The notes beneath the pieces were generated by a model, which was given only the letters and a program-made list of their open reading frames with translations, was not told the DNA's origin and did not search any database. A stretch of DNA of 64,000 bases from an uncultured Flavobacteriaceae bacterium (GTDB lineage Bacteria > Bacteroidota > Bacteroidia > Flavobacteriales > Flavobacteriaceae). Positions 1 through 64,000 of this stretch are shown here, piece after piece; positions within the stretch are counted from its first letter, which is position 1; every line of letters begins with the position of its first letter. A program made the translations under genes and the position numbers. The stretch covers positions 1-64,000 of the forward strand of contig CANMXP010000020.1 in the NCBI GenBank assembly GCA_947501845.1, written 5' to 3'.

Positions 1-293
1 GTTTCTTCATTTTTCTAAGATATTTATTTAAACATAACTGTCTTAAATATCTGTCCGAATAAAAGTAGCAACTCCAAAAATTTATAGCTAACAATCTTTG
101 AACATACTCATGTCCTTATAATAGGTCTCTACCTAATTTTCTATATGAAACCTGTTCAAAGAACCAGTAAAGGATTAAACCCACGCTTAAATCTTTAATT
201 TATGCTCTCTTATAATGCGCCTAAACTGGCCTGTTAACTTTGGTTAAACAATTAATTTCTATGCATACCCCTCATATCAAATGTCAGGAGGCA
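1..293. other. AT-rich non-coding flank with two inverted repeats
   Basis: I find no convincing gene here. Two 9-bp inverted repeats are visible: AGATATTTA (18-26) with TAAATATCT (44-52), and CTTTGAACA (96-104) with TGTTCAAAG (153-161). Neither is followed by a clear T-run, so neither reads as a strong terminator. The stretch lies downstream of the XRE regulator gene on the minus strand and could be its untranslated 3' region. Confidence 0.4.
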
Positions 294-542
294 TCAATGA
301 TCTTTTTCTTCAAACCCTTCGGAAAAAAATTCTTCCAATGTCATACCAAAAGCCGAAATTATTCTTGCCAAAGTGCTAAACCTTAAATCTTCACCTCTCT
401 CGTATCTTCCAAATTGGGCACGGGATATGTTATGCTCATAGGCAAAATATTCATAGCTCGTATAGCCTTTGCTTATTCTAATTTCTCTTATCCTTTTACC
501 TAAATTTTTTAATACAATATCCTTGGAAAATTCTGTTTTCAT
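294..542 (-). CDS. XRE-family helix-turn-helix regulator (small)
   Basis: This 82-residue protein is essentially one Cro/C1-type helix-turn-helix domain. Residues about 12-70 carry the family pattern: LGKRIREIR at the start, SRAQFGRYERGE for the turn and recognition helix, then LARIISAFGMTLEEFF. It has no partner domain and probably binds DNA as a dimer in the cytoplasm. It is transcribed away from the unknown gene that begins near 872. An inverted repeat and a -7 box lie in the gap between them, so it may control that gene or itself. Small stand-alone XRE proteins occur in toxin-antitoxin modules and mobile islands, but no toxin is recognisable beside it. The family call is firm; the target is inference. 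Confidence 0.8.
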   Translation of the reverse strand: MKTEFSKDIVLKNLGKRIREIRISKGYTSYEYFAYEHNISRAQFGRYERGEDLRFSTLARIISAFGMTLEEFFSEGFEEKDH

Positions 543-605
543 ATTTCGTAACCCGTTTAATTAATATAGATTGTAAATCTTATAAATAGCCCTCATTTTT
601 GTTAC

Positions 606-632
606 CACTAAAAAAGAGGGCTCTTATTAGTG
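606..632. promoter_or_regulatory. Inverted repeat, candidate operator
   Basis: CACTAA (606-611) and TTAGTG (627-632) form the outer arms, and AAGAG (614-618) with CTCTT (621-625) the inner arms. The central loop is only two bases, so the symmetry suits a dimeric DNA-binding protein better than an RNA hairpin. It lies about 20 bases upstream of a TATATTTG box, near the expected -33 region, and 64 bases upstream of the XRE gene start. Binding by that XRE protein is inference. Confidence 0.35.
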
Positions 633-652
633 TCTTTTATTGAAATTTATAC

Positions 653-660
653 TATATTTG
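653..660 (+). promoter_or_regulatory. Bacteroidota-type -7 box (TATATTTG)
   Basis: TATATTTG matches the TAnnTTTG -7 consensus of Bacteroidota promoters. No good TTTG -33 element is seen at the usual spacing. A start about 6 bases downstream would make an RNA that first contains the structured element at 689-756 and then the 110-residue gene. In such AT-rich DNA a single box has limited weight. Confidence 0.35.
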
Positions 661-688
661 AAAAACCTAACAGTAATGTAACAAAACT

Positions 689-756
689 AAAGGGCTCTCT
701 TATCGTGGTTAGGTATACCAGTACCTCAGGTTGATAAGTTGAGTTCCACGCCCTTT
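689..756 (+). ncRNA. Candidate structured RNA or leader element
   Basis: AAAGGGC (689-695) pairs perfectly with GCCCTTT (750-756), closing a 68-base domain. Inside, GTGG (705-708) can pair with CCAC (746-749), and AGGTA (711-715) with TACCT (722-726). A short run of T follows the closing stem. A -7 box lies about 30 bases upstream. The shape recalls a tRNA acceptor stem, but there is no D, anticodon or T arm, so it is not a tRNA. It could be a small RNA, a leader element for the gene at 872, or an attenuator. I recognise no named RNA family. Confidence 0.3.
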
Positions 757-871
757 TTGTTTCCATACATACAGGCTTTTACATGGTACCAAACTCATTT
801 TAGTATTGCGGCATTTAGCTGGATAGATTCAACCAAACTTTTTAAGCTTAATTAACTAAAAGTAAAACACT

Positions 872-1204
872 ATGGAAAAGGAAGAAACCTATACGTGGCC
901 AGATAGTTTTGTACTGCCACATTTTGCGATTATAGCCGTGTTACATGTATTGCTGGATAAAACCGAGTTGGATAATGCTGTTAAAAAACATTGTAAAACA
1001 GGGCTAAAGGTTGTTGGAATTGCTCATACCGATTGGGCTTACAATACTGGTTTAAACCTTTTATATAAAAAAGAGTACGACAGCTTTTTTAGGTTATTTC
1101 CTTTAATATATTTTGACCACAGGGAGTTAATTCCAGCAAATATGTTTATTGATAATATAGAACAGAGTATAAAAGCCAATAAAGTATTATGTGTTGATAG
1201 CTAG
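872..1204 (+). CDS. Unknown 110-residue protein
   Basis: I do not recognise this protein. It has no signal peptide, no obvious membrane segment and a balanced composition, and looks cytoplasmic. Recognisable stretches include TYTWPDSFVLPHFAII near the N-terminus and GIAHTDWAYNTGLNLLYKK in the middle; the several aromatic and His residues suggest a folded domain. The ATG start is preceded by an A-rich stretch. The gene stands alone: a structured element and -7 box lie upstream and a good intrinsic terminator follows within 10 bases of the stop, which supports it being a real single-gene unit. With the divergent XRE regulator it forms a small accessory patch. Confidence 0.6.
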   Translation: MEKEETYTWPDSFVLPHFAIIAVLHVLLDKTELDNAVKKHCKTGLKVVGIAHTDWAYNTGLNLLYKKEYDSFFRLFPLIYFDHRELIPANMFIDNIEQSIKANKVLCVDS

Positions 1205-1209
1205 AGTAA

Positions 1210-1234
1210 AAAACACCTTTATTTAGGTGTTTTT
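1210..1234 (+). terminator. Intrinsic terminator
   Basis: AAAACACCT (1210-1218) and AGGTGTTTT (1225-1233) form a 9-bp stem with a six-base loop, ending in T residues. It directly follows the stop of the 110-residue gene. Confidence 0.75.
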
Positions 1235-1374
1235 AAGCTCTTTTTTATAAAAGAGGCAATAAACTTTCATTCAGAACTAAAAATAATCCTTTTAATTTTA
1301 AAGATTATTTTAGTCGAATCTCTCAATCGTAATACTTGAATGATGATTTTAGCCTCTTTTGTTTTTTTATAAAT

Positions 1375-1587
1375 CTACACCCTCACAATCACGTAACCTC
1401 TTCTGGTTTTTTTGTAGTGATTCCCGTTCCAGAAGTAATAGCGTTTCCCTTTAACCTTTACAATTTTGTATTGCCTAGGGGCTTTTTTTACAACAGTTAC
1501 TTTAGCGGGTTTAGTAAGAACACGAGTAGCACAAGATGTTAAATTTATTGTGCATAAAACGAAAAACAAAATAATAAGTAATCTCAT
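1375..1587 (-). CDS. Small lipoprotein with basic aromatic tail
   Basis: Starting at the ATG that gives MRLLIILFF, this 70-residue protein has a hydrophobic signal sequence ending in the lipobox LTSC (Cys19), so it should be lipidated and exported. An upstream in-frame ATG would add a basic 15-residue extension before the signal and is less likely. The mature part is rich in Lys, Val, Tyr and Trp, with KGKRYYFWNGNHYKK and a C-terminal RRGYVIVRV. This resembles short surface lipoproteins seen in Flavobacteriaceae whose function is unknown. The gene is monocistronic. A repeat relic lies just upstream, near 1.7 kb. Confidence 0.65.
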   Translation of the reverse strand: MRLLIILFFVLCTINLTSCATRVLTKPAKVTVVKKAPRQYKIVKVKGKRYYFWNGNHYKKTRRGYVIVRV

Positions 1588-1706
1588 AGCTTTTTTAGAT
1601 TTGATTCTACTATAAGACTTCATAAAAAGCAAATGGTTTAATTGGGAAAAAATCAGGGCGTTAAAAATATATTCCTTGTTGTTTATGGATTAGCCCTATA
1701 CGGCCA

Positions 1707-1726
1707 CACTTAGCGCAGTCGAAGTG
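1707..1726. repeat. Short palindromic repeat, GCGCAGTCGA core
   Basis: CACTTAGCGCAGTCGAAGTG has CACTT/AAGTG arms around the core GCGCAGTCGA. The same core occurs at 58936-58978 as an inverted pair, inside metG at 60546-60558, and (reverse complement, 12 bases exact) at the very end of the window. It looks like a remnant of a dispersed repeat family. Confidence 0.6.
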
Positions 1727-1784
1727 CTTTATTGGTTGTTTAGGCAGCCTTAGAGCTTCGCCTGACATTATGGGAATGAATTGT

Positions 1785-2294
1785 TTACTCAAATAACGCC
1801 TTCAATTCCGTAGCCTCATTTGGTTTTATTTTTCCAGCTAATAATAAACTTAATTGTTTACGGCGCAGGGCAGCATCAAAACGTTCTTTTTCCAAATCGG
1901 TTTGTGGAGTAACTTCTGGAACAGCAATTGGACGTCCAGTTTCATCTACCGCAACAAAAGTGTAAATAGCTTCGTTTGCTTTTGTTTTATCGCCAGACTC
2001 CCTATCTTCTATCCAAACATCAATAAACACTTCCATAGAGGTTTTAAAAGCACGAGATACTTTAGCTTCTACGGTAACCACACTTCCTAAAGGAACGGCT
2101 CTATTAAAAGCGACATGATTTACAGATGCAGTAACCACAATACGTCTGGAGTGGCGCCTTGCGGCAATACTAGCAGCACGATCCATTCTCGCTAATAATT
2201 CACCACCAAATAAGTTATTTAAAGGGTTGGTTTCACCAGGTAAAACCATATCGGTTAATATGGTTCTCGATTCTTCAGGAGTCTTTGCTTTCAT
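1785..2294 (-). CDS. Acyl-CoA thioesterase (hotdog, YciA/BACH-like)
   Basis: This 169-residue cytoplasmic enzyme should hydrolyse acyl-CoA thioesters to free acid and CoA. Residues about 10-125 form a single hotdog domain. The characteristic stretch NPLNNLFGGELLARMDRAA (about 22-40) holds the helix and the catalytic acidic region of the hexameric YciA/BACH family, and HVAFNRAVPLGSVVTVEAKV is the matching core strand. The length fits a single-domain bacterial member. A TACCTTTG -7 box lies 24 bases upstream of the ATG, so it has its own promoter. It precedes the HU/SPOR gene on the same strand, an arrangement I associate with flavobacteria. The acyl-chain specificity cannot be read. Confidence 0.9.
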   Translation of the reverse strand: MKAKTPEESRTILTDMVLPGETNPLNNLFGGELLARMDRAASIAARRHSRRIVVTASVNHVAFNRAVPLGSVVTVEAKVSRAFKTSMEVFIDVWIEDRESGDKTKANEAIYTFVAVDETGRPIAVPEVTPQTDLEKERFDAALRRKQLSLLLAGKIKPNEATELKALFE

Positions 2295-2317
2295 TATAAA
2301 TAAATTTAATGATTCTG

Positions 2318-2325
2318 CAAAGGTA
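2318..2325 (-). promoter_or_regulatory. -7 box for the thioesterase gene
   Basis: On the minus strand this reads TACCTTTG, a full TAnnTTTG match, placed so that the RNA would start a few bases later and leave a leader of roughly 15-20 bases before the ATG. The -33 element is not clear. Confidence 0.45.
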
Positions 2326-2379
2326 AAACGATTCTAGGAGTTATTAAGTACTATTTAAGATATAATTAAGATGAGAAAC

Positions 2380-3315
2380 CTAGTCCAGTTTTTTAACAGA
2401 TAACCATGCTGCCTTATCATGATTTTTTTTGATAGCTCTCAATGCTTGAAGTGCTTCAATTCTATCTTCGTAGCTTGCATAAACAACTTCATGCAAACCA
2501 TATCTGTTAGCACCAATTTTTCTTGCTTTAAAACCAGCAGCTTTTAGTTGCGATATTTTTTTATCGCAATTTTCTTCAACCCTAAAAGCACCAGCAATAA
2601 TATGATAATTGCCTGTTTGTTTGGTAACATTTAGACTAATGGCAGGAAGCGGGTTTAAATTAAATGTTGCTTGTTGTATTTTAGTATCTAATTGCTGTGT
2701 GGCTTCTTCTTGTGCCAATTGATTGTGTTGCTCAATTTCATCTATGTAATATTTAGATCCTACTAGTCCACCAAGTGTTAAGGCAATTAGGGCAACAGCA
2801 GCATATTTTAAATATGGTCTGGCTTTACGGGTTTCTGGAGTAACAGTAATAGGAATTACTTTTTCAATTTTTTCAACCTCCTCTTTGTAAACCTCACGAG
2901 TAACAACTGGTGATACAAATTGAGACAGACCAAATGAATCTGTTAAATAGTTTAGATGACTTGAAGGTTCGAATAAAATTTTGCCTTCGCTATTAAAAAC
3001 AATGTCTCCAATATTTTTAAAAGTAAGTGTTTCGCCTTGGGTTAAATAAGACTTTAAGACTTTTACACGCTTTGCAATTTTTTTATTGGCAATTTCGAAA
3101 GGGATTTTTTCTACATCGGCAATATAATGTGCCAATAGTCCATCATTTTTTTGAATTTGCTCATTAAATGAGATCCTTTTGTTTGGTGGATAAAAAGCAT
3201 TAGTGCTTTCATGAATAGTGGCAGAGACACGTTGTGTTAAAAAAGCACCAAACTCAGGAATGGTAACACACTCATATCTGTATAATAAATCGCTTATATA
3301 GGTTTCTAATTGCAT
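2380..3315 (-). CDS. HU-CCDC81-like and SPOR domain membrane protein
   Basis: This 311-residue protein joins an N-terminal cytoplasmic part to a C-terminal periplasmic peptidoglycan-binding domain. Residues about 1-130 resemble the HU-CCDC81 pair found in Bacteroidota (VTIPEFGAFLTQRV, NEQIQKNDGLLAHYIA, LKSYLTQGETLTFKNIGDI). Residues 169-187 are a membrane span. Residues about 235-309 form a SPOR domain (YHIIAGAFRVEENCDKKISQLKAAG), which in known proteins binds denuded glycan at division sites. The topology suggests a link between DNA or a cytoplasmic partner and the septum. A TAACTTTG box ends only four bases before the ATG, so the mRNA may be leaderless. Confidence 0.85.
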   Translation of the reverse strand: MQLETYISDLLYRYECVTIPEFGAFLTQRVSATIHESTNAFYPPNKRISFNEQIQKNDGLLAHYIADVEKIPFEIANKKIAKRVKVLKSYLTQGETLTFKNIGDIVFNSEGKILFEPSSHLNYLTDSFGLSQFVSPVVTREVYKEEVEKIEKVIPITVTPETRKARPYLKYAAVALIALTLGGLVGSKYYIDEIEQHNQLAQEEATQQLDTKIQQATFNLNPLPAISLNVTKQTGNYHIIAGAFRVEENCDKKISQLKAAGFKARKIGANRYGLHEVVYASYEDRIEALQALRAIKKNHDKAAWLSVKKLD

Positions 3316-3319
3316 AAAA

Positions 3320-3327
3320 CAAAGTTA
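3320..3327 (-). promoter_or_regulatory. -7 box abutting the HU/SPOR start codon
   Basis: Minus-strand TAACTTTG is followed by TTTT and then the ATG. Bacteroidota transcripts usually start a few bases after this box, so the first transcribed base would be at or next to the A of the ATG. This points to a leaderless mRNA if the box is used. Confidence 0.4.
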
Positions 3328-3420
3328 AAAAAAAATATGCTTTCAGGTAAAATTTACGTGAAAGTATTTATTTACAAAATAAAAATTCTTTTATTGTAGA
3401 TTCAAAACCAACGATATAGA

Positions 3421-4524
3421 ATGACAGAAAATGAATTACTTTATACTCTGGCTTTACAACATGTCCCAAATATTGGAGATATAACCGCCAAACGCCTTAT
3501 TTCGCATTGCGGTACCGCCGAGGCTGTTTTAAAGGAAAAGAAACAAAATCTGCTTAAAATTGATGGTATTGGAAGTGTTATTTTAGGAGATTTATTTGAA
3601 GCCTACCATTTAGAGGCAGCAGAAAAGGAAATTGCCTTTATAACATCTAACCAAATTCAAGTATCTTATTTTAAGGAGGCAAGTTATCCAGAAAAACTTA
3701 AGCATTGTATTGATAGTCCTATTCTGTTATTTCAATCTGGGAATATTAATTTAAAGCAACAACATGTTATTAGTATTGTTGGAACTCGAAAAATAACAAC
3801 TAACGGTATGGCATTTTGTGAAGCTTTGGTAGAAACATTGGCACCCTATAACCCCGTTATCGTTTCTGGGTTTGCATACGGAACCGATATTACTGCTCAT
3901 AAAACAGCCATTAAAAACAATTTACAAACGGTTGGTTGTTTGGCACACGGATTGAACCAAATTTACCCCAAAGTACACAAAAAGTATATGGCAGAAGTAG
4001 AGAAAAATGGTGGTTTTTTCACCGATTTTTGGAGTAGTGATACGTTTGATAGAAACAACTTCTTAAAACGCAATAGAGTAATTGCAGGCTTGAGTGAAGC
4101 AACTGTTGTTATAGAATCTGCTGAAAAAGGAGGTAGTTTGGTAACTGCAGATATTGCAAACTCTTATAATAGAGATGTATTTGCTGTGCCAGGTAGAACC
4201 ACAGATAGCCAGAGTGTAGGGTGTAATAATTTAATAAAGCACCAAAAAGCACATATGCTTACCACGCCTTTAGATGTGCCTTATATGCTAAACTGGCAAT
4301 TAGAGGATGAGAAAAAGCCAGCAATACAAAAACAATTGTTTGTTGAATTGGAGGCCACAGAAAAAACAATTTATTCGTATTTAAAAGAAAATGAAAAGCA
4401 ACTACTGGATGTAATTGCCCTTAATTGTAACATGCCCATTTTTAAAGTAGCAAGTATATTGCTTACCATGGAACTTAAAGGTGTGATTAGGCCCTTGCCT
4501 GGTAAGTTATTTGAGGTTGTTTAA
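3421..4524 (+). CDS. dprA: DNA-processing protein DprA
   Basis: DprA loads RecA on incoming single-stranded DNA during natural transformation and protects it. This 367-residue protein has an N-terminal helix-hairpin-helix-like region (PNIGDITAKRLISHCG and KIDGIGSVILGDL, within about 15-60), then the Rossmann-like DprA domain (about 105-285) with VGTRKITTNGMAFC, VSGFAYGTDITAHKTAI, RNRVIAGLSEATVVIES and EKGGSLVTADIAN, and finally a C-terminal winged-helix region (about 300-365). The length and domain order fit the family. It is divergent from the HU/SPOR gene. A short hairpin repeat begins at its stop codon. Confidence 0.95.
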   Translation: MTENELLYTLALQHVPNIGDITAKRLISHCGTAEAVLKEKKQNLLKIDGIGSVILGDLFEAYHLEAAEKEIAFITSNQIQVSYFKEASYPEKLKHCIDSPILLFQSGNINLKQQHVISIVGTRKITTNGMAFCEALVETLAPYNPVIVSGFAYGTDITAHKTAIKNNLQTVGCLAHGLNQIYPKVHKKYMAEVEKNGGFFTDFWSSDTFDRNNFLKRNRVIAGLSEATVVIESAEKGGSLVTADIANSYNRDVFAVPGRTTDSQSVGCNNLIKHQKAHMLTTPLDVPYMLNWQLEDEKKPAIQKQLFVELEATEKTIYSYLKENEKQLLDVIALNCNMPIFKVASILLTMELKGVIRPLPGKLFEVV

Positions 4525-4543
4525 TTCCTGCGAAGGCAGGAAT
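4524..4543. repeat. Hairpin repeat at dprA stop
   Basis: ATTCCTGC (4524-4531), loop GAAG, then GCAGGAAT (4536-4543), followed by CTC. It begins on the last base of the dprA stop codon. Related ATTCC/GGAAT hairpins occur at 21983-22008 and 34960-34979. It may act as a weak terminator or simply be a dispersed repeat. Confidence 0.6.
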
Positions 4544-4584
4544 CTCAAAATTTTATTGTACTTTTCTTCTGTCAAAAAAATCAA

Positions 4585-5352
4585 ATGAAAACATTTACTA
4601 GTATTTTACTTATTGTAATTTTTATTTTAGTCATTTCTGATGTATTTTTTCTTTGGAAAATATACAAGAGTATTAAAAGTAAAAAGAAACACTTACCAGA
4701 TGAAAGATATTTTGAGCTAAAGTATAATATTAATTTATTGAAAGCAGTTTCTGCTATTTTAATTTTCTTAATTAGCTTTTTAGGCTTTAATAGCTACAAT
4801 AACATATCGGAAAATATGAATAAAGATTTTTCAAAAAATCTTGAAAAACAAAATGATAAAATTGACGATTTGACAAAGAAACTCTCTGATTATATTTATT
4901 TAGTTGATTCTTTGAAAGTAGAGGAAGGAGAATCAATTAAAACCCTTGGAGAAATAAATCAACAATTTGGGAGAATCAATAAAAAAATAAAAAACTCAGA
5001 AGAGACATTAAAATATACAACAAAATTCTATATTGTTAATGATTTAAAATTTCCGAGAAATAAAATTCATGAACAAGTAAAGAACGAAACACTTACTTTG
5101 TATTTCAAAAATTTAACTACTGTTTATAACGAAAAACTCCCTTTTTTTAAGTTTAAACCTTTGATAGTTTTACAAGGTAGAGGAATAAGTTTAGACGTAG
5201 TTGAAGTTACTAAGGATTATGTGAAGGTAAGTTCACATGAGGAATATCAATATATAGAATTGGATAAAGGAAGAAAGTTCAACAATGCGTATTATGAATC
5301 AGGAGATTCAAAATTTTATTATTTTGATATGTGGATAGCTGAACCTAATTAA
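4585..5352 (+). CDS. Unknown protein with two membrane spans and coiled coil
   Basis: I do not recognise this 255-residue protein. Residues about 5-25 and 52-68 are hydrophobic spans separated by a basic loop (KSIKSKKKHLPDE). They are followed by a charged region (about 75-145) with heptad-like spacing of Leu and Ile, probably a coiled coil. The C-terminal half (about 150-255) looks like a small mixed alpha/beta domain exposed outside the membrane core. The stop codon overlaps that of convergent trpS by three bases (5349-5352 hold both stops). Codon use is more AT-rich than in dprA, which could mean recent acquisition, but I cannot measure that here. Confidence 0.65.
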   Translation: MKTFTSILLIVIFILVISDVFFLWKIYKSIKSKKKHLPDERYFELKYNINLLKAVSAILIFLISFLGFNSYNNISENMNKDFSKNLEKQNDKIDDLTKKLSDYIYLVDSLKVEEGESIKTLGEINQQFGRINKKIKNSEETLKYTTKFYIVNDLKFPRNKIHEQVKNETLTLYFKNLTTVYNEKLPFFKFKPLIVLQGRGISLDVVEVTKDYVKVSSHEEYQYIELDKGRKFNNAYYESGDSKFYYFDMWIAEPN

Positions 5353-6317
5353 TACCCAACCTTTTCCCTTACTCGGTTTAAAACACTATCCGCAACCAAT
5401 TTCGCTTTTTCGGCACCTAAAGCCAGAGCTTTATCAATCTCATTAAGATTGCCCATGTAGTGATTATAGCGTTCGCGTTGCTTAGCAAATTTTTCAACAA
5501 TCAATTCAAATAGCGCTTGTTTGGCATGTCCGTAACCATAACCGCCATTTTCATAATTGGCTTTCATGGTTTCAATTTGTTTGTCATCAGCCAATAAACT
5601 ATAGATAGCAAAGCAATTACAAGTTTTCCAGTCTTTTGGTTCTTCTAACGGTGTACTGTCCGTTTGAATAGTCATTATTTGCTTGCGTAGTTTTTTATCA
5701 TCTAAAAAAATGTTGATGATATTATTTCTACTCTTGCTCATTTTTTCTCCATCAATTCCAGGAATAAGCATGGTGTTTTCTTGTATTTTTTCTTTTGGCA
5801 ATACAAATGTATCACCAACTTTAGCGTGAAAACGAGAAGCAACATCGCGTGTCATTTCAATATGCTGTAGCTGATCTTTTCCAACAGGAATAATTTCGGC
5901 ATCATATAATAAAATATCTGCCGCCATAAGCATGGGGTAAGTAAACAAACCAGAATTTACATCTTCTAATCTATCTGCCTTATCCTTAAAACTATGTGCT
6001 AAGGTCAAGCGTTGGTAAGGAAAAAAACAACTTAAATACCAAGTAAGTTCGGTAACCTGTGGAATATCACTTTGCCTGTAAAACACGGTTTTTTCTATAT
6101 CCAAACCAAAAGCCAACCAGGTAGCTGCTGTAGAATAGGTATTAGCGCGTAATGTTTCGGCATCTTTAATTTGAGTTAAAGTATGCATGTTCGCGATAAA
6201 TAAATAAGAGTCATTTTCTGGATTATTAGCCATCTCAATTGCTGGCATAATAGCTCCTAAAATATTACCTAAATGTGGTGTTCCTGTACTTTGTATACCT
6301 GTAAGTATTCTTGCCAT
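5349..6317 (-). CDS. trpS: Tryptophan-tRNA ligase
   Basis: TrpS charges tRNA-Trp with tryptophan using ATP. This 322-residue class I synthetase has the HIGH-type signature as TGTPHLGNILGA (about 11-22) and the KMSKS loop as GEKMSKSRNN. Other family landmarks are LTQIKDAETLR, the MLMAADILLYDAEIIPVGKDQ stretch for tryptophan and adenylate binding, and QLQHIEMTRDVA. The length is normal for the bacterial enzyme. A symmetric terminator separates it from the GlsB-like gene upstream on the same strand, so it is transcribed on its own. Its stop overlaps the stop of the convergent membrane protein gene. Confidence 0.97.
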   Translation of the reverse strand: MARILTGIQSTGTPHLGNILGAIMPAIEMANNPENDSYLFIANMHTLTQIKDAETLRANTYSTAATWLAFGLDIEKTVFYRQSDIPQVTELTWYLSCFFPYQRLTLAHSFKDKADRLEDVNSGLFTYPMLMAADILLYDAEIIPVGKDQLQHIEMTRDVASRFHAKVGDTFVLPKEKIQENTMLIPGIDGEKMSKSRNNIINIFLDDKKLRKQIMTIQTDSTPLEEPKDWKTCNCFAIYSLLADDKQIETMKANYENGGYGYGHAKQALFELIVEKFAKQRERYNHYMGNLNEIDKALALGAEKAKLVADSVLNRVREKVGY

Positions 6318-6398
6318 ATTATTTCCTGCCTTTCGGCTTTACTTAAGAGGAATCTGTTAATTAAACAATGACGCGAAAATACGTATTTGTTTAACAAT

Positions 6399-6426
6399 AA
6401 AAAAAGTGGCACAAGCCACTTTTTTA
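6399..6426 (-). terminator. Intrinsic terminator between glsB-like gene and trpS
   Basis: AAAAAGTGGC (6401-6410), loop ACAA, GCCACTTTTT (6415-6424). The hairpin is flanked by A on one side and T on the other, so it could work in both directions; on the minus strand it ends the GlsB-like transcript. Confidence 0.8.
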
Positions 6427-6448
6427 TAAAAATATAAAAGCTTAAATC

Positions 6449-6691
6449 TTATTTTTTAAATAAGCCTGCTATAAATAATATGACCGAGGCTCCAATAGCT
6501 CCAGTTAAAATATCGCCAATAATACCGCCCATAAGTGAGATATTAAGTTTGGCAAATAACCAATTACCAACAACGCCACCAATAACACCAATAACAATGT
6601 TTAAAAGCAATCCGAAGCCGCCACCTTTCATTAGCTTTCCAGCTAACCAACCAGCAATAGCTCCAATCAATAAAGAATAAAGTAAGCTCAT
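6449..6691 (-). CDS. GlsB/YeaQ/YmgE family membrane protein
   Basis: This 80-residue protein consists of three hydrophobic, glycine-rich segments: LLIGAIAGWLAGKLMKGGG at the N-terminus, a middle LLLNIVIGVIGGVVGNWLF and a C-terminal DILTGAIGASVILFIAGLF. That pattern defines the transglycosylase-associated (GlsB/YeaQ/YmgE) family, small inner-membrane proteins induced in stress in several bacteria, with no proven enzymatic activity. The length is typical. It is monocistronic, with a terminator directly after it, and divergent from the plsC-type gene. Confidence 0.9.
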   Translation of the reverse strand: MSLLYSLLIGAIAGWLAGKLMKGGGFGLLLNIVIGVIGGVVGNWLFAKLNISLMGGIIGDILTGAIGASVILFIAGLFKK

Positions 6692-6744
6692 AATTTAATA
6701 ATTTTAAAAGTTAGTATCTTTTAAAGATAATCAATTTATAATAG

Positions 6745-6752
6745 TATTTTTG
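6745..6752 (+). promoter_or_regulatory. -7 box immediately before plsC-type gene
   Basis: TATTTTTG matches TAnnTTTG and is followed by only GTGTGC before the ATG. Transcription would start at or next to the start codon, suggesting a leaderless message. Confidence 0.4.
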
Positions 6753-6758
6753 GTGTGC

Positions 6759-7496
6759 ATGAAAATTGTAAAACACATATTTTGGATATTTTACCGTATC
6801 TGGTTTTATATGCTTGTAGGGCTGCCAATACTTATTATGTTCCCCATACTTTTAATTTCTATTTTAAAAGAATCATGGTATCCCTTTTTCTTTAGGCTGG
6901 CAAGGATTTGGGCAAAAATTATTTTATTTGGTATGGGTTTTAGGTATCGTATTGAACGAGAACAGATACCAGAAAAAACCAAAAGCTATATGTTTATAGC
7001 CAACCACGCTTCCATGACAGATATTATGCTCATGCTGGTTTCTGTTAAAAACCCATTTGTTTTTGTTGGAAAAAAGGAGCTTGCTAAAATTCCGCTTTTT
7101 GGTTTTTTTTATAAACGTACCTGTATTTTAGTAGATAGAAGTTCTGCTAAGAGCAGGCAAGCTGTTTTTTTAAGGGCACAACGCAGATTACAGTCTGGAT
7201 TAAGTATTTGTATTTTTCCAGAAGGAGGTGTACCAGAAGAACACATAGATTTAGATCAATTTAAGGATGGTGCTTTTAGATTGGCAATAAACCATCAAAT
7301 ACCTATTGTGCCATTAACTTTTGCCGATAATAAAAAACGATTTTCATATACGTTTTTTAGTGGTGGTCCAGGAAAAATGCGCGCTAAGATTCATAAATTC
7401 TTATCTACAAAAAATTTAACGGTTGATGATACAAGACCTTTAAATGACATGGCTAGACATGTTATTTTGAAACAGTTAGAAGCTTTTAAAAAATAA
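6759..7496 (+). CDS. 1-acyl-glycerol-3-phosphate acyltransferase (PlsC-type)
   Basis: This 245-residue protein should transfer an acyl chain to lysophosphatidic acid at the inner membrane to make phosphatidic acid. An N-terminal hydrophobic anchor (about 5-45) is followed by the acyltransferase core: NHASMTD supplies the NHx4D catalytic motif, GKKELAKIPLFGFF and ILVDRSSAKSR are the substrate-binding blocks, and FPEGG is the third motif. The ATG at 6759 is preferred over the upstream in-frame TTG because the predicted promoter leaves no room for a longer protein. A second PlsC-like gene occurs at about 50 kb. A strong terminator follows. Confidence 0.9.
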   Translation: MKIVKHIFWIFYRIWFYMLVGLPILIMFPILLISILKESWYPFFFRLARIWAKIILFGMGFRYRIEREQIPEKTKSYMFIANHASMTDIMLMLVSVKNPFVFVGKKELAKIPLFGFFYKRTCILVDRSSAKSRQAVFLRAQRRLQSGLSICIFPEGGVPEEHIDLDQFKDGAFRLAINHQIPIVPLTFADNKKRFSYTFFSGGPGKMRAKIHKFLSTKNLTVDDTRPLNDMARHVILKQLEAFKK

Positions 7497-7499
7497 AAA

Positions 7500-7528
7500 A
7501 CTGCTCAGGGGAAGAGCAGTTTTTTTTC
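7500..7528. terminator. Bidirectional intrinsic terminator
   Basis: ACTGCTC (7500-7506), seven-base loop, GAGCAGT (7514-7520), with an A-run on the left and eight T on the right. It sits between two convergent genes and should end both transcripts. Confidence 0.85.
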
Positions 7529-7580
7529 GATATTGATTTTTGAGCTTAATAAAAATCAATATCCAGATCTAACCAAAAAC

Positions 7581-9389
7581 CTAGAATTTAATGGCGAATC
7601 CAGTATAAACCCCTATAAAGAAAGGTTTAAAATCGCCAGATGTATTATTAAATGTATTAATTTGGTATTTAAACATAGGCTCTAAATTCAAGTCTATCTT
7701 CTTAGAGACCTGATAATTTAAGCCTAATCCAAAATTAGCACTATAACTTACTTTGTTTATATTGTTTGCTTTACCTAAAAGGGTTCTTGTACCGTTTTCA
7801 GATTCAGAAAATATTTTATTATTACTCAAAAAGAAAGAACTAAAACCTCCAATAAGATTAACCCCTAATTTTTTATCTGAAAGTGCATATTGAATTTCCA
7901 AAGGAATCTCGATATAACCTAAATCTTGATTGATGGAGGTGTTAGATGTTGAAAATGCTTCGGGAATATCAGACGAATTAAAACTTTCACCACTAACAAG
8001 TGAGACATTATCTGTTGTTATATTATCACTACTAGTCGTATTATTAGCTTTAACAGAGTTGACATTTTGTAGCGCGCGACTACTGGAAGAGACACCTACA
8101 GATTGAAAAGCAACAACATTATTAGTATTGTATCCCAAATTAACTCTGTTTATACCAGAACGGACACTTAGTTTTTTGTTGATAGCATAGCTGGCAGCAA
8201 TACCATAACTCATATTAAGTTCGCCACTTTTAGAATTACTATTAAATTGAGGATCTATAGAAGAACCTTCTCCTAAGGTATTAAAATAAACAGGCGCAGC
8301 ATTTGGGGAGATACTCCACCTATTTACGTTCTCTTCTTCTTCAATTATATTTTTAGTTTTATCTTCTATGGCTTCTTCTATAGTAAGATTGTTTTTTTCT
8401 GATTCATCATTAATTACAGTTTCTGTAGTTTCTTTTTCTACTTTTGCAATAGCATTCTTATCTTTTGAAGCATTATTAATGAGGTCCTTTGCTCGTTTTT
8501 TATCAATTAATGATTCATTGTTTTGCTTAGTTGCTTGATTGTCTTTTTCAGAACCAGAAGCTATAGTAGTGTTATTCTTTAACGTGTTTTGAAGATTTTC
8601 TTCAGAATAATTATCTGCAATAGCATTATTATTTTTCGAAGTGTTATTATTAATGAGGTCTTTTGTTCGCTCTTTATTAATTGAAGATTCGCTGTTTTGC
8701 TTAGTTGCTTGATTGTATTTTTCAGAACTAGAAGCTACAGCAGTACCATTCTTTAGATTATTTTGAAGACTTTTTACATTTTCATTTTCTTCAGAATAAG
8801 CATTATTGCTTTTGGGTTTATTAGCAATTTTTTCGGTATCGTTTTTTTCTTCTGGTGCTTTCGCAATGGCATTATTACTTAAAATCTGGTTTGTTGTTTC
8901 CTGTTTATTGTTAAAAAGTGAATTAGGGTCTTTTTTGCTTTCATTGTTATTTTTTGAAGCAGATATTTCAGCAATTGATGATTCTTCAGAAGAATTTATT
9001 TTGTTAGATATTTGCTGCGACCCATCACTATTTAAACCTTCGCCGTCATTAGTGTCGGTATTGGTATTCGCAATAGTTTCCTTTGCGTTGTTCAAATCAT
9101 CAGGGATATCTTTTTTAGTATTTGGAAGCGTAGTGTTTTCTGTCTCAGATATATGATTAGTTGGAAGGTCTTCAGTAGTATTATTAAAATAAGCGCCACC
9201 AATAGTTAATAAAAGTAATAACAAAGCAGCTGCACCAGCATAGCGCCACCATATAGGGATAACACGACGTTTTTTCTTTTTCTGGTTAAGTTTAGCTTCT
9301 ATATTTTCCCAGACAGCATCACTTGGCGTCGCTTCAAAATCTTTAAAGCCCTCCTGGAACAGTCTGTCTATATGTTTTTTATCACTCAT
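7581..9389 (-). CDS. Anti-sigma-like membrane protein with C-terminal beta-barrel
   Basis: This 602-residue protein has three parts. The first 45 residues are cytoplasmic and resemble the start of anti-sigma-type proteins (FKDFEATPSDAVWENIEAKL, then a basic KKKKRR). A single membrane span follows (about 48-68, WWRYAGAAALLLLLLTIGG). Then comes a long Asn/Ser/Lys/Glu-rich linker (about 70-350) with two repeated units, and finally about 250 residues (RWSISPNAAPVYFN to the terminal FFIGVYTGFAIKF) that look like an outer-membrane beta-barrel ending in an aromatic residue. The start codon overlaps the stop of the upstream ECF sigma gene (TAATG), so the two are translationally coupled. I infer that it restrains that sigma factor and spans the envelope. 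No experiment is known to me. Confidence 0.75.
   Translation of the reverse strand: MSDKKHIDRLFQEGFKDFEATPSDAVWENIEAKLNQKKKKRRVIPIWWRYAGAAALLLLLLTIGGAYFNNTTEDLPTNHISETENTTLPNTKKDIPDDLNNAKETIANTNTDTNDGEGLNSDGSQQISNKINSSEESSIAEISASKNNNESKKDPNSLFNNKQETTNQILSNNAIAKAPEEKNDTEKIANKPKSNNAYSEENENVKSLQNNLKNGTAVASSSEKYNQATKQNSESSINKERTKDLINNNTSKNNNAIADNYSEENLQNTLKNNTTIASGSEKDNQATKQNNESLIDKKRAKDLINNASKDKNAIAKVEKETTETVINDESEKNNLTIEEAIEDKTKNIIEEEENVNRWSISPNAAPVYFNTLGEGSSIDPQFNSNSKSGELNMSYGIAASYAINKKLSVRSGINRVNLGYNTNNVVAFQSVGVSSSSRALQNVNSVKANNTTSSDNITTDNVSLVSGESFNSSDIPEAFSTSNTSINQDLGYIEIPLEIQYALSDKKLGVNLIGGFSSFFLSNNKIFSESENGTRTLLGKANNINKVSYSANFGLGLNYQVSKKIDLNLEPMFKYQINTFNNTSGDFKPFFIGVYTGFAIKF
8442..8798 (-). 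repeat. Internal tandem repeat in the linker of the anti-sigma-like protein
   Basis: Two consecutive units encode residues 198-260 and 261-316. Both begin YSEEN and contain an NxLKN block, then SEK-NQATKQN-ES, DLINN and NAIA in the same order. The second unit is slightly shorter. The DNA is similar as well (for example TTGCTTAGTTGC... blocks near 8528 and 8700), indicating an intragenic duplication that lengthened the periplasmic linker. Confidence 0.75.
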
Positions 9390-9940
9390 TATAATGATTG
9401 TAAACTTTGTATTGTCTTATAATTTTCAATAGTTTCCTTCAAGCTTTGTCTGGCACGAGCCAAATTAGATTTTGAAGTACCTATATTTATACCTAGCATT
9501 TCTGCTATATCTTTATGCGAATAACCATCCAATACATATAAGTTAAAAACCAATCTGTACCTGTCTGGTAATTCTTGAATAATTTGTAAAAGATAATCGA
9601 TGGATACAATATCTTCATCGACTTCTAATTCAACATCTTCAATTATATTTTCATTTATAATATCAAAAACCTTTTCGTTTCTATAGCGTTGCAATACTGT
9701 ATTTATAGTAATGCGTTTTAACCATCCCTCAAAAGAGCCTTTATTTTTATACTGTTCAATTTTTTTAAAAATTGTTAAAAATGCGTCTTGCAGATTATCT
9801 TCTGCTTCGGCATGATTTCGTGAATACTTTAAGCACACAGAGAAAAGTTTACTCGAAAAGAGTTTATATAATTCTCCTTGGGCTTTAGTATCATCAATTT
9901 TACAATTTTCTATGAGTTGATTTAAACTCAAATTAAACAT
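9389..9940 (-). CDS. ECF-type RNA polymerase sigma factor
   Basis: This 183-residue sigma-70 family protein has region 2 (about 15-85: KYSRNHAEAEDNLQDAFLTIFKKI, then GSFEGWLKRITINTVLQRYR) and region 4 (about 120-172: LPDRYRLVFNLYVLDGYSHKDIAEMLGI, then GTSKSNLARARQSLKE) with no region 3, the definition of an ECF sigma factor. It directs RNA polymerase to a dedicated promoter set. The stop overlaps the start of the membrane/barrel protein by one base, the usual sigma/anti-sigma arrangement. A small lipoprotein gene lies just upstream on the same strand and may be part of the same unit. The regulon is unknown. Confidence 0.93.
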   Translation of the reverse strand: MFNLSLNQLIENCKIDDTKAQGELYKLFSSKLFSVCLKYSRNHAEAEDNLQDAFLTIFKKIEQYKNKGSFEGWLKRITINTVLQRYRNEKVFDIINENIIEDVELEVDEDIVSIDYLLQIIQELPDRYRLVFNLYVLDGYSHKDIAEMLGINIGTSKSNLARARQSLKETIENYKTIQSLQSL

Positions 9941-9962
9941 GTATTTAATTAATACTTATTTT

Positions 9963-10376
9963 TTAGTTAACTACTGGTACCTCAATTTCTAGAAACTGAT
10001 CTTCACCATCGGTATCTTCACCTTGCCAAAACTTAAAAATATAAGAACCATTACTTGTCACTATAAAGTTAAACGTAGCCTCTACTAATTCATCTTGTAA
10101 ATCTTCACAATTGTTCCTTTCAAAAACATAGTTTATAGGAGCAACCGTACGTTCATTATTTTCTTTTAAATAATAAAACTCCTTAAATGTATGGCATGTT
10201 GAGGGTCTAAGATAAGAAACTGTAATCGGATATGTTTCTCCCATAGTAAATTCGTTAGGAATATCAACACTCTCAACTGGCAGAATTTCAAAACTGAAAT
10301 TTTGGCCATCATCATCAATTGTACAAGAGACAAATAGTAACGCTGTAAAACAAAAAACAAAAAACTTTTTCATAGC
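9963..10376 (-). CDS. Small lipoprotein, unknown
   Basis: Taking the ATG that gives MKKFFVFCF, this 137-residue protein has a clear signal sequence with lipobox LFVSC followed by TIDDDGQ. The acidic residues after the Cys are typical of surface-exported lipoproteins in Bacteroidota. The remainder has a beta-rich look (TYPITVSYLRPSTCHTFKEFYYL and a late FNFIVTSNGSYIFKFWQGED), reminiscent of an immunoglobulin-like fold, with three mature Cys. It ends 22 bases before the ECF sigma gene on the same strand and may be co-transcribed. I do not recognise a specific family. The upstream in-frame ATG is rejected because it would precede the signal peptide. Confidence 0.75.
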   Translation of the reverse strand, partial: AMKKFFVFCFTALLFVSCTIDDDGQNFSFEILPVESVDIPNEFTMGETYPITVSYLRPSTCHTFKEFYYLKENNERTVAPINYVFERNNCEDLQDELVEATFNFIVTSNGSYIFKFWQGEDTDGEDQFLEIEVPVVN

Positions 10377-10450
10377 AAAAAATTTAGGGGTTAAATACAC
10401 GTTTTGCTCTTTGTAGATGCGCCAGTAATTAAAAGGTTGCGTATAAAATT

Positions 10451-10479
10451 AAAAAATCCCGAATTAACGGGATTTTTTT
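10451..10479 (-). terminator. recA intrinsic terminator
   Basis: AAAAAATCCCG (10451-10461), loop AATTAA, CGGGATTTTTT (10468-10478). Read on the minus strand it directly follows the recA stop codon and ends in a T-run. Confidence 0.85.
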
Positions 10480-10481
10480 AA

Positions 10482-11480
10482 CTATTCTGCTACTATTTTT
10501 CTGACTTTTCCTTCAAGTTCGTCCATGAGCTCGGGGTTGTCTTTTATGAGCGCTTTTACAGCATCTCTTCCTTGGCCTAATTTAGTATCGTCGTAACTAA
10601 ACCAGGAACCGCTTTTCTTCACGATTTCGTGTTGTACCGCAAGATCTAGTACTTCTCCAACTTTAGATACACCTTCGCCATACATAATATCAAATTCTGC
10701 TGTTTTAAAAGGAGGCGCCACTTTATTTTTAACCACTTTTACTCGGGTTTTATTTCCTGCAACACTTCCATCGGTTTCTTTAATTTGAGTAGAACGTCTT
10801 ATATCTAACCTAACAGAAGCATAGAATTTTAATGCATTACCACCTGTAGTTGTTTCTGGGTTACCAAACATAACACCAATTTTTTCACGTAATTGGTTAA
10901 TGAATATAACAGTACAATTGGTTTTGCTAATAGAAGCGGTCAATTTTCTTAATGCTTGCGACATTAAGCGCGCATGTAAACCCATTTTTGAGTCTCCCAT
11001 TTCTCCTTCAATTTCACTTTTAGGAGTTAATGCCGCCACAGAATCAATCACTACAATATCAATAGCTCCAGAGCGAATTAAATTATCTGCAATCTCAAGA
11101 GCTTGCTCTCCATTATCTGGTTGCGAAATAATTAGGTTATCAATATCTACCCCAAGTTTTTCGGCATAAAATCTATCAAAAGCATGCTCGGCATCTATAA
11201 AAGCAGCAATCCCTCCAGCCTTTTGTGCCTCTGCAATGGCATGTAAAGTCAATGTGGTTTTACCAGAAGACTCTGGACCATAAATTTCTATAACACGTCC
11301 ACGCGGATAACCACCAACGCCCAAGGCTATATCTAAACCTAAAGAACCCGATGAAATAGCCTCTACATCCTGAATGGCTGCATCGCTCATTTTCATTACA
11401 GTTCCTTTTCCGTAAGCCTTGTCTAATTTATCTAGTGTTAGTTTTAGTGCTTTTAATTTAGCTTCTTTTTCGCTGCTCAT
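10482..11480 (-). CDS. recA: Recombinase RecA
   Basis: RecA forms ATP-dependent filaments on single-stranded DNA, drives strand exchange and triggers LexA-type cleavage. The 332-residue protein has the Walker A loop GPESSGKTT (about 70-78), Walker [11 protein letters not shown], the L1 and L2 DNA-binding loops near [14 protein letters not shown] and [21 protein letters not shown], and the C-terminal domain to about 330. It lacks the long acidic tail of the E. coli protein, as usual in this phylum. It is transcribed alone with its own terminator. The divergent region upstream holds a candidate small transcript. Confidence 0.98.
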
Positions 11481-11615
11481 TTATAATATTTTTTCTGAAA
11501 TTGTGCTTGCTAAAATACTACATCTTTTTTCAGAATACAATTTTATCACGCAACCTTTTTCCACATTTTGCATCTACTAATTAAAGTGGAAAATTTTGCT
11601 ATGAAAAAGAATTAA

Positions 11616-11684
11616 ATGAAATTTTTCAAACAAACAATTTTAATAAACGCATTAGGTGTTTCAGTTGCTGTTATTTTAAAATAG
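11616..11684 (+). CDS. Possible 22-residue leader peptide
   Basis: An ATG opens a 22-codon frame (MKFFKQTILINALGVSVAVI then LK, stop TAG). It is basic then hydrophobic, like a truncated signal peptide or a small membrane peptide. It lies in the recA-trhO gap upstream of a strong terminator. Nothing beyond reading frame, start and position supports it. Confidence 0.2.
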   Translation: MKFFKQTILINALGVSVAVILK

Positions 11685-11761
11685 TAACTGTAAAGCCGAT
11701 GGCGGCTAAAAACCGTGGTACATTAGTTAGAGAAATTAATATTAATGACGGATTAGTCAAG

Positions 11762-11796
11762 AAAAAGCACTTTAGCAAACGTAAAGTGCTTTTTTT
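11762..11796 (+). terminator. Strong intrinsic terminator in the recA-trhO gap
   Basis: AAAAAGCACTTTA (11762-11774), loop GCAAACG, TAAAGTGCTTTTT (11782-11794) continuing in T. It is a 13-bp perfect stem and could work in both directions. It rules out the long open frame that crosses it. Confidence 0.85.
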
Positions 11797-11872
11797 ATTA
11801 GTGAAACTCAAGTTTGATGAGTTTTTGAATGAACTCAAAACCCTTTTATTTCCTCACTTCTGTTTAAAATTG

Positions 11873-11880
11873 TACTTTTG
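11873..11880 (+). promoter_or_regulatory. -7 box for the trhO cluster
   Basis: TACTTTTG matches TAnnTTTG and lies 40 bases before the trhO ATG, giving a leader of about 35 bases. The -33 element is weak. Confidence 0.4.
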
Positions 11881-11920
11881 CGCTTTAAAATATTCTTTAA
11901 CCTTATAAAATTAGTATAGC

Positions 11921-12949
11921 ATGCAACTGTACAATAAACTAAGCGCAAAAGAAAGAGCAGAATTAATTGATAAAGCAGGAAAAAATCGATTAACTCTTTC
12001 TTTTTACCAATATGCCAAAATTGGCAATCCACAAATTTTAAGAGATCATTTGTTCATTACTTGGGATGCATTAGATGTTCTGGGCAGAATTTATATTGCT
12101 CACGAAGGGATTAATGGTCAATTATCATTACCAGCCGACCGCTTTAATGAATTTAAAGCGCACTTAGACACCATCTCATTTTTAAAGGATATCCGATTAA
12201 ACATAGCGGTAGAGCAGGATAACAAATCGTTTTTAAAGTTAAAGGTCAAAGTACGTAACAAAATTGTTGCCGATGGTTTGAACGATGATACGTTTGATGT
12301 TACCAACAAAGGAGTACATGTAGATGCAGAACAGTTTAACAATCTTATAGAAGATGAAAAAACGGTTTTGGTAGATATGCGTAACCATTATGAAAGTGAG
12401 ATCGGGCATTTTAAAAATGCCGTTACTCCAGATGTAGACACTTTTAGAGAGTCTTTAGATATTATTGAAGATGATTTAAAGACACATAAGGAAGATAAAA
12501 ATCTTGTGATGTATTGTACAGGTGGTATTCGATGTGAAAAAGCGAGTGCTTATTTTAAACATAAAGGGTTTAAAAATGTGTACCAATTAGAAGGTGGTAT
12601 TATTGAGTACACAAGGCAGGTAAAAGAAGAAAACCTGGAAAATAAATTTTTAGGTCAGAATTTTGTTTTTGACGATCGAAGAGCAGAGCGGATTAGTGAT
12701 GATGTTATAGCGAATTGCCACCAATGTGGTAACCCATTCGATGTACATACCAATTGTGCTAATGCTGCTTGTCATTTATTATTCATTCAATGCGACTCTT
12801 GTAAAGAAGCTATGGAAAATTGTTGCTCTACAGAATGTATGGAAATAAACAGACTGCCTTATGAAGAACAAAAAAAACTGCGTAAAGGGCAAGGAAACAG
12901 CAACGATATATTTAAAAAAGGAAGGTCTGAAGCGTTAAAATTCAAATAA
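11921..12949 (+). CDS. trhO: tRNA uridine(34) hydroxylase TrhO (rhodanese family)
   Basis: TrhO uses oxygen to hydroxylate U34 in the anticodon of certain tRNAs, giving 5-hydroxyuridine. The 342-residue protein has an N-terminal ferredoxin-like domain (about 20-115, with AHEGINGQLSLP), a rhodanese domain (about 130-230) whose active-site loop is YCTGGIRCEKA, and a C-terminal Cys-rich segment (CHQCGNPFD, CANAACH, CDSCKEAMENCCSTEC) that probably binds zinc. This is the full arrangement of the YceA/TrhO family. It ends one base before the U32 gene, which belongs to the oxygen-independent branch of the same modification. Confidence 0.9.
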   Translation: MQLYNKLSAKERAELIDKAGKNRLTLSFYQYAKIGNPQILRDHLFITWDALDVLGRIYIAHEGINGQLSLPADRFNEFKAHLDTISFLKDIRLNIAVEQDNKSFLKLKVKVRNKIVADGLNDDTFDVTNKGVHVDAEQFNNLIEDEKTVLVDMRNHYESEIGHFKNAVTPDVDTFRESLDIIEDDLKTHKEDKNLVMYCTGGIRCEKASAYFKHKGFKNVYQLEGGIIEYTRQVKEENLENKFLGQNFVFDDRRAERISDDVIANCHQCGNPFDVHTNCANAACHLLFIQCDSCKEAMENCCSTECMEINRLPYEEQKKLRKGQGNSNDIFKKGRSEALKFK

Positions 12950-12950
12950 T

Positions 12951-14195
12951 ATGCAGCGAATAGAATTAATGGCTCCTGCAGGAAATTTTGAATCGCTTCA
13001 AGCGGCTTTAGATAATGGGGCAGACTCTATATATTTTGGTGTTGAACAGTTAAACATGAGAGCAAGGGCATCTATAAACTTTACTTTAGATGATTTACCC
13101 GAAATTTCAAAGCGATGTAAAGCAAAAAATGTAAGAACATATTTAACATTAAATACGATTATTTACGATCATGATTTATCTATCGTAAAAACACTTGTAA
13201 AAAAAGCAAAAGAGGCAGAAATTACTGCTGTGATTGCTATGGATCAAGCAGTGATAGCTTGTGCTAGGGAGTTGGGTTTAGAAGTACATATTTCTACACA
13301 AATTAATATTACTAACATTGAAACGGTTAAGTTTTATGCACTTTTTGCAGATACCATGGTATTAAGTAGAGAGTTAAGCTTGCGTCAGGTAAAAAAAATA
13401 ACCGAAGCTATTGAAAAAGAACAAATAAAGGGACCGTCTGGTAACTTGGTTGAAATTGAAGTATTTGGTCATGGCGCACTTTGTATGGCTGTTTCGGGGA
13501 AATGTTATATGAGTTTGCACTCCCAGAATTCATCAGCAAATAGAGGAGCATGCAAGCAAAATTGTAGAAAAAAATATACTGTTGTCGATCAGGAAACTGG
13601 TTTTGAAATGGAATTGGATAACGAATATATCATGTCTCCTAAAGACCTATGCACTATAGATATTTTAGATCAGGTAGTAGACGCAGGTATTAAAGTACTA
13701 AAAATTGAAGGGAGAGGCAGGGCTCCAGAGTATGTTGCCAGAGTTATAAGGTGTTATAGAGAGGCTATTGATAGTCTTGAAAATAAAACTTATAACAAAG
13801 AAAAGGTTGTTTCCTGGATGCAGGAGTTAGAAAAGGTTTATAACCGTGGCTTTTGGAATGGCTATTATTTAGGGCAGAAATTAGGAGAATGGAGCAAAGG
13901 GTCGGGTTCGCATGCCACACAAAAAAAGGTATATATTGGTAAAGGCGTGCATTTTTATACAAAAGCCAAAATAGGTGAGTTTAAAATTGATGCTTATAAC
14001 GTTTCAATTGGAGATACTATTTTGGTCACAGGACCAACAACAGGAGCAAAAGAAATGGAAGTCAATGAGATGTTGGTAAATGATGAAAAGTTAACCATGG
14101 GTACTAAAGGAGATACAATTACAATACCATTAGATTTCAGAATAAGACCCTCGGATAAATTGTATAAAATTGTTGAAAATAAAGTAGAGGTTTAA
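12951..14195 (+). CDS. U32-family tRNA hydroxylation protein (TrhP-like)
   Basis: This 414-residue U32 protein begins MQRIELMAPAGNFESLQAAL, the family's standard start, and has DSIYFGVEQLNMRARA, the core EVFGHGALCMAVSGKCYMS and Cys-rich GACKQNCRKKY, which with the earlier Cys can ligate an iron-sulfur cluster. In E. coli the related TrhP (YegQ) makes 5-hydroxyuridine at tRNA position 34 from a prephenate-derived group; RlhA is a longer relative acting on 23S rRNA. The length fits TrhP better, and the position between trhO and a ferredoxin gene supports a tRNA role. The old name peptidase is misleading. Its stop overlaps the ferredoxin start by one base. Confidence 0.85.
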   Translation: MQRIELMAPAGNFESLQAALDNGADSIYFGVEQLNMRARASINFTLDDLPEISKRCKAKNVRTYLTLNTIIYDHDLSIVKTLVKKAKEAEITAVIAMDQAVIACARELGLEVHISTQINITNIETVKFYALFADTMVLSRELSLRQVKKITEAIEKEQIKGPSGNLVEIEVFGHGALCMAVSGKCYMSLHSQNSSANRGACKQNCRKKYTVVDQETGFEMELDNEYIMSPKDLCTIDILDQVVDAGIKVLKIEGRGRAPEYVARVIRCYREAIDSLENKTYNKEKVVSWMQELEKVYNRGFWNGYYLGQKLGEWSKGSGSHATQKKVYIGKGVHFYTKAKIGEFKIDAYNVSIGDTILVTGPTTGAKEMEVNEMLVNDEKLTMGTKGDTITIPLDFRIRPSDKLYKIVENKVEV

Positions 14196-14425
14196 TGGTA
14201 GTTATCACCCTGCAACGTAATAAGTGTATTGGTTGCAATTATTGTGTGGAATTGGCTCCAAGGCAATTTCAAATGTCTAAGAAAGATGGTAAAACGGTGC
14301 TTTTACATTCAAAAGACAAAAAAGGGTTTTTTACCTTAAAATCTAATGACGATATTATTTTTGAGGCATGTGACCAAGCATCAAAAGCCTGTCCTGTAAA
14401 CATAATTAGTGTAAAGTATATTTAA
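14195..14425 (+). CDS. Single [4Fe-4S] ferredoxin
   Basis: This 76-residue protein has CIGCNYC (Cys11, 14, 17) and a distant CPVNI (Cys66), enough for one [4Fe-4S] cluster; Cys59 is extra. It is a small cytoplasmic electron carrier. The start codon shares a base with the stop of the TrhP-like gene (TAATG), implying coupled translation and stable co-expression. I infer that it supplies electrons or helps maintain the cluster for the U32 protein. That partnership is not something I know to be shown. Confidence 0.9.
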   Translation: MVVITLQRNKCIGCNYCVELAPRQFQMSKKDGKTVLLHSKDKKGFFTLKSNDDIIFEACDQASKACPVNIISVKYI

Positions 14426-14540
14426 ATAAATTCTTGGCTTTTTAAAGTCAACATAATAATCATATCTTTACATTTCAAAAAGAATTATTAATCTTCATTC
14501 GTAATAATCTTATTATTAACGAATTCAATATATAAAATAT

Positions 14541-15734
14541 ATGGCTTGCGCAAGCTGCTCAACTAAAGACGGTCAGCCTAAAGGCTGCAAAAATAATGGT
14601 ACTTGTGGTACAGACAGTTGTAATAAACTAACCGTTTTTGATTGGTTGGCAAATATGTCGTTACCTAATGGCGAAAAACCATTCAATTGGGTTGAGGTAC
14701 GTTATAAAAACGGCAGAAAAGAATATTATAAAAATACTGAAAACTTAACACTTAGTATTGGAGATATTGTAGCTACTCAAGCAAAAGCAGGCCATGATAT
14801 CGGTATGGTTACCCTTGCAGGAGAACTGGTGCGTATTCAGATGAAACGCAAAAATGTATCAGACAATGAAGAAGATGCCTTAAAAATTTACAGAAAAGCA
14901 AGTCAAAAAGATATAGATATTTGGTCGTCTGCCCGCGACAAGGAGGAGCCCATGAAAGTAAGGGCGCGTCAGTTTGCAATTGATTTGAATTTGCAAATGA
15001 AGATTTCCGATATTGAATTTCAAGGAGATGCCAGTAAAGCTACTTTTTATTATACAGCCGAAGAACGTGTTGATTTTAGAGAACTTATAAAGGTTTTTGC
15101 TCGCGAGTTTAGAACCCGTATAGAAATGAAACAAGTAGGGTTTCGCCAAGAAGCATCCAGACTTGGGGGGATAGGGTCCTGTGGCCGTGAGTTATGTTGT
15201 TCAACATGGTTAACAGATTTTAGATCTGTTAGTACATCGGCGGCGAGGTATCAACAACTATCCTTAAATCCTCAAAAATTAGCAGGGCAATGTGGTAAGT
15301 TAAAATGCTGCTTAAACTACGAGCTTGATACCTACCTTGATGCCTTGAAAAGCTTTCCTAAAACGGACACAAAACTTCAAACCGAAAAGGGTACTGCGGT
15401 GTGCCAAAAGACAGATATTTTTAAAGGCCACATGTGGTATGCTTATGAAGGGGAATGGAATCATTGGCACAAAATAACAACAAGTCAGGCGAATGAAATT
15501 ATTGACTTAAATAAGAAAAATAAAAAAATAGCAAGCCTTGAAGAGTACGCTTCAGAATTAGTAGAAGATACTAAAGCTGAATTTGAAAACGTTGTAGGAC
15601 AAGACAGTTTAACGCGTTTCGATAGTCCAAAACCGAAAAATAAACGTAAAAATAATAAAAGAAGGAACAATAAAAACAATAGGAATAACAAAAGTAAAAG
15701 AAAACCTCAAAACAGTAAAAATGCAGCAAAATAG
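14541..15734 (+). CDS. ricT: RicT-like PSP1 domain protein
   Basis: This 397-residue protein belongs to the PSP1/RicT (YaaT) family. In Bacillus, RicT works with RicA and RicF as an Fe-S complex that affects RNA processing and phosphorelay. The N-terminus is Cys-rich (MACASCSTKDGQPKGCKNNG). The PSP1 core (about 60-300) includes RQFAIDLNLQMKISDIEFQG, EFRTRIEMKQVGFRQEA, GGIGSCGRELCCSTWL and QCGKLKCCLNYELD, the conserved cysteine blocks. The last 35 residues are a Lys/Asn/Arg-rich tail that could bind nucleic acid. It overlaps gldH by 14 bases, so the two are coupled. Confidence 0.88.
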   Translation: MACASCSTKDGQPKGCKNNGTCGTDSCNKLTVFDWLANMSLPNGEKPFNWVEVRYKNGRKEYYKNTENLTLSIGDIVATQAKAGHDIGMVTLAGELVRIQMKRKNVSDNEEDALKIYRKASQKDIDIWSSARDKEEPMKVRARQFAIDLNLQMKISDIEFQGDASKATFYYTAEERVDFRELIKVFAREFRTRIEMKQVGFRQEASRLGGIGSCGRELCCSTWLTDFRSVSTSAARYQQLSLNPQKLAGQCGKLKCCLNYELDTYLDALKSFPKTDTKLQTEKGTAVCQKTDIFKGHMWYAYEGEWNHWHKITTSQANEIIDLNKKNKKIASLEEYASELVEDTKAEFENVVGQDSLTRFDSPKPKNKRKNNKRRNNKNNRNNKSKRKPQNSKNAAK

Positions 15735-16212
15735 TGTATTATTATTTCTTTTAATGTCTTCTTTAGTATTTGTGTCCTGTGACTCTAATCGCATTTTCGA
15801 TGCCTATAAATCGGTTCCTAACAAATGGCATAAAGATTCTATAATTAGTTTTAGAGTCAGTCCTCCAGATTCTACGAATACGTATAATCTATTTGTTAAT
15901 TTGAGAAATACCAACCATTATAAATACAACAACTTGTTTTTAATTGTTGAAATGGGCTTTCCCCATGGTAAAACCATTAAAGATACATTAGAATATAGAA
16001 TGGCCGATCCTAGTGGTAAACTATTAGGCACAGGTCTTACAGATGTTAAGGAGAATAAACTTTGGTATAAAGAGCAGGTTGTTTTTAAAGAAAAAGGAGA
16101 CTATACAGTTAATATACAGCATGCCATGCGAGAAAATGGAAAAGTGAATGGTGTTATAGAGCTGGAAGGTATCACAGATATTGGTTTTAGAATAGAAAAA
16201 CCTCAAAACTAG
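15721..16212 (+). CDS. gldH: Gliding motility lipoprotein GldH
   Basis: GldH is a lipoprotein needed for gliding on surfaces in Flavobacterium. This 163-residue protein has a signal peptide with lipobox VFVSC (Cys20) followed by DSNRIFDAYKSVP, and a beta-rich mature part (YNLFVNLRNTNHYKYNNLFL, ADPSGKLLGTGLTDVKENKL, KGDYTVNIQHAMRENG) ending GITDIGFRIEKPQN. Length and layout match known GldH. It follows ricT with an overlap and precedes the penicillin-binding protein genes. A copy of its last codons is found again downstream of the first of these genes. Confidence 0.93.
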   Translation: MQQNSVLLFLLMSSLVFVSCDSNRIFDAYKSVPNKWHKDSIISFRVSPPDSTNTYNLFVNLRNTNHYKYNNLFLIVEMGFPHGKTIKDTLEYRMADPSGKLLGTGLTDVKENKLWYKEQVVFKEKGDYTVNIQHAMRENGKVNGVIELEGITDIGFRIEKPQN

Positions 16213-16285
16213 TAAAATAGAATTTTCAATAATTCTGAGTTTTCTTAGAATGGTTTCTAGTAAATATTCAGCACTTAAAAGTTAA

Positions 16286-18619
16286 ATGGCAAAAAAAAAG
16301 AAAGAGACAATAGCTCAGGATTTTTCAAAATACATCCGTTGGTTTTGGATGTTATTTGCAGGAGGAATCTTTTTTGTGACTCTTCTTTTTTTACTCGCCT
16401 CATGGGGTGTTTTTGGTAAAATGCCAGATCACACCGTGTTAGAAAATCCTAAAACCCATTTAGCATCCGAAATTATTTCATCTGATGGAAAAACCTTAGG
16501 TAAATTCTATCTAGAGGAGAATAGAACGCCCGTTGTTTATGATGAGTTGTCACAAAATTTAGTAGATGCATTAATTGCGACAGAAGATGCACGGTTTAAA
16601 GAACATTCTGGTATAGATGCAAGAGGGACTTTAAGAGCGTTTTTCTTTTTAGGAAAAAAAGGAGGGGCTAGTACGATTTCCCAACAATTAGCACGTCAAT
16701 TATTTATTGGTATTAGGTCAAAGGGGTGGGATAAATATACTCAAAAGATAAAGGAATGGGTTATCTCTATACGATTAGAACGTCAATACACTAAAGAAGA
16801 AATTATAGCTCAGTACTTTAACATTTATGACTTTTTAAATAATGCCGACGGCATTAGAAGTGCAGCGCGTATTTATTTTAGTAAAGAGCCCAAAGATTTA
16901 GATTTAAAAGAATCAGCTATGCTGGTTGGGATGTTTAAAAACTCAAATTTATTTAATCCAAGGGTACGACCTGAGTTGACAAGGAACAGGCGTAATGTAG
17001 TGTTAGCACAAATGTATAAGTATGGATATATAAGTGAAAAAATTAAGGACTCATTGCAAAAAACAGCATTAGATTTAAATTATTCTCCTGAGTCTCATCG
17101 AGAAGGAACCGCTACATATTTCCGCGAGTATTTACGAGCCTTTATGAAAGGTTGGGTTAAGAAAAACCCAAAACCAGATGGTACAACCTATGACATTAAT
17201 AAAGATGGTTTAAAGATTTATACAACTATAGATTATCGTATGCAACGCTATGCAGAACTAGCTGTACAGCGTCATATGCCTAGATTACAGACTGAGTTTT
17301 TTAATCAAAATACACCTAAACGTAATCCAACAGCCCCATTTTTAGAGCTTTCACCAAAGGAAATAGATGCTTTAATGAAACGTAGTATGAAGAAAGGTGA
17401 ACGTTGGCGAATCTTAAAAGCAGCAGGTAAGTCTGATTATGAGATTGAGGCATCATTTCATAAGCCAACCAAAATGACCGTTTTTAAATGGATAAAAGGA
17501 AAAGCTTCAGAAGTAGATACAATCATGAAACCTATTGATTCTATACGATATTACAAATCCTTTTTAAGAACAGGCATGATGTCTATGGATCCATTAACTG
17601 GTCATGTAAAAGCGTGGGTAGGCGGTATGAATTACCAGCATTTTCAGTACGACATGGTAAAACAGGGCAAACGTCAAGTAGGTTCTACATTTAAGCCTTT
17701 TGTTTATGCAACGGCTATAGATCAGTTGCATTATTCGCCATGCGATAAATTTCCCGACACCCCTTTTTGTATAGAAAAGAATAAATATGGGAACCTAGAA
17801 GAATGGTGCCCTAAAAATGCTAATGGAGATAATGATTATGGAGGTGTCAGAACTTTAAAAAATGCTTTGGCAAGCTCTGTAAATACCATAACAGCAAGAT
17901 TGATCGATAAAGTAGGACCGCAACCTGTTGTAGATTTGGCAAGAAAATTAGGAATTGAATCTGAAATCCCAGTTGTGCCTTCCATTGCTTTAGGCGTTCC
18001 AGAGATAAGTCTTTATGAAATGGTGGGGGCTTATTCTACTTTTGTTAACAAAGGCGTTTATACAAATCCCGTTATGGTTACCACCATTAAAGATAAAAAT
18101 GGCGATGTTTTGTATCAATTTAAACCAGAAACACGAGATGTTTTAAGTGAAGAAACAGCTTATGTTGTGGTGAATCTTCTACAAGGTGTTACAGAAGGTG
18201 GTTCAGGATCAAACTTAAAACATGATCACAGAGCCAACAGAATAGATTATAAAAAAATAATTACAGGCTATCCATATAAATTTAAAAATCCTATAGCAGG
18301 AAAAACTGGGACGACTCAAAACCAAAGTGATGGCTGGTTTATGGGTATGGTGCCTAATTTAGTTACAGGTGTTTGGGTAGGCGCAGATGATAGAGCAGTA
18401 CATTTTTCAAGCGGTAGATACGGACAAGGCGCTTCTATGGCCTTACCTATTTGGGGCTTATATATGAAAAGCTGCTATGCAGATGAGACATTAAATGTTT
18501 CTATGGAACCATTTGAAAAACCAAAGAATCTATCAATAAATGTAGACTGCTCTGATATTTCAGAGATTATTGGTAATGATTCTAGTAATGGTATCCCTGA
18601 AGATTTAGACAAATTTTAA
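16286..18619 (+). CDS. Class A penicillin-binding protein (PBP1A-type), copy 1
   Basis: A bifunctional enzyme that polymerises glycan strands and cross-links peptides. The 777-residue protein has a short basic cytoplasmic tail, a membrane anchor (about 18-40), a GT51 transglycosylase domain (about 60-245) with the catalytic Glu100 in ATEDARFKEH and GGASTISQQLARQ, then a transpeptidase with S467TFK, S531VN and K673TGT. Two positions in the transglycosylase differ from both the family consensus and copy 2: Leu184 where Gly is usual in IYDFxNNADGI, and Arg in place of Lys in QQLAxQ. The active sites are otherwise intact. It is the upstream member of a tandem duplicate pair. Confidence 0.95.
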   Translation: MAKKKKETIAQDFSKYIRWFWMLFAGGIFFVTLLFLLASWGVFGKMPDHTVLENPKTHLASEIISSDGKTLGKFYLEENRTPVVYDELSQNLVDALIATEDARFKEHSGIDARGTLRAFFFLGKKGGASTISQQLARQLFIGIRSKGWDKYTQKIKEWVISIRLERQYTKEEIIAQYFNIYDFLNNADGIRSAARIYFSKEPKDLDLKESAMLVGMFKNSNLFNPRVRPELTRNRRNVVLAQMYKYGYISEKIKDSLQKTALDLNYSPESHREGTATYFREYLRAFMKGWVKKNPKPDGTTYDINKDGLKIYTTIDYRMQRYAELAVQRHMPRLQTEFFNQNTPKRNPTAPFLELSPKEIDALMKRSMKKGERWRILKAAGKSDYEIEASFHKPTKMTVFKWIKGKASEVDTIMKPIDSIRYYKSFLRTGMMSMDPLTGHVKAWVGGMNYQHFQYDMVKQGKRQVGSTFKPFVYATAIDQLHYSPCDKFPDTPFCIEKNKYGNLEEWCPKNANGDNDYGGVRTLKNALASSVNTITARLIDKVGPQPVVDLARKLGIESEIPVVPSIALGVPEISLYEMVGAYSTFVNKGVYTNPVMVTTIKDKNGDVLYQFKPETRDVLSEETAYVVVNLLQGVTEGGSGSNLKHDHRANRIDYKKIITGYPYKFKNPIAGKTGTTQNQSDGWFMGMVPNLVTGVWVGADDRAVHFSSGRYGQGASMALPIWGLYMKSCYADETLNVSMEPFEKPKNLSINVDCSDISEIIGNDSSNGIPEDLDKF

Positions 18620-18647
18620 TAAATTGTGTTCAAAGAATAAAAAAGAT

Positions 18648-18752
18648 ATGTTTGAGCAAAATGAGATAAGATATTATGCTTTGTCGGGTGTTGGTTTTAG
18701 AACAGAGAAACCTCAAAACGAATACATAGAATTATATCCAATAAATATTTAA
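18648..18752 (+). pseudogene. Relic of the gldH 3' end between the two PBP genes
   Basis: Positions 18691-18719 repeat gldH 16181-16209 with two mismatches in 29 bases, encoding VGFRTEKPQN against IGFRIEKPQN. The original stop is lost and the frame runs on to 18752. Further short blocks (ATAGAATT, AAATATT, AAAGTTAAATGGC) line up with the gldH-PBP spacer. A 34-codon frame from an ATG at 18648 spans the relic but is not likely to be a gene. It marks the left edge of the duplicated segment. Confidence 0.8.
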
Positions 18753-18766
18753 TATTATAAAGTTAA

Positions 18767-21097
18767 ATGGCAAAAAAAAAGCAAGAAACAGCAACTCAAG
18801 ATTTTTCAAAATACATCCGTTGGTTTTGGATGTTATTTACAGGAGGCGTACTTTTTGTGATACTTATATTTTTATTCACATCTTTTTTTGGAGATTTACC
18901 AGATCATACTGTATTAGAAAACCCCAAAACACATTTGGCAACTGAAATTATTTCTTCAGATGCAAAAACTTTAGGTAAATTCTATTTAAATGATAATAGA
19001 ACGCCTGTGGGTTACGATGAGTTACCACAAAATTTAATAGATGCATTAATTGCTACAGAAGATGCACGTTTTCATGACCATGCAGGGATAGATGCTAGAG
19101 GGACACTTCGAGCCATTGTTAAATTAGGCTCTGGAGGGGGTGCAAGTACCATATCGCAACAATTGGCAAAACAATTATTTACAGGGGCGGCCTCTCGTAG
19201 TACTTTAGGAAGAATTACTCAAAAAGTAAAAGAGTGGATTATAGCTATTCGTTTAGAACGTCAATATACCAAAGAGGAAATTATTGCTCAATATTTTAAT
19301 ATTTATGATTTTGGTAATAATGCAGATGGCATTCGTAGTGCAGCAGCCATTTATTTTAATAAAGAGCCAGGAGAATTAACCATGAAGGAATCGGCTATGC
19401 TGGTTGGTATGTTTAAAAATTCTTCATTGTATAACCCAAGAAGGAATCCAGTTGGTGTAAAAAATAGACGCAATGTCGTATTATATCAATTGGAAAACTA
19501 CGATTATATAAATGAAGCTGTAAAAGACTCTCTGCAAAAAACAGAATTAGATTTACGTTACACGCCACAATCGCACCGTGATGGTATTGCTACGTATTTT
19601 AGAGGTTATTTGGATGGATTTATGAAAGATTGGATTAAGGAAAATCCAAAACCAGATGGTACAAAGTATAACTTATATAATGATGGTTTAAAAATTTATA
19701 CCACTATAGACTCCCGTATGCAACGCTATGCAGAAGCAGCTGTGCAACAGCACATGCCTAGGTTGCAGGCAGAGTTTTTTAACCAAAATACACCTAAACG
19801 TAATCCAACGGCACCATTTTTAGAGCTTTCACGAAAGGAAATAGATGCTTTAATGAAACGTAGTATGAAGCAAGGAGAACGCTGGAGAATAATGAAAAAA
19901 GCAGGAAAGTCTGATGATGAAATTGAAGCATCGTTTCATAAGCCAACCAAAATGACCGTTTTTAAATGGGAAGAAGGTAAGCCTTCTGAAGTAGATACCA
20001 TTATGAAGCCTTATGATTCTATGCGATACTACAAGTCGTTTTTGAAACCAGGAATGATGTCTATGGACCCATTAACTGGTCATGTAAAAGCGTGGGTAGG
20101 TGGTATGAATTATAGACATTTTCAGTACGATATGGTAAAACAGGGAAAACGTCAAATAGGTTCTACATTTAAACCACTTGTTTATACTGCGGCCATAGAT
20201 CAATTACATTATTCGCCTTGTGATGAATTTCCAGATACGCCTTTTTGTATAGAAAAAGATAAACATGGCAATCCTGAAGAGTGGTGTCCAAAAAACTCTG
20301 GAGGTGAAAATGATTATGGAGGTACTAGAACTTTAAAAAACGCTTTGGCAAATTCTGTAAATACCATTACGGCAAGATTAATTGATAAAGTAGGTCCGCA
20401 ACCAGTTGTCGATTTAGCAAAAAAGTTGGGAATTAAATCCGACATACCTGCAGTGCCTTCAATCGCATTAGGAACGCCCGATATTAGTGTTTATGAAATG
20501 GTAGGGGCGTATGCTGCTTTTGCAAACAAAGGGGTCTATACAAAACCTGTTATGGTTACGACTATTGAAGATAAAAATGGAACTATTTTATATCAATTTA
20601 AACCAGAAACGCGCGATGTTTTAAATGAAGAAACAGCTTATGTCGCAGTGCAACTTATGGAAGGCGTTACACACGGTGGTTCTGGGACAAGGTTAAGGCA
20701 TACTTATGCTGCTAGCAGACCAGATTATAAAGAAATTATAACAGGCTATCCATATGAATTTAAAAATGATATAGCTGGAAAAACTGGAACAACCCAAAAC
20801 CAAAGTGATGGTTGGTTTATGGGTATGGTGCCCAATTTAGTGACTGGTGTTTGGGTAGGTGCAGAAGATAGGGCGGCACATTTTAGGTCTATAACCTATG
20901 GGCAAGGTGCTGCTATGGCTTTACCTATTTGGGGACTATATATGAAAAGCTGTTATGCAGATGAAACATTAAATATATCTAAAGGTGCCTTTGAAAAACC
21001 AGGAAGCTTATCAATAAATGTAGATTGTTCTAAAGTATCAAAAGCCATTGAAGATGATCCGGATGAAGGTATCCCAGAAGATTTAGGAGGGTTTTAG
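18767..21097 (+). CDS. Class A penicillin-binding protein (PBP1A-type), copy 2
   Basis: This 776-residue paralogue follows copy 1 on the same strand and is alike from start to end, including the odd insertion FFNQNTPKRNPTAPFLELS between the domains. It has the anchor at about 18-40, catalytic Glu98 in ATEDARFHDH, consensus GGGASTISQQLAKQ and IYDFGNNADGI in the transglycosylase, and S466TFK, SVN and K672TGT in the transpeptidase. Since it keeps the family consensus where copy 1 departs, it is probably the fully active glycosyltransferase of the pair. A terminator closes the unit about 30 bases after the stop. Confidence 0.96.
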   Translation: MAKKKQETATQDFSKYIRWFWMLFTGGVLFVILIFLFTSFFGDLPDHTVLENPKTHLATEIISSDAKTLGKFYLNDNRTPVGYDELPQNLIDALIATEDARFHDHAGIDARGTLRAIVKLGSGGGASTISQQLAKQLFTGAASRSTLGRITQKVKEWIIAIRLERQYTKEEIIAQYFNIYDFGNNADGIRSAAAIYFNKEPGELTMKESAMLVGMFKNSSLYNPRRNPVGVKNRRNVVLYQLENYDYINEAVKDSLQKTELDLRYTPQSHRDGIATYFRGYLDGFMKDWIKENPKPDGTKYNLYNDGLKIYTTIDSRMQRYAEAAVQQHMPRLQAEFFNQNTPKRNPTAPFLELSRKEIDALMKRSMKQGERWRIMKKAGKSDDEIEASFHKPTKMTVFKWEEGKPSEVDTIMKPYDSMRYYKSFLKPGMMSMDPLTGHVKAWVGGMNYRHFQYDMVKQGKRQIGSTFKPLVYTAAIDQLHYSPCDEFPDTPFCIEKDKHGNPEEWCPKNSGGENDYGGTRTLKNALANSVNTITARLIDKVGPQPVVDLAKKLGIKSDIPAVPSIALGTPDISVYEMVGAYAAFANKGVYTKPVMVTTIEDKNGTILYQFKPETRDVLNEETAYVAVQLMEGVTHGGSGTRLRHTYAASRPDYKEIITGYPYEFKNDIAGKTGTTQNQSDGWFMGMVPNLVTGVWVGAEDRAAHFRSITYGQGAAMALPIWGLYMKSCYADETLNISKGAFEKPGSLSINVDCSKVSKAIEDDPDEGIPEDLGGF

Positions 21098-21124
21098 CAT
21101 CAGAATTCTTAATTATAAATAACA

Positions 21125-21151
21125 AACCATCTGTTTTCAGATGGTTTTTTT
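21125..21151 (+). terminator. Intrinsic terminator after the PBP pair
   Basis: AACCATCTG (21125-21133), loop TTTT, CAGATGGTT (21138-21146) and a T-run. A strong 9-bp stem ending the ricT-gldH-PBP-PBP block. Confidence 0.88.
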
Positions 21152-21274
21152 ATTGTTTTTTTTAAAGTAAGATACTATGTCAATCAGTTAATTTTATTGA
21201 TAAATAACTTATCGTGTAATTATTTTAAAAATAATTCATTTATATGTACATTTATACAGTAAAAATTTAATAAA

Positions 21275-21976
21275 ATGATTAACAAAAAGGTTGCTAATGT
21301 TCAAGATGCTCTTAAAGGCGTATCAGATAACATGACATTGATGCTTGGAGGTTTTGGACTTAGCGGTATTCCAGAAAATGCTATTTCTCAATTAGTAAAG
21401 CTTGGTGTCAAGGGATTGACATGTATCTCTAATAATGCGGGAGTTGATGATTTTGGATTGGGGCTGCTTCTTCAAAAAAAACAAATAAAGAAAATGGTCT
21501 CATCTTATGTGGGAGAGAATGATGAGTTTGAACGCCAAATGCTTTCAGGAGAATTAGATGTTGAGCTTATTCCACAAGGTACTTTAGCAGAGCGTTGTCG
21601 TGCTGCACAAGCTGGTTTTCCTGCGGTATATACACCTGCTGGTTATGGAACTGAAGTAGCAGAAGGTAAGGAGACCAGAGATTTTGATGGAAAAATGTAT
21701 GTGTTAGAGCATGCCTTTAAAGCCGACTTTGCTTTTGTAAAAGCTTGGAAGGGAGATGCAGCGGGCAACTTAATTTTTAAAGGTACTTCTAGAAATTTCA
21801 ATCCGAATATGTGTGGAGCTGCAAAGATAACAGTGGCTGAGGTCGAAGAATTAGTACCCTTAGGTACTTTAGATCCTAATCAAATCCATATTCCTGGAAT
21901 TTTTGTGCAGCGTATTTTTCAAGGAGGCCATTATGAAAAGCGAATTGAACAACGAACGGTGAGGCTAAGAGAATAA
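21275..21976 (+). CDS. scoA: 3-oxoacid CoA-transferase subunit A
   Basis: ScoA with ScoB moves CoA from succinyl-CoA to acetoacetate or related 3-oxoacids, letting the cell use ketone bodies and branched acids. The 233-residue subunit carries [16 protein letters not shown], the family signature near the N-terminus, and [27 protein letters not shown] and [15 protein letters not shown] further on. The length is typical for the alpha subunit of class I CoA transferases. It is followed by two hairpin repeats and then scoB on the same strand. Confidence 0.95.
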
Positions 21977-21982
21977 GTGCTT

Positions 21983-22047
21983 GTCATTCCTACCTTTACA
22001 GGAATGACAAAAAGAAAAAAATATAAGATTTCCGCCCTCGCGGAAAT
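21983..22047. repeat. Two hairpin repeats in the scoA-scoB spacer
   Basis: First hairpin: GTCATTCCT (21983-21991) with AGGAATGAC (22000-22008), loop ACCTTTAC. Second: ATTTCCGC (22028-22035) with GCGGAAAT (22040-22047), loop CCTC. Both belong in style to the ATTCC/GGAAT repeats of flavobacterial genomes. They fill the gap inside an operon, so the scoB leader carries two stable stems. Confidence 0.7.
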
Positions 22048-22063
22048 GAAAAAAGTATCATGT

Positions 22064-22717
22064 ATGTTAGACAAAACAGGAATTGCAAAGCGTATAGCTA
22101 AAGAAGTAAAAGATGGCTATTATGTAAACCTAGGAATAGGAATACCAACTTTGGTTGCAAACTATGTAAGAAGCGACATAGAAGTAGAATTTCAAAGTGA
22201 AAATGGTGTATTGGGAATGGGGCCATTTCCATTTGAAGGAGAAGAAGATGCCGATATTATAAATGCAGGAAAGCAAACCATAACAACATTGCCAGGGGCG
22301 AGTTTTTTCGATTCTGCTATGAGTTTTTCTATGATACGTGGACAACACGTAGACCTCACTATTTTAGGTGCGATGGAAGTTGCAGAAAATGGTGATATAG
22401 CAAATTGGAAAATTCCAGGTAAAATGGTAAAAGGTATGGGAGGTGCTATGGATTTAGTTGCTAGTGCTGAAAATATTATAGTTGCTATGATGCACACTAA
22501 TAAAAGAGGAGAATCTAAACTTTTAGAGCAATGTTCATTGCCATTAACAGGGGTGGGCTGTGTTAAAAAGATTGTAACTAATATGGCGGTACTTGAGGTA
22601 ACAAGTGAAGGATTTAGGCTTTTAGAACGCGCTCCAGGAGTATCGGTTGAAGCTATTAAAGAAGCTACTAAAGGAAAGTTAATTGTTGAAGGCGATATTC
22701 CAGAAATGAATGTTTAA
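22064..22717 (+). CDS. scoB: 3-oxoacid CoA-transferase subunit B
   Basis: This is the catalytic beta subunit of the CoA-transferase. From the ATG giving MLDKTGIAKRIAKEV it is 217 residues, the normal length. Hallmarks are GYYVNLGIGIPTLVANYV, the SENGVLGMGPFP block with the nucleophilic Glu, GASFFDSAMSF and GGAMDLVASAENIIV. An in-frame GTG at 21977 would add 29 residues, but those codons come from the two hairpin repeats and do not look like protein, so I reject that start. It forms an operon with scoA. Confidence 0.95.
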   Translation: MLDKTGIAKRIAKEVKDGYYVNLGIGIPTLVANYVRSDIEVEFQSENGVLGMGPFPFEGEEDADIINAGKQTITTLPGASFFDSAMSFSMIRGQHVDLTILGAMEVAENGDIANWKIPGKMVKGMGGAMDLVASAENIIVAMMHTNKRGESKLLEQCSLPLTGVGCVKKIVTNMAVLEVTSEGFRLLERAPGVSVEAIKEATKGKLIVEGDIPEMNV

Positions 22718-22845
22718 AAGTTTAAGCACCTATAATAAGGTCGTTAATCAAGTATAACTTTATCATCTTAAAAGAGATGATATAAATTGAAAAAAATGTA
22801 AAAAAGACGAATAAAAATTGATAAATGATTTAGAATCGATGAAAA

Positions 22846-22974
22846 GTGTTAAATAAAAATGCATTTCGTCGATTTTTTATGTTTTTAAACGATTTTATTA
22901 AAAATAAATACCATATTAGCAGTCCCCAAAAAAACCAAATAAATATAGATTTCCCCAAATCTACCATAAATTGA
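22846..22974 (+). CDS. Possible 42-residue protein, first of a pair
   Basis: A GTG-initiated frame gives 42 residues with NKNAFRRFFMFLNDFIKN then a polar second half with SSPQKNQINIDF. It is followed after six bases by another frame of the same length. The gap between scoB and the convergent ABC gene has no larger gene. Composition is protein-like, but there is no recognisable family, so support is weak. The minus-strand frame over the same DNA looks less plausible. Confidence 0.25.
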   Translation: MLNKNAFRRFFMFLNDFIKNKYHISSPQKNQINIDFPKSTIN

Positions 22975-22980
22975 AAACTT

Positions 22981-23109
22981 ATGAAATTTGCAACAAATCT
23001 ACCTGAACAACCTACATTAAATGAAAGTAAATTTAAAGAAACTCTCAAAGAGAATTTACGATTTTTAAGAAGCCTACTGTATTTAACTAAAAAAATATTT
23101 ATGTTATAA
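22981..23109 (+). CDS. Possible 42-residue protein, second of a pair
   Basis: An ATG frame gives MKFATNLPEQPTLNESKF, then KETLKENLRFLRSLLYLTKK, ending IFML. The second half forms a basic amphipathic helix. Its stop overlaps the end of the convergent ABC ATPase gene by six bases. It may be a small membrane-associated peptide. No family is recognised. Confidence 0.3.
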   Translation: MKFATNLPEQPTLNESKFKETLKENLRFLRSLLYLTKKIFML

Positions 23110-24783
23110 CCCTTTAGGGATAGCTTCAATTAATTTCTTAGTATATTCTTTTTTCGGTGCACTATAAATAATATCGGCATCATCAAGTTCTTCTATTTTA
23201 CCTTTATTCATTACCAGTAATTGGTCAGACATATATTTTACCACAGCCAAATCGTGTGAAATAAAAATATAGGTAAAACCAAAATCGTCTTTAAGCTCAT
23301 TTAAAAGATTTAAAACTTGTGCTTGAACCGATATGTCTAATGCTGAAACAGATTCGTCGCATACAATTAATTTGGGCTGTAGTGCAATTGTTCTTGCTAT
23401 GCCAACACGTTGTCTTTGTCCTCCAGAAAATTCATGAGGATAACGATTAAAATAGTCTTCAGATAAGCCAACACGGTTTAAAATATCTATAGCTTTTTCT
23501 TTACGTTCTTTATCAGAATTAAAAACATTATGGACCTTCATCGGTTCTATGATAGCTTCACCAATGGGAATTCTAGGGTTTAGTGATGAATATGGATCCT
23601 GAAAAATTATTTGTATATCTTTTCGAAGCTTCTTAATTTCATAATTGGGCAATCTTGTAATATCTATACCTTTATATAATATCTGTCCTGCCGTTGCTTT
23701 GTCCAGTTGAAGAATGGCATTTCCTAATGTAGATTTACCACAACCAGACTCCCCTACTAAGCCTAATGTTTCACCTTCATATAATTTAAAACTAACATCA
23801 TTTACTGCTTTGAATGATTGCGGTTTAGTAAACCAGCCCGATTTAGAGATATATTCTTTTTCAACATTTATAACTTCTAATAGAGGCGCCTTGCTGTATA
23901 GTTTTTCGTGCTGAAGTTTACGCTGCTCAATAGTTATGATCTCGTTTGAGGTTTTGCTGTTTAAATAATCATCAATAGTAGGTAATGTTTTTAATCGTGT
24001 ATCTAATGAGGGGCGTGAATTAATAAGTGCTTTCGTGTAGACATGTTTTGGTGTTTTGAAAATAGTAGACACACTACCTTGCTCAACAATATCACCTTTA
24101 TACATGACCAGAACCCTATCGGCTATTTCAGAAATTAGAGCCAAATCGTGAGTAATGAAAATAACACTCATTCTTGTATCGACTTGTAATGTTTTTATTA
24201 GTTTGATAATTTCTTTTTGAACAGTAACGTCGAGTGCTGTAGTTGGTTCGTCTGCAATTAAAATATCTGGCTTACAGGCAATAGCCATAGCAATCATAAC
24301 ACGTTGTTTTTGTCCGCCAGAAATCTCATGCGGATAAGAATTAAAGACTCTTTTGGCATCTGGGAGTTTTACTTTTTCGAATAATAAAACAGTTTCTTCC
24401 TTTGTATTTTGTTTGGTAAGCTTAGTGTGTTGTAATAAAATTTCCTGAACTTGTTTTCCACAGGTCATTGAGGGGTTTAAAGAACTCATAGGTTCTTGAA
24501 AAATCATGGCAATTTTTTTTCCACGAATCTTTTGAAATGCTTTTAGTGGAAGTGTGGTTAAATTTTCATTGTTATAACGAATACTTCCAGAAGTAATTTT
24601 TGAAATCTTTTTTGGTAATAAACCCAAAATAGCCAAAGATGATACTGATTTTCCCGAACCAGATTCTCCCACAATACCTAATATTTCATTTTTGTTTAGA
24701 TGGTATGAGATATTATGAATCACTTCATTATTACCAAACGAAATGGAAAGGTCTTTAATACTTAAAATGGTATTGTCCTGCAT
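23104..24783 (-). CDS. Oligopeptide-type ABC transporter, two fused ATPase domains
   Basis: This 559-residue protein joins two ABC ATPase domains of the DppD/DppF (YejF) type that power dipeptide or oligopeptide import. Domain 1 has Walker A GESGSGKS (39-46), signature SGGQKQRV and Walker [14 protein letters not shown]; domain 2 has [20 protein letters not shown] and [13 protein letters not shown]. Each is followed by the oligopeptide-type C-terminal extension (for example [12 protein letters not shown]). The second Walker B has Ser after Glu in place of Pro. No permease or binding protein is adjacent; they must be elsewhere. It is the last gene of a run with the exonuclease and serine hydrolase, with no gap after the exonuclease gene. 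Confidence 0.93.
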
Positions 24784-25497
24784 TTATATATGAATAATTT
24801 CGTCATCAATTAAAAGATCATCACCACGCAGCCTTAAGAATATTTGAGCTACAGCTATGGTATCTTTTTCGCAATAAACAATAATTCTATCAATATTGTT
24901 GCCTTCATAATACACTTGATATACTTCACTACCATCTATATCATCTTTAGGTGAAGGGATCCCCAAAACATTGGTTAACAATTTTAACGATGTATAACTT
25001 TTATAATCTCCAAATTTCCATAATTCTAAAGTATCCAAATGAGGTACTTCCCAAGGTTTCTTTCCAAAAAGGTTTAGTTTATAAGGCAACTCAATATTAT
25101 TAATGATCATACGGCGCGCAATATAGGGGAAATCAAACTCTTTACCATTATGTGCACAAAGCAGGTGTTTTGTTTCACTAAAATGTGATATTAATAAGTT
25201 TTTAAAATCTTTTAAAATTTTAATTTCGTCTCCATAAAAGGAAGTTACTCTAAAGGTACGTACGTCATTTAAAATATTAAAGTATCCAACCGAGATACAG
25301 ACTATTTTTCCAAATTCGGCCCAAATACCTGCACGATCATAAAATTCTTCTGCAGTAAAATCGTCTTTACGTTGGTATTGGGATTTTTTATCCCAAAGTG
25401 CTTGCTTGTCTTCATTTAACTCAGAGAAATACTGTGTTTCTGGAACTGTTTCAATATCTAGAAATAAGATATTTTCTAAATTTAATCTTGAAATCAT
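24784..25497 (-). CDS. PolB-like 3'-5' exonuclease (RNase H fold)
   Basis: This 237-residue protein fits the predicted PolB-like 3'-5' exonuclease family. Motif I is LFLDIETVPE with the metal-binding Asp and Glu, motif II is LCAHNGKEFDFPYIARRM, and motif III is YCEKDTIAVAQIFLRL near the end, giving the DEDD set. It lacks a polymerase domain and acts alone, probably in DNA or RNA trimming or repair. Its start overlaps the upstream serine hydrolase stop by four bases, and it abuts the ABC ATPase, so the three are one unit. The substrate is unknown. Confidence 0.85.
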   Translation of the reverse strand: MISRLNLENILFLDIETVPETQYFSELNEDKQALWDKKSQYQRKDDFTAEEFYDRAGIWAEFGKIVCISVGYFNILNDVRTFRVTSFYGDEIKILKDFKNLLISHFSETKHLLCAHNGKEFDFPYIARRMIINNIELPYKLNLFGKKPWEVPHLDTLELWKFGDYKSYTSLKLLTNVLGIPSPKDDIDGSEVYQVYYEGNNIDRIIVYCEKDTIAVAQIFLRLRGDDLLIDDEIIHI

Positions 25498-26639
25498 TGA
25501 TTTAACATCTTATAAGCTTCTTCAATGTAAATATCGGTGTCCATGGTAAAAGGTTTTTTGCCTTCATCAGCTGAGGTATGGTGCCCTAATCTCACAATAA
25601 TGACATTGTCATTTGGTTCAACAATTACATATTGACTATGATGCCCTCGCATTAAAAAAAAGTTTTTCCCATTCCATTTTTTTATCCACCATCCGTAGCC
25701 GTATTCTGGGCTATTAGTAAAACGAGGCGATACTGATTTTGCTACAAAAGTAGAATCTAAAATTTGTTTCCCGTTCCATTTTCCGTAATCTTTATAGAGC
25801 TTTCCAAAGCGTGCAAAATCTCTGGCATTACTGGAGATACAACAAAACGTTTTTGCTAATCTATTTTCTTCGTCATCTAACTGCCACAGAGCATCTTGCG
25901 ATGCTCCCATCGGTTTCCAAAAACTTTCTGAAAGGTAATTAGCTAAAGTTTTTCCTGTAGCTTTTTGAATTACCATTCCTAACAATTGGGTGTTTCCACT
26001 TAAATACTCAAATTCTTTCCCTGGTGTTTTAACCTGTTTTAAGTTTAAAATGGTTTCGGCTAAATCATCATCATAATTGGCCCTTGCTGTTAGAGAAAAA
26101 GGGCTTGTATAATGCTCTACCCAATTTAAACCAGATGACATGGATGCCAAATCGCCAACAGTTGTTTTTATATCACCATATTCTGGATAAAAATCTGTAA
26201 CGGGTTGATCTAAACCTTTAATATAACCATCCATAATAGCTTTACCAAGCATAGATGTCGTGATACTTTTTGTTACAGAAAAAGAATTTGTCTTAGAATC
26301 TTTACCATAATTAGGCGCATACCATTCGTAATAAATACTATCATTTTTAATAATTAAATAAGCAACGGTTTCCAATTCACGATTAATATTCGTCAATTTT
26401 TCGGTAGGCTCCACGCTATTATATTCTTTATGTAATGACCAAGGTTGAAAATTATTGCCACTTTTAATGGTGTCATTTTCAAAGTAAGGGTGGTCATCTA
26501 TAAAAACGGTTTTGTGGCCAGTTAAGTAAACGATACGGACACCTCTTATAATATAGCTATAGTCAAAAATATAAAGTAATAGGATAATAACTCCGATAAC
26601 TATAGCGGTCCATTTAAGAAGCTTTTTTAAGAATTTCAT
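25494..26639 (-). CDS. Serine hydrolase, beta-lactamase class C family
   Basis: This 381-residue protein has an N-terminal membrane segment (about 8-28) that anchors or exports it to the periplasm. The hydrolase domain (about 85-375) has the SxxK catalytic motif as SVTKS, the Tyr motif as EYLSGNTQLL and a third box HHTSADEG near the end in the position of the KTG/HTG triad. Such proteins include esterases, D-aminopeptidases and penicillin-recognising enzymes. The exact reaction cannot be read, and antibiotic resistance should not be assumed. It begins a three-gene unit with the exonuclease and ABC ATPase. Confidence 0.85.
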   Translation of the reverse strand: MKFLKKLLKWTAIVIGVIILLLYIFDYSYIIRGVRIVYLTGHKTVFIDDHPYFENDTIKSGNNFQPWSLHKEYNSVEPTEKLTNINRELETVAYLIIKNDSIYYEWYAPNYGKDSKTNSFSVTKSITTSMLGKAIMDGYIKGLDQPVTDFYPEYGDIKTTVGDLASMSSGLNWVEHYTSPFSLTARANYDDDLAETILNLKQVKTPGKEFEYLSGNTQLLGMVIQKATGKTLANYLSESFWKPMGASQDALWQLDDEENRLAKTFCCISSNARDFARFGKLYKDYGKWNGKQILDSTFVAKSVSPRFTNSPEYGYGWWIKKWNGKNFFLMRGHHSQYVIVEPNDNVIIVRLGHHTSADEGKKPFTMDTDIYIEEAYKMLNQ

Positions 26640-26695
26640 ATACTATATTTTAGTAGAAATTAAAGATAAGAAATTCTATACGAATAAAAACAAGT

Positions 26696-27217
26696 CTATT
26701 TTTTGCTCGCTCTTAGTTTGCGCTTTTTTTTATAAAATGTTTTATCTGCAACATAAATGGTTTTAATGACCTCTGCGATAACAATATTTTCTTTGTTTAA
26801 TATATTGGTGGTTTTGGTTAAATTCAATTCCCCGTTTTTTGCAACTTGCTTTTTTATATTTTCTATTTCTTCAAATGAAAAGGAGAATTCTATGTAAACA
26901 TTTTCCTTTGCTGGGCGTTTATATTTTATAGTCGCTTCTTTATCCCAGACAACATAATTATCGCCTAAAATATTTAAAAGCTGAATCATGTATATCGGGT
27001 CGGTGGCAGAAAAGAGGCTGCCTCCAAATATAGAGCCCACATAGTTTTTATTTTTTATGCTTATGGGAATTACGACCTTAACAAATAGTAGATCGTTGGA
27101 TACTTTAATTATTTTGCCTGTTGTACGTCTGTACATAGGTGACCAATTAAAACCGTATTTGTAGATTTGGGCATCGGTAAAAAAGTTTTTTAAGATTTTA
27201 GAGAGTGTTTTGTACAT
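26696..27217 (-). CDS. DUF4442 hotdog-fold protein
   Basis: This 173-residue protein matches the DUF4442 group of thioesterase-like hotdog proteins: MYRRTTGKIIKVSNDLLFVKV, then NYVGSIFGGSLFSATDPIYM (the hotdog helix), NYVVWDKEATIKYKRPAKE and the closing strand. The catalytic capacity of this group is not established. The C-terminus is strongly basic (FYKKKRKLRASKK). It follows ogt by two bases on the same strand, forming an operon with ogt and the CNNM gene. Confidence 0.8.
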   Translation of the reverse strand: MYKTLSKILKNFFTDAQIYKYGFNWSPMYRRTTGKIIKVSNDLLFVKVVIPISIKNKNYVGSIFGGSLFSATDPIYMIQLLNILGDNYVVWDKEATIKYKRPAKENVYIEFSFSFEEIENIKKQVAKNGELNLTKTTNILNKENIVIAEVIKTIYVADKTFYKKKRKLRASKK

Positions 27218-27219
27218 TT

Positions 27220-27693
27220 TTAAAAAAGAGATTGTTGCTTATAAGGGCTTTCATGCTCTAATAACCACTTTTTTCGGTGCAGACCACCAGCATAGCCCGT
27301 TAAACTACCATCACTACCAATAACACGATGACAAGGTACAATAATCCAAAGCGGGTTTTTTCCATTGGCGTTTGCTACCGCACGAATAGCCTTAACATCA
27401 CCAAGTTGTTTTGATAATTCTAAATAAGAAAGTGTTTTGCCGTAGGGAATTTGTTCAAGTTGTTTCCAGACTTTTTTTTGAAATTCGGTTCCTTGTGGGT
27501 TTAATTTTAAATTGAATTGTTTGCGTTTACCTTCAAAATATTCTTTAAGTTGATGTACGCAGTCTTCTAATTCTAAGGGAATGATATCGGTTGTTTTTTC
27601 TTCAGAATTTAAAACATTAACGGAAGTTATGCCATCGATATCTCCATTTATTTTGGTATAGCCTAAAGGGGATTGAACGATGCAAGTTTCCAT
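27220..27693 (-). CDS. ogt: Methylated-DNA-protein-cysteine methyltransferase
   Basis: This suicide enzyme removes alkyl groups from O6-methylguanine in DNA onto its own cysteine. The 157-residue protein has an N-terminal ribonuclease-like domain (about 1-70) and a C-terminal domain with the DNA-binding helix (GTEFQKKVWKQLEQIPYGKT), the active site PCHRVIGSDGSLTGYAGG and the closing WLLEHE. There is no AdaA domain, so it is a stand-alone Ogt/MGMT. The start overlaps the CNNM stop by one base. Confidence 0.96.
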   Translation of the reverse strand: METCIVQSPLGYTKINGDIDGITSVNVLNSEEKTTDIIPLELEDCVHQLKEYFEGKRKQFNLKLNPQGTEFQKKVWKQLEQIPYGKTLSYLELSKQLGDVKAIRAVANANGKNPLWIIVPCHRVIGSDGSLTGYAGGLHRKKWLLEHESPYKQQSLF

Positions 27694-28778
27694 TATTCTT
27701 CAGGCTTATAATCCTCTAAAATCCCTAATTTTTTAGCTCTCGTTTCCCAGCTTTTGCGTGCTAGGTGCTGAAGGTCTGAAACGTTATCGCTTTCATCCAT
27801 AATTTCCAGACCTAAAAGTGTTTCAATAACATCTTCCATAGTAACTAATCCGCTTACAGAACCATACTCATCAACCACTAAGGCCATATGGTTTCTGCCT
27901 TCAACCAATTGCTCGAATAGATTTGGGATAGGTAAATTACGGTTTACAATAATAATATGCCGTTTTAAGTTGGATAGCTTTTTATCTCCATGATTTAGTG
28001 CCATTTCTTTAAAAACTTCATCTTTAAGTACCAATCCTTTTATATTATCTGGTTCGTTTGAATATATGGGGATTCTTGAAAAACGAAGATTCATATTTTG
28101 ATTAAAAAAGTCTTCAACAGTTGTATTTTGATCTACTGCCAGCATCACCGTTCTGGGAGTCATAACATCTTTTGCCAAAACCTCTTTGAAGGTCAATAAA
28201 TTTTTAATGATTTTACTTTCGTTTTCTTGAAAGACGCCTTTTTCTTGAGCAATATCTGTCATGGCATGAAAATCTTCACGACTTAATACGCTTCCATGAC
28301 CTTTATCCCCAATAAGTTTAGTGGTGAGTTGCAATAGCCATAAAATACCTGTCCATTTTAAAGGAAATATTAAAATGGTTAACGCTTTCGAGGTGAAATT
28401 TGCCAAACCTTTCCAATAAGTTGCTCCAATGGTTTTTGGGACAATTTCTGAAGCAACTAAAATTAACAAAGTCATAATCGCTGAAATAACTCCAACGGTA
28501 TTGATGCCAGCCAATTCTATTTTATAAGGTAGTTTTTCAGCTTGAATACCAACCATCATGGCTCCCAATGTGTGCGCAATGGTGTTTAAAGTAAGTATAG
28601 CAATAAGCGGCTTGTCTACATCTTTTTTTAAGCGTTCTAAAGTAAATGCATATTCTTTGCCTTCTTGTTTTTTAACATTTATAAATGTTGGCGTAATAGT
28701 TAATAAAACAGCTTCAAGAATAGAGCATAAAAAAGAAAAGAAAATAGAAATTGTGGCCCAAAAAATTAATGCACTCAT
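27693..28778 (-). CDS. CNNM/CBS-pair transporter-like protein
   Basis: This 361-residue membrane protein has a DUF21/CNNM transmembrane domain (about 1-180, about four spans, starting FWATISIFFSFLCSILEAVL) and then two CBS domains (about 200-330: LAKDVMTPRTVMLAVDQN and MALVVDEYGSVSGLVTMED). The family exports or senses magnesium and sodium or is labelled hemolysin-like. The usual C-terminal CorC/HlyC domain is absent and the tail is short. It leads the run with ogt and the DUF4442 gene. The ion is not known. Confidence 0.9.
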   Translation of the reverse strand: MSALIFWATISIFFSFLCSILEAVLLTITPTFINVKKQEGKEYAFTLERLKKDVDKPLIAILTLNTIAHTLGAMMVGIQAEKLPYKIELAGINTVGVISAIMTLLILVASEIVPKTIGATYWKGLANFTSKALTILIFPLKWTGILWLLQLTTKLIGDKGHGSVLSREDFHAMTDIAQEKGVFQENESKIIKNLLTFKEVLAKDVMTPRTVMLAVDQNTTVEDFFNQNMNLRFSRIPIYSNEPDNIKGLVLKDEVFKEMALNHGDKKLSNLKRHIIIVNRNLPIPNLFEQLVEGRNHMALVVDEYGSVSGLVTMEDVIETLLGLEIMDESDNVSDLQHLARKSWETRAKKLGILEDYKPEE

Positions 28779-28876
28779 TAAAAATTGATTTTATCGCTAA
28801 AATAGTTAAAATTTATTTTGTATATTATGTAGGTAAATACTGAATATTTATTTTTTACTAATCTAACTAACAAATT

Positions 28877-29152
28877 ATGATAACCAATAACCTATCCTAT
28901 GAGCTAGCAGAAGTTTCCTGTGAAAAAACACACTGTAATGAAACATTTAGTATTCTAATTTTTTCAAAGCATACTGTTATTAGCAACCCCTTTGGAGACT
29001 CTTTTAGTGAAAAAGAAATCTCAAAAACAGATAAAATTGACGACTCGTTAGATTTTAAATGTGGCTGTGGCCATAGCCAAAGGGTGTATTTAAAAGAAAA
29101 ACAACATATGTCACATAACAATTTTGATAGTTTTCAGCCTGTTAAGAGCTAG
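28877..29152 (+). CDS. Unknown 91-residue Cys-containing protein
   Basis: I do not recognise this protein. It starts at an ATG and has no signal or membrane span. Four Cys occur in two groups: SCEKTHC near residues 14-20 and KCGCGH near 62-67, compatible with a small zinc site. Acidic and Ser/Thr-rich segments lie between. It stands alone between the divergent CNNM gene and the convergent cytochrome relic. Confidence 0.5.
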   Translation: MITNNLSYELAEVSCEKTHCNETFSILIFSKHTVISNPFGDSFSEKEISKTDKIDDSLDFKCGCGHSQRVYLKEKQHMSHNNFDSFQPVKS

Positions 29153-29176
29153 AAAACAGCATTTGCTTTAAAATTG

Positions 29177-29560
29177 CTAAAGCTTATATTGAAGATACAA
29201 ATAAATCATTTCTGCTTTTTTATGCTCCATTTCAGAAAATGGCATACAAACGGTTTCAAAATCATTTATACGATCTCGCTTTTCATTTCGAATAAATTGT
29301 TGAAAATCTTTTAAATTATAGTTAGTAAACTTATTTTGTAAAAGAGGAGGGTCTAAAATGCCGCTCAATTTGTGACAACCAGCACAATTGATATAAAATT
29401 GATGTTTGCCTTTCAGCCGATCTTCGGTTATTTCGGTTTCAATGTAATCAATAATTGAGGTTGGTGAGATTGTGGTTTTGTTTCAAGGTTTTTATAACAA
29501 AATAAGTTAAAAACTTCCTGCGATTACTATAACTATAGGTATATAAATAATATGTTTCAA
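29177..29560 (-). pseudogene. Broken c-type cytochrome gene
   Basis: Downstream of hemB the minus strand encodes a monoheme cytochrome domain: INCAGCHKLSGILDPP with the CxxCH heme site, then a C-terminal CMPFSEMEHKKAEMIYLYLQ where Met could be the axial ligand. The frame is closed upstream by a stop with no start codon before the heme motif. In other frames a TTG-led signal segment appears (LKHIIYIPIVIVIAGSF and LTYFVIKTLKQ), so at least two frame changes separate the export signal from the domain. It starts two bases after hemB stops. It is either a pseudogene or affected by sequencing errors in homopolymers. Confidence 0.75.
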
Positions 29561-29562
29561 TA

Positions 29563-30552
29563 TTATGACAATAATTTCACAACATCCTTAGCAAAATAAG
29601 AAGCTATAATGTCTGCACCAGCACGTTTAATCGCAGTAATTTGCTCCATCATTACTGCATCATGTTCTAGCCAGCCTTTTTCAGCAGCAGCTTTTAACAT
29701 AGCATATTCGCCAGAAACTTGATATACAGCAATAGGAACATCAACTTCATTTTTAATTTCTCTTACGATGTCTAAATAGCATAGTCCGGGTTTTACCATA
29801 ACAATATCTGCACCTTCATCAATATCCATTTCAGTTTCTCTAATAGCTTCAAAGCGATTGGCATAATCCATTTGATAGGTTTTTTTGTCTTTTGGAATAT
29901 CAATTAGATCTACAGGAGCAGAATCTAATGCATCACGAAAGGGGCCGTAAAACGCCGAGGCATATTTTGCCGAATAACTCATAATGCCAGTGTCGATAAA
30001 ACCTGCATCCTCTAAAGCTTCTCGAATTGATAGAATGCGACCATCCATCATATCACTAGGAGCAACAAAATTAGCACCTGCTTCAGCATGAGATACACTC
30101 ATTTCACTTAAAACATCTACGGTTTCATCATTTAAAACGTGTCCGTTTTCAATAATACCGTCATGTCCGTAAGCCGAATATGGATCTAAAGCCACATCTG
30201 TCATAACCAGCATATCAGGACATGCGTTTTTTACAGTTTTTATAGCCCGTTGCATAAGTCCATTAGGGTTTAAAGCTTCAGTCCCTTTATTATCTTTTAA
30301 ATTATCTGGAACTTTTACAAAAAGTAGTACCGATTTTAAGCCCAATTTCCATAATTCTTTTACTTCGCCTTCAAGTAAATCTAAACTATAGCGAAAATAG
30401 TTTGGCATGGACGGTATTTCATCTTTAACACCTTTGCCTTCAACAACAAATAGGGGTACTAAAAAATCATTTGGAGTGATAATAGTTTCACGAACTAGAG
30501 AGCGAATGGCTTCGTTAGTTCTTAGTCTTCTATTTCTTTTTAATGGGTACAT
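29563..30552 (-). CDS. hemB: Porphobilinogen synthase
   Basis: HemB condenses two 5-aminolevulinate molecules to porphobilinogen. The 329-residue protein starts MYPLKRNRRLRTNEAIRSL and has MTDVALDPYSAYGHDGI in the metal-site region, the Schiff-base lysines in SYSAKYASAFYGPFRD and MVKPGLCYLDIVREIK, and RRAGAD-type residues at the end (IKRAGADIIASYFAKD). The DPYSAYGHDG version lacks the three-Cys zinc site and suggests a magnesium-type enzyme. It follows hemF by about 10 bases and is part of the minus-strand heme run. Confidence 0.96.
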   Translation of the reverse strand: MYPLKRNRRLRTNEAIRSLVRETIITPNDFLVPLFVVEGKGVKDEIPSMPNYFRYSLDLLEGEVKELWKLGLKSVLLFVKVPDNLKDNKGTEALNPNGLMQRAIKTVKNACPDMLVMTDVALDPYSAYGHDGIIENGHVLNDETVDVLSEMSVSHAEAGANFVAPSDMMDGRILSIREALEDAGFIDTGIMSYSAKYASAFYGPFRDALDSAPVDLIDIPKDKKTYQMDYANRFEAIRETEMDIDEGADIVMVKPGLCYLDIVREIKNEVDVPIAVYQVSGEYAMLKAAAEKGWLEHDAVMMEQITAIKRAGADIIASYFAKDVVKLLS

Positions 30553-30562
30553 ATAATAATGT

Positions 30563-32050
30563 TTATTTATTTGTCCAATCGACAGGGTTTTTTAAAACGT
30601 CTATTAATTTTTCTTCTTCACTCCCAGCTTCAGGTTGATGATCGTAAACCCATTGTACATGAGGCGGCAAGCTCATTAAAATACTTTCTATACGGCCATT
30701 GGTTTTTAATCCGAAAAGTGTGCCTTTGTCATGTACTAAATTGAATTCTACATAGCGTCCCCGACGAATTTCCTGCCAATTTCGTTGAGCTTCTGTATAT
30801 TTTAATGTTTTTCGTTTTTCAGCAATAGGTACATAAGCTTCTAAGAAACTATCACCAACTTCGGTTACAAAGTCATACCAGTTTTTCATGGTCATGGTTT
30901 CTGAGGCTTTACAATAATCGAAAAATAAGCCACCTATTCCTCTGCCTTCATTGCGGTGTGTATTATAAAAATACTCATCGCAGCGTGCTTTATATTTTGG
31001 GTAAAATTCTGGGTTGTGATTGTCGCAAGCTGTTTTACAGGTTTGATGAAAATGTTTTGCATCTTCTTCAAACAAATAATAAGGTGTTAAATCCTGTCCG
31101 CCACCAAACCAGCTATCAATAATTTCACCTTGTTTGTCATACATTTCGAAATAGCGCCAGTTAGCATGTACTGTTGGAACCATAGGGTTTTTAGGGTGTA
31201 AAACCAAGCTTAATCCACAGGCAAAAAAATCGACATCACCTACTTTAAAGTAGGTTTGCATTGATTCTGGAAGTTTACCATGAACACCAGAAATATTGAC
31301 ACCTCCTTTTTCGAAAACATGTCCGTTTTCAATAACACGAGTACGTCCGCCGCCACCTTCTGGTCGTTTCCAGATATCTTGTTGAAATTTAGCTTTTCCG
31401 TCAACAACTTCAAGTTTTGAAGTAATACGATCTTGTAAGTCTTGTATGTATTGGTAGAATTTAGGCTTGATAGTTTTTGGTTTGATTGTGTCGTTAAGAC
31501 CTGTCAGGTTTTGAAAACCTGACAGGTCTGAGTTATGAGCATATTTAAAATTTTCCAAATCATTAAAAAGATTTAATATATATAATTTATTTGTAGCAAT
31601 AATATTATTACTATCATTAAGGTAGTTTTTATATGATGAGAATTCATAGTTTTCAAAACTTTTAACCACATTATGATTCTCTGGATTTTTATGAATATAA
31701 AGAATAAGTTTTTTTAAATAGTCTTCATTTTGAATCCGAATTCTTTTATATGGTCTTTCAAAAAGAGTTTCTGTTCTTTTTTGTTGTTTATTATATGCTT
31801 TAGCATAAGCATTAAAGAGGTTAGAAAAAGCCTGAGTGACAGTAGATTCTTCTTCAATAATTTTAACAGCCAAATGAAAATGATTATCCATTAAGCAATA
31901 AGCGAGAATATCTACTTTACCTGTTAAGTGTTTATCAATTAATTTTAGAAAATAAGACTTATTGTTTTCGGTTTGAAAAATAATAGCACTATTAATTCCT
32001 CTATTAAAAATATGGTAATAATGATCTTTTTCTATTTTTTCTTGTTTCAT
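30563..32050 (-). CDS. hemF: In-frame fusion: RAYT transposase with coproporphyrinogen oxidase HemF
   Basis: One open frame of 495 codons holds two unrelated proteins. Residues 1 to about 172 are a REP-associated tyrosine transposase: HYYHIFNRG at the start, the metal-binding H57FH59 in CLMDNHFHLAVK and the likely catalytic Tyr118 in LILYIHKNP. Residues 175-185 are translated from a 33-bp palindrome. From about 196 to 495 is a complete oxygen-dependent coproporphyrinogen III oxidase (KFYQYIQDLQDRITSKLEVV, RPEGGGGRTRVIENG, FGGGQDLTPYY, GIGGLFFDYCK, FGLKTNGRIESILMSLPP). I find no ATG, GTG or TTG in frame near the HemF part that could replace its own start; the first Met is at residue 264, inside the enzyme. 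HemF would therefore depend on transposase translation. Confidence 0.85.
   Translation of the reverse strand: MKQEKIEKDHYYHIFNRGINSAIIFQTENNKSYFLKLIDKHLTGKVDILAYCLMDNHFHLAVKIIEEESTVTQAFSNLFNAYAKAYNKQQKRTETLFERPYKRIRIQNEDYLKKLILYIHKNPENHNVVKSFENYEFSSYKNYLNDSNNIIATNKLYILNLFNDLENFKYAHNSDLSGFQNLTGLNDTIKPKTIKPKFYQYIQDLQDRITSKLEVVDGKAKFQQDIWKRPEGGGGRTRVIENGHVFEKGGVNISGVHGKLPESMQTYFKVGDVDFFACGLSLVLHPKNPMVPTVHANWRYFEMYDKQGEIIDSWFGGGQDLTPYYLFEEDAKHFHQTCKTACDNHNPEFYPKYKARCDEYFYNTHRNEGRGIGGLFFDYCKASETMTMKNWYDFVTEVGDSFLEAYVPIAEKRKTLKYTEAQRNWQEIRRGRYVEFNLVHDKGTLFGLKTNGRIESILMSLPPHVQWVYDHQPEAGSEEEKLIDVLKNPVDWTNK
31497..31529. repeat. 33-bp perfect palindrome, copy A
   Basis: AGACCTGTCAGGTTTT, one G, then the exact reverse complement. 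It is read through in frame as DLSGFQNLTGL inside the fusion protein, so a very stable stem lies in the middle of the mRNA coding region. Confidence 0.95.
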
Positions 32051-32064
32051 TTGTTGTCTTTGAG

Positions 32065-32097
32065 AGACCTGTCAGGTTTTTAAAACCTGACAGGTCT
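32065..32097. repeat. 33-bp perfect palindrome, copy B
   Basis: Same arms as copy A with T at the centre. It sits between the isomerase gene and the transposase start. In RNA it would be a strong hairpin 14 bases before the start codon and, with few T after it, a poor terminator. Confidence 0.95.
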
Positions 32098-32106
32098 AGA
32101 TTTGAT

Positions 32107-32454
32107 CTAAAGCATATCTTTGTTGCAGTAAGTCGCTTTTTCAAAGTCCCTAATGTTAATGGCAATAAACGGAACTTTAGGAAACAAAAGCTTCAATTGT
32201 GTTATAATCTGTTTTGAAAGGTTTGCCTTCTGTTCGGTGGTTCTACCTTCCATAACATTTGCGAATACGTGGATAAAATCATGCTCTTTTCCACCTACTA
32301 GATAGTCTTTTTCAAATGTATTTAATCGTACTTTAATGTCTGGTTCGTCAAATAGTCTTGTTTTTGCAGCAGATGAATGAACAGCTTGCAAGATAGTTTT
32401 TGAATCTTGAATGCTTAAAATGGTTTTACTACAATCGATTACAAAGTGTGGCAT
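32107..32454 (-). CDS. 5-carboxymethyl-2-hydroxymuconate isomerase family protein
   Basis: This 115-residue protein belongs to the tautomerase-like CHMI family: it begins MPHFVIDCS, so Pro2 becomes the N-terminal catalytic proline after Met removal, and has KVRLNTFEKDYLVGGKEHDF, HVFANVMEGRTTEQKANLS and FIAINIRDFEKATY. CHMI isomerises an intermediate of homoprotocatechuate breakdown. No other gene of that pathway is nearby, so the real substrate is uncertain. It lies between palindromes B and C within the heme run. Confidence 0.85.
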   Translation of the reverse strand: MPHFVIDCSKTILSIQDSKTILQAVHSSAAKTRLFDEPDIKVRLNTFEKDYLVGGKEHDFIHVFANVMEGRTTEQKANLSKQIITQLKLLFPKVPFIAINIRDFEKATYCNKDML

Positions 32455-32476
32455 GATTAGTTTTCTATTTCGTTAG

Positions 32477-32491
32477 AGACCTGTCAGGTCT
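32477..32491. repeat. 15-bp palindrome, copy C (short form)
   Basis: AGACCTGTCAGGTCT equals copies A and B with the central 18 bases removed. It fits a deletion between the two ACCTGnCAGGT halves of the 33-mer. It lies 22 bases upstream of the isomerase gene start. Confidence 0.85.
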
Positions 32492-32504
32492 ACGTTCTTG
32501 TTTT

Positions 32505-33044
32505 CTATTCTATCTCACGGTATAATTCATATAACTCCATATTTAAAGGGGATTCTCCTGAAGGCGTAAATTCGTTTTTTAGTGTTTTAATCCATGTAAA
32601 ATTACAATTTTCAGCAACTTTTACACTAGCTATATTGTCTTTATAAACAATGATTTGAAGAGTTTTTAAGTCTAAGTGAGAAAAAGCAAAATCTGATAGG
32701 CAATTAATGGCTTTAGTCATGATTCCTTCTCCTTTAAAAGGATACCCAATGCAATAGGCAAATTCACCTTGTTTTTTATCCCAGTCAAGTTCTTTGATGT
32801 AGATTAAGCCCACTAACTCACCAGCTTCTTTGTTTTTAATAGTAAATAAGAATTCTTCTTTTAGATCAAATTGTTTTACTTTTTTCTTTACAAAGAATTT
32901 AGACAGATCGGGAGTTAAATTTTGCTCTAGGGTTTTTGGAAAATAGCGTTTTAGCCGGTCTTCGTTTGCAACAATAAAATTGCATAAATTCCACGCATCC
33001 TGTATTTGAATAGGTTCTATATGATATCCATTAAAACTAAGCAT
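32505..33044 (-). CDS. GNAT N-acetyltransferase
   Basis: A 179-residue acetyltransferase of the GNAT superfamily, RimJ/RimL-like. It has the acetyl-CoA region as GYPFKGEGIMTKAINCLSDF and the following LDLKTLQIIVYKDNIASVKVAENCNF, the usual C-terminal block. It likely acetylates a protein N-terminus or small amine, but the substrate is unreadable. Its start overlaps the end of the EI24 gene by eight bases, so it is translated as part of the run hemE-EI24-GNAT. Confidence 0.88.
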   Translation of the reverse strand: MLSFNGYHIEPIQIQDAWNLCNFIVANEDRLKRYFPKTLEQNLTPDLSKFFVKKKVKQFDLKEEFLFTIKNKEAGELVGLIYIKELDWDKKQGEFAYCIGYPFKGEGIMTKAINCLSDFAFSHLDLKTLQIIVYKDNIASVKVAENCNFTWIKTLKNEFTPSGESPLNMELYELYREIE

Positions 33045-33792
33045 TGCTAGGGTGTTTTTTTAACTGAAGTGTTTTTACAGTGCTTGTTGTGGCTGCTGTT
33101 ACTGATAGTGGTAGTACTAATATAATGCCAATAATAGGAACTAATAATAGCAGAATAAATACGATGCCATTCCCTATAGCCAAACCACGATTTTTTCTAA
33201 CGAATGCTGTGCTTTCCTGATATTTGAAATGACGCTCCAGAGTATAATCCATATTACCAAAACCAGCATAATATGCCTGGACTAAAAAGAGTAATATGGT
33301 TGAAAGAATATTAATAAGGGGTATGAACTTTAAAAGCAGTAAAGGAATGGTTAATAATAACTCCATGGATAGATTTCTACTATTAATTCTTATACCACGC
33401 CAAAGTTGTTGCGAAAATGTTGTATTTCTATGAGTATGCGATGCGTTTCCAGTTAAATGGGCTTCTATTTTTTCGGATACGGGACTCATAAATGGCGCAG
33501 ATAATGCCATGATAATGTGTTTAAAAAGAATTAAACCAATAACGATAATTACAAGTCCGCCAATAAGCGTACTAATGGTTGTAAAGGTTTCTTTTCCCCA
33601 ATCCCAAATCCAGATTTTAGAAATGAATGCACCAACATTATCAGATAACCCATAAGCTGATGTAAAAATAAGAATGGCTGTTATAAAACTGATAAGCATA
33701 GGGATTGCAAAATATTTCCAGAGTTTTAGTTTAGAGATTAAACTAAAAGCACCAAAGTATGCTTTGATTCCTAATATTATGTTTTTAATCAT
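33037..33792 (-). CDS. EI24 (CysZ-like) membrane protein
   Basis: This 251-residue protein has about four long membrane spans and the EI24/CysZ family features: FGAFSLISKLKLWKYFAIP, APFMSPVSEKIEAHLTG, RGIRINSRNLSMELLLTIP and QAYYAGFGNMDYTLERH, the conserved NxDY-type loop. CysZ imports sulfate in gamma-proteobacteria, but in this phylum the family role is not proven. It lies between hemE and the GNAT gene on the same strand and overlaps the latter. A link to heme synthesis is only positional. Confidence 0.85.
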   Translation of the reverse strand: MIKNIILGIKAYFGAFSLISKLKLWKYFAIPMLISFITAILIFTSAYGLSDNVGAFISKIWIWDWGKETFTTISTLIGGLVIIVIGLILFKHIIMALSAPFMSPVSEKIEAHLTGNASHTHRNTTFSQQLWRGIRINSRNLSMELLLTIPLLLLKFIPLINILSTILLFLVQAYYAGFGNMDYTLERHFKYQESTAFVRKNRGLAIGNGIVFILLLLVPIIGIILVLPLSVTAATTSTVKTLQLKKHPSNA

Positions 33793-33808
33793 AAAGCCGC
33801 TCTTTAGT

Positions 33809-33931
33809 CCTCTCCTTAGAAGAGGAAATTAATTACGTTTAAACTTATTAAAATTTATTAAACTATTAAAATTTTAAGTTATCCACTTATATATAGCAGT
33901 TTTCCCCTTAGAGGAGATTAATTAAGAGGGG
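33809..33931. repeat. Pair of related repeats after hemE
   Basis: CCTCTCCTTAGAAGAGG (33809-33825) followed by AAATTAATTA is similar to CCCCTTAGAGGAGATTAATT (33904-33923). The second copy has CCCCT (33904-33908) and AGGGG (33927-33931) arms, and the right arm and the hemE stop codon lie inside it. The hemE C-terminus is thus partly encoded by repeat DNA. Confidence 0.6.
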
Positions 33932-34950
33932 CTATATTCTTTTACTGCATCTATAAAAGCCTTGGCATGATCTAACGGAATGTTAGGCAAAATACCATGA
34001 CCTAAGTTTACGATGTATTTGTCTTTTCCAAACTCATTAATCATTTGGTGCACCATTTTCTTTATTTCTGAAGGAGGTGATAGCAAACGAGATGGGTCAA
34101 AATTACCTTGGAGTGTTATGTTTCCTCCTGTTAAATAACGAGCATTTCTTGGTGAACATGTCCAATCTACACCTAAAGCAGAAGCATTGCTTTTTGCCAT
34201 GTCGCCAAGTGCAAACCAACAACCCTTCCCAAAAGCAATTACTGGTGCATCATCTTTTAGGGCTTCAATAATTTGATTGATGTATTGCCATGAGAATTCC
34301 TGATAATCAGTTGGTGAAAGCATGCCTCCCCAAGAGTCGAAAATCTGAACAGCATTAACACCCGCTTTTACTTTTTCTTTTAAATAAGCAATGGTTGTAT
34401 CTGTTATTTTTTGTAATAGTTGGTGTGCTGCAATCGGATTGGTAAAACAAAATTCTTTAGCTTTATCGAAGGTTTTGCTTCCTTGGCCTTGTACACAATA
34501 GCATAAAATAGTCCATGGTGACCCTGCAAATCCAATTAACGGGATATCATCATTGAGTAATTCTTTTGTCGCTTTTATAGCTTGATATACATAGTCTAAT
34601 TCTGTTGTGACATCTGGAACAATTACATTATCGACATCTTTTTGAGTACGAACAGGGTTTGGTAAATACGGACCAAAGTTAGGTTTCATCTGTACCTCAA
34701 TATTCATAGCTTGTGGAATAACTAAAATATCACTGAATAAAATGGCTGCATCCATGCCGTAACGGCGAATTGGTTGTACGGTAATTTCGCTAGCTAATTC
34801 TGGTGTTCTGCAACGTGTAAAGAAATCGTATTTCTCGCGAATAGCTATGAATTCTGGCAGATAACGACCTGCTTGACGCATCATCCAAACTGGTGGACGG
34901 TTAACAGTTTCTCCTTTTAAAGCTCTTAAAAATAAATCGTTCTTTATCAT
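33922..34950 (-). CDS. hemE: Uroporphyrinogen decarboxylase
   Basis: HemE removes four carboxyl groups from uroporphyrinogen III to give coproporphyrinogen III. The 342-residue protein has the substrate-binding [17 protein letters not shown] (about 18-34), the conserved Asp in [54 protein letters not shown] and the C-terminal [18 protein letters not shown]. The last residues (EYSPS) come from a repeat element, a small change of the C-terminus that should not affect the active site. It is third in the minus-strand heme order after hemA and hemCD. Confidence 0.97.
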
Positions 34951-34959
34951 ATTCTTGGC

Positions 34960-35067
34960 ATTCCCGTAAAGGTGGGAATCTTTTTAATTGAAACTTATAT
35001 ATTTAAATAGTGGATTCCTGTTTGTACTAAGACTTAAAAAATTACGCTTAGTGCGACAAAAAGGAAT
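34960..35067. repeat. Composite hairpin repeat upstream of hemE
   Basis: A short hairpin ATTCCC (34960-34965) with GGGAAT (34974-34979) is followed by a larger imperfect hairpin whose arms are ATTCCTGTTTGTACTAAG (35014-35031) and CTTAGTGCGAC...GGAAT (35047-35067). It fills most of the gap between the DUF1330-like gene and hemE, on the hemE leader side. Confidence 0.6.
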
Positions 35068-35080
35068 AACAACTCATGTC

Positions 35081-35386
35081 TTATAGTTTTTCACCTTTTA
35101 TTATAAAAGTTGACTTTATGGAGTCTTCTTTTAAATCTACAAAATGTTTTCTTTTATCATCATTAACGAAATTTCTGAAGTCTTCATTAGTATTAAATGA
35201 AATAAAATGTATTTCATAGGGTAATGCTTCTTCAGAATTAATAAAACTATCTTGTGTTGGCCTAATTCTGTAAATTAGTTTTCCGTTATAATTATTTATT
35301 ATTGGAAGCACTAATGATTCATATTCATTAAAGACGCGCTCTTTTCCTTCTTTTATAAATAATAAAACGGTTAGATAAATCATCAA
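35081..35386 (-). CDS. DUF1330-like small protein
   Basis: This 101-residue protein has a ferredoxin-like pattern resembling DUF1330/ABM-type proteins: MIYLTVLLFIKEGKERVFNE, then LVLPIINNYNGKLIYRIRP and YEIHFISFNTNEDFRNFVND. No catalytic residue is obvious. It overlaps the hemCD stop by four bases and is thus coupled to the heme genes. A role as a dimeric small-molecule binder is a guess; I know of no assigned function. Confidence 0.65.
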   Translation of the reverse strand: MMIYLTVLLFIKEGKERVFNEYESLVLPIINNYNGKLIYRIRPTQDSFINSEEALPYEIHFISFNTNEDFRNFVNDDKRKHFVDLKEDSIKSTFIIKGEKL

Positions 35387-36960
35387 ATATAATATTCATT
35401 TACTAGCTCTATAACACTTTCAACCGTTGGTACTTTAGCAATCCTCACATCTTTAAAATGCTTTTTTGCTTCTTTAGCTGTGGTATCTCCAATGCAAAAG
35501 GCGATAATTTCTGCATTGTTTTTTTGCATAAAGCTTTGTACGGTAGACGGACTGTAAAACATTACAGCTTCTACCGATTCTTCAACTTCATGTCCATTAA
35601 ATCTGGTTTGATAAGCTTCTATTTCGTTAACTTCTATATTGTTTTCAGCTAAAATTGTAGGTAATGCATCTAATCGCATGTTACTGCAAAAATAAGTTAC
35701 TTCGGTGCCTTCAAGATATTCTACCAAATGCTCTGCTAGCTTTTGTGCATTTTTTTCGGTGTGTTTTACTTTGCCAATTTTATTTTCAATGAGTTTTTTG
35801 GTACGTCGTCCAACACAGTAAATGTTTTTAAATTGTAATTCGGCAGCCGAATAGTTTGTTACCAGTGCATCAACGGCATTTTTACTGGTTATAATAACAT
35901 TTCTTATTTCAGATTTTAAGATTTGTGGTCGGATGCGATTCAAACTTATTTTTATAAAATCATCACTTTTTGCAACTACTTTTTCATGAAATAATAAACG
36001 CTGGTCTTCGGTTAAAGACTTGGTTGAAATGACATTTGTTGGATGGTTTGAATGTTTAATGTCGTCCATAAGACGTTTACCACCTCGTTCTATAATGTAA
36101 TCGGCACAAAAAACAGCTAAATTTTCATGTTTGCCCAGTTTTTCAGTTCTGGTTACTTCTATTTTTTTTGAGCCATCTTTGCTTAAAAGAATGCCTTTAA
36201 AATGTATTTCTTCGTTTTTAATTTTGGCTAAAGCTCCAATAGGTGCCGTACAACCACCTTCTAATCTATTTAAAAATGCACGCTCAATCGTGGTGCAAAT
36301 TTCGGTTTCTTCATGATTTAATTCGGCACATGCCGTTCTTACATAATCATCTTCCTCTAGAGCCGTTATCATAATTGCTCCCTGAGCTGGTGCAGGTATC
36401 ATCCAGTCCAGATTAATAGCTTCGTCGGGCCTTATTCCAATACGGCCTATGCCTGCTGCTGCGAAAATAGCGCCATTCCAATGGGCATGATCTTCAAGTT
36501 TTTGTAATCTCGAATTTACATTACCACGTAAATCCTCTATACTGTGCGTGGGATATCTATTTAGCCATTGTGCTTTTCGCCTTAGGCTACCTGTTGCTAT
36601 GGTTGCTTTTTTTGAACTTAAAAATTCTTCGTTCTTTTTAAACACCAAGGTATCATTTACGTTACCGCGTTTTAAAACGGCTACTTGTACGATACCTTTT
36701 GGTAAAACAGTAGGAACATCTTTAAGGGAATGTACAGCTATATCAATATCGTGATTTAGCATGGCAATATCTAGAGTCCGTGTAAAAATCCCCGTAATGC
36801 CTAATTCATATAAAGGTTTATCTAGAACCAAATCACCAGTAGATTTTACTGGTACGAGTTCTGTTTTATATCCTAAATTTTCGAGTTGTTGTTGTACGAT
36901 ATTGGCTTGCCATAGTGCTAATTCACTATCGCGTGTGCCAATTCTAATGATTTTAGACAT
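35383..36960 (-). CDS. hemCD: Fused hydroxymethylbilane synthase and uroporphyrinogen-III synthase
   Basis: A 525-residue bifunctional protein. Residues 1 to about 300 are HemC, which links four porphobilinogens: IRIGTRDSELALWQANIVQQ, HSLKDVPTVLPKG, GSLRRKAQWLNRYP and GGCTAPIGA with the Cys that carries the dipyrromethane cofactor. From about 305 on is HemD, which closes and inverts ring D: NVIITSKNAVDALVTN, VGRRTKKLIEN, MFYSPSTVQSFMQKN and FCIGDTTAKEAKK. Fusion of these consecutive enzymes is known in Bacteroidota. The start overlaps the hemA stop by eight bases. Confidence 0.95.
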   Translation of the reverse strand: MSKIIRIGTRDSELALWQANIVQQQLENLGYKTELVPVKSTGDLVLDKPLYELGITGIFTRTLDIAMLNHDIDIAVHSLKDVPTVLPKGIVQVAVLKRGNVNDTLVFKKNEEFLSSKKATIATGSLRRKAQWLNRYPTHSIEDLRGNVNSRLQKLEDHAHWNGAIFAAAGIGRIGIRPDEAINLDWMIPAPAQGAIMITALEEDDYVRTACAELNHEETEICTTIERAFLNRLEGGCTAPIGALAKIKNEEIHFKGILLSKDGSKKIEVTRTEKLGKHENLAVFCADYIIERGGKRLMDDIKHSNHPTNVISTKSLTEDQRLLFHEKVVAKSDDFIKISLNRIRPQILKSEIRNVIITSKNAVDALVTNYSAAELQFKNIYCVGRRTKKLIENKIGKVKHTEKNAQKLAEHLVEYLEGTEVTYFCSNMRLDALPTILAENNIEVNEIEAYQTRFNGHEVEESVEAVMFYSPSTVQSFMQKNNAEIIAFCIGDTTAKEAKKHFKDVRIAKVPTVESVIELVNEYYI

Positions 36961-38215
36961 GCGTTGTTGGTTCTTCTAACTGAAATACTTTTTTTATAAG
37001 TTCCAGACTCTCATCGGTAGAGATATTGTCATCTTTTAAGTGATGCGCAAAGTGATTGGTTATTTTTTGAATGATATTGCTACTAATTAATTCTGCCTGA
37101 GCTTCATTAAAATCAGCATTTTTTTTGCGTTGAGTTTCTAATTCTGCCGTAGCAAAATTAGTAAGCTTGTGCTTTAACGCTTTGATGGTAGGAGCAAATT
37201 TTCTTGTTTCTAACCACTGGTTAAACTCCAATTTTACTTCTTCTATAATAGCTTCGGCTAAAGGAATATGCTTCTTCCTTTCTTCTAAAGTTTTATCTGT
37301 AATTTTAGATAAATGATCCAAATGAACCAGAGTAACATTACCTAGTTCTTCAACATTAGAATCTACATTTTTTGGAATTGATAGGTCTAAAATTAAAAGT
37401 GGTTTTTTTGATTGAATGATGTGTTTATCAATAGTAGGGCGCTGAGCTCCAGTAGCAACTATTAAAATATCAGATTTACTTATCTCTTCTTGCAAATTTG
37501 CATAATCCTTAACGATCAAGTCAAATTTCCCTGCAATTAACTCTGCTTTGTTTTTGGTTCTATTAATTAGAGTGATTTGTTCGTTTTCGGTATGTTTTAC
37601 AAGGTTTTCACAAGTGTTTCTACCAATTTTTCCAGTTCCGAAAAGCAAAATATTCTTGTTTGAAACATCTTTAACCGAGTTGAAAATATATTGAACAGAG
37701 GCAAATGATACCGACGTTGCTCCCGATGAAATATTGGTTTCTGTCTTAATACGTTTGCTGGCTTGAATAACGGCATTCACCAAGCGCTCTGAAAAATGAT
37801 TTAGCAATCCATGCTTTTTTGAAGCGCGTGCGCTGGATTTTAATTGGCTAATAATTTCAAAATCTCCAAGAATCTGACTATCTAAACCAGAGCCAACACG
37901 AAACATATGAGCCATGGCATCTTTATTTTTATAGATATAGGCAACCTCTTGAAACTCTTCAACTGTTCCTCTTGTATTATCACAAAGCAATTGAATTAAT
38001 TGAAAAGGGTGTTGGGCAAAACCATAAATCTCGGTTCGGTTACAAGTTGACGTAACTACTAAACTTTCAATATCATTTTCTTTAGCTTGGTTAAGCAAAG
38101 CTTGCTTGCCTTCTTCATCCAAACTAAAGCGACCTCTTATGTCTGCATCGGCTTTTTTATAACTTAAACCAATGGCATAAAAGTAGTTACTTCTTGATAT
38201 ATTGTATTTCTGCAT
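36953..38215 (-). CDS. hemA: Glutamyl-tRNA reductase
   Basis: HemA reduces glutamyl-tRNA to glutamate-1-semialdehyde, the first committed and normally regulated step of C5 heme synthesis. The 420-residue protein has the nucleophilic Cys58 in VTSTCNRTEIYG, GLDSQILGDFEIISQLKSSA, the NADPH-binding LLFGTGKIGRNTCENL and the C-terminal dimerisation helices (ELETQRKKNADFNE). It opens the minus-strand heme run and is divergent from an AraC-type gene. A TATTTTTG box lies about 20 bases upstream of the ATG. Confidence 0.97.
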   Translation of the reverse strand: MQKYNISRSNYFYAIGLSYKKADADIRGRFSLDEEGKQALLNQAKENDIESLVVTSTCNRTEIYGFAQHPFQLIQLLCDNTRGTVEEFQEVAYIYKNKDAMAHMFRVGSGLDSQILGDFEIISQLKSSARASKKHGLLNHFSERLVNAVIQASKRIKTETNISSGATSVSFASVQYIFNSVKDVSNKNILLFGTGKIGRNTCENLVKHTENEQITLINRTKNKAELIAGKFDLIVKDYANLQEEISKSDILIVATGAQRPTIDKHIIQSKKPLLILDLSIPKNVDSNVEELGNVTLVHLDHLSKITDKTLEERKKHIPLAEAIIEEVKLEFNQWLETRKFAPTIKALKHKLTNFATAELETQRKKNADFNEAQAELISSNIIQKITNHFAHHLKDDNISTDESLELIKKVFQLEEPTTHV

Positions 38216-38237
38216 GCTGATACCTGATAATTCAAAG

Positions 38238-38245
38238 CAAAAATA
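38238..38245 (-). promoter_or_regulatory. -7 box for the hemA run
   Basis: Minus-strand TATTTTTG ends 22 bases before the hemA ATG, giving a leader of about 15 bases. It should drive hemA, hemCD and possibly the genes beyond. Confidence 0.45.
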
Positions 38246-38324
38246 TATGTATGGCCATAAAAAAAATAACGCTCAAAGAACTTTTAATATCGTTTGTGGT
38301 TTTTTAACGTGGTTTTTTCTTATT

Positions 38325-38347
38325 ATATGATAAATGTCATATTTTTG
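38325..38347 (+). promoter_or_regulatory. -7 box and overlapping inverted repeat for the AraC gene
   Basis: TATTTTTG (38340-38347) is overlapped by ATATGA (38325-38330) and TCATAT (38337-38342), a two-fold symmetric site. The position suits a regulator that blocks polymerase. Self-control by the AraC protein is plausible but unproven; AraC proteins more often bind direct repeats. Confidence 0.35.
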
Positions 38348-38404
38348 CCTATTATTAGGCGGTTTTTGCTTAGTCTATTTAGAACCAATCTAAATAAAAT
38401 CATT

Positions 38405-39304
38405 ATGAATGATGAAATAAACAAGAATAAAAATGTCGCTCAAAGTTCTTTTGATGAAACAAAAGTAGATGATGGTGCTTTAGTGCTAACATTTAAAAAT
38501 GAATCAAATGAGGTGCAATCTCTTGCTAAAGAAATAGATAGTGATTATATTCAATTTCATTTTTGTGTAAAAGGAGCCAGTAGATTTGTTTTTAATGAAG
38601 GTAGGTATACCTTAAACATTCTAGAGGAGAATTCATTGTTATTGTATAATCCACAGCGCGATTTACCAATTAATTTGCAAATTGACCCTAATTCTTGGAT
38701 GGTCTCCATTTTAATATCCATTAAAAACTTTCATGGGTTATTTTCGCAAGAAGCTGATTATATTACTTTTTTAAGTGATGATAATAAGGATAAAAAATAT
38801 TATAAAGATGGTGTCATTTCTCCTTCAATGGCTATTGTTTTAAATCAATTGATAAATTATAATTTTAATCAATCTATAAAAAATCTTTATTTTAAAGGAA
38901 AAGCATACGAACTCTTAAGTTTGTATTTTAACCGAAGTGAAGATGCCGATGTTGAGCAATGTCCGTTTTTAGTAGACGAAACCAATGTTATAAAAATCAG
39001 AAAAGCCAAAGAAATTGTTATTGCTCGTATGGCGGAACCTCCAAGTTTACAAGAATTAGCTGATGAGATAGGATTAAATCTTAAAAAGCTAAAAGAGGGT
39101 TTTAAACAAATTTATGGAGATTCAGTATTTAGCTTTTTATTCGACTACAAAATGGAAGTTGCTAGAAAACTATTAGAATCTGGTGATAACAATGTGAATG
39201 AAGTGGGGCATAAAGTAGGATATAGCACGTCGAGTCATTTTATTGCTGCTTTTAAAAAGAAATATGGTACAACGCCTAAAAAATATGTTATGTCTTTAGC
39301 CTAA
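38405..39304 (+). CDS. AraC-family regulator divergent from hemA
   Basis: From the ATG giving MNDEINKNKNVAQSSFDE, this is 299 residues: an N-terminal sensory domain (about 20-180, beta-rich) and a C-terminal AraC DNA-binding domain (about 195-298) with LQELADEIGLNLKKLKEGFK and VNEVGHKVGYSTSSHFIAAF, ending KKYGTTPKKYV. An earlier in-frame ATG would add 37 residues, partly in the promoter region, so I prefer the later start. The divergent position from hemA and the following hemH suggest that it controls heme genes, perhaps in response to a heme precursor or iron. The ligand is unknown. Confidence 0.88.
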   Translation: MNDEINKNKNVAQSSFDETKVDDGALVLTFKNESNEVQSLAKEIDSDYIQFHFCVKGASRFVFNEGRYTLNILEENSLLLYNPQRDLPINLQIDPNSWMVSILISIKNFHGLFSQEADYITFLSDDNKDKKYYKDGVISPSMAIVLNQLINYNFNQSIKNLYFKGKAYELLSLYFNRSEDADVEQCPFLVDETNVIKIRKAKEIVIARMAEPPSLQELADEIGLNLKKLKEGFKQIYGDSVFSFLFDYKMEVARKLLESGDNNVNEVGHKVGYSTSSHFIAAFKKKYGTTPKKYVMSLA

Positions 39305-39461
39305 ATCTAAATAATCTATTTAATTCCATGTTGAATTAAGATACTTGCCAAAGTTAGATGCCTCCGTATAGTTCAACTCCAAAAAACTATATTATGCCAT
39401 TAAATTAAGGCTATGTAAGAATTTTGCATTAAATTTGACTAACCCCTTAAATATAAATGAC

Positions 39462-39617
39462 ATGAAATTCTTAACTCCAGAAATCGAAGCTTTATCCAAA
39501 CGCTATGTTGAAGGAAAATCTTTAGCACGAATAAATGTGTCCTGTGGAATCTTTCAAGATTGCGATTATAATAAGAAAAGACTAAAGACCTATTTTCAAC
39601 AACAAATGGAAAAATAA
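39462..39617 (+). CDS. Unknown 51-residue protein
   Basis: An ATG frame gives MKFLTPEIEALSKRYVEGKS, then a Cys-containing middle (VSCGIFQDCDYNKKR) and a Lys/Gln-rich end. It lies between the AraC gene and hemH on the same strand. An in-frame TTG nine codons earlier is possible. The composition looks real and the position next to heme genes is suggestive, but I recognise no family. Confidence 0.45.
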   Translation: MKFLTPEIEALSKRYVEGKSLARINVSCGIFQDCDYNKKRLKTYFQQQMEK

Positions 39618-39661
39618 AGAGATCTAGTGGTCGTTAACTATTCAATTTGCGATTTCTATCG

Positions 39662-39669
39662 TATTTTTG
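39662..39669 (+). promoter_or_regulatory. -7 box for hemH
   Basis: TATTTTTG lies 16 bases upstream of the hemH ATG at 39686. A TTTG is present at 39646-39649, but its spacing is shorter than usual for a -33 element. Confidence 0.45.
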
Positions 39670-39685
39670 CAATAACAAAATGACT

Positions 39686-40717
39686 ATGAAAGGTATTTTA
39701 CTTGTAAATCTTGGTTCTCCAGATAGTCCAGAACCAAAAGATGTAAAAAAGTATTTAGGAGAATTTTTAATGGACGAGCGGGTTATTGATATTCCGTTTG
39801 CCGCAAGAACTGCTTTGGTGAAAGGCATTATATTAAATACCCGCCCAAAGCAATCTGCAGCAGCTTATAAAAAAATATGGTGGGCAGAAGGGTCTCCTTT
39901 AATTGTATTATCAGAAAGACTTCAAAGTAAAATACAAAAGCAAGTTGATATTCCAGTTGCATTAGCAATGCGCTATGGGAGTATGACCATTAAAAAAGGA
40001 ATACAGGCATTGGTAGATAAAGGTGTAGATGAGGTTTTGTTGTTCCCATTGTATCCCCAGTTTGCTATGGCAACTACGGAAACCATAACGGTATTAGCAG
40101 AAGAATTACGCCAGCAATATTTTCCGAATTTAAAAATAGAATCCGTTCCTGCATTTTATAATAAACCAGATTATATAGAAGTACTTTCTAATGCCATAAA
40201 AAATTATTTGGAAGGAAAAAATTATGAGCATTTATTGTTTTCATATCATGGGGTTCCAGAACGCCATATTAGAAAAAGTGATGTTACAAAATCACATTGC
40301 AAAATAGATGGTAGCTGCTGTGTAACGCCATCTGAGGCTCATAAGTTTTGTTACAGGCATCAATGCTATGAAGTGACCAGGCTTGTTGCCGAAAAATTAG
40401 CATTTAAAGAAGGTTCGTACTCAACATCTTTTCAGTCACGTTTAGGTTTCGACCCATGGTTACAGCCTTATACAGATAGGACCATTGAGCGTTTAGGAAA
40501 ACAGGGCGTTAAAAATATGGCCATTGTCACGCCTGCGTTTGTTAGTGATTGTTTAGAAACCCTTGAAGAAATAGCCATAGAAGGACAAGAAATTTTCCAT
40601 GAAATGGGAGGTAAAGATTTTACAACGGTTCCTTGTTTAAATGATGATGACGCATTTGTTAATCTACTTTCAAAGTGGATTACAGCATGGGCAGAAACAT
40701 CTGTTGAAATTAATTAG
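39686..40717 (+). CDS. hemH: Ferrochelatase
   Basis: HemH inserts ferrous iron into protoporphyrin IX, the last step to heme. From MKGILLVNLGSPDSPEPKDV the protein is 343 residues. It has VALAMRYGSMTIKKGI, LFPLYPQFAMATT, the catalytic His in LLFSYHGVPERHI, SFQSRLGFDPWLQPYTD and VTPAFVSDCLETLEEI. Cys residues in CKIDGSCC and CYRHQC may be structural. Two Met codons lie five and two positions earlier but the typical family start is MKG. It ends three bases before the hemJ-like gene. Confidence 0.96.
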   Translation: MKGILLVNLGSPDSPEPKDVKKYLGEFLMDERVIDIPFAARTALVKGIILNTRPKQSAAAYKKIWWAEGSPLIVLSERLQSKIQKQVDIPVALAMRYGSMTIKKGIQALVDKGVDEVLLFPLYPQFAMATTETITVLAEELRQQYFPNLKIESVPAFYNKPDYIEVLSNAIKNYLEGKNYEHLLFSYHGVPERHIRKSDVTKSHCKIDGSCCVTPSEAHKFCYRHQCYEVTRLVAEKLAFKEGSYSTSFQSRLGFDPWLQPYTDRTIERLGKQGVKNMAIVTPAFVSDCLETLEEIAIEGQEIFHEMGGKDFTTVPCLNDDDAFVNLLSKWITAWAETSVEIN

Positions 40718-40720
40718 TGT

Positions 40721-41269
40721 ATGGCATATTACTATTATATAAAATCGTTTCACCTTATTTTTGTTATCACTTGGTTTGCAGGCTTGTTTTATATTCCCAG
40801 ACTGTTCGTTTATCAAATAGAAGCATTTCATAAACCTTCACCTGAAAAAGAAATACTAGGCAAACAATTAAAACTCATGGCAAAGCGCTTATGGTTTATC
40901 ATTACATGGCCATCGGCAATTTTAGCTTTATTATTTGGATTGGTACTGTTTTATTTAAACCCCACATTGATTTACCAAGATTGGATGCAAGTAAAGTTGG
41001 TCTTTGTTGTATTGCTAATTATATATCACCTCAAGACGCATATGTTTTATAAAGCGCTTCAAAATGACGTTGTTAAAAAAACATCAGGTTTTATGCGCAT
41101 CTGGAACGAAGGAGCAACGTTTATTCTTTTTGCGGTCGTTTTTTTGGTCATTTTAAAAAGTGCCCTAAATTGGATTTGGGGCGTAGTAGGCATTATCGTT
41201 TTAGGAATCCTTATCATGTTAGGGTTTAAAATTTATAAAAATATTCGAGCTAAAAACCCCGATGCTTAA
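40721..41269 (+). CDS. hemJ: HemJ-like protoporphyrinogen oxidase (CopD family)
   Basis: This 182-residue protein has four membrane spans and the UPF0093/HemJ pattern: YYIKSFHLIFVITWFAGLFY with the conserved His and Trp, PRLFVYQIEA, LWFIITWPSAILALLFGL, WMQVKLVFVVLLIIYH and a C-terminal RIWNEGATFILFAVVFLVI. HemJ oxidises protoporphyrinogen IX to protoporphyrin IX. The position three bases after hemH fits, since no hemG or hemY is seen in the window. Older annotations call such proteins CopD family. Confidence 0.88.
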   Translation: MAYYYYIKSFHLIFVITWFAGLFYIPRLFVYQIEAFHKPSPEKEILGKQLKLMAKRLWFIITWPSAILALLFGLVLFYLNPTLIYQDWMQVKLVFVVLLIIYHLKTHMFYKALQNDVVKKTSGFMRIWNEGATFILFAVVFLVILKSALNWIWGVVGIIVLGILIMLGFKIYKNIRAKNPDA

Positions 41270-41273
41270 CTTT

Positions 41274-41315
41274 AAAACTCAAAACTCAAAACTCAAAACT
41301 CAAAACTTAAAACTT
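41274..41315. repeat. Heptanucleotide tandem repeat
   Basis: AAAACTC is repeated four times and followed by two AAAACTT units, six 7-bp units in all, directly after the hemJ-like gene. It is a simple variable-number repeat in a non-coding gap. Confidence 0.9.
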
Positions 41316-41464
41316 AAAAAGCTAAATTCCAAAATTAAAGAACCAGAATCTTTTTAAATGTTTTTTTAGAATTCGTGACTCGGTTTTTAGAATTTTTTAA
41401 AAAGGAATATTTGGTGTGATTATTACTATCTTTATTGAACTTTTAAAAGGCACAATAATTATTA

Positions 41465-42922
41465 ATGAAACTAAAAAAACTCTCCTTACGTACTCGTATT
41501 TTTTTGGCAATGATATTGCTGGTTTTGCTGGCTTCCATCCTTATTTCGACAGTAGCGATTTATCAATATAAAGAAGAACGGCAGGATTATCATGAGGGGC
41601 GTTTAAAGCGTAAAGAAGAAAATATCCAAACACACCTTAAGCGTGTTTTAAATGGTAGGCAAAACTCTTGGGAAGTAAAAACAGAGAATATTCCTTTAAT
41701 TTATAAGGAAGAAATATATAATGTTGCAGATATCCATAAGCTTCAAATTAATTTATACGATTTGGAAGGGGGCTTGTTAATATCGTCTAAAGCAGAATTA
41801 CAAATTAATGCAACTCCTAAATGTCTTGAGGCTGAGGTTTTAAACCCAATATCTAACACTGCCGAGCATCGGTTTGTCGATAAGCATAAAGAAAATGGCG
41901 AAATATATCAATCCTCATATACTTATCTCACAGACCAAAAGTTTAAACCCATCGCCATATTAAATTTACCTTATTTAGAAAAAGACGATTTCCTTTCAAA
42001 AGAGCTGGAAGAGTTTTTAAGGCGTATTGCATATGCATACATGTTTATTTTACTTATGGCTATTGGTATTGCATTTTTACTGTCTAAATACATTACCAAA
42101 TCTTTAAAAACGATTAGCGATAAGATTAACACGACCAGATTAGAAAAACGTAACGAGAGGATAGAGGTAAATGATACGAGCGAAGAGATTTCCACTTTGG
42201 TAAACTCGTATAATAGCATGATTGATGAGCTTGAAGAAAGTGCTGTACAATTGGCACGTAGTGAGCGTGAACAGGCCTGGAGGGAAATGGCTAAACAAGT
42301 AGCACATGAAATTAAAAACCCGTTAACGCCCATGCGTTTAACAGTGCAAAATTTTCAACGTAAGTTTGATGCGAATGATGAAAATATCCATTCAAAATTA
42401 GATGAATATAGTAAAACGCTCATTCAACAAATAGACACTATGAGTTCTATTGCATCGGCGTTTTCAAACTTTGCAAAGATGCCAGCGCAACAAAGTGAAA
42501 CTTTAAATGTTGTGAAAATTGTAAAATTGGCATTAGATATTTTTAATGAAGACTATATATTTTTCACTGCAGAGGCCGAAGAAATTATTGCGAAATTTGA
42601 TAGGACACAATTAATCAGGGTCGTTACGAATTTGGTTAAAAATGCCATTCAGGCTATGCCAGAAAACAAAATACCAAAAATTGTTATTAATGTAGGTACC
42701 TTGAATAATGATGTTGTCATTACGGTTGCTGATAATGGTTCTGGTGTTGCTGAAGAGAACAAAGACAAGGTTTTTGAACCAAAGTTTACAACAAAAACAA
42801 GTGGCATGGGTCTAGGTTTGGCGATGGTGAAAAATATTGTGGAAACTTATAGTGGTACAATAAGATTTAAATCAGAAAAAGATAAAGGAACCACGTTTAC
42901 GGTAACTTTCCCTAAAGAATAA
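41465..42922 (+). CDS. Sensor histidine kinase (HAMP, orphan)
   Basis: A 485-residue inner-membrane kinase. Span 1 is about 11-31, a periplasmic sensor region follows (about 35-185), span 2 is about 188-208, and a HAMP linker (about 209-262) leads to the H-box with His281 ([18 protein letters not shown]). The ATPase lobe has [11 protein letters not shown] (N box), DNGSGV (G1) and [14 protein letters not shown] (G2). The [10 protein letters not shown] type resembles NtrY-like kinases. No response regulator is adjacent; an enoyl-CoA hydratase follows at once. The signal is unknown. Confidence 0.94.
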
Positions 42923-42945
42923 ACTCATTATAAACTTTGAATCAT

Positions 42946-43728
42946 ATGAGCTACGCTAACATACTATTAGAAGAAAATAACGGTATTGCTACGATAACTA
43001 TTAATCGTCCAAAAAAGTTAAATGCGCTTAATAAGGAAACGATTAACGAACTACATGATGCCTTTAAAGAAGCAGATTTAGATAAAAACATAAAAGTTAT
43101 TATCGTTACGGGTAGTGGAAAGAAAGCCTTTGTTGCAGGAGCAGATATTAGTGAGTTTGCTCATTTTAACGTAGATGAAGGGACAAAACTGGCAGCTAGA
43201 GGTCAAGAATTACTATTCAATTTTGTTGAAAATTTATCGACACCAGCTATTGCTGCAATAAATGGTTTTGCTCTTGGTGGCGGGTTGGAATTGGCTATGG
43301 CATGCCATTTTAGAGTGGCGAGTGATAATGCTAAAATGGGATTGCCAGAAGTGTCTCTTGGTGTTATTCCTGGTTATGGCGGTACCCAACGTTTATCACA
43401 ATTAGTGGGAAAAGGACGTGCCATGGAACTTATCATGACAGCAGGAATGGTTGATGCGAATAGCGCCTTAAGCTCTGGCTTGGTAAACCATGTAACGGCG
43501 CCAGAAGAATTGCTTCCTTTTTGTGAGAAAATCGCTGGTAAAATAACACGTAATTCTTCGGTTGCCATAGGTGCAGCGATTAAAGCCGTAAATGCAAACT
43601 TTAAAGATGGCGTTAATGGTTTTGATATAGAAATTCAAGAATTTGGTAATTGTTTTGGTAGCGAAGATTTTACCGAAGGTACTAATGCTTTTCTTGAAAA
43701 ACGAAAAGCAAATTTTCCTGGGAAGTAG
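42946..43728 (+). CDS. Enoyl-CoA hydratase/isomerase
   Basis: This 260-residue crotonase-fold enzyme should add water to trans-2-enoyl-CoA, as in beta-oxidation or butanoate metabolism. It has ITINRPKKLNALNKETI, KKAFVAGADISEFA (first oxyanion-hole strand), AAINGFALGGGLELAMACHF and MGLPEVSLGVIPGYGGTQRL with the catalytic Glu, then KGRAMELIMTAGMVDA. Length is standard for a single-function hydratase. The ATG at 42946 is preferred over the TTG nine bases earlier. It lies 23 bases after the kinase gene and may be co-transcribed with it. Confidence 0.94.
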   Translation: MSYANILLEENNGIATITINRPKKLNALNKETINELHDAFKEADLDKNIKVIIVTGSGKKAFVAGADISEFAHFNVDEGTKLAARGQELLFNFVENLSTPAIAAINGFALGGGLELAMACHFRVASDNAKMGLPEVSLGVIPGYGGTQRLSQLVGKGRAMELIMTAGMVDANSALSSGLVNHVTAPEELLPFCEKIAGKITRNSSVAIGAAIKAVNANFKDGVNGFDIEIQEFGNCFGSEDFTEGTNAFLEKRKANFPGK

Positions 43729-43903
43729 AGTTTTGTCTTTACATTAAACGAAATTAGTTGAAAAATTTTATAAAATGTGATTTAAACCTTTTAATAATCA
43801 AATATCGATTTATTGAGTTTGTTAATAACCCATTTTTACTTTAACACTTTTCAATATAATTTATAAGTAATTTTAAAGAGTCACTCTAAGAGCAATCAAC
43901 CTA

Positions 43904-44977
43904 ATGAATCCAAAATCTGCCATAAAAGGACGTGGTGCGAAGCGTAATGTACACAATCGTTTTTTTGAATTAAGTCACGAAATGCGTGACGATTTCCTCG
44001 AATTTTGTCGCAAAGAAGGCGAAGAAAGCGATAAAAATAAAACACAATACCTAGAAGTGTTTCCTAAAACGATAGTGAACAAGGTTGAAAGTCCAGATAT
44101 TGGTCTGTCATACTCAATGAATGCTTATCAAGGTTGTGAGCACGGGTGTATTTATTGTTATGCCCGTAATAGTCATGAATATTGGGGCTATAGTGCGGGT
44201 CTAGATTTTGAGCGTCGTATTATGGTAAAAAAAGCGGCCCCAAAATTATTAGAGGCACAACTAAAAAAGAAAAGCTGGAAGGCGCATCCCATTGTTATGT
44301 CTGGAAATACAGATTGTTATCAACCTGCCGAAAAACAGTTTAAAATTACCAGACAATGTTTAGAAGTATTTTTAAAATATAAACATCCAGTTGCTATCAT
44401 TACAAAAAACGCATTAATTCTTAGAGATTTGGATATTGTAAAAGCATTAGCAAAAGATAATTTGATAGGTGTGAATATGTCTATCACTTCATTATCGGAG
44501 GACACAAGACGTATTTTAGAACCTCGAACGGCCACCATTAAAAAACGTTTAGAGACCGTAAAAGTTTTAAGTGAAAATGGAATTCCCGTAAATGTGATGC
44601 TAGCCCCCATTATTCCATCTATAAATAGTCATGAAATATTACCCTTAGCAAAAACAGCATCAGAACATGGCGCCCTATCTATAGCTCATACTATTGTTAG
44701 ATTAAATGGTGCTATTGGCGAAATTTTTAAAGATTGGATTTATAAAACCATGCCAGATCGTGCTCAAAAAGTATTGCACCAAATAGAAAGCTGCCACGGA
44801 GGTCGTTTAAACGATTCTCGGTATGGGACCAGAATGCGAGGTGAAGGAAAAATTGCTGAGCAAATTAATAGTCTGGTAAGGCTAGCTAGGCTGAAGTATT
44901 TTAAAAATAAAGTGATGCCAAAGCTTAACCTGAACTTGCATGAACAATATAAAGACGGTCAATTAAAATTGTTTTAA
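43904..44977 (+). CDS. Radical SAM protein, PA0069-like
   Basis: This 357-residue protein has the radical SAM cluster motif as GCEHGCIYCYARNSHEYWGY (Cys spaced C-x3-C-x2-C), an upstream SYSMNAYQG and downstream MSGNTDCYQPAEKQFKIT and IITKNALILRDLDI, the pattern of the PA0069/SplB-related family. It should bind a [4Fe-4S] cluster and cleave S-adenosylmethionine, but the substrate is not known. A repair role is sometimes assumed from similarity to spore photoproduct lyase; the sequence does not prove it. The N-terminus is basic. It is convergent with a small membrane protein gene one base away. Confidence 0.88.
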   Translation: MNPKSAIKGRGAKRNVHNRFFELSHEMRDDFLEFCRKEGEESDKNKTQYLEVFPKTIVNKVESPDIGLSYSMNAYQGCEHGCIYCYARNSHEYWGYSAGLDFERRIMVKKAAPKLLEAQLKKKSWKAHPIVMSGNTDCYQPAEKQFKITRQCLEVFLKYKHPVAIITKNALILRDLDIVKALAKDNLIGVNMSITSLSEDTRRILEPRTATIKKRLETVKVLSENGIPVNVMLAPIIPSINSHEILPLAKTASEHGALSIAHTIVRLNGAIGEIFKDWIYKTMPDRAQKVLHQIESCHGGRLNDSRYGTRMRGEGKIAEQINSLVRLARLKYFKNKVMPKLNLNLHEQYKDGQLKLF

Positions 44978-44978
44978 G

Positions 44979-45230
44979 TTATTTACCAGTATTTTTTATT
45001 TCGTTATGAACGATTTTATCTAAAAAGATACTAGTTGTAATCAAATAAAATGATACATAAACTAAAACTATTGGAAGCCATATGAGCTCTAGAGAGACCC
45101 CCTGTATTTTTATGGTAATAATCGATATAATCGTTGTGTGAAGCATACACCAAACAATGCTTAATAGATATTTTTTTATTACCATATGTGATCTATTTAA
45201 ACTTAATAACGATAGGGGAAGGTTTTTCAT
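44979..45230 (-). CDS. Small protein with two membrane spans
   Basis: An 83-residue protein with spans at about 22-42 (LLSIVWCMLHTTIISIITI) and 48-70 (LELIWLPIVLVYVSFYLITT), a short N-terminal basic part and a Lys-rich end. It is like the short 2TM proteins of flavobacteria, with no known role. A second Met at residue 16 could be the true start. A terminator for the next minus-strand gene lies just upstream, so this gene needs its own promoter or read-through. Confidence 0.55.
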   Translation of the reverse strand: MKNLPLSLLSLNRSHMVIKKYLLSIVWCMLHTTIISIITIKIQGVSLELIWLPIVLVYVSFYLITTSIFLDKIVHNEIKNTGK

Positions 45231-45246
45231 GTGTTTTGTGAATTAA

Positions 45247-45280
45247 CAAAAAAAGTGCGGGTCACCATTATGCCCGCACT
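45247..45280 (-). terminator. Intrinsic terminator for the 200-residue secreted protein gene
   Basis: AGTGCGGG (45254-45261) and CCCGCACT (45273-45280) form an 8-bp GC-rich stem. On the minus strand it is followed by a T-run (45253 back to 45247). It lies 48 bases after the gene's stop. Confidence 0.85.
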
Positions 45281-45327
45281 CTTTACCAATTTAAACTAAA
45301 CTAACTAAATAAGACATTAACTAAGGG

Positions 45328-45930
45328 TTAATTGTTAATGTATTTTGTGTATTCTTTATTATTAGAATTAAGAACTATTTTATAATTTCCTCCTTCTCTA
45401 AGTTTATATATTTTTTTTGCAATTTGAGCTCCTTCAATTTTTTCTGAGTGTATTAAATGGAACCCTCCATCATAATCTCCGTAAACTCTTATTTTTAATG
45501 GCTCAAGATTTGGGGAAAATTTTGTTATATAAATTAGATCATCTTTTTCTCTTACATGAGGCTTGAAAATAACAATCTCTTTGTTTTTGTCGAAAACAAC
45601 TTTCTTACCTCTTACTGTGAAAGGAATTGTGCTGATTTCAAGGTCTTTATCTACCTCAAAGAAATAATTACCGTCTGGCAGCTCTGTTAAATCGAACCCT
45701 TTAGTGTAAGTTCCAGATGATTGGATAAGCTCTTTATATATGATTATACCTTTGTAATTTTTAATAGATAGAAGATCACCTTCTTTTACATTATCAATTG
45801 TTAATGCAATCCCTTTAAGATCTTTTCCAATTTTGAAAGAAGAAATTTCAGTTGCGTTACCTACTATAACAGTAAACATCATTGCTACTAATAATAGGTT
45901 TTTTTTGAATGTTTTAATTACGTTTTTCAT
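45328..45930 (-). CDS. Secreted protein of unknown function
   Basis: From the ATG giving MKNVIKTFKKNLLLVAMMFT, this is 200 residues with a signal peptide likely cut after GNATE or nearby, so it is exported to the periplasm or beyond. Two similar beta-rich halves can be seen: FKIGKDLKGIALTIDNVKEG with SGTYTKGFDLTELPDGNYFF, and a later FSPNLEPLKIRVYGDYDGG with KIYKLREGGNYKIVL. These resemble the domains of flavobacterial proteins with T9SS-like folds, but no sorting signal is present. A longer start in frame is rejected because it would bury the signal peptide. Confidence 0.7.
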   Translation of the reverse strand: MKNVIKTFKKNLLLVAMMFTVIVGNATEISSFKIGKDLKGIALTIDNVKEGDLLSIKNYKGIIIYKELIQSSGTYTKGFDLTELPDGNYFFEVDKDLEISTIPFTVRGKKVVFDKNKEIVIFKPHVREKDDLIYITKFSPNLEPLKIRVYGDYDGGFHLIHSEKIEGAQIAKKIYKLREGGNYKIVLNSNNKEYTKYINN

Positions 45931-46091
45931 AGTGTTTTGATTTTTACATCGTTCAACGGTACAAAGGTATGTTGGAAAGAGAAGTCTCAAAACATCAAAT
46001 TTGACCAATTTATATGCTATTTTATCTGTTAAATCAATGTTAAATCTATGTAAAGTTAAAATAGCATATAATTGTGGTAATTAAATATATA

Positions 46092-46118
46092 TTGTAAGAA
46101 AAATAATTGGTAAATTTG
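46092..46118 (+). promoter_or_regulatory. Promoter for the cupin-AraC gene
   Basis: TTG (46092-46094), 16 bases, then TAAATTTG (46111-46118), a good -7 match with a reasonable -33. The ATG at 46136 follows by 17 bases. Confidence 0.5.
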
Positions 46119-46135
46119 CTTTAAAATTGCCTACA

Positions 46136-47008
46136 ATGATTATTAAGAAACCTACATTAGAAAAGCTTAGTCCAAGTTTTGGTAGTTCAATATTGGTGAA
46201 GCAGCACGTAGAGAGGGTAGATAAGAATAATGCCTTTTGGCATTTTCATCCTGAGCTAGAACTTATATATATTAATAAAGGACAAGGGAAAACACATATT
46301 GGTAACCACTTATCCTATTTTAACAATAGTCAGCTTATATTAATAGGGGCTAATTTGCCACATAACGGCTTTACAGATAGACTAACAGCCAATGGTACAG
46401 AAACAACGGTACAATTTAAGTCTGATTTTTTAGGAAACGACTTTATTAATATTCCTGAAATGGCAAATGTTTCAGCTTTGTTCGATAGAGCAAAAAAGGG
46501 CATTCGATTTAATATGGAAACCAAAAAGGATATTGGATTAAAAATTAAGAAACTTTTAGATTATGAAGGCTTGGAGCGTGTCTTAAAATTTTTAGAGATT
46601 TTAAATTACCTTGCTAATACCGATGACTATACCATATTAAATGCAGACGGGATTGTTTTAGAAACCAACCCGCAAGACAGTGATAAAATTAGTATTATAT
46701 ATAAATATGTTAATGCTAATTTTAAAGCACATATAACTTTAGATGAGATTGCTGATAAAGTAAGTATGACTGTACCTGCATTTTGTAGATATTTTAAAAA
46801 AACAACAGGGAAAACTTTTACACAATTGGTTAATGAATATCGCGTAGTGCATGCTACTAAGTTGTTGAACGAGAGTCAAGTAAGTATTGCCGATATTTGT
46901 TACGAATGTGGATTCAACAATTTTTCACATTTTAATAAGCAGTTTAATGAAATAACTGGTAAAAGTGCATCGCAATATAGAAAAGAGATAAAGCTAATTA
47001 TACAATAA
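46136..47008 (+). CDS. AraC-family regulator with cupin sensor
   Basis: This 290-residue regulator has an N-terminal cupin domain (about 15-95: WHFHPELELIYINKGQGKTH) that binds a small ligand, probably a sugar or related compound, and a C-terminal AraC domain (about 190-288: ITLDEIADKVSMTVPAFCRY, FKKTTGKTFTQLVNEYRV and SIADICYECGFNNFSHFNKQ). It is a cytoplasmic one-component activator. The start is the ATG after an in-frame TTG. It is convergent with the HD gene and divergent from the secreted protein gene, which is a candidate target. Confidence 0.9.
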   Translation: MIIKKPTLEKLSPSFGSSILVKQHVERVDKNNAFWHFHPELELIYINKGQGKTHIGNHLSYFNNSQLILIGANLPHNGFTDRLTANGTETTVQFKSDFLGNDFINIPEMANVSALFDRAKKGIRFNMETKKDIGLKIKKLLDYEGLERVLKFLEILNYLANTDDYTILNADGIVLETNPQDSDKISIIYKYVNANFKAHITLDEIADKVSMTVPAFCRYFKKTTGKTFTQLVNEYRVVHATKLLNESQVSIADICYECGFNNFSHFNKQFNEITGKSASQYRKEIKLIIQ

Positions 47009-47009
47009 A

Positions 47010-47663
47010 TTAGGCATTGCCATTCCATTCGTTATAAAACTGTTTAAGGTATAGCTCCATAAAGGTATGCCTATTTAAGGCTATTTGCTTTCCTGTTTTC
47101 GTATTCATTTTATCTTTTAGAAGCAATAGCTTTTCATAAAAATGATTAATTGAAGGCGCAGTTGATGCTTTATATTCTGCTTTACTCATATTAAGATTTG
47201 GTTCAATACCTGGATTATAAAGGGCTCTGTTTTTGAAGCCTCCATAGTTAAAACAGCGTGCTATGCCTATAGCGCCTATGGCATCGAGTCTGTCCGCATC
47301 CTGGACGACATCCAATTCTGGCGAGCGAAACTTTTGTGCTTCGTTACCTCCTTTAAAAGAAATATTTTCAATAATATTTATAACATGTTCAATGACAGAA
47401 GAATCGATGTTAAGCTTAAATAAGAATTCTCGAGCTATTCTTGGACCAACAGTTTCATCACCATTATGAAATTTACTGTCGGCAATATCATGTAATAAAG
47501 CACCAAGGGCCACAATAAAAGGATCTACATTTTCACTTTTAGAAATAAGCAAAGCGTTTTTATAAACACGTTCAATATGAAACCAATCGTGTCCACCTTC
47601 AGCATTAGCTAATTGTTCTTTAACAAAGGCGGTAGTTTTTTGTATAATTTCTTCTGAGGTCAT
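47010..47663 (-). CDS. HD-domain phosphohydrolase
   Basis: A 217-residue HD-superfamily protein of the YedJ-like type. Metal ligands appear as HDWFHIERVY (His and Asp), the LLHDIADSKFHN box, and VQDADRLDAIGAIGIARCF. It should cleave phosphate from a nucleotide or related compound using a divalent metal in the cytoplasm. The true substrate is unknown. Its stop is one base from the end of the convergent AraC gene. Confidence 0.88.
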   Translation of the reverse strand: MTSEEIIQKTTAFVKEQLANAEGGHDWFHIERVYKNALLISKSENVDPFIVALGALLHDIADSKFHNGDETVGPRIAREFLFKLNIDSSVIEHVINIIENISFKGGNEAQKFRSPELDVVQDADRLDAIGAIGIARCFNYGGFKNRALYNPGIEPNLNMSKAEYKASTAPSINHFYEKLLLLKDKMNTKTGKQIALNRHTFMELYLKQFYNEWNGNA

Positions 47664-47868
47664 AATAAGTTAAAAATAAAGAGGCTGCTTAAAAAGTTAA
47701 AATAATAGAATAGATCGTTATTTGAAAGGACACTAAAAATACGGTGTAAAAATCTGTTCATCGTTTATTTTGATTTAGGTTTTGAATTTGTTGTAAACAG
47801 ATTGGTACAGCAATTTCTCTTTCTCAAAACCACTTTTTAACAGTCCTAATTTACAAATCGAAATGCTT

Positions 47869-48789
47869 TTATTCAATAGGAATATGCAAATCAACAATAC
47901 ACTTTTTTTCTGGGTTTTCACGAAAATCATTATGATATATTTCAAAAGGATGCTCTTCTGCTTTTTTATAACCATTTTCATTCATCCAAATAAAAAGACT
48001 ACTCCAGGATTTTTCAAAATCATCTGGAGCTATTTCAAAATGACCAACGATAGATTTACTTTTTTTAATAATTCCAGCGTTAATTTCTCCTTTAACAATA
48101 AAAGGTTCATTAGTTAGTAGGCAAATACTCATTCGTACTTTGTTTGGGTCTGTTATTTTAAAGCTATCATGAAAAATTCTTGCCATTTTGGTTCCAGGGT
48201 TCTTCATTAAGTCTTTTGATTTTGCCCATTTTAGCAATCTGTCAAATACATTTTCAACCCCATGTACTCCAAAATGAGTCATACTGGCGAATTTTAGTTC
48301 GGGTACCTCTTTAATTTCAATATTTGCATGCATCTTAATCCAATTTAAATGATTATTAATGTTGCAAATGTATTTTTCAAAAACCTGAATTTCTTGACCA
48401 TTCTTGCTTTCAACAGTACTTATCTTGCTAAATTTATCTGGATTTTCTTTTCGGAATTCAGAAGGACTTATACCATAAAACCTCTTAAACGCTCGGGTAA
48501 ATGAAGCGTTGCTATTAAAACCGTATTGTAGCGAAAGCTCTGTAATACTTATATGTCTTTTATGTAGTAATACGGAAGCTGTTTTTTCAATGCGCTTTCT
48601 TATAATATATGCATGGAGTGTTTCTCCTACTAGAGCTTTAAAAATTCTATGGAAATGAAATGGCGAATAAAGCGCCATCTTAGAAAGAGATTCTAATGAT
48701 AATTCAAAATCAAGATTATTGTCGATATATTTTAAAGCTAAATTTATTCGACTGATATAATCCTTTTCTATATCATTTTTAGAAACCAT
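47869..48789 (-). CDS. AraC regulator with GyrI-like effector domain
   Basis: This 306-residue protein has the AraC DNA-binding domain at its N-terminus (about 10-112: LSLESLSKMALYSPFHFHRI and LSLQYGFNSNASFTRAFKRF) and a GyrI-like ligand-binding domain at the C-terminus (about 150-305: VPELKFASMTHFGVHG and WMNENGYKKAEEHPFEIYHN). This is the SoxS/Rob-type layout used for multidrug sensing. It is followed at 48813 by an acyl-ACP desaturase transcribed in the same direction but upstream of it, so the order is desaturase then regulator. Confidence 0.9.
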   Translation of the reverse strand: MVSKNDIEKDYISRINLALKYIDNNLDFELSLESLSKMALYSPFHFHRIFKALVGETLHAYIIRKRIEKTASVLLHKRHISITELSLQYGFNSNASFTRAFKRFYGISPSEFRKENPDKFSKISTVESKNGQEIQVFEKYICNINNHLNWIKMHANIEIKEVPELKFASMTHFGVHGVENVFDRLLKWAKSKDLMKNPGTKMARIFHDSFKITDPNKVRMSICLLTNEPFIVKGEINAGIIKKSKSIVGHFEIAPDDFEKSWSSLFIWMNENGYKKAEEHPFEIYHNDFRENPEKKCIVDLHIPIE

Positions 48790-48812
48790 TATGCTTTCAA
48801 AATAACTTGTAG

Positions 48813-49805
48813 TTACTTTATAATTGCAGGTTCAACCCATTTAAATTGAAACGAATTTTCTGGTATTTTAATACGATCAGCTAAACGATACATTCTACCA
48901 GGAAGCTTCATAAGGTAATCTCTGGCCTTTTCGGCTTCATCGGTAAGGTTTGTGATTTTATCAATTTCCCAACGTGCAATTAGTTTTTCCAAAATTTCTA
49001 CATAATCATTGGATGTGTAGACCCCAATTCTTTGTGCCGTATTAGAAAACTCTTCAAAAGCAGTACTAATTTTATTTCCCGATTCTCTTAAAAAATGAGC
49101 TGGCATAGTTATTTTTTGTTTCATCATATAATGAAAAGCCATCATCATTTGGCTAGGGTCAACTTTAAAAATACGCTCAACAAATTCAGAATATGCATGA
49201 TGGTGCCTCATTTCATCACCAGAAATAATTTTACACATTTTGGCAAGCTGTTTATTACCTTTTTCTTTTGCTATTTTAGCCACACGATTATGAGAGATAT
49301 AAGTTGCTAACTCTTGGAAACTGGTATAAACAAAGTTTTTATAAGGGTCTCTATCGGTTCCAATGTCAAAACCATCAGCAATAAGATATTGTGTGGTTTT
49401 TTCAATTTCTCGCATATTTACGCGTCCAGAAAGGTATAGGTATTTGTTAAGTACATCTCCATGACGATTTTCTTCGCCTGTCCAATGGCGTACCCATTTG
49501 GCCCAAGGGTTTTCTCCATCCGTTTGATCGACACCTTCAACATCCATTAGCCAGGATTCGTACGTTGGTAACGCTTCCTCTGTTATCATATCGCCAACCA
49601 AAACGACCCAAAAATCATAAGGTAATTCTTTAGAAAGTTCCCTTATTTCCTGAACTTCTTCAAAAAAAGTAGTTCCTTCAGAATTTGGTAAAAAATCGGT
49701 TGGTTGCCAAATTTTTTCAATAGGAATTAAGTACTTTTCAATTAATGATTCGACGTCTTTTTCCAAAAACTTCATCACTTCTAATCTAACATTCTTTAAC
49801 GACAT
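48813..49805 (-). CDS. Acyl-ACP desaturase (stearoyl-ACP type)
   Basis: This soluble di-iron enzyme inserts a double bond into acyl-ACP. The 330-residue protein carries the two iron-binding motifs as EENRHGD and DEMRHHHAY, with the first helix Glu residues in WLMDVEGVDQTDGENPWAKW and the ferritin-like four-helix core. It is related to the plant delta-9 desaturase. The gene precedes the AraC-GyrI gene and follows the PlsC-like gene on the same strand, nine bases away, an arrangement that points to membrane-lipid remodelling. Confidence 0.93.
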   Translation of the reverse strand: MSLKNVRLEVMKFLEKDVESLIEKYLIPIEKIWQPTDFLPNSEGTTFFEEVQEIRELSKELPYDFWVVLVGDMITEEALPTYESWLMDVEGVDQTDGENPWAKWVRHWTGEENRHGDVLNKYLYLSGRVNMREIEKTTQYLIADGFDIGTDRDPYKNFVYTSFQELATYISHNRVAKIAKEKGNKQLAKMCKIISGDEMRHHHAYSEFVERIFKVDPSQMMMAFHYMMKQKITMPAHFLRESGNKISTAFEEFSNTAQRIGVYTSNDYVEILEKLIARWEIDKITNLTDEAEKARDYLMKLPGRMYRLADRIKIPENSFQFKWVEPAIIK

Positions 49806-49814
49806 CTATATTTT

Positions 49815-50552
49815 TTAAGGGTGTATATGTTCTTTTATAGTGGTTTCAATACTATTTATAAGCGCTTGCTTATCGGCAAAGGTACTAACTTTTAAAGGCT
49901 TATGTGCAGTAAAAGTGATATGAGTTCCTAAGCCCATAGGGAATTTTCCATAACGAACTGTTTTCCAAGAGTTATTAATAGAAATGGGTACTACTAAAGC
50001 AGATGGTACTTTTTTAAATAGAATTTCTAAACCTTTTGTTTGAAAAGGTTTTGGATGCCCATCTTTACTTCTTGTTCCTTCAGGGAAAATAACTGCAGCC
50101 CGTTTGTTCTTTTCAATGTATTCACCAAATTTCATGATGGCAGGTAAGGATTGTCGAGGATTCTTTCTGTCAATCAAAGCAGAACCACCATGGCGTAAAT
50201 TATAAGAGACACTGGGAATGCCTTTACCTAATTCTATTTTACTAATAAATTTAGGGTGGTATTTTCTTAAGAAAACAGATAAAGGGGAGATGTCGTACAT
50301 GCTTTGATGGTTACATACAATAATGAGTGGCTGATTTATTTCAATATCATGTGTGTTATTAAATGTAAATCGAGTCCCTAAAATATGAAGGCATCGCATT
50401 AAACACATATTCATTAAATCGGCACTTTTTTTATGAGCATTGTAGCCAAAAACATTAAAACAGATCCATTGGATAGGATGGAATATGAGCAATGTTATTA
50501 AAAAACAAAGGAAATAAATGAGGGTTAATGGGTACGACAATAATTTTTGCAT
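49815..50552 (-). CDS. 1-acyl-glycerol-3-phosphate acyltransferase (PlsC-type), second copy
   Basis: A 245-residue PlsC-like enzyme. Start at the ATG giving MQKLLSYPLTLIYFLCFL; an in-frame TTG two codons earlier is less likely. The N-terminal span is followed by NHQSMYDIS (NHx4D motif), HGGSALIDRKNPRQ, FPEGTRSKDGHPKPFQ and VVPISINNSWKT. It is nearer to the bacterial PlsC consensus than the copy at 6.8 kb. A TATTTTTG box ends three bases before the ATG. It runs with the desaturase gene. Confidence 0.92.
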   Translation of the reverse strand: MQKLLSYPLTLIYFLCFLITLLIFHPIQWICFNVFGYNAHKKSADLMNMCLMRCLHILGTRFTFNNTHDIEINQPLIIVCNHQSMYDISPLSVFLRKYHPKFISKIELGKGIPSVSYNLRHGGSALIDRKNPRQSLPAIMKFGEYIEKNKRAAVIFPEGTRSKDGHPKPFQTKGLEILFKKVPSALVVPISINNSWKTVRYGKFPMGLGTHITFTAHKPLKVSTFADKQALINSIETTIKEHIHP

Positions 50553-50578
50553 GTGCAAAAATAAGTAAAAACTAAATT

Positions 50579-50980
50579 TTAATATGTAAGTACACAGGTG
50601 TTATTTTCGCAACTTATGCTTATTGGTCGTAAAGTGAGTGCACAATCTGAGACAATACCCCATTTTATATTAAAAGCGTCTTCTTTTTGGTTATAATCTT
50701 TAATTGCCGCTTCTAATTGTTCAACATTGATAGATGTTGTATAGGTAATATAAGACCACGGTCCGCCACAAGGTTTGCTCCCCAAAGCAATAAACTTACA
50801 TTCGGTCGTACCATCGCAAACAGATGTATTAGCTAAAGCTTCAATCTCTGCTTTTAGTAAACTGAGTTCTGTTAACTCACTTTCATAAGCTGGGGCGTCA
50901 TTATTGTTAGAAGAACATCCAGTAACAACTAATAAAATAACATAGGTAAAAACTAGTGTAGTTTTTAAATACAGTTTCAT
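50579..50980 (-). CDS. Small lipoprotein, unknown
   Basis: A 133-residue protein with a signal peptide and lipobox LVVTGC followed by SSNNND. The mature part has six further Cys (TSVCDGTTECKFIALGSKPC, then CALTLRPISISCENNTCVLT), probably disulfide-bonded after export. I recognise no family. It lies 26 bases upstream of the PlsC-like gene on the same strand and may belong to that unit. Confidence 0.75.
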   Translation of the reverse strand: MKLYLKTTLVFTYVILLVVTGCSSNNNDAPAYESELTELSLLKAEIEALANTSVCDGTTECKFIALGSKPCGGPWSYITYTTSINVEQLEAAIKDYNQKEDAFNIKWGIVSDCALTLRPISISCENNTCVLTY

Positions 50981-51037
50981 AAGTCTTTTTTTAAAAGATG
51001 AAGAATTGACGAATAGGTTGCGTATACCGTATAAAAA

Positions 51038-51061
51038 AAACCACGATAATCATCGTGGTTT
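51038..51061 (-). terminator. Intrinsic terminator for the bacilliredoxin gene
   Basis: CCACGAT (51041-51047) pairs with ATCGTGG (51052-51058), extended by A/T pairs, with a T-run on the minus strand. It lies 25 bases after the stop. Confidence 0.8.
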
Positions 51062-51086
51062 GAATTTTTAATTATTAGCGTTATGT

Positions 51087-51497
51087 TTAACAGTGCTCAT
51101 TATAAGCATCTACTAAGTTTTCTGCAATAAGTTCTGCTGGACGACCTTCAATATGATGACGTTCTAACATATGTACTAACTCACCGTCTTTAAACAATGC
51201 CATGCTAGGAGAACTTGGAGGAAACGGAATCATATAACCACGAGCAGCGTCTACGGCTTCTTTGTCAACACCTGCAAAAACAGTAACTATATTTGTAGGA
51301 CGTTTTTCGTTTTGTAAACTCATTCTTGCTCCTGGACGCGCATTGGCTGCTGCACAACCACAAACCGAATTTACAACAACTAATGTAGTGCCTTCTTTTG
51401 CCAAAGCAGCATCAACAGCTTCAGAAGTATGTAATTCTTCAAAACCAACATTTGTTAAATCTTCACGCATTGGTTTTACTAATTCTGCTGGATACAT
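51087..51497 (-). CDS. BrxA/BrxB-type bacilliredoxin
   Basis: This 136-residue thioredoxin-fold protein has the CGC active site in VNSVCGCAAANARPG, typical of YphP/BrxB, and a C-terminal Cys136. In Firmicutes it reduces proteins modified by bacillithiol. Bacteroidota are known to make bacillithiol in some cases, so a similar role is likely but not shown here. Length is standard. It is monocistronic with its own promoter and terminator. Confidence 0.92.
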   Translation of the reverse strand: MYPAELVKPMREDLTNVGFEELHTSEAVDAALAKEGTTLVVVNSVCGCAAANARPGARMSLQNEKRPTNIVTVFAGVDKEAVDAARGYMIPFPPSSPSMALFKDGELVHMLERHHIEGRPAELIAENLVDAYNEHC

Positions 51498-51532
51498 ATT
51501 TTTAAATTTTTATAATTAACAATTTTATAGTG

Positions 51533-51540
51533 CAAAGATA
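51533..51540 (-). promoter_or_regulatory. -7 box for the bacilliredoxin gene
   Basis: Minus-strand TATCTTTG, a full TAnnTTTG match, 35 bases before the ATG. Confidence 0.45.
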
Positions 51541-51705
51541 CCAATTGTGTAACAAAATTGTGAATCAATCAACTAACAAATATTATATTTACTCTGTTAA
51601 TTTTATTTTACTAAACAGGACAGAGTGACCTACTAATTACAATTTCTTCTTTTAAGAGAATGAATTTATGTGTAGGTTTGGTCATAATTAAAATCTATTA
51701 CTTAC

Positions 51706-52485
51706 ATGAGTATTTCAAAATGGATAGGTGGTGCTTTAGGATGGTCTTTTGGAGGTCCTATTGGTGCCATTATTGGGTTAGCAATAGGGAGTTTTGTCGA
51801 TTCTCTCTCAAATGGTAAAGGTAGCCCGTTTCTAGAACAGGGTGAGCCACAACAAAGTGGAAGGACTACTTACAGAACGCAGCCCAGACAGCGCCCGCAA
51901 ACTCAATCGGGCGATTTTGAAGTGAGTTTACTAATATTGGCATCTATAGTTATAAAAGCAGACGGAAAGCAGGATCAAAGAGAATTGGACTATGTGCGTC
52001 AGCAATTTGTAAATATGTATGGTAAAGAACGTGCCAATCATGCATTCAAACTATTTAAAAATATTAATGACCAAAGCAATATTTCGACGAGACAGGTTTG
52101 TTTACAGATTAAACAAATGATGGATCACCCGTCCCGTTTACAATTGATGCATTTCTTGTTTGGTATTGCGAAGGCAGATGGAATAGTAACGGAAGATGAG
52201 GAGCGCCAAATTTACACTATGGCAGGGTATTTAGGGATTGGTTCTCGTGATTATGATAGTATTAAAGCGATGTTTTACAACAGTAGTGATAATGCTTATA
52301 AAATTTTGGAAATAGATAAGAGCGCTACAGTCGATGAGATTAAAAGAGCGTATCGAAAAATGGCTAAAAAATATCACCCCGATAAGGTGATTCACTTAGG
52401 GAAAGAGCATCAAGTAGGTGCCGAAGAAAAGTTCAGGCAAGTGCAAAAAGCTTACGAGCAGTTGCAGAAGGAGCATGGGTTTTAA
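51706..52485 (+). CDS. TerB-like and J-domain protein (DjlA-type)
   Basis: A 259-residue protein with a glycine-rich hydrophobic N-terminus (about 5-30: [20 protein letters not shown]) that may anchor it, a TerB-like helical domain (about 70-180: [20 protein letters not shown] and [20 protein letters not shown] in sense), and a C-terminal J-domain (about 195-257) with the HPD motif in [13 protein letters not shown]. It should recruit DnaK to the membrane, as DjlA does. An MFS gene follows after eight bases. Confidence 0.92.
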
Positions 52486-52493
52486 TTATAGAA

Positions 52494-53720
52494 ATGTATC
52501 ATTCAAAACAGGCGATTTTATATGCTTTTTCAATTGGGGTTGAAAGAGCATCTTATTATGGTATTAGGTCTATCCTATTATTATTCATGTTAGATGAAAC
52601 TTTGAATCTCACAAAAGATAAAGCTTTTTTGATATATGGTATTTTTACAGGTAGTATAATTGGTTCAAAAATTATTGGGAGCTTATTAGGTGATTTGTTA
52701 ATTGGGAATAAAAGGACTCTAATTGTTGGGGGAGTGTTACAGGCTATGGCCTGCTTTATTTTCTGTTATCAATCGTTAACAACTTTTTATGTTGGAATAG
52801 TAGTTTTTATTTTAGGAAATGGATTGTTTAGCTCTAATGCTATAGCCCAATTTGGTAAAGAATATATAAATACTCCAAAATTATTGGATGCTGGTTTTAC
52901 ACTTTTGTATATGACAATTAATATAGGTTCATTTTTAGGGGTTTTAATATTAGGCTATATAGCTGAGTCAAATTTTAATTATGGATTTATAGTAGCTGGT
53001 ATATTAATAATACCAGCAATGACTTTTATATTATTCAATAATGAAAATCAAGGAACTTCGTTGTCTAATTATAAAAAAATAAATCTAAACAAAAGATTGT
53101 TATACATTGTAGCGGTAATAATTATTTCTGGTATTTATTTGATAATTTCTGAGAGTACGTATTTGGGTATGTATACAATACAAGAAAAAGTTTTTGAAGG
53201 TATTGATATAATTCCAGACACTTATTTAAGTAATGGGCTTGGGCCTTATTTTGAAATGATTATTATCTCAGTTTTGGCTTTGATTTGGACTTATATTTAT
53301 ACAAATTCATTTTTTAAGATTTTTTTGGGATTGGTAGTTTCTGCATTATCTTTTCTGATTTTATTATTTATTCCAAAGACTCCTAGCTCTTTAAGTTTGA
53401 TGATTTTTATCTTTTCTACTTTTCTGTTTTCTACTGGAGAAATGCTTATCTCTCCAATTTTAAATTCTCTAATAACTAAATTCAGTAACCCTAAATATTT
53501 AGCTATTGTTTTGTCTTTAGTAACAATTCCTTCAATGATTTTTAATGGGATTTCTGGAACAATAGCTGAATACAGTAATAAAATAGGTGTTAACACTGTC
53601 TTTATTATTGGAGCTTTTATTCTTTTAGTATTTGGAATAATAGCCCATGTTCTGTCTTTGTTATATAAAAAAGATAATAGAATTTACCTGTCTAAAGAAG
53701 CAGAAGAGTTTTTATCCTAG
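52494..53720 (+). CDS. POT/PTR2-like MFS transporter
   Basis: A 408-residue protein with about twelve membrane spans in MFS order, opening FSIGVERASYYGIRSILLLF, which matches the ExxER-type start of proton-coupled oligopeptide transporters. The length is somewhat shorter than typical POT proteins (about 450-500). Other landmarks are IIGSKIIGSLLGDLLIGNKR and the late GEMLISPILNSLITKFSNPK, typical of POT. It should move peptides or related compounds with protons across the inner membrane. It is downstream of the J-domain gene. Confidence 0.82.
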   Translation: MYHSKQAILYAFSIGVERASYYGIRSILLLFMLDETLNLTKDKAFLIYGIFTGSIIGSKIIGSLLGDLLIGNKRTLIVGGVLQAMACFIFCYQSLTTFYVGIVVFILGNGLFSSNAIAQFGKEYINTPKLLDAGFTLLYMTINIGSFLGVLILGYIAESNFNYGFIVAGILIIPAMTFILFNNENQGTSLSNYKKINLNKRLLYIVAVIIISGIYLIISESTYLGMYTIQEKVFEGIDIIPDTYLSNGLGPYFEMIIISVLALIWTYIYTNSFFKIFLGLVVSALSFLILLFIPKTPSSLSLMIFIFSTFLFSTGEMLISPILNSLITKFSNPKYLAIVLSLVTIPSMIFNGISGTIAEYSNKIGVNTVFIIGAFILLVFGIIAHVLSLLYKKDNRIYLSKEAEEFLS

Positions 53721-53741
53721 ATGATTAAGTTTTAATTAGTT

Positions 53742-54509
53742 TTAATTTTTAGGCTTATAATTCCCATCAATATAATCAATAGCCTCTTGTTGCGTTAATA
53801 CGGCAAACTTTTTATAACGATTGTGTACATCAACAATTTCATCTAAAGCTTTTTCAACAAGGAGCTTGTTTTTCCAGGTGTTTAGATGTGCTACAACTGT
53901 TTTTAGGCAACCATTTTTATAAGCAATTTGCCCTAAAACATGAATTAGTGTATCCGATACACGTTTGGTTTCATCAAACTCCATTGTTTTTAATAGAGGC
54001 AAAATATCTTGAGGGTGGGTACGGCCTCGTAATTCTATACCATGACAAATTTCTCGCCGAACTTCTTTATCAGGATGTTTTAAATAGGTCTTTGCCCATA
54101 TTAAAACGGGTTCGGGGTTTTTCTCTCCCATTTTTTTCACAGAACCTATCACGGCATTTCTAACAGAATGGTGGTCGTCAAACAATCCTGTATCAAAAAA
54201 AGATTGCACCTTGTCAAAATGAAACTTGCCAATTTCGCCAGCAGCATTTATGGTTGTTTGACGTACTTTTTCGGAGTCCGATTTTAATAAACCCGCTAAA
54301 GTAGAAAGAATCGCTTTTTGTAGTTCCTGTTTGGAATAAAAAGCCTTGCCTATGGCCAGATAGCCTGTTTTACGGATGTAAGTATCTTTATCAGAAAAAT
54401 ATTTAATAATATTTTCTATTTCATTTGAAATTAAATCATCCGTAATATCTCGATTGATTTTTTCAACGAGCTGGTTTCGTTCTTCTTTTGATAAATCGTA
54501 GAATGCCAT
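53742..54509 (-). CDS. HEAT-repeat protein
   Basis: A 255-residue all-helical protein built of HEAT-like repeats: YIRKTGYLAIGKAFYSKQEL, KVRQTTINAAGEIGKFHFDK, SVRNAVIGSVKKMGEKNPEP and EVRREICHGIELRGRTHPQD show the repeated helix pairs. Such proteins may bind DNA (as in AlkD-like glycosylases) or other proteins. I see no catalytic Asp/Glu or Trp set that would fix an AlkD role. It follows the winged-helix regulator by two bases on the same strand. Confidence 0.85.
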   Translation of the reverse strand: MAFYDLSKEERNQLVEKINRDITDDLISNEIENIIKYFSDKDTYIRKTGYLAIGKAFYSKQELQKAILSTLAGLLKSDSEKVRQTTINAAGEIGKFHFDKVQSFFDTGLFDDHHSVRNAVIGSVKKMGEKNPEPVLIWAKTYLKHPDKEVRREICHGIELRGRTHPQDILPLLKTMEFDETKRVSDTLIHVLGQIAYKNGCLKTVVAHLNTWKNKLLVEKALDEIVDVHNRYKKFAVLTQQEAIDYIDGNYKPKN

Positions 54510-54511
54510 AT

Positions 54512-55351
54512 TTAATTAACCTCTAGTTTATAACCTACACCATGTATGTTCACGATGTTTATAGAAGGGTCGTCTTTAAACTTTTTTCTAAGCTTCGATA
54601 TAAATGTATCTAAGCTTCTGTCTACAAAAACACCGCGGTCTTCCCAAATTTCTTTTACAAGGGCATCTCGTTTTACAACTTGGTTTTGATTGGTGCTAAG
54701 CATAGACATTAACTCACATTCTTTAGCAGATAACTTTATTTCAATGGCCTCTTTAATTAATTTGTTTTGGTCTTTGTAAAATTTGTAGTCACCAATTTTA
54801 GAATAAGGGATTGTATCTTCTATAGATGTCTTTCTCTTTCTTTTTTTAAGGTATAGAAAACCAAAAACAAGAACACCTGCAAGTAAGATTAAAAAAACGG
54901 CAATCAAATTCGATTTCTTTTCAAAGAATAATACCTGAATCTTATAACAATCTGTTGGCAGTTTTCTACCTAGGCATGGTACAATATCACTTTCTTTTGT
55001 CCCTTTAATTTGAAAACTGTAAAATATCTCATCTTTATTACAATTAATAACTTCAACGATATACTGTTTAGGGAGGTTGGCAGTTTCTAGACTATGGCTT
55101 ACAGCGACTACTAAACTATCTGGTGTTATAGATAGTCTGTTTTGAAATGCTATTTCATATTTGTTGTCATTTAATTTTTTAACAGGCAGAATCAATGATG
55201 TAGAATCATTATTAGCAAGTAATAGTGTATGGCCAGCATCTCTTAGAGCAACCTTTACAGTTTCAGAAAAATGATTCTGAGGAGTGTCATCTTTACAATT
55301 TAGGCATGTAAAGCATAGTATGGTAAATAGAGGAAAAACGATTTTTTTCAT
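54512..55351 (-). CDS. Membrane-anchored winged-helix regulator with periplasmic sensor
   Basis: From the ATG giving MKKIVFPLFTILCFTC, this is 279 residues. The N-terminal signal segment may end in a lipobox-like LNC. A periplasmic region follows (about 20-145, Cys at 104, 126 and 135), then a span at about 148-168 and a basic stop, then an OmpR/PhoB-type winged helix at the C-terminus (about 185-278: LSAKECELMSMLSTNQNQVV and DRSLDTFISKLRKKFKDD). The order is the reverse of ToxR, which has its DNA-binding domain first. It could sense a periplasmic signal and act on DNA without a kinase. It is divergent from yceI. Confidence 0.85.
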   Translation of the reverse strand: MKKIVFPLFTILCFTCLNCKDDTPQNHFSETVKVALRDAGHTLLLANNDSTSLILPVKKLNDNKYEIAFQNRLSITPDSLVVAVSHSLETANLPKQYIVEVINCNKDEIFYSFQIKGTKESDIVPCLGRKLPTDCYKIQVLFFEKKSNLIAVFLILLAGVLVFGFLYLKKRKRKTSIEDTIPYSKIGDYKFYKDQNKLIKEAIEIKLSAKECELMSMLSTNQNQVVKRDALVKEIWEDRGVFVDRSLDTFISKLRKKFKDDPSINIVNIHGVGYKLEVN

Positions 55352-55476
55352 CAAGACATTTAAAGCAGTTAAATAAATGAAAATTTTCAATTTTTTATAT
55401 CCGTTTCACACTTCTTTCACATTTTTTTTACAAAAATTGGAAGTGATGCATCTAATTTTATTGAAAAATATAAATC

Positions 55477-56091
55477 ATGAAAAAAATTATTTTATTAGTA
55501 ACAATTATTTGCTTTTCACCTATTGCTAACGCTCAAGAAATTCTTGAAGTAGATACCACTAAAAGCATTGTAAAGTGGACAGGGTCTAATTTATTTAAAT
55601 ATAATAAACATTTTGGTACTGTAAAATTTCTAAAGGGACAGATTATAAAATCTAACAGTGCCATATTTAAAGAATCTAACGATATGATACTTGAAGGTCA
55701 TTTTGAAATTGATATGAATTCCATTGTTAATACCGATGGGAAATATAACGACATGTTAGTAGAACATTTAAAAAATCAAGACTTTTTTGATGTTAAAAAA
55801 CACCCTTTAGCTTCAATTAGGTTTACAGAAGTGATTTATAAAAATGTAAATACTATTAAGGTAAAAGCAGATCTAACTATTAAGGGGGTTACTAAGGCTA
55901 TTGATTTTGATATGAAATTTAAAGTTGTAGACGATAAATATAAAATGCATTCAAAATTCATTATCGACAGAACCAGATGGGGTATAAAATATGAATCGAA
56001 AGCTTTACTTAGTAGTATTAAAGATGATATTATCTCTGATGCTATTGAGTTTGAAGTTATTCTTGAATTGACTGTAAAGGATAAATGTTAG
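55477..56091 (+). CDS. YceI-family periplasmic lipid-binding protein
   Basis: A 204-residue secreted protein (signal peptide to about 20, cut after ANA) with the YceI lipocalin-like barrel: KSIVKWTGSNLFKYNKHFG, VKFLKGQIIKSN, EHLKNQDFFDVKKHPLASIR and KVKADLTIKGVTKAIDF. Family members bind isoprenoid quinones or similar lipids in the periplasm and respond to stress. It overlaps the start of the WD40 gene by seven bases and is divergent from the winged-helix regulator, which is therefore a candidate controller. Confidence 0.92.
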   Translation: MKKIILLVTIICFSPIANAQEILEVDTTKSIVKWTGSNLFKYNKHFGTVKFLKGQIIKSNSAIFKESNDMILEGHFEIDMNSIVNTDGKYNDMLVEHLKNQDFFDVKKHPLASIRFTEVIYKNVNTIKVKADLTIKGVTKAIDFDMKFKVVDDKYKMHSKFIIDRTRWGIKYESKALLSSIKDDIISDAIEFEVILELTVKDKC

Positions 56092-57728
56092 TTTGTGTTT
56101 TAAGAATATTCTTAATTCTAAGTCTAGCTCAAGGCTATGCACAAGATTTTACGGGAATCCTCACAAAAGAGTTCATTGAAGGGAATAATTCGATCTACCA
56201 AATAGAAACTGTACTACCAAGAGGAGGAAGAATTTGGTCTTTAAATTGGAGTCCAGATGATCAGTTTATAGCTATTGGTAATAAAACAGGGTTGGTTAGA
56301 ATTTATGAAGCTAAAACATTAGTATTGTACAAAGTGCTATATGGTATACAAGGAACCATTAATAGTATTGATTGGAGTCCAGATAATAAAAAGATTGCAG
56401 CTTCAGGACCACAAGGCGAAGTTGTTGTCTGGGATATAAAAACTTCTAAACCTACCAATTTGGAAGGGCATAGAAGCCAAGTTAGAAATGTTAAATGGAG
56501 TCCAAGCGGAGATTTTTTAGCTACTACGAGTCACGATGGCTATATAAAAATATGGAATGCTAATTATGATTTAGTAAAAGATATTCATGTCCCTAATGGT
56601 GGATGCGTAGGGATCGATTGGTTAAATGATAATGAAATTGGCGCGTCCTGTTGGGATAATACAGTAAGGGTTTTTGATTTGAAAAGAAAAAAGCGTTTGA
56701 TTTTTGCCAATGGCTTGCAAAGTACAAAAGCGGTTTTGTCTGTAGATTGGCATCCTTCGGGAGATTTTTTGGTTTCTGGTGACTATGGAAATAACAATGA
56801 TCCTATTAATAATGTTAGATTTTGGTCTCGTGAAGGTGTTTTGCTAAAACAAATGACTTCTCATAACAAAGAGATTAGAGCATTATCGTGGAATCCTCAA
56901 GGAACTATTTTGGCAACTGGAGGAGAAACTGTTCGTCTTTGGGATAAAGAAGGTAAAATAATAAGTGTTTTTAAGACAAATACCAGTCCAGTTTGGTCGC
57001 TTGACTGGAATTCAAAAGGCGACAAAATAGTTTCGGGACATAACGATGGAAAAGTACGAATTTGGGATACTAGTGGAAAGCTGCTTTCTATTGTTGATGG
57101 TCATTCAACAGAAATCACAGCTAGAAGTTTTTCAAAAGATAGTACCTTACTTGTTTTAGGCTTTGCAGATGGTGATATTCGGTTATATGATTTAAATTCA
57201 ATGACTTCGTCAACTTATAAAAAACATTCCAGATCTATTACAGATATAGCTTGGAGCCATTCGGGAAACCATATAGCATTTAGTAGTAACGATGGTGCTG
57301 GTTCTATATGGAAGATGAAGAAGGACCAAATAATAAACCCTGTGCTATTAAAAGGGCATGACCATAATTTAAACACAATTGTTTGGAGCCCTAACGATAA
57401 GAAGGTGGCCATTGCAGGTTATGAAAAAAACATACATGTCTGGAACAAAAATGGAAAAAAATCCCAAATACAAGAGACCAATTTTAAAAATATTCAAGAC
57501 CTAAAGTGGGTAGGCAAAGGGCCTGTTGCATTTGAAAAAAAAGAAGTAAATTTAAGCGACACCCCTTTACATATTCCATTTTATGGGAAACATTTAATAT
57601 TAGTGCCACTAAACAATAATAGGTTTGCTTTGTTTGATAAAGAGGGCAATTTAATAAAAGGAAACCCCAAAGATTTCATTAAGATTTATAAATCTAATAA
57701 CAAGAGGGCTATCATAGAAGCGTTATAA
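56085..57728 (+). CDS. Secreted WD40-repeat protein
   Basis: A 547-residue protein with a short signal peptide (about 1-20, ending GYA/QD) and about nine WD40 repeats from residue 45 on. Each shows the WSPDxxxIA...VxxWD pattern (for example LNWSPDDQFIAIGNKTGLVR, IDWSPDNKKIAASGPQGEVV, VKWSPSGDFLATTSHDGYIK, LDWNSKGDKIVSGHNDGKVR). These fold into one or two beta-propellers, usually platforms for protein binding. Export of a WD40 protein to the periplasm is uncommon. Its start overlaps yceI, so the two are coupled. No enzyme domain is visible. Confidence 0.88.
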   Translation: MLVCVLRIFLILSLAQGYAQDFTGILTKEFIEGNNSIYQIETVLPRGGRIWSLNWSPDDQFIAIGNKTGLVRIYEAKTLVLYKVLYGIQGTINSIDWSPDNKKIAASGPQGEVVVWDIKTSKPTNLEGHRSQVRNVKWSPSGDFLATTSHDGYIKIWNANYDLVKDIHVPNGGCVGIDWLNDNEIGASCWDNTVRVFDLKRKKRLIFANGLQSTKAVLSVDWHPSGDFLVSGDYGNNNDPINNVRFWSREGVLLKQMTSHNKEIRALSWNPQGTILATGGETVRLWDKEGKIISVFKTNTSPVWSLDWNSKGDKIVSGHNDGKVRIWDTSGKLLSIVDGHSTEITARSFSKDSTLLVLGFADGDIRLYDLNSMTSSTYKKHSRSITDIAWSHSGNHIAFSSNDGAGSIWKMKKDQIINPVLLKGHDHNLNTIVWSPNDKKVAIAGYEKNIHVWNKNGKKSQIQETNFKNIQDLKWVGKGPVAFEKKEVNLSDTPLHIPFYGKHLILVPLNNNRFALFDKEGNLIKGNPKDFIKIYKSNNKRAIIEAL

Positions 57729-57745
57729 ATATCTTTTCATTTTAT

Positions 57746-58762
57746 TCAATCATTAAAAACAACCGTAGACTGCCCTTTGCCTACATTCAATTGTATGGTT
57801 CTGCCTATAATCATTGCACGATTATCTTTTTCGTGACCAGCAGGCATATTAAACGCTATAGGAAAATTATAATCGGACAAAGCATCTAAGATAAGCTGTT
57901 CAATAGAAACGCCCCAAAGCGTGGTGTTTTTTCTAAGTTTGGTCATATCTCCAACTATAACACCTTTACAGTTTTTAAAATATCCAGCCCGTTTTAAACT
58001 TTGTAGCATACGGTCAATATGGTATTTATATTCACCTATTTCTTCAATAAACAAAATTTTGCCAGACGTATCAATACTGGTTTTAGAACCTAACATGGTA
58101 TGCAACATCGTTAAGTTGCCACCAACTATAGGAGCAGAAGCATTTCCAGTTTTATTGTATTTAGAGCCTTGTATAGTATAAGATAAAGACTTTCCAAAAA
58201 TAGCATCTTTAAATGTTGAAAGCGTCTCTTTAATAGTGCTTAAATCGTCCTGTAAACTGGTACACATCATGGCGTGAATGGATTCGGTACCTACATTATG
58301 AAATTGATTATGAAGTGCCGTAATATCAGAATAGCCGATAAGCCATTTGGGATTTTGTTTAAATTTGGTGTAATCTAGTTTGTCTAATATCCTAACAGTT
58401 CCGTAGCCTCCACGAGCGCACCATATGGCACTTACTTTAGGGTCATCCAATGCATTTTGGAAATCTTCACAACGCTCATCATCAGTTCCAGCAAAATGAT
58501 TGGCTTGGCTAAATACATGTTTACCAACTATAGCATGTAACCCCCAACTCTTTAAAAGGGCTTTGGCTTGTTGTACTTCTTTGGTTCGGTTTTTTAAAAC
58601 GCCCGAAGGTGCTACTATGGCAACTGTATCGCCTGCTTTTAAGTATGGTGGTTGTATCAATGTATTTGTTTTAGTTGATGGCGCATTTTGCGCAGAAAGA
58701 TGTTTTCCTCCAAAGAAAAAAACAACACAACATAATGCAGTAATTAATGAGATTTTAGACAT
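57746..58762 (-). CDS. S66 peptidase (LD-carboxypeptidase, LdcA-type)
   Basis: LdcA cleaves the terminal D-Ala from tetrapeptide murein stems during recycling. From the ATG giving MSKISLITALCCVVFFFGGK this is 338 residues with a signal peptide, so it is exported, unlike the cytoplasmic E. coli enzyme. The nucleophile Ser lies in LIGYSDITALHNQF; GDTVAIVAPSG and CARGGYGTVRILD are family blocks; the Glu/His pair is expected in FIEEIGEYKYHIDRML and the later MPAGHEKDNRAMIIG. An earlier start five codons upstream is less likely. Confidence 0.93.
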   Translation of the reverse strand: MSKISLITALCCVVFFFGGKHLSAQNAPSTKTNTLIQPPYLKAGDTVAIVAPSGVLKNRTKEVQQAKALLKSWGLHAIVGKHVFSQANHFAGTDDERCEDFQNALDDPKVSAIWCARGGYGTVRILDKLDYTKFKQNPKWLIGYSDITALHNQFHNVGTESIHAMMCTSLQDDLSTIKETLSTFKDAIFGKSLSYTIQGSKYNKTGNASAPIVGGNLTMLHTMLGSKTSIDTSGKILFIEEIGEYKYHIDRMLQSLKRAGYFKNCKGVIVGDMTKLRKNTTLWGVSIEQLILDALSDYNFPIAFNMPAGHEKDNRAMIIGRTIQLNVGKGQSTVVFND

Positions 58763-58765
58763 AAT

Positions 58766-58814
58766 GTAAAAGTACATTTTTTTTCTAAATCGTAACCAAA
58801 ATGTGTACTTTTAC
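58766..58814. promoter_or_regulatory. Inverted repeat with a promoter-like box on each strand
   Basis: GTAAAAGTACA (58766-58776) and TGTACTTTTAC (58804-58814) are exact inverted copies. Each arm contains TACTTTTA on one strand, one base from the TAnnTTTG -7 consensus, pointing outward. The left arm is 4 bases from the LD-carboxypeptidase ATG. It may be a symmetric divergent promoter or a dimer-binding site. Confidence 0.3.
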
Positions 58815-58830
58815 GGACTCAAAATAATTC

Positions 58831-58856
58831 GTCATTTCGAGTGAAGCGCGGGAATC
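58831..58856. repeat. Dispersed repeat, GTCATTTCGAG type
   Basis: GTCATTTCGAGTGAAGCGCG followed by GGAATC is an imperfect hairpin of the ATTCC/GGAAT repeat style seen after dprA and before hemE. It lies in the gap between the LD-carboxypeptidase gene and metG. Confidence 0.5.
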
Positions 58857-58935
58857 TTTCTAATTGAATTTAAAATTAAACAGATTGCCACAATTTTTTA
58901 TCAAAAACTTCACAATAACGTTAATTTTGTTTCCT

Positions 58936-58978
58936 CGAGCGCAGTCGAGAGGTTTTAATTAGGTCTCGACTGCGCTCG
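58936..58978. repeat. 15-bp inverted repeat with GCGCAGTCGA core, upstream of metG
   Basis: CGAGCGCAGTCGAGA (58936-58950) and TCTCGACTGCGCTCG (58964-58978) are exact inverted copies around a 13-base loop. The stem lies 21 bases before the metG start and could form in its leader RNA. The core is shared with the copies at 1.7 kb, in metG and at the window end. Confidence 0.85.
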
Positions 58979-58999
58979 ACCTGACATAAAAATAATAAG

Positions 59000-61066
59000 A
59001 TGAGTACACCAAAACGATATACAATTACCACAGCACTTCCTTATACAAATGGAGCCATTCATATTGGCCATTTGGCAGGGGTTTATGTTCCAGCAGATAT
59101 ATACGCGCGCTATTTACGATTAACAGGAAATGATGTTATATTAATTGGTGGAAGCGACGAGCATGGTGTACCCATTACAATTAAAGCGAAAAATGAGGGT
59201 GTTACGCCTCAAGATGTTGTAGATAAATACCATGCGATTATTAAAAAATCGTTTGAAGATTTTGGAATTACTTACGATAATTATTCGCGTACTTCAGCAA
59301 AAGTGCACCATAAAACAGCTTCAGAGTTTTTTACGACTTTAAATAATAAGGGTGAATTCGTTGAAGAAGTGACAGAACAATTGTATGATGCCGAGGCCAA
59401 TCAGTTTTTAGCAGATCGATTTGTGGTAGGAACTTGTCCTAAATGTGGAAACGAAGAAAGTTATGGCGACCAATGTGAAAACTGTGGAACAAGCCATAAT
59501 GCGACCGATTTAATAAATCCGAAGTCAGCACTAACAGGAAATACCCCTACTTTAAAGCAAACAAAGCACTGGTTTTTGCCTTTAGATAAACATGAAGCCT
59601 TTTTAAAAGAATGGATTCTTGAGGGGCATAAAAAAGATTGGAAATCGAATGTTTATGGGCAGTGCAAATCATGGATAGATGATGGTTTACGTCCTCGCGC
59701 CGTAACCAGAGATCTAGATTGGGGAATTCCTGTACCAGCAGAAGGTGGTGAAGGCAAAGTTCTTTATGTTTGGTTTGATGCGCCTATAGGTTATATTTCA
59801 TCTACAGTAGAATGGGCAGAACGTGAAGGAAAAGATTGGGAACCCTATTGGAAGGATAAAGACACCAAACTGGTTCATTTTATAGGAAAAGATAATATTG
59901 TATTTCACTGTATTATTTTTCCATCGATGTTGAAAGCAGAAGGGTCATATATCTTACCAGAAAACGTACCTGCTAATGAGTTTTTAAATTTAGAAGGGAA
60001 TAAATTATCGACCTCAAAAAATTGGGCCGTTTGGTTGCCAGAATATTTGGAAGAATTCCCAGGTCAACAAGACGTATTGCGTTATGTTTTAACTGCTAAT
60101 GCGCCAGAGACGAAGGATAATGATTTTACCTGGAAAGATTTTCAGGCAAGAAACAATAATGAGTTGGTAGCCATTTTTGGGAATTTCATTAATCGTGTTG
60201 TTGTCTTAACAAACAAATATTACGATGGAAATGTTCCTGCTCCAAATGAATTATTACAAGTTGATGAAGAAACATTAACAGCGGTAAAAGCCTATCCAGA
60301 TGTTATATCTAGTTCTATCGAACGGTATCGTTTTAGAGAAGCGCAGCAAGAACTTATGAATTTAGCACGACTTGGAAACAAGTATTTAGCAGATGCAGAA
60401 CCTTGGAAAGTTATTAAGGTAGACGAGGGCCGTACAAAAACGATTATGTATGTAGCCCTTCAAATAGCATCAGCTTTAGCAACATTGAGTGAGCCGTTTT
60501 TACCATTTACTTCAGCGAAGTTAAAAGTTATATTAAATGTTACGGCGAGCGCAGTCGAAACATCTTGGAATGATATCAGTTCCAAAGACATATTGCTCCC
60601 AGCAGATCATAAGATAGGGAAAGCAGAATTGTTATTCTCTAAAATTGAAGATGCAACTATTCAAGCACAGCTCTATAAGTTAGAAGCTAGTAAAAAAGCA
60701 AATGAAATAGCAAATGCTGTTGTAGAGCCACAAAAGGATACCATTACGTTTGAAGATTTCACAAAATTAGATATACGTGTTGGAACCGTTTTAGAAGCCG
60801 AAAAAATGCCAAAAGCTAAAAAGTTATTGGTTTTAAAAGTGGATACAGGTATTGATGTACGGACTATTGTTTCTGGAATTGCTGAAAGCTTTACTGCCGA
60901 AGAAGTGGTTGGAAAGCGCGTAACCGTTTTAGTGAACTTAGCACCAAGAAAATTAAGAGGTGTTGAAAGTGAAGGTATGATTTTAATGACCGAAACACCA
61001 GAAGGTAAATTGGTATTTGTAAATCCAGATACTTCAACTGTTGGTAATGGCTTGCAGATTAGTTAG
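59000..61066 (+). CDS. metG: Methionine-tRNA ligase
   Basis: MetG charges tRNA-Met. The 688-residue class I synthetase has the HIGH motif in [20 protein letters not shown] (about 13-32), zinc knuckle [18 protein letters not shown] (about 148-165), KMSKS-type NKLSTSKNW and a C-terminal tRNA-binding OB domain (about 580-688: [20 protein letters not shown]). A piece of the GCGCAGTCGA repeat family lies in frame at residues about 515-520 ([11 protein letters not shown]), in the helical region between anticodon-binding and OB domains; it adds a few residues but leaves the frame intact. The leader has a long hairpin. Confidence 0.97.
60546..60558. repeat. Repeat fragment inside metG
   Basis: CGAGCGCAGTCGA matches 13 bases of the left arm at 58936-58948. 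It is read in frame within the ASAVET segment of MetG. Confidence 0.7.
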
Positions 61067-61152
61067 GGGTTTTCCGCCAATTAGCTTGATTTTTGATCTT
61101 AATATTATTTCAAAAATTAAAGAATTAGTTAACTTTACATAAAAAGAATATT

Positions 61153-61671
61153 ATGTTATCAAAAACCATAGAAGAAGCCTTAAATAATCAAATAAGAATA
61201 GAAGCAGAATCTTCCCAAATTTATTTGGCTATGGCATGTTGGGCCGAAGTAAAAGGTTTGGAAGGGGTCTCTAATTTTATGTATGCGCAATCTGATGAAG
61301 AGCGTGAACACATGCTTAAATTAGTGAAGTTTGTAAACGAACGTGGTGGTCATGCAAAAATTTCTCAGTTGGCGGCACCAAATATCACCTTTAAATCTTT
61401 TAAGGAAATGTTCGAAAAACTATTCGAACACGAAGTATATGTATCTCAAAGTATTAATGAATTAGTACATATTAGCCTTCAGGAAAAAGATTATGCAACA
61501 CATAACTTTTTACAGTGGTATGTTGCCGAACAAATAGAAGAAGAAGCTGTGGCACGTACCATTCTTGATAAAATAAATATGATTGGTGACGATAAAGGAG
61601 GTCTGTATTTATTTGACAGGGATATTGAAAATTTAACAGTCACAACTGCAGCAACCAATACTCCTGAATAA
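61153..61671 (+). CDS. Ferritin
   Basis: Ferritin stores iron as a ferric core in a 24-subunit shell. The 172-residue protein has a four-helix ferroxidase fold with NNQIRIEAESSQIYLAMACW (first helix Glu), SDEEREHMLKLVKFVNERGG (Glu and His pair) and VAEQIEEEAVARTILDKINM. There is no heme-binding Met like that of bacterioferritin. It lies after metG on the same strand with an 86-base gap. A TAACTTTA box, one base from the -7 consensus, precedes it. Confidence 0.95.
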   Translation: MLSKTIEEALNNQIRIEAESSQIYLAMACWAEVKGLEGVSNFMYAQSDEEREHMLKLVKFVNERGGHAKISQLAAPNITFKSFKEMFEKLFEHEVYVSQSINELVHISLQEKDYATHNFLQWYVAEQIEEEAVARTILDKINMIGDDKGGLYLFDRDIENLTVTTAATNTPE

Positions 61672-61711
61672 TTTTAACACTTAATCTTATTTAGATTTAA
61701 TAAAAATAAGC

Positions 61712-61719
61712 TATTTTTG
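61712..61719 (+). promoter_or_regulatory. -7 box for the small Cys/Lys-rich gene
   Basis: TATTTTTG lies 28 bases before the TTG start of the 53-residue gene and matches the TAnnTTTG consensus. Confidence 0.4.
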
Positions 61720-61747
61720 CCGCGTTATCTAAATCTTAGATTCTATT

Positions 61748-61909
61748 TTGGGCAAAAAGAAGAAGCAAAAGGCTATAAAAAAATTACAAAAAATTGGTGT
61801 TATCACAACCGATAAGGTAAAAACCAGCTGTTGTAAAAAGTTCAAAAAAGGCGAAAACAAGCGCTGTAAAAAATGCCCTTGTTTCGATTTGCTTAAAAAA
61901 GTGGCTTAA
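61748..61909 (+). CDS. Small Cys/Lys-rich conserved protein (53 residues)
   Basis: A TTG-initiated frame gives a 53-residue protein with a very basic N-terminus (MGKKKKQKAIKKLQKIG) and a Cys pattern KTSCCKKFKKGENKRCKKCP then CFDLLKKVA. Five Cys in CC, C-x2-C-x-C spacing suggest a metal site or a small zinc ribbon. I recall similar short proteins, with a KRCKxCPCFDLLKK tail, as common in flavobacteria, usually unannotated because of their size. A -7 box lies upstream. Its function is unknown; nucleic-acid or metal binding is plausible. Confidence 0.7.
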   Translation: MGKKKKQKAIKKLQKIGVITTDKVKTSCCKKFKKGENKRCKKCPCFDLLKKVA

Positions 61910-62129
61910 AAAAGCCCGCTTACATTCTAACTTGTTGAAGTACAAGATTCAACTTTTAAATACATTACATTTTTTAAAGTTATTGTTAAAAAAAGTGACT
62001 AAGCTCTTTAATCTGTGTCTTAAAGTTATCTACGTTAAGTGCTTAAATTCTTCAGAAAAATCATATAAAAAACATCTGAAGACGCGCTCTAATTCGTAAA
62101 TACCTTAGATCTTTATTAAATATAAATTT

Positions 62130-62600
62130 ATGAAAAAAACACTTCTTTTTTTAATTGCCATTAGTTTAGTATCCTGCGGAGCATCAAAAACCGTAAGGGA
62201 TTCAAAAAAAGTAATCAAGGGAGATTGGTTGCTAAATTCAATAACCTATAGTGAAAAAGGAACCTATAATGTTAATTTGCTTAGTGATACTTCTAAAGAA
62301 TGCTTTGAGGGAAGTACATGGCAGTTTGTTCCTAACAATAATACTGGAGTTTACAACATTAATGGCGCTAGTTGTTCAAGCGGAATTCGAAATTTTGTTT
62401 TTACAATTCAAGAAATTGACCCTCAGACTGGGCTTTACGATTTTCTACTTAAGCCAACTAATGAGAAGTATAAATCTGAAACCAACCGTGGTTTTCGGTT
62501 GAAATTAACCTCATTGTCAGATGTCATGATGCAGTGGGAACAAACCGTATCGGTTGATGGGAAACCGTTTACAATTACAATGAATTTTAATAAACAATAA
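62130..62600 (+). CDS. Lipocalin-like lipoprotein
   Basis: A 156-residue lipoprotein with signal and lipobox LVSCGASK (Cys16). The mature part has a lipocalin-type start (IKGDWLLNSITYSEKGTYNV) and the following strands (FEGSTWQFVPNNNTGVYNIN, GIRNFVFTIQEIDPQTGLYD), ending with MMQWEQTVSVDGKPFTITMN. Such proteins sit in the outer membrane, facing the periplasm. The ligand is unknown. The OmpA gene follows after four bases, so the two form an operon. Confidence 0.85.
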   Translation: MKKTLLFLIAISLVSCGASKTVRDSKKVIKGDWLLNSITYSEKGTYNVNLLSDTSKECFEGSTWQFVPNNNTGVYNINGASCSSGIRNFVFTIQEIDPQTGLYDFLLKPTNEKYKSETNRGFRLKLTSLSDVMMQWEQTVSVDGKPFTITMNFNKQ

Positions 62601-62604
62601 AATA

Positions 62605-63309
62605 ATGAAGACATTTTTAAACAGAATCGGATTAATCTTTTTGGCACTTATTTTAACAATGAGTCTAACAAATTGTAAAGCCGTACAAAATGCCAATAAC
62701 AAACAAAAAGGCGCGGTAATTGGTGCTACTGGTGGTGCTATTTTAGGGGCTATTATTGGTAATAATATTGGTAAAGGAGGTAACGGCGAACTAGGGGCTG
62801 TAATTGGTGGTGTTATTGGTGGTGGTGCAGGAATTCTTATTGGAGACAAGATGGATAAACAAGCCCAAAAAATAGAAGAAGAAATCCCTGGTGCCGAGGT
62901 TGAACGTGTAGATAATGGTATTGTAGTAACATTTGATGAAGGTAGTGGCGTTTATTTTGATACAAATAAGTATAATATCAATGCCTCTTCTCAGGAAACG
63001 TTAAATAAACTGGTAGGTGTTTTTAGAGAATATCCAGATACCAACATTTTAGTTGTAGGTCATACCGATAACACGGGTGATGCCAACTATAACATGAATT
63101 TATCTAAAAACAGAGCATACGCTGTTACAAACTATTTTAAGGGTAAAGGGCTTAGTTCTGGCAGATTTACTACGAATTGGTTTGGGGAAGATCAACCTGT
63201 ACACGATAATTCGACAGTAGAAGGAAGAGCAAAGAACCGACGCGTTAACATTGCTATTTTGCCTAACGAAAAGATGATTGAAGAAGCTAAGGCAAAAGCG
63301 AACAATTAA
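62605..63309 (+). CDS. OmpA-family lipoprotein with glycine zipper
   Basis: A 234-residue outer-membrane-associated protein: signal with Cys at SLTNCKAVQN (lipobox), a glycine-zipper span (about 35-80: GAVIGATGGAILGAIIGNNI and GAVIGGVIGGGAGILIGDK), then an OmpA domain (about 105-225: YFDTNKYNINASSQETLNKL, VVGHTDNTGDANYNMNLSKN and GRAKNRRVNIAILPNEK) that binds peptidoglycan. The layout resembles the YiaD/Pal-like proteins. It is closely linked to the lipocalin-like gene and ends with a strong terminator. Confidence 0.93.
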   Translation: MKTFLNRIGLIFLALILTMSLTNCKAVQNANNKQKGAVIGATGGAILGAIIGNNIGKGGNGELGAVIGGVIGGGAGILIGDKMDKQAQKIEEEIPGAEVERVDNGIVVTFDEGSGVYFDTNKYNINASSQETLNKLVGVFREYPDTNILVVGHTDNTGDANYNMNLSKNRAYAVTNYFKGKGLSSGRFTTNWFGEDQPVHDNSTVEGRAKNRRVNIAILPNEKMIEEAKAKANN

Positions 63310-63330
63310 AATTAGAATTAAACTTGCATA

Positions 63331-63371
63331 AATCTCGTTTTCAATGTTATTTTTGAAAACGAGATTTTTTT
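63331..63371 (+). terminator. Strong intrinsic terminator
   Basis: AATCTCGTTTTCAA (63331-63344) and TTGAAAACGAGATT (63353-63366) form a 14-bp stem with an eight-base loop and a following T-run. It ends the lipocalin-OmpA operon. Confidence 0.9.
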
Positions 63372-63398
63372 ATGCGCTCAATTAATTCAGATAAATAA

Positions 63399-64000
63399 AT
63401 GATTGATATTTTAAAGTTTATAACTTCCCAAACCCAGCTCCCAGAGCAATCTGTAAAAAACACCATTGCATTACTCAATGAGGATTGTACAGTTCCGTTT
63501 ATTTCACGTTACCGAAAAGAGCGAACAGGTAATTTGGATGAGGTTCAAATTGGCGAGATCGTAAAATATAAAGAAGCGTTTGAAGCTTTAGAAAAACGAA
63601 AAAAAGCCATTTTAAAAGCTTTAGAAGAACAAGCTGTTTTAACACCAGAATTGAAGGAAAAAATAGTGTCTGCTCAAGATTTAACAACGCTTGAAGATAT
63701 CTATTTGCCATACAAGAAAAGTAGAAAAACCAAGGCAGAAACAGCTCGTAAAAACGGATTAGAGCCTTTGGCAAAAATCATTATGAGCCAAAATGCCAAC
63801 GATCTTGAATCGGTTGCTTTTAAGTACATAAAAGGTGATGTTGAATCGGTTGAAGCTGCTTTAGAAGGGGCAAGACATATTATTGCCGAATGGATAAACG
63901 AACGTAGCGATATTAGAAATAATATCCGCTATCAATTAGAGCGCTTTGCAATGATCTCTACAAAAAAAGTTGTAAAAACAAAAGCTGACACTTCGACTGC
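63399..64000 (+). CDS. tex: Tex-like RNA-binding protein, 5' part
   Basis: The first 200 codons of a Tex protein, a transcription accessory factor with YqgF-like, HhH and S1 domains. Seen here: QSVKNTIALLNEDCTVPFIS, RYRKERTGNLDEVQIGEI (the family's early signature), DLTTLEDIYLPYKKSRKTKA and AEWINERSDIRNNIRYQLER. The window ends before the catalytic-like and S1 regions. Near the end, after STKKVVKTKAD, the codons enter a CACTTCGACTGC repeat where I would expect the sequence to move on toward the YqgF-like domain, so the gene may carry a repeat insertion. It runs off the window. Confidence 0.93.
   Translation, partial: MIDILKFITSQTQLPEQSVKNTIALLNEDCTVPFISRYRKERTGNLDEVQIGEIVKYKEAFEALEKRKKAILKALEEQAVLTPELKEKIVSAQDLTTLEDIYLPYKKSRKTKAETARKNGLEPLAKIIMSQNANDLESVAFKYIKGDVESVEAALEGARHIIAEWINERSDIRNNIRYQLERFAMISTKKVVKTKADTST
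63989..64000. repeat. Repeat fragment inside tex at the window end
   Basis: CACTTCGACTGC is the exact reverse complement of 1715-1726. It is cut off by the window edge, so only its start is seen, and it lies in the tex reading frame. Confidence 0.6.

Follow-up and report, generated by a model that had tools for sequence, protein, structure and literature searches.

Work by Ogata in 2000 and 2002 is said to have described Rickettsia palindromic elements (RPEs) as short palindromic selfish DNA, present between genes and in frame within conserved proteins. The accessible part of a review gives their length as about 150 bp (PMC10969869), and the accessible part of another study classes RPE-4 and RPE-6 as CGTC repeats (Di Nocera et al. 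2013, PMC3733652). According to the same sections of that study, CGTC-tagged REPs have a stem of 8–9 bp, a loop of 4–5 nt and a 3-nt tail, occur mainly as pairs in opposite orientation, and include intragenic copies in tRNA synthetase and TruB genes, among others. These sections mention neither turnover of families at one site nor a 24-nt unit, and the string "Flavobacteri" occurs nowhere in the main text (PMC3733652). Intragenic REPs and RPEs are known as such; what is new here is the replacement of one family by another at the same site, a recurring 24-nt step, and the hosts. Among the literature matches listed, no title or abstract opening dealt with intragenic REPs in Flavobacteriaceae or with same-site turnover.

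We analyzed a stretch of 64,000 nt (the window) at the start of contig C20 of an uncultured Flavobacteriaceae genome (G000). An earlier note had described a 10-base core in it as a dispersed repeat, and this repeat is real and dispersed, but the palindromic unit extends beyond the core. The unit, here called F1, is REP-like, has GCGCAGTCGA as its heart, and consists of an often present TGTC tag, a 5-nt arm, GAGCGCAGTCGA and a complementary arm. All four exact cores lie where the note had placed them (1713–1722, 58939–58948, 58966–58975 on the minus strand, and 60549–60558), compared with 0 expected from 100 dinucleotide shuffles; allowing one mismatch added a single site in the window (47156, inside an ORF), which is chance level at 0.52 expected. 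The exact 12-mer GAGCGCAGTCGA was found 46 times in G000 and its reversed control 0 times. F1 was detected in 20 of the 40 genomes searched, among them the whole set of 12 from the genus, which have between 6 and 83 copies each. On contigs C1–C3 its density was 22.0 copies per 100 kb in intergenic DNA versus 0.52 in ORFs. The arms vary and yet pair: a mean of 3.5 of 5 positions is complementary in 18 exact intergenic copies and 3.8 in 18 one-mismatch intergenic copies, versus 1.93 at random places. Coding words with two mismatches (13 copies) pair no better than chance (mean 2.15), and therefore most of them are not repeats. A single copy folded as DNA forms a 5-bp stem with a 6-nt loop, and the pair upstream of metG folds with −20.2 kcal/mol (z −6.1). 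Ten pairs less than 120 nt apart were found among 36 intergenic copies, all ten in opposite orientation and eight with the tag ends outside.

Table. Repeats and genes in the window (positions of the 64,000-nt stretch)
Feature	Position	Strand	Details
Single intergenic F1 repeat	1703..1728	+	
Intergenic palindrome, ATTCCTGCNNNGGCAGGAAT family	4523..4545	.	
Palindrome TGTCATTCCTACC...AGGAATGACA	21982..22009	.	At edge of ORF
Predicted in-frame fusion of REP-associated (Y1) transposase and HemF	30563..32050	-	495 aa; Pfam PF01797, PF01218
In-frame palindrome	31497..31529	-	Linker joining transposase and HemF halves
Second copy of HemF-linker palindrome	32065..32097	-	Upstream of transposase-HemF gene
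Intergenic palindrome, family other than F1	58830..58857	+	CGTC-ATTTCGAG...GGGAATCT
Intergenic F1 pair	58928..58986	.	Copies inverted, tags at the outer ends; upstream of metG
metG, methionyl-tRNA synthetase	59000..61066	+	688 aa; Pfam tRNA-synt_1g, Anticodon_3 413-556, tRNA_bind
Decayed F1 repeat within metG	60539..60565	+	VTASAVETS, residues 514-522
tex, 5' part	63399..64000	+	717 aa; gene runs on to C20:65552
24-nt F1 insert in tex, first bases	63990..64000	-	Ends at 64013 in contig C20; peptide TSTAISAR

F1 resembles RPEs in being a short palindrome that occupies intergenic DNA as well as in-frame positions in conserved proteins, and in that the in-frame insert is missing from orthologues (Tex, TruB, PyrD and LeuRS). 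Compared by description, it differs in the 24-nt step, the several families per site, and the Bacteroidota host. With CGTC-tagged REPs it shares a palindrome tagged at one end, a predominance of opposite pairs, intragenic copies in tRNA synthetase and TruB genes, and, as far as Y1 enzymes are concerned, the absence of a linked transposase: no exact F1 core lies within 1.5 kb of the two Y1 transposase genes of G000, and no enzyme moving F1 was found there. On the other hand, the tag is CGTC in 0 of 36 intergenic copies, TGTC in 16 and some NGTC in 17, and 5-nt arms around a 12-nt core take the place of the 8–9 bp stem; the non-F1 repeat at 58830 does start with CGTC. As in the GTAG REPs of RAYTs, to judge from the accessible part of their description (TnpA-REP; PMC6006769), both Y1 genes of G000 have their own palindromes on the flanks, and one of these palindromes is dispersed. 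However, these palindromes differ from F1, F1 is not beside the Y1 genes, and GTAG, the end of those REPs, or its complement occurs in 3 of 36 F1 copies, where it is the core variant GAGCGTAGTCGA itself.

The tex match at the end of the window is completed by the bases beyond it, which give CACTTCGACTGCGATTAGTG and extend the exact match to 13 bases; the decayed remainder of the repeat follows (core with two mismatches), and the arms keep 5 of 5 pairs. The block adds eight residues in frame in G000 and its sister species G011 and is missing from the other ten genomes of the genus. The residues are also absent from all 9 genomes aligned beyond these 12, so the objection that distant genera might share them does not hold; extra residues at this site in G004 and G013 are unrelated to the F1 block. 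The two decayed copies of G000 and G011 jointly spell out F1. Judged from these alignments, the tex copy is a true insertion.

The metG copy is translated in frame, as the note had proposed. Placement at a domain border was rejected: Pfam and a structure model put the loop inside the anticodon-binding domain, where residues 514–522 are modeled as a coil between helices 502–512 and 523–528. Among the 12 genomes of the genus this loop holds F1 in four, F2 in three, F3 in three and F4 in two, and the sister genomes G000 and G011 (support 99 and 100) carry different palindrome families. By eye, F2 in metG of G001 forms an 8-bp stem with a 5-nt loop; the F1 copy of G000 no longer folds as a DNA palindrome. 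A family-wide set of 80 named MetG genes had strict repeat words at the loop in 18 genes (0.105 expected), and the rest of all 80 genes gave 4 matches. Distant genera do have similar residues at the loop, but their DNA again fits repeats, five families in total. A clean 24-nt empty site was absent from the comparison of the 80 genes, and therefore replacement or deletion must be added at this loop. Ten-residue loops exceed the shortest by 3–4 residues only, short loops of 6–7 residues are frequent (26 of 80), and 22 of 34 ten-residue loops lack a strict repeat word.

In-frame repeats were also found within LeuRS, Mfd, TruB, PyrD and BioF, chosen for having a repeat word in G000. These cases fit a repeat that has supplied short loop peptides again and again, and the note's interpretation is largely supported. 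Empty sites of truB, pyrD and leuS are 24 nt shorter. The TruB site is filled in 7 of 12 genomes (two degenerate, doubled in G000), and the PyrD and LeuRS sites in 4 of 12 each. In BioF, the sisters G000 and G011 carry different repeat families, and G004, G005 and G009 have nested repeats. F1 is used in at least three reading frames (SAVE, ERSR and STALS). A filled/empty intergenic F1 pair at C3:152258 also differs by 24 nt (at least one clean pair among at least 40 comparisons); among the comparisons listed this step was observed for F1 only, other intergenic differences being larger blocks or of other sizes.

In a survey of protein indels, 7 of 42 rows contained a strict repeat word (control 0.17) and 11 were exactly 8 aa; with exact 12-mers the count was 5 of 42 versus 0.62. 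Rows were counted per species pair, so a single event can appear twice, the stretches of G001 and G011 had been picked for synteny with genes known to hold repeats, and three of the seven matches are TruB and LeuRS once more. F10, the CTCCCC palindrome of the G001 LeuRS, was no longer counted as a repeat family, since its words lacked intergenic copies in the sample from G000; G000 does contain one related word. Its removal lowers the count from 10 to 7 of 42, and omitting also the loose F7/11 word (12 intergenic, 10 coding matches) gives 5 of 42.

It is highly likely that F1 is a REP-like short mobile palindrome whose in-frame copies survive in tolerant loops, with turnover of families at the same site. 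F1 and several other palindrome families would insert throughout these genomes. Where a clean empty site exists, an F1 insertion adds 24 nt, or 8 codons, and therefore the reading frame would be kept when a gene is struck. The insert would survive if the loop is tolerant and no stop codon falls in the frame that is read, as appears to have happened in metG, tex and at least five other conserved genes, and would be retained as an ordinary loop peptide while slowly decaying as a DNA palindrome. Loops that tolerate one insert would be struck or replaced again, and therefore different species would hold different families at one site. The inserted peptides are probably neutral and located on the surface.

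The turnover might instead reflect one old insertion per family, spread between species as a few alleles by homologous recombination of short tracts. This is an appreciable possibility, though not the probable one: G011, though sister to G000, has F3 and some flanking letters in common with G003 and G009, and the LeuRS segment of G001, G006, G008 and G009 appears replaced as a block, whereas a separate first insertion per family at one site is still required, and neither the nested BioF repeats nor the MetG-loop repeats of other genera are explained. As to how F1 moves, single-stranded hairpin DNA and a transposase acting in trans may be involved, which we regard as a tentative idea of somewhat less than even likelihood. 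Copying by replication slippage, template switching or gene conversion at hairpins would need no transposase and fits the lack of F1 linkage to the Y1 genes; the accessible part of Di Nocera et al. 2013 (PMC3733652, Table 1) likewise lists no transposase association for CGTC repeats. Clean 24-nt steps at several unrelated sites make such copying rather unlikely.

Selection of the peptides for function, for example loop tuning, might be suspected from their recurrence in translation and repair genes (MetG, LeuRS, TruB and Mfd) and from the similar published host list, whose authors speculate, in the part accessible, that repair proteins were altered (PMC3733652). It is nevertheless improbable, since several reading frames are used, one loop holds different families with unrelated peptides, and close relatives lack the inserts. 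Chance resemblance of ordinary metG and tex codons to the repeat, suggested by the two core mismatches in tex of G000 and the 0.52 one-mismatch matches expected per window, is refuted by the empty sites (ten of 12 genomes for tex) and the MetG loop survey (18 of 80), with 0.00 exact matches expected, and can hardly be credited at all.

The reading of F1 as a mobile palindrome extends protein-coding palindromes to Flavobacteriaceae and offers a natural experiment, in which one loop of an essential enzyme holds four different mobile inserts within one genus. The neutrality of inserts, the movement of REPs without a linked transposase, and the supply of linkers or fusions by mobile DNA become testable. 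A bolder and doubtful extension is that the loops of MetG, BioF, Mfd and LeuRS are standing docking sites where other families preferentially land or replace, so that proteins would be continually re-equipped with new loop peptides by a frame-safe 24-nt unit. The same kind of element could also join domains, as in transposase-HemF, whose reading frame is open across both halves in 6 of the 12 genomes from the genus.

A general rule that repeats insert into the hairpin loops of other repeats, formed from the nested cases, was rejected on flank pairing. Copies with pairing flanks showed no excess for F1 (3 of 65; shuffled mean 2.08) or F3 (1 of 20; 0.35). F3b did show an excess, with 6 of 69 (shuffled mean 1.3; 0 of 1000 shuffles reach 6), but several of these are one composite repeated in G001. 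Further candidate repeat words were seen in a TonB receptor (C2:40585), at an ORF start (C3:46007) and at an ORF end (C3:39022), along with looser ones.

The ten-base core of the repeat was found at four exact positions in the window and in none of 100 shuffles. It is the centre of a longer REP-like palindrome (F1), which consists of a tag, a 5-nt arm, GAGCGCAGTCGA and the complementary arm. We detected 46 exact F1 12-mers (reversed control: 0) in the 5.37-Mb genome that carries the window on its contig C20 (G000), and 6 to 83 per genome in the 12 genomes formed by G000 and its same-genus relatives G001–G011. The arms of intergenic copies vary from copy to copy but still pair, with means of 3.5 of 5 in 18 exact copies and 3.8 of 5 in 18 one-mismatch copies, versus 1.93 at random places. 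Among these 36 intergenic copies (at most one mismatch, 1.277-Mb sample of G000), 16 have a TGTC tag, and all 10 close pairs are in opposite orientation. In 13 coding words with two mismatches, mean arm pairing is only 2.15 of 5 (1.93 at random places), indicating that such words are mostly chance. Seven of the ten sample pieces (197 kb) were chosen for containing a search match or for being the window's contig; the other three, contigs C1–C3, were used for F1 density, with values of 22.0 per 100 kb in intergenic DNA versus 0.52 in ORFs.

The earlier note had reported pieces of the core inside metG (60546–60558) and in tex at the window end. For metG, 31 genomes were searched, 30 loci were aligned and 28 of them span the loop concerned. 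Among the 12 genomes, this loop is occupied by F1 in G000, G002, G005 and G007, by F2 (TGTCATTCCGCACTTGATGCGGAATCC) in G001, G006 and G008, by F3 (GTCATGCTGAGCTTGTCGAAGCATCT) in G003, G009 and G011, and by F4 (TTCGAGTGAT...TATCGAGAA) in G004 and, in degenerate form, G010. By eye, F1 in G005 is complete with tag and both arms, and the loops of G003 and G009 have an additional repeat in opposite orientation. The F2 and F3 words are present in 8 and 10, respectively, of 21 genomes searched. The nearest named MetG genes belong to an uncultured Flavobacteriaceae bacterium (95%) and Flavivirga aquimarina (94%), followed by F. aquatica and an uncultured Algibacter (91% each), although very near records may have been omitted. 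In the structure model (mean pLDDT 79.8), residues 513–522 form a coil between helices 502–512 and 523–528, within Pfam Anticodon_3 (413–556); pLDDT is 71 for block 511–520 versus 94 and 87 alongside.

A survey of MetG across Flavobacteriaceae (best 80 of 582 named genes) revealed a strict repeat word in 18 of the 80 loops (F1, 9; F4, 3; F3b, 3; F2, 2; F3, 1), versus 0.105 expected from equal-length segments elsewhere in the same genes; the remainder of all 80 genes contains four strict words. Loop lengths peak at 6–7 residues (26 of the 80 loops) and again at 10 residues (34 loops, 12 of them with a strict word). By eye, several of the 10-residue loops that lack a strict word resemble a decayed F1. 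The longest loops among the 80, up to 53 residues, belong to Lutibacter MAGs and contain paired or arrayed repeats. Loops of 24–53 residues built of paired or arrayed F1-like repeats were observed at three loci (L354, L358 and L335) of Lutibacter and Flavobacteriaceae MAGs.

The tex match is severed by the window end, and contig C20 carries the rest. Orthologs were recovered in all 12 genomes. In the alignment of 21 Tex proteins, an in-frame 24-nt block (TSTAISAR/TSTALSVR) is present only in G000 and G011, which are sisters (support 99 for MetG minus the loop and 100 for pieces of five genes); extra residues close by in G004 and the comparison genome G013 are unrelated to it. G000 retains the CTGCG half of CACTTCGACTGCGCTCAGTGT and G011 the CTCAGTGT half, and because the two halves together make up the repeat, their common ancestor probably had a full F1 in tex.

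Sample scans and Pfam identified five further conserved G000 proteins with in-frame repeats, each compared across 17–18 loci (table). BioF was named from its sequence, its Pfam assignment being aminotransferase class I/II. F1 is read as SAVE in MetG and LeuRS, ERSR in PyrD and BioF, and STALS in TruB and Tex. Filled and empty forms are 24 nt apart in TruB, PyrD, LeuRS and Tex, as they are in an intergenic pair at C3:152258 (G000 versus G001).

Features of the Y1 transposase genes and occurrence of in-frame repeats in five proteins among the 12 genomes
Feature	Position	Strand	Context or occurrence
ORF, Y1 transposase joined in frame to HemF	30563-32050	minus	window
Fusion linker in G000, palindrome AGACCTGTCAGGTTTTCAAAACCTGACAGGTCT	31497-31529		window
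Near copy of linker palindrome	32065-32097		upstream of fusion ORF
Second Y1 transposase, 185 aa	G000 C10:153844-154062 (L032)		CCGCTAAAC...GTTTAGTGGC palindromes on both sides (by eye)
LeuRS			F1: G000, G002, G003, G007; none: G004, G005, G010, G011; different segment: other 4
TruB			F1: 7/12, degenerate in G005 and G010, two copies in G000; without: G001, G002, G006, G007, G008
PyrD			F1: G000, G007, G009, G011; without: other 8
Mfd (families by eye)			F9: 7/12; F1 pair: G005; no clear repeat: 4
BioF (families by eye)			F3 reversed: G000; F9 reversed: G003; repeat within repeat: G004; F1: G001, G002, G006, G008, G011; F1 whose loop contains another palindrome: G005, G009; degenerate or unclear: G007, G010; further repeat words in other genera: G016, G012

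Reciprocal best pairs (689) of proteins from G000, G001 and G011 yielded 42 internal indel rows of at least 4 residues with good flanks. A strict repeat word was found in 10 of them (7 once one family was dropped; same-gene control 0.17) and exact enriched 12-mers in 5 (versus 0.62), in what is not an unselected sample, since regions were picked as syntenic with known cases. Eleven rows have a length of exactly 8 residues, and by eye 8 of these eleven resemble F1 or F9.

A 24-nt step preserves any reading frame. Most F1 insertions in genes are probably purged, as the 43-fold lower density in ORFs indicates, and the survivors are those in tolerant loops. The sisters G000 and G011 hold different families at one site in both MetG and BioF. 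Such a difference may have arisen by transfer of a loop allele, which at MetG is favored by the flanking letters that G011 has in common with G003 and G009, or by new insertion. The differing LeuRS segment of G001, G006, G008 and G009 was perhaps also acquired by transfer. LeuRS of these four genomes (L250 in G001) contains CTCCCCTTCGGGGAGG-type palindromes as well as this segment. Homing of repeats into hairpin loops, considered as a general rule, did not hold for F1. The G001 sample (L250–L269) contains several copies of a composite repeat in which F3b sits within the loop of ATTCCTGC...GGCAGGAAT.

Protein-coding palindromes as a kind are already known, the RPEs of Rickettsia being the model case (PMC10969869). 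In Di Nocera et al. (2013; PMC3733652), GTAG and CGTC palindromes are described, the CGTC type also in Bacteroidetes; intragenic copies include tRNA synthetase and TruB genes, loop insertions are considered possibly neutral, and altered repair proteins are a matter of speculation. F1 differs from CGTC-tagged palindromes in the tests of both tag and stem. Among the matches listed in a literature search, we found no publication on same-site turnover, the 24-nt step or the Flavobacteriaceae cases.

No exact F1 core was found near either of the two Y1 (REP-associated) transposase genes of G000, which carry palindromes of their own. Palindromes related to AGACCTGTCAGGTTTTCAAAACCTGACAGGTCT occur at four intergenic places in the G000 sample. 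The transposase-HemF fusion is open in 6 of the 12 genomes; the hemF locus of the other six matches the HemF part only. All six fusions retain the HuH motif NHFH and the tyrosine motif, and the former HemF start codon has been lost in four of them (ATC or ATA) but is still ATG in two. The dN/dS ratio is low for both parts, at 0.04–0.07 for the HemF part (15 pairs) and 0.07–0.22 for the transposase part (the 10 of 15 pairs with estimable dS, some above 1).
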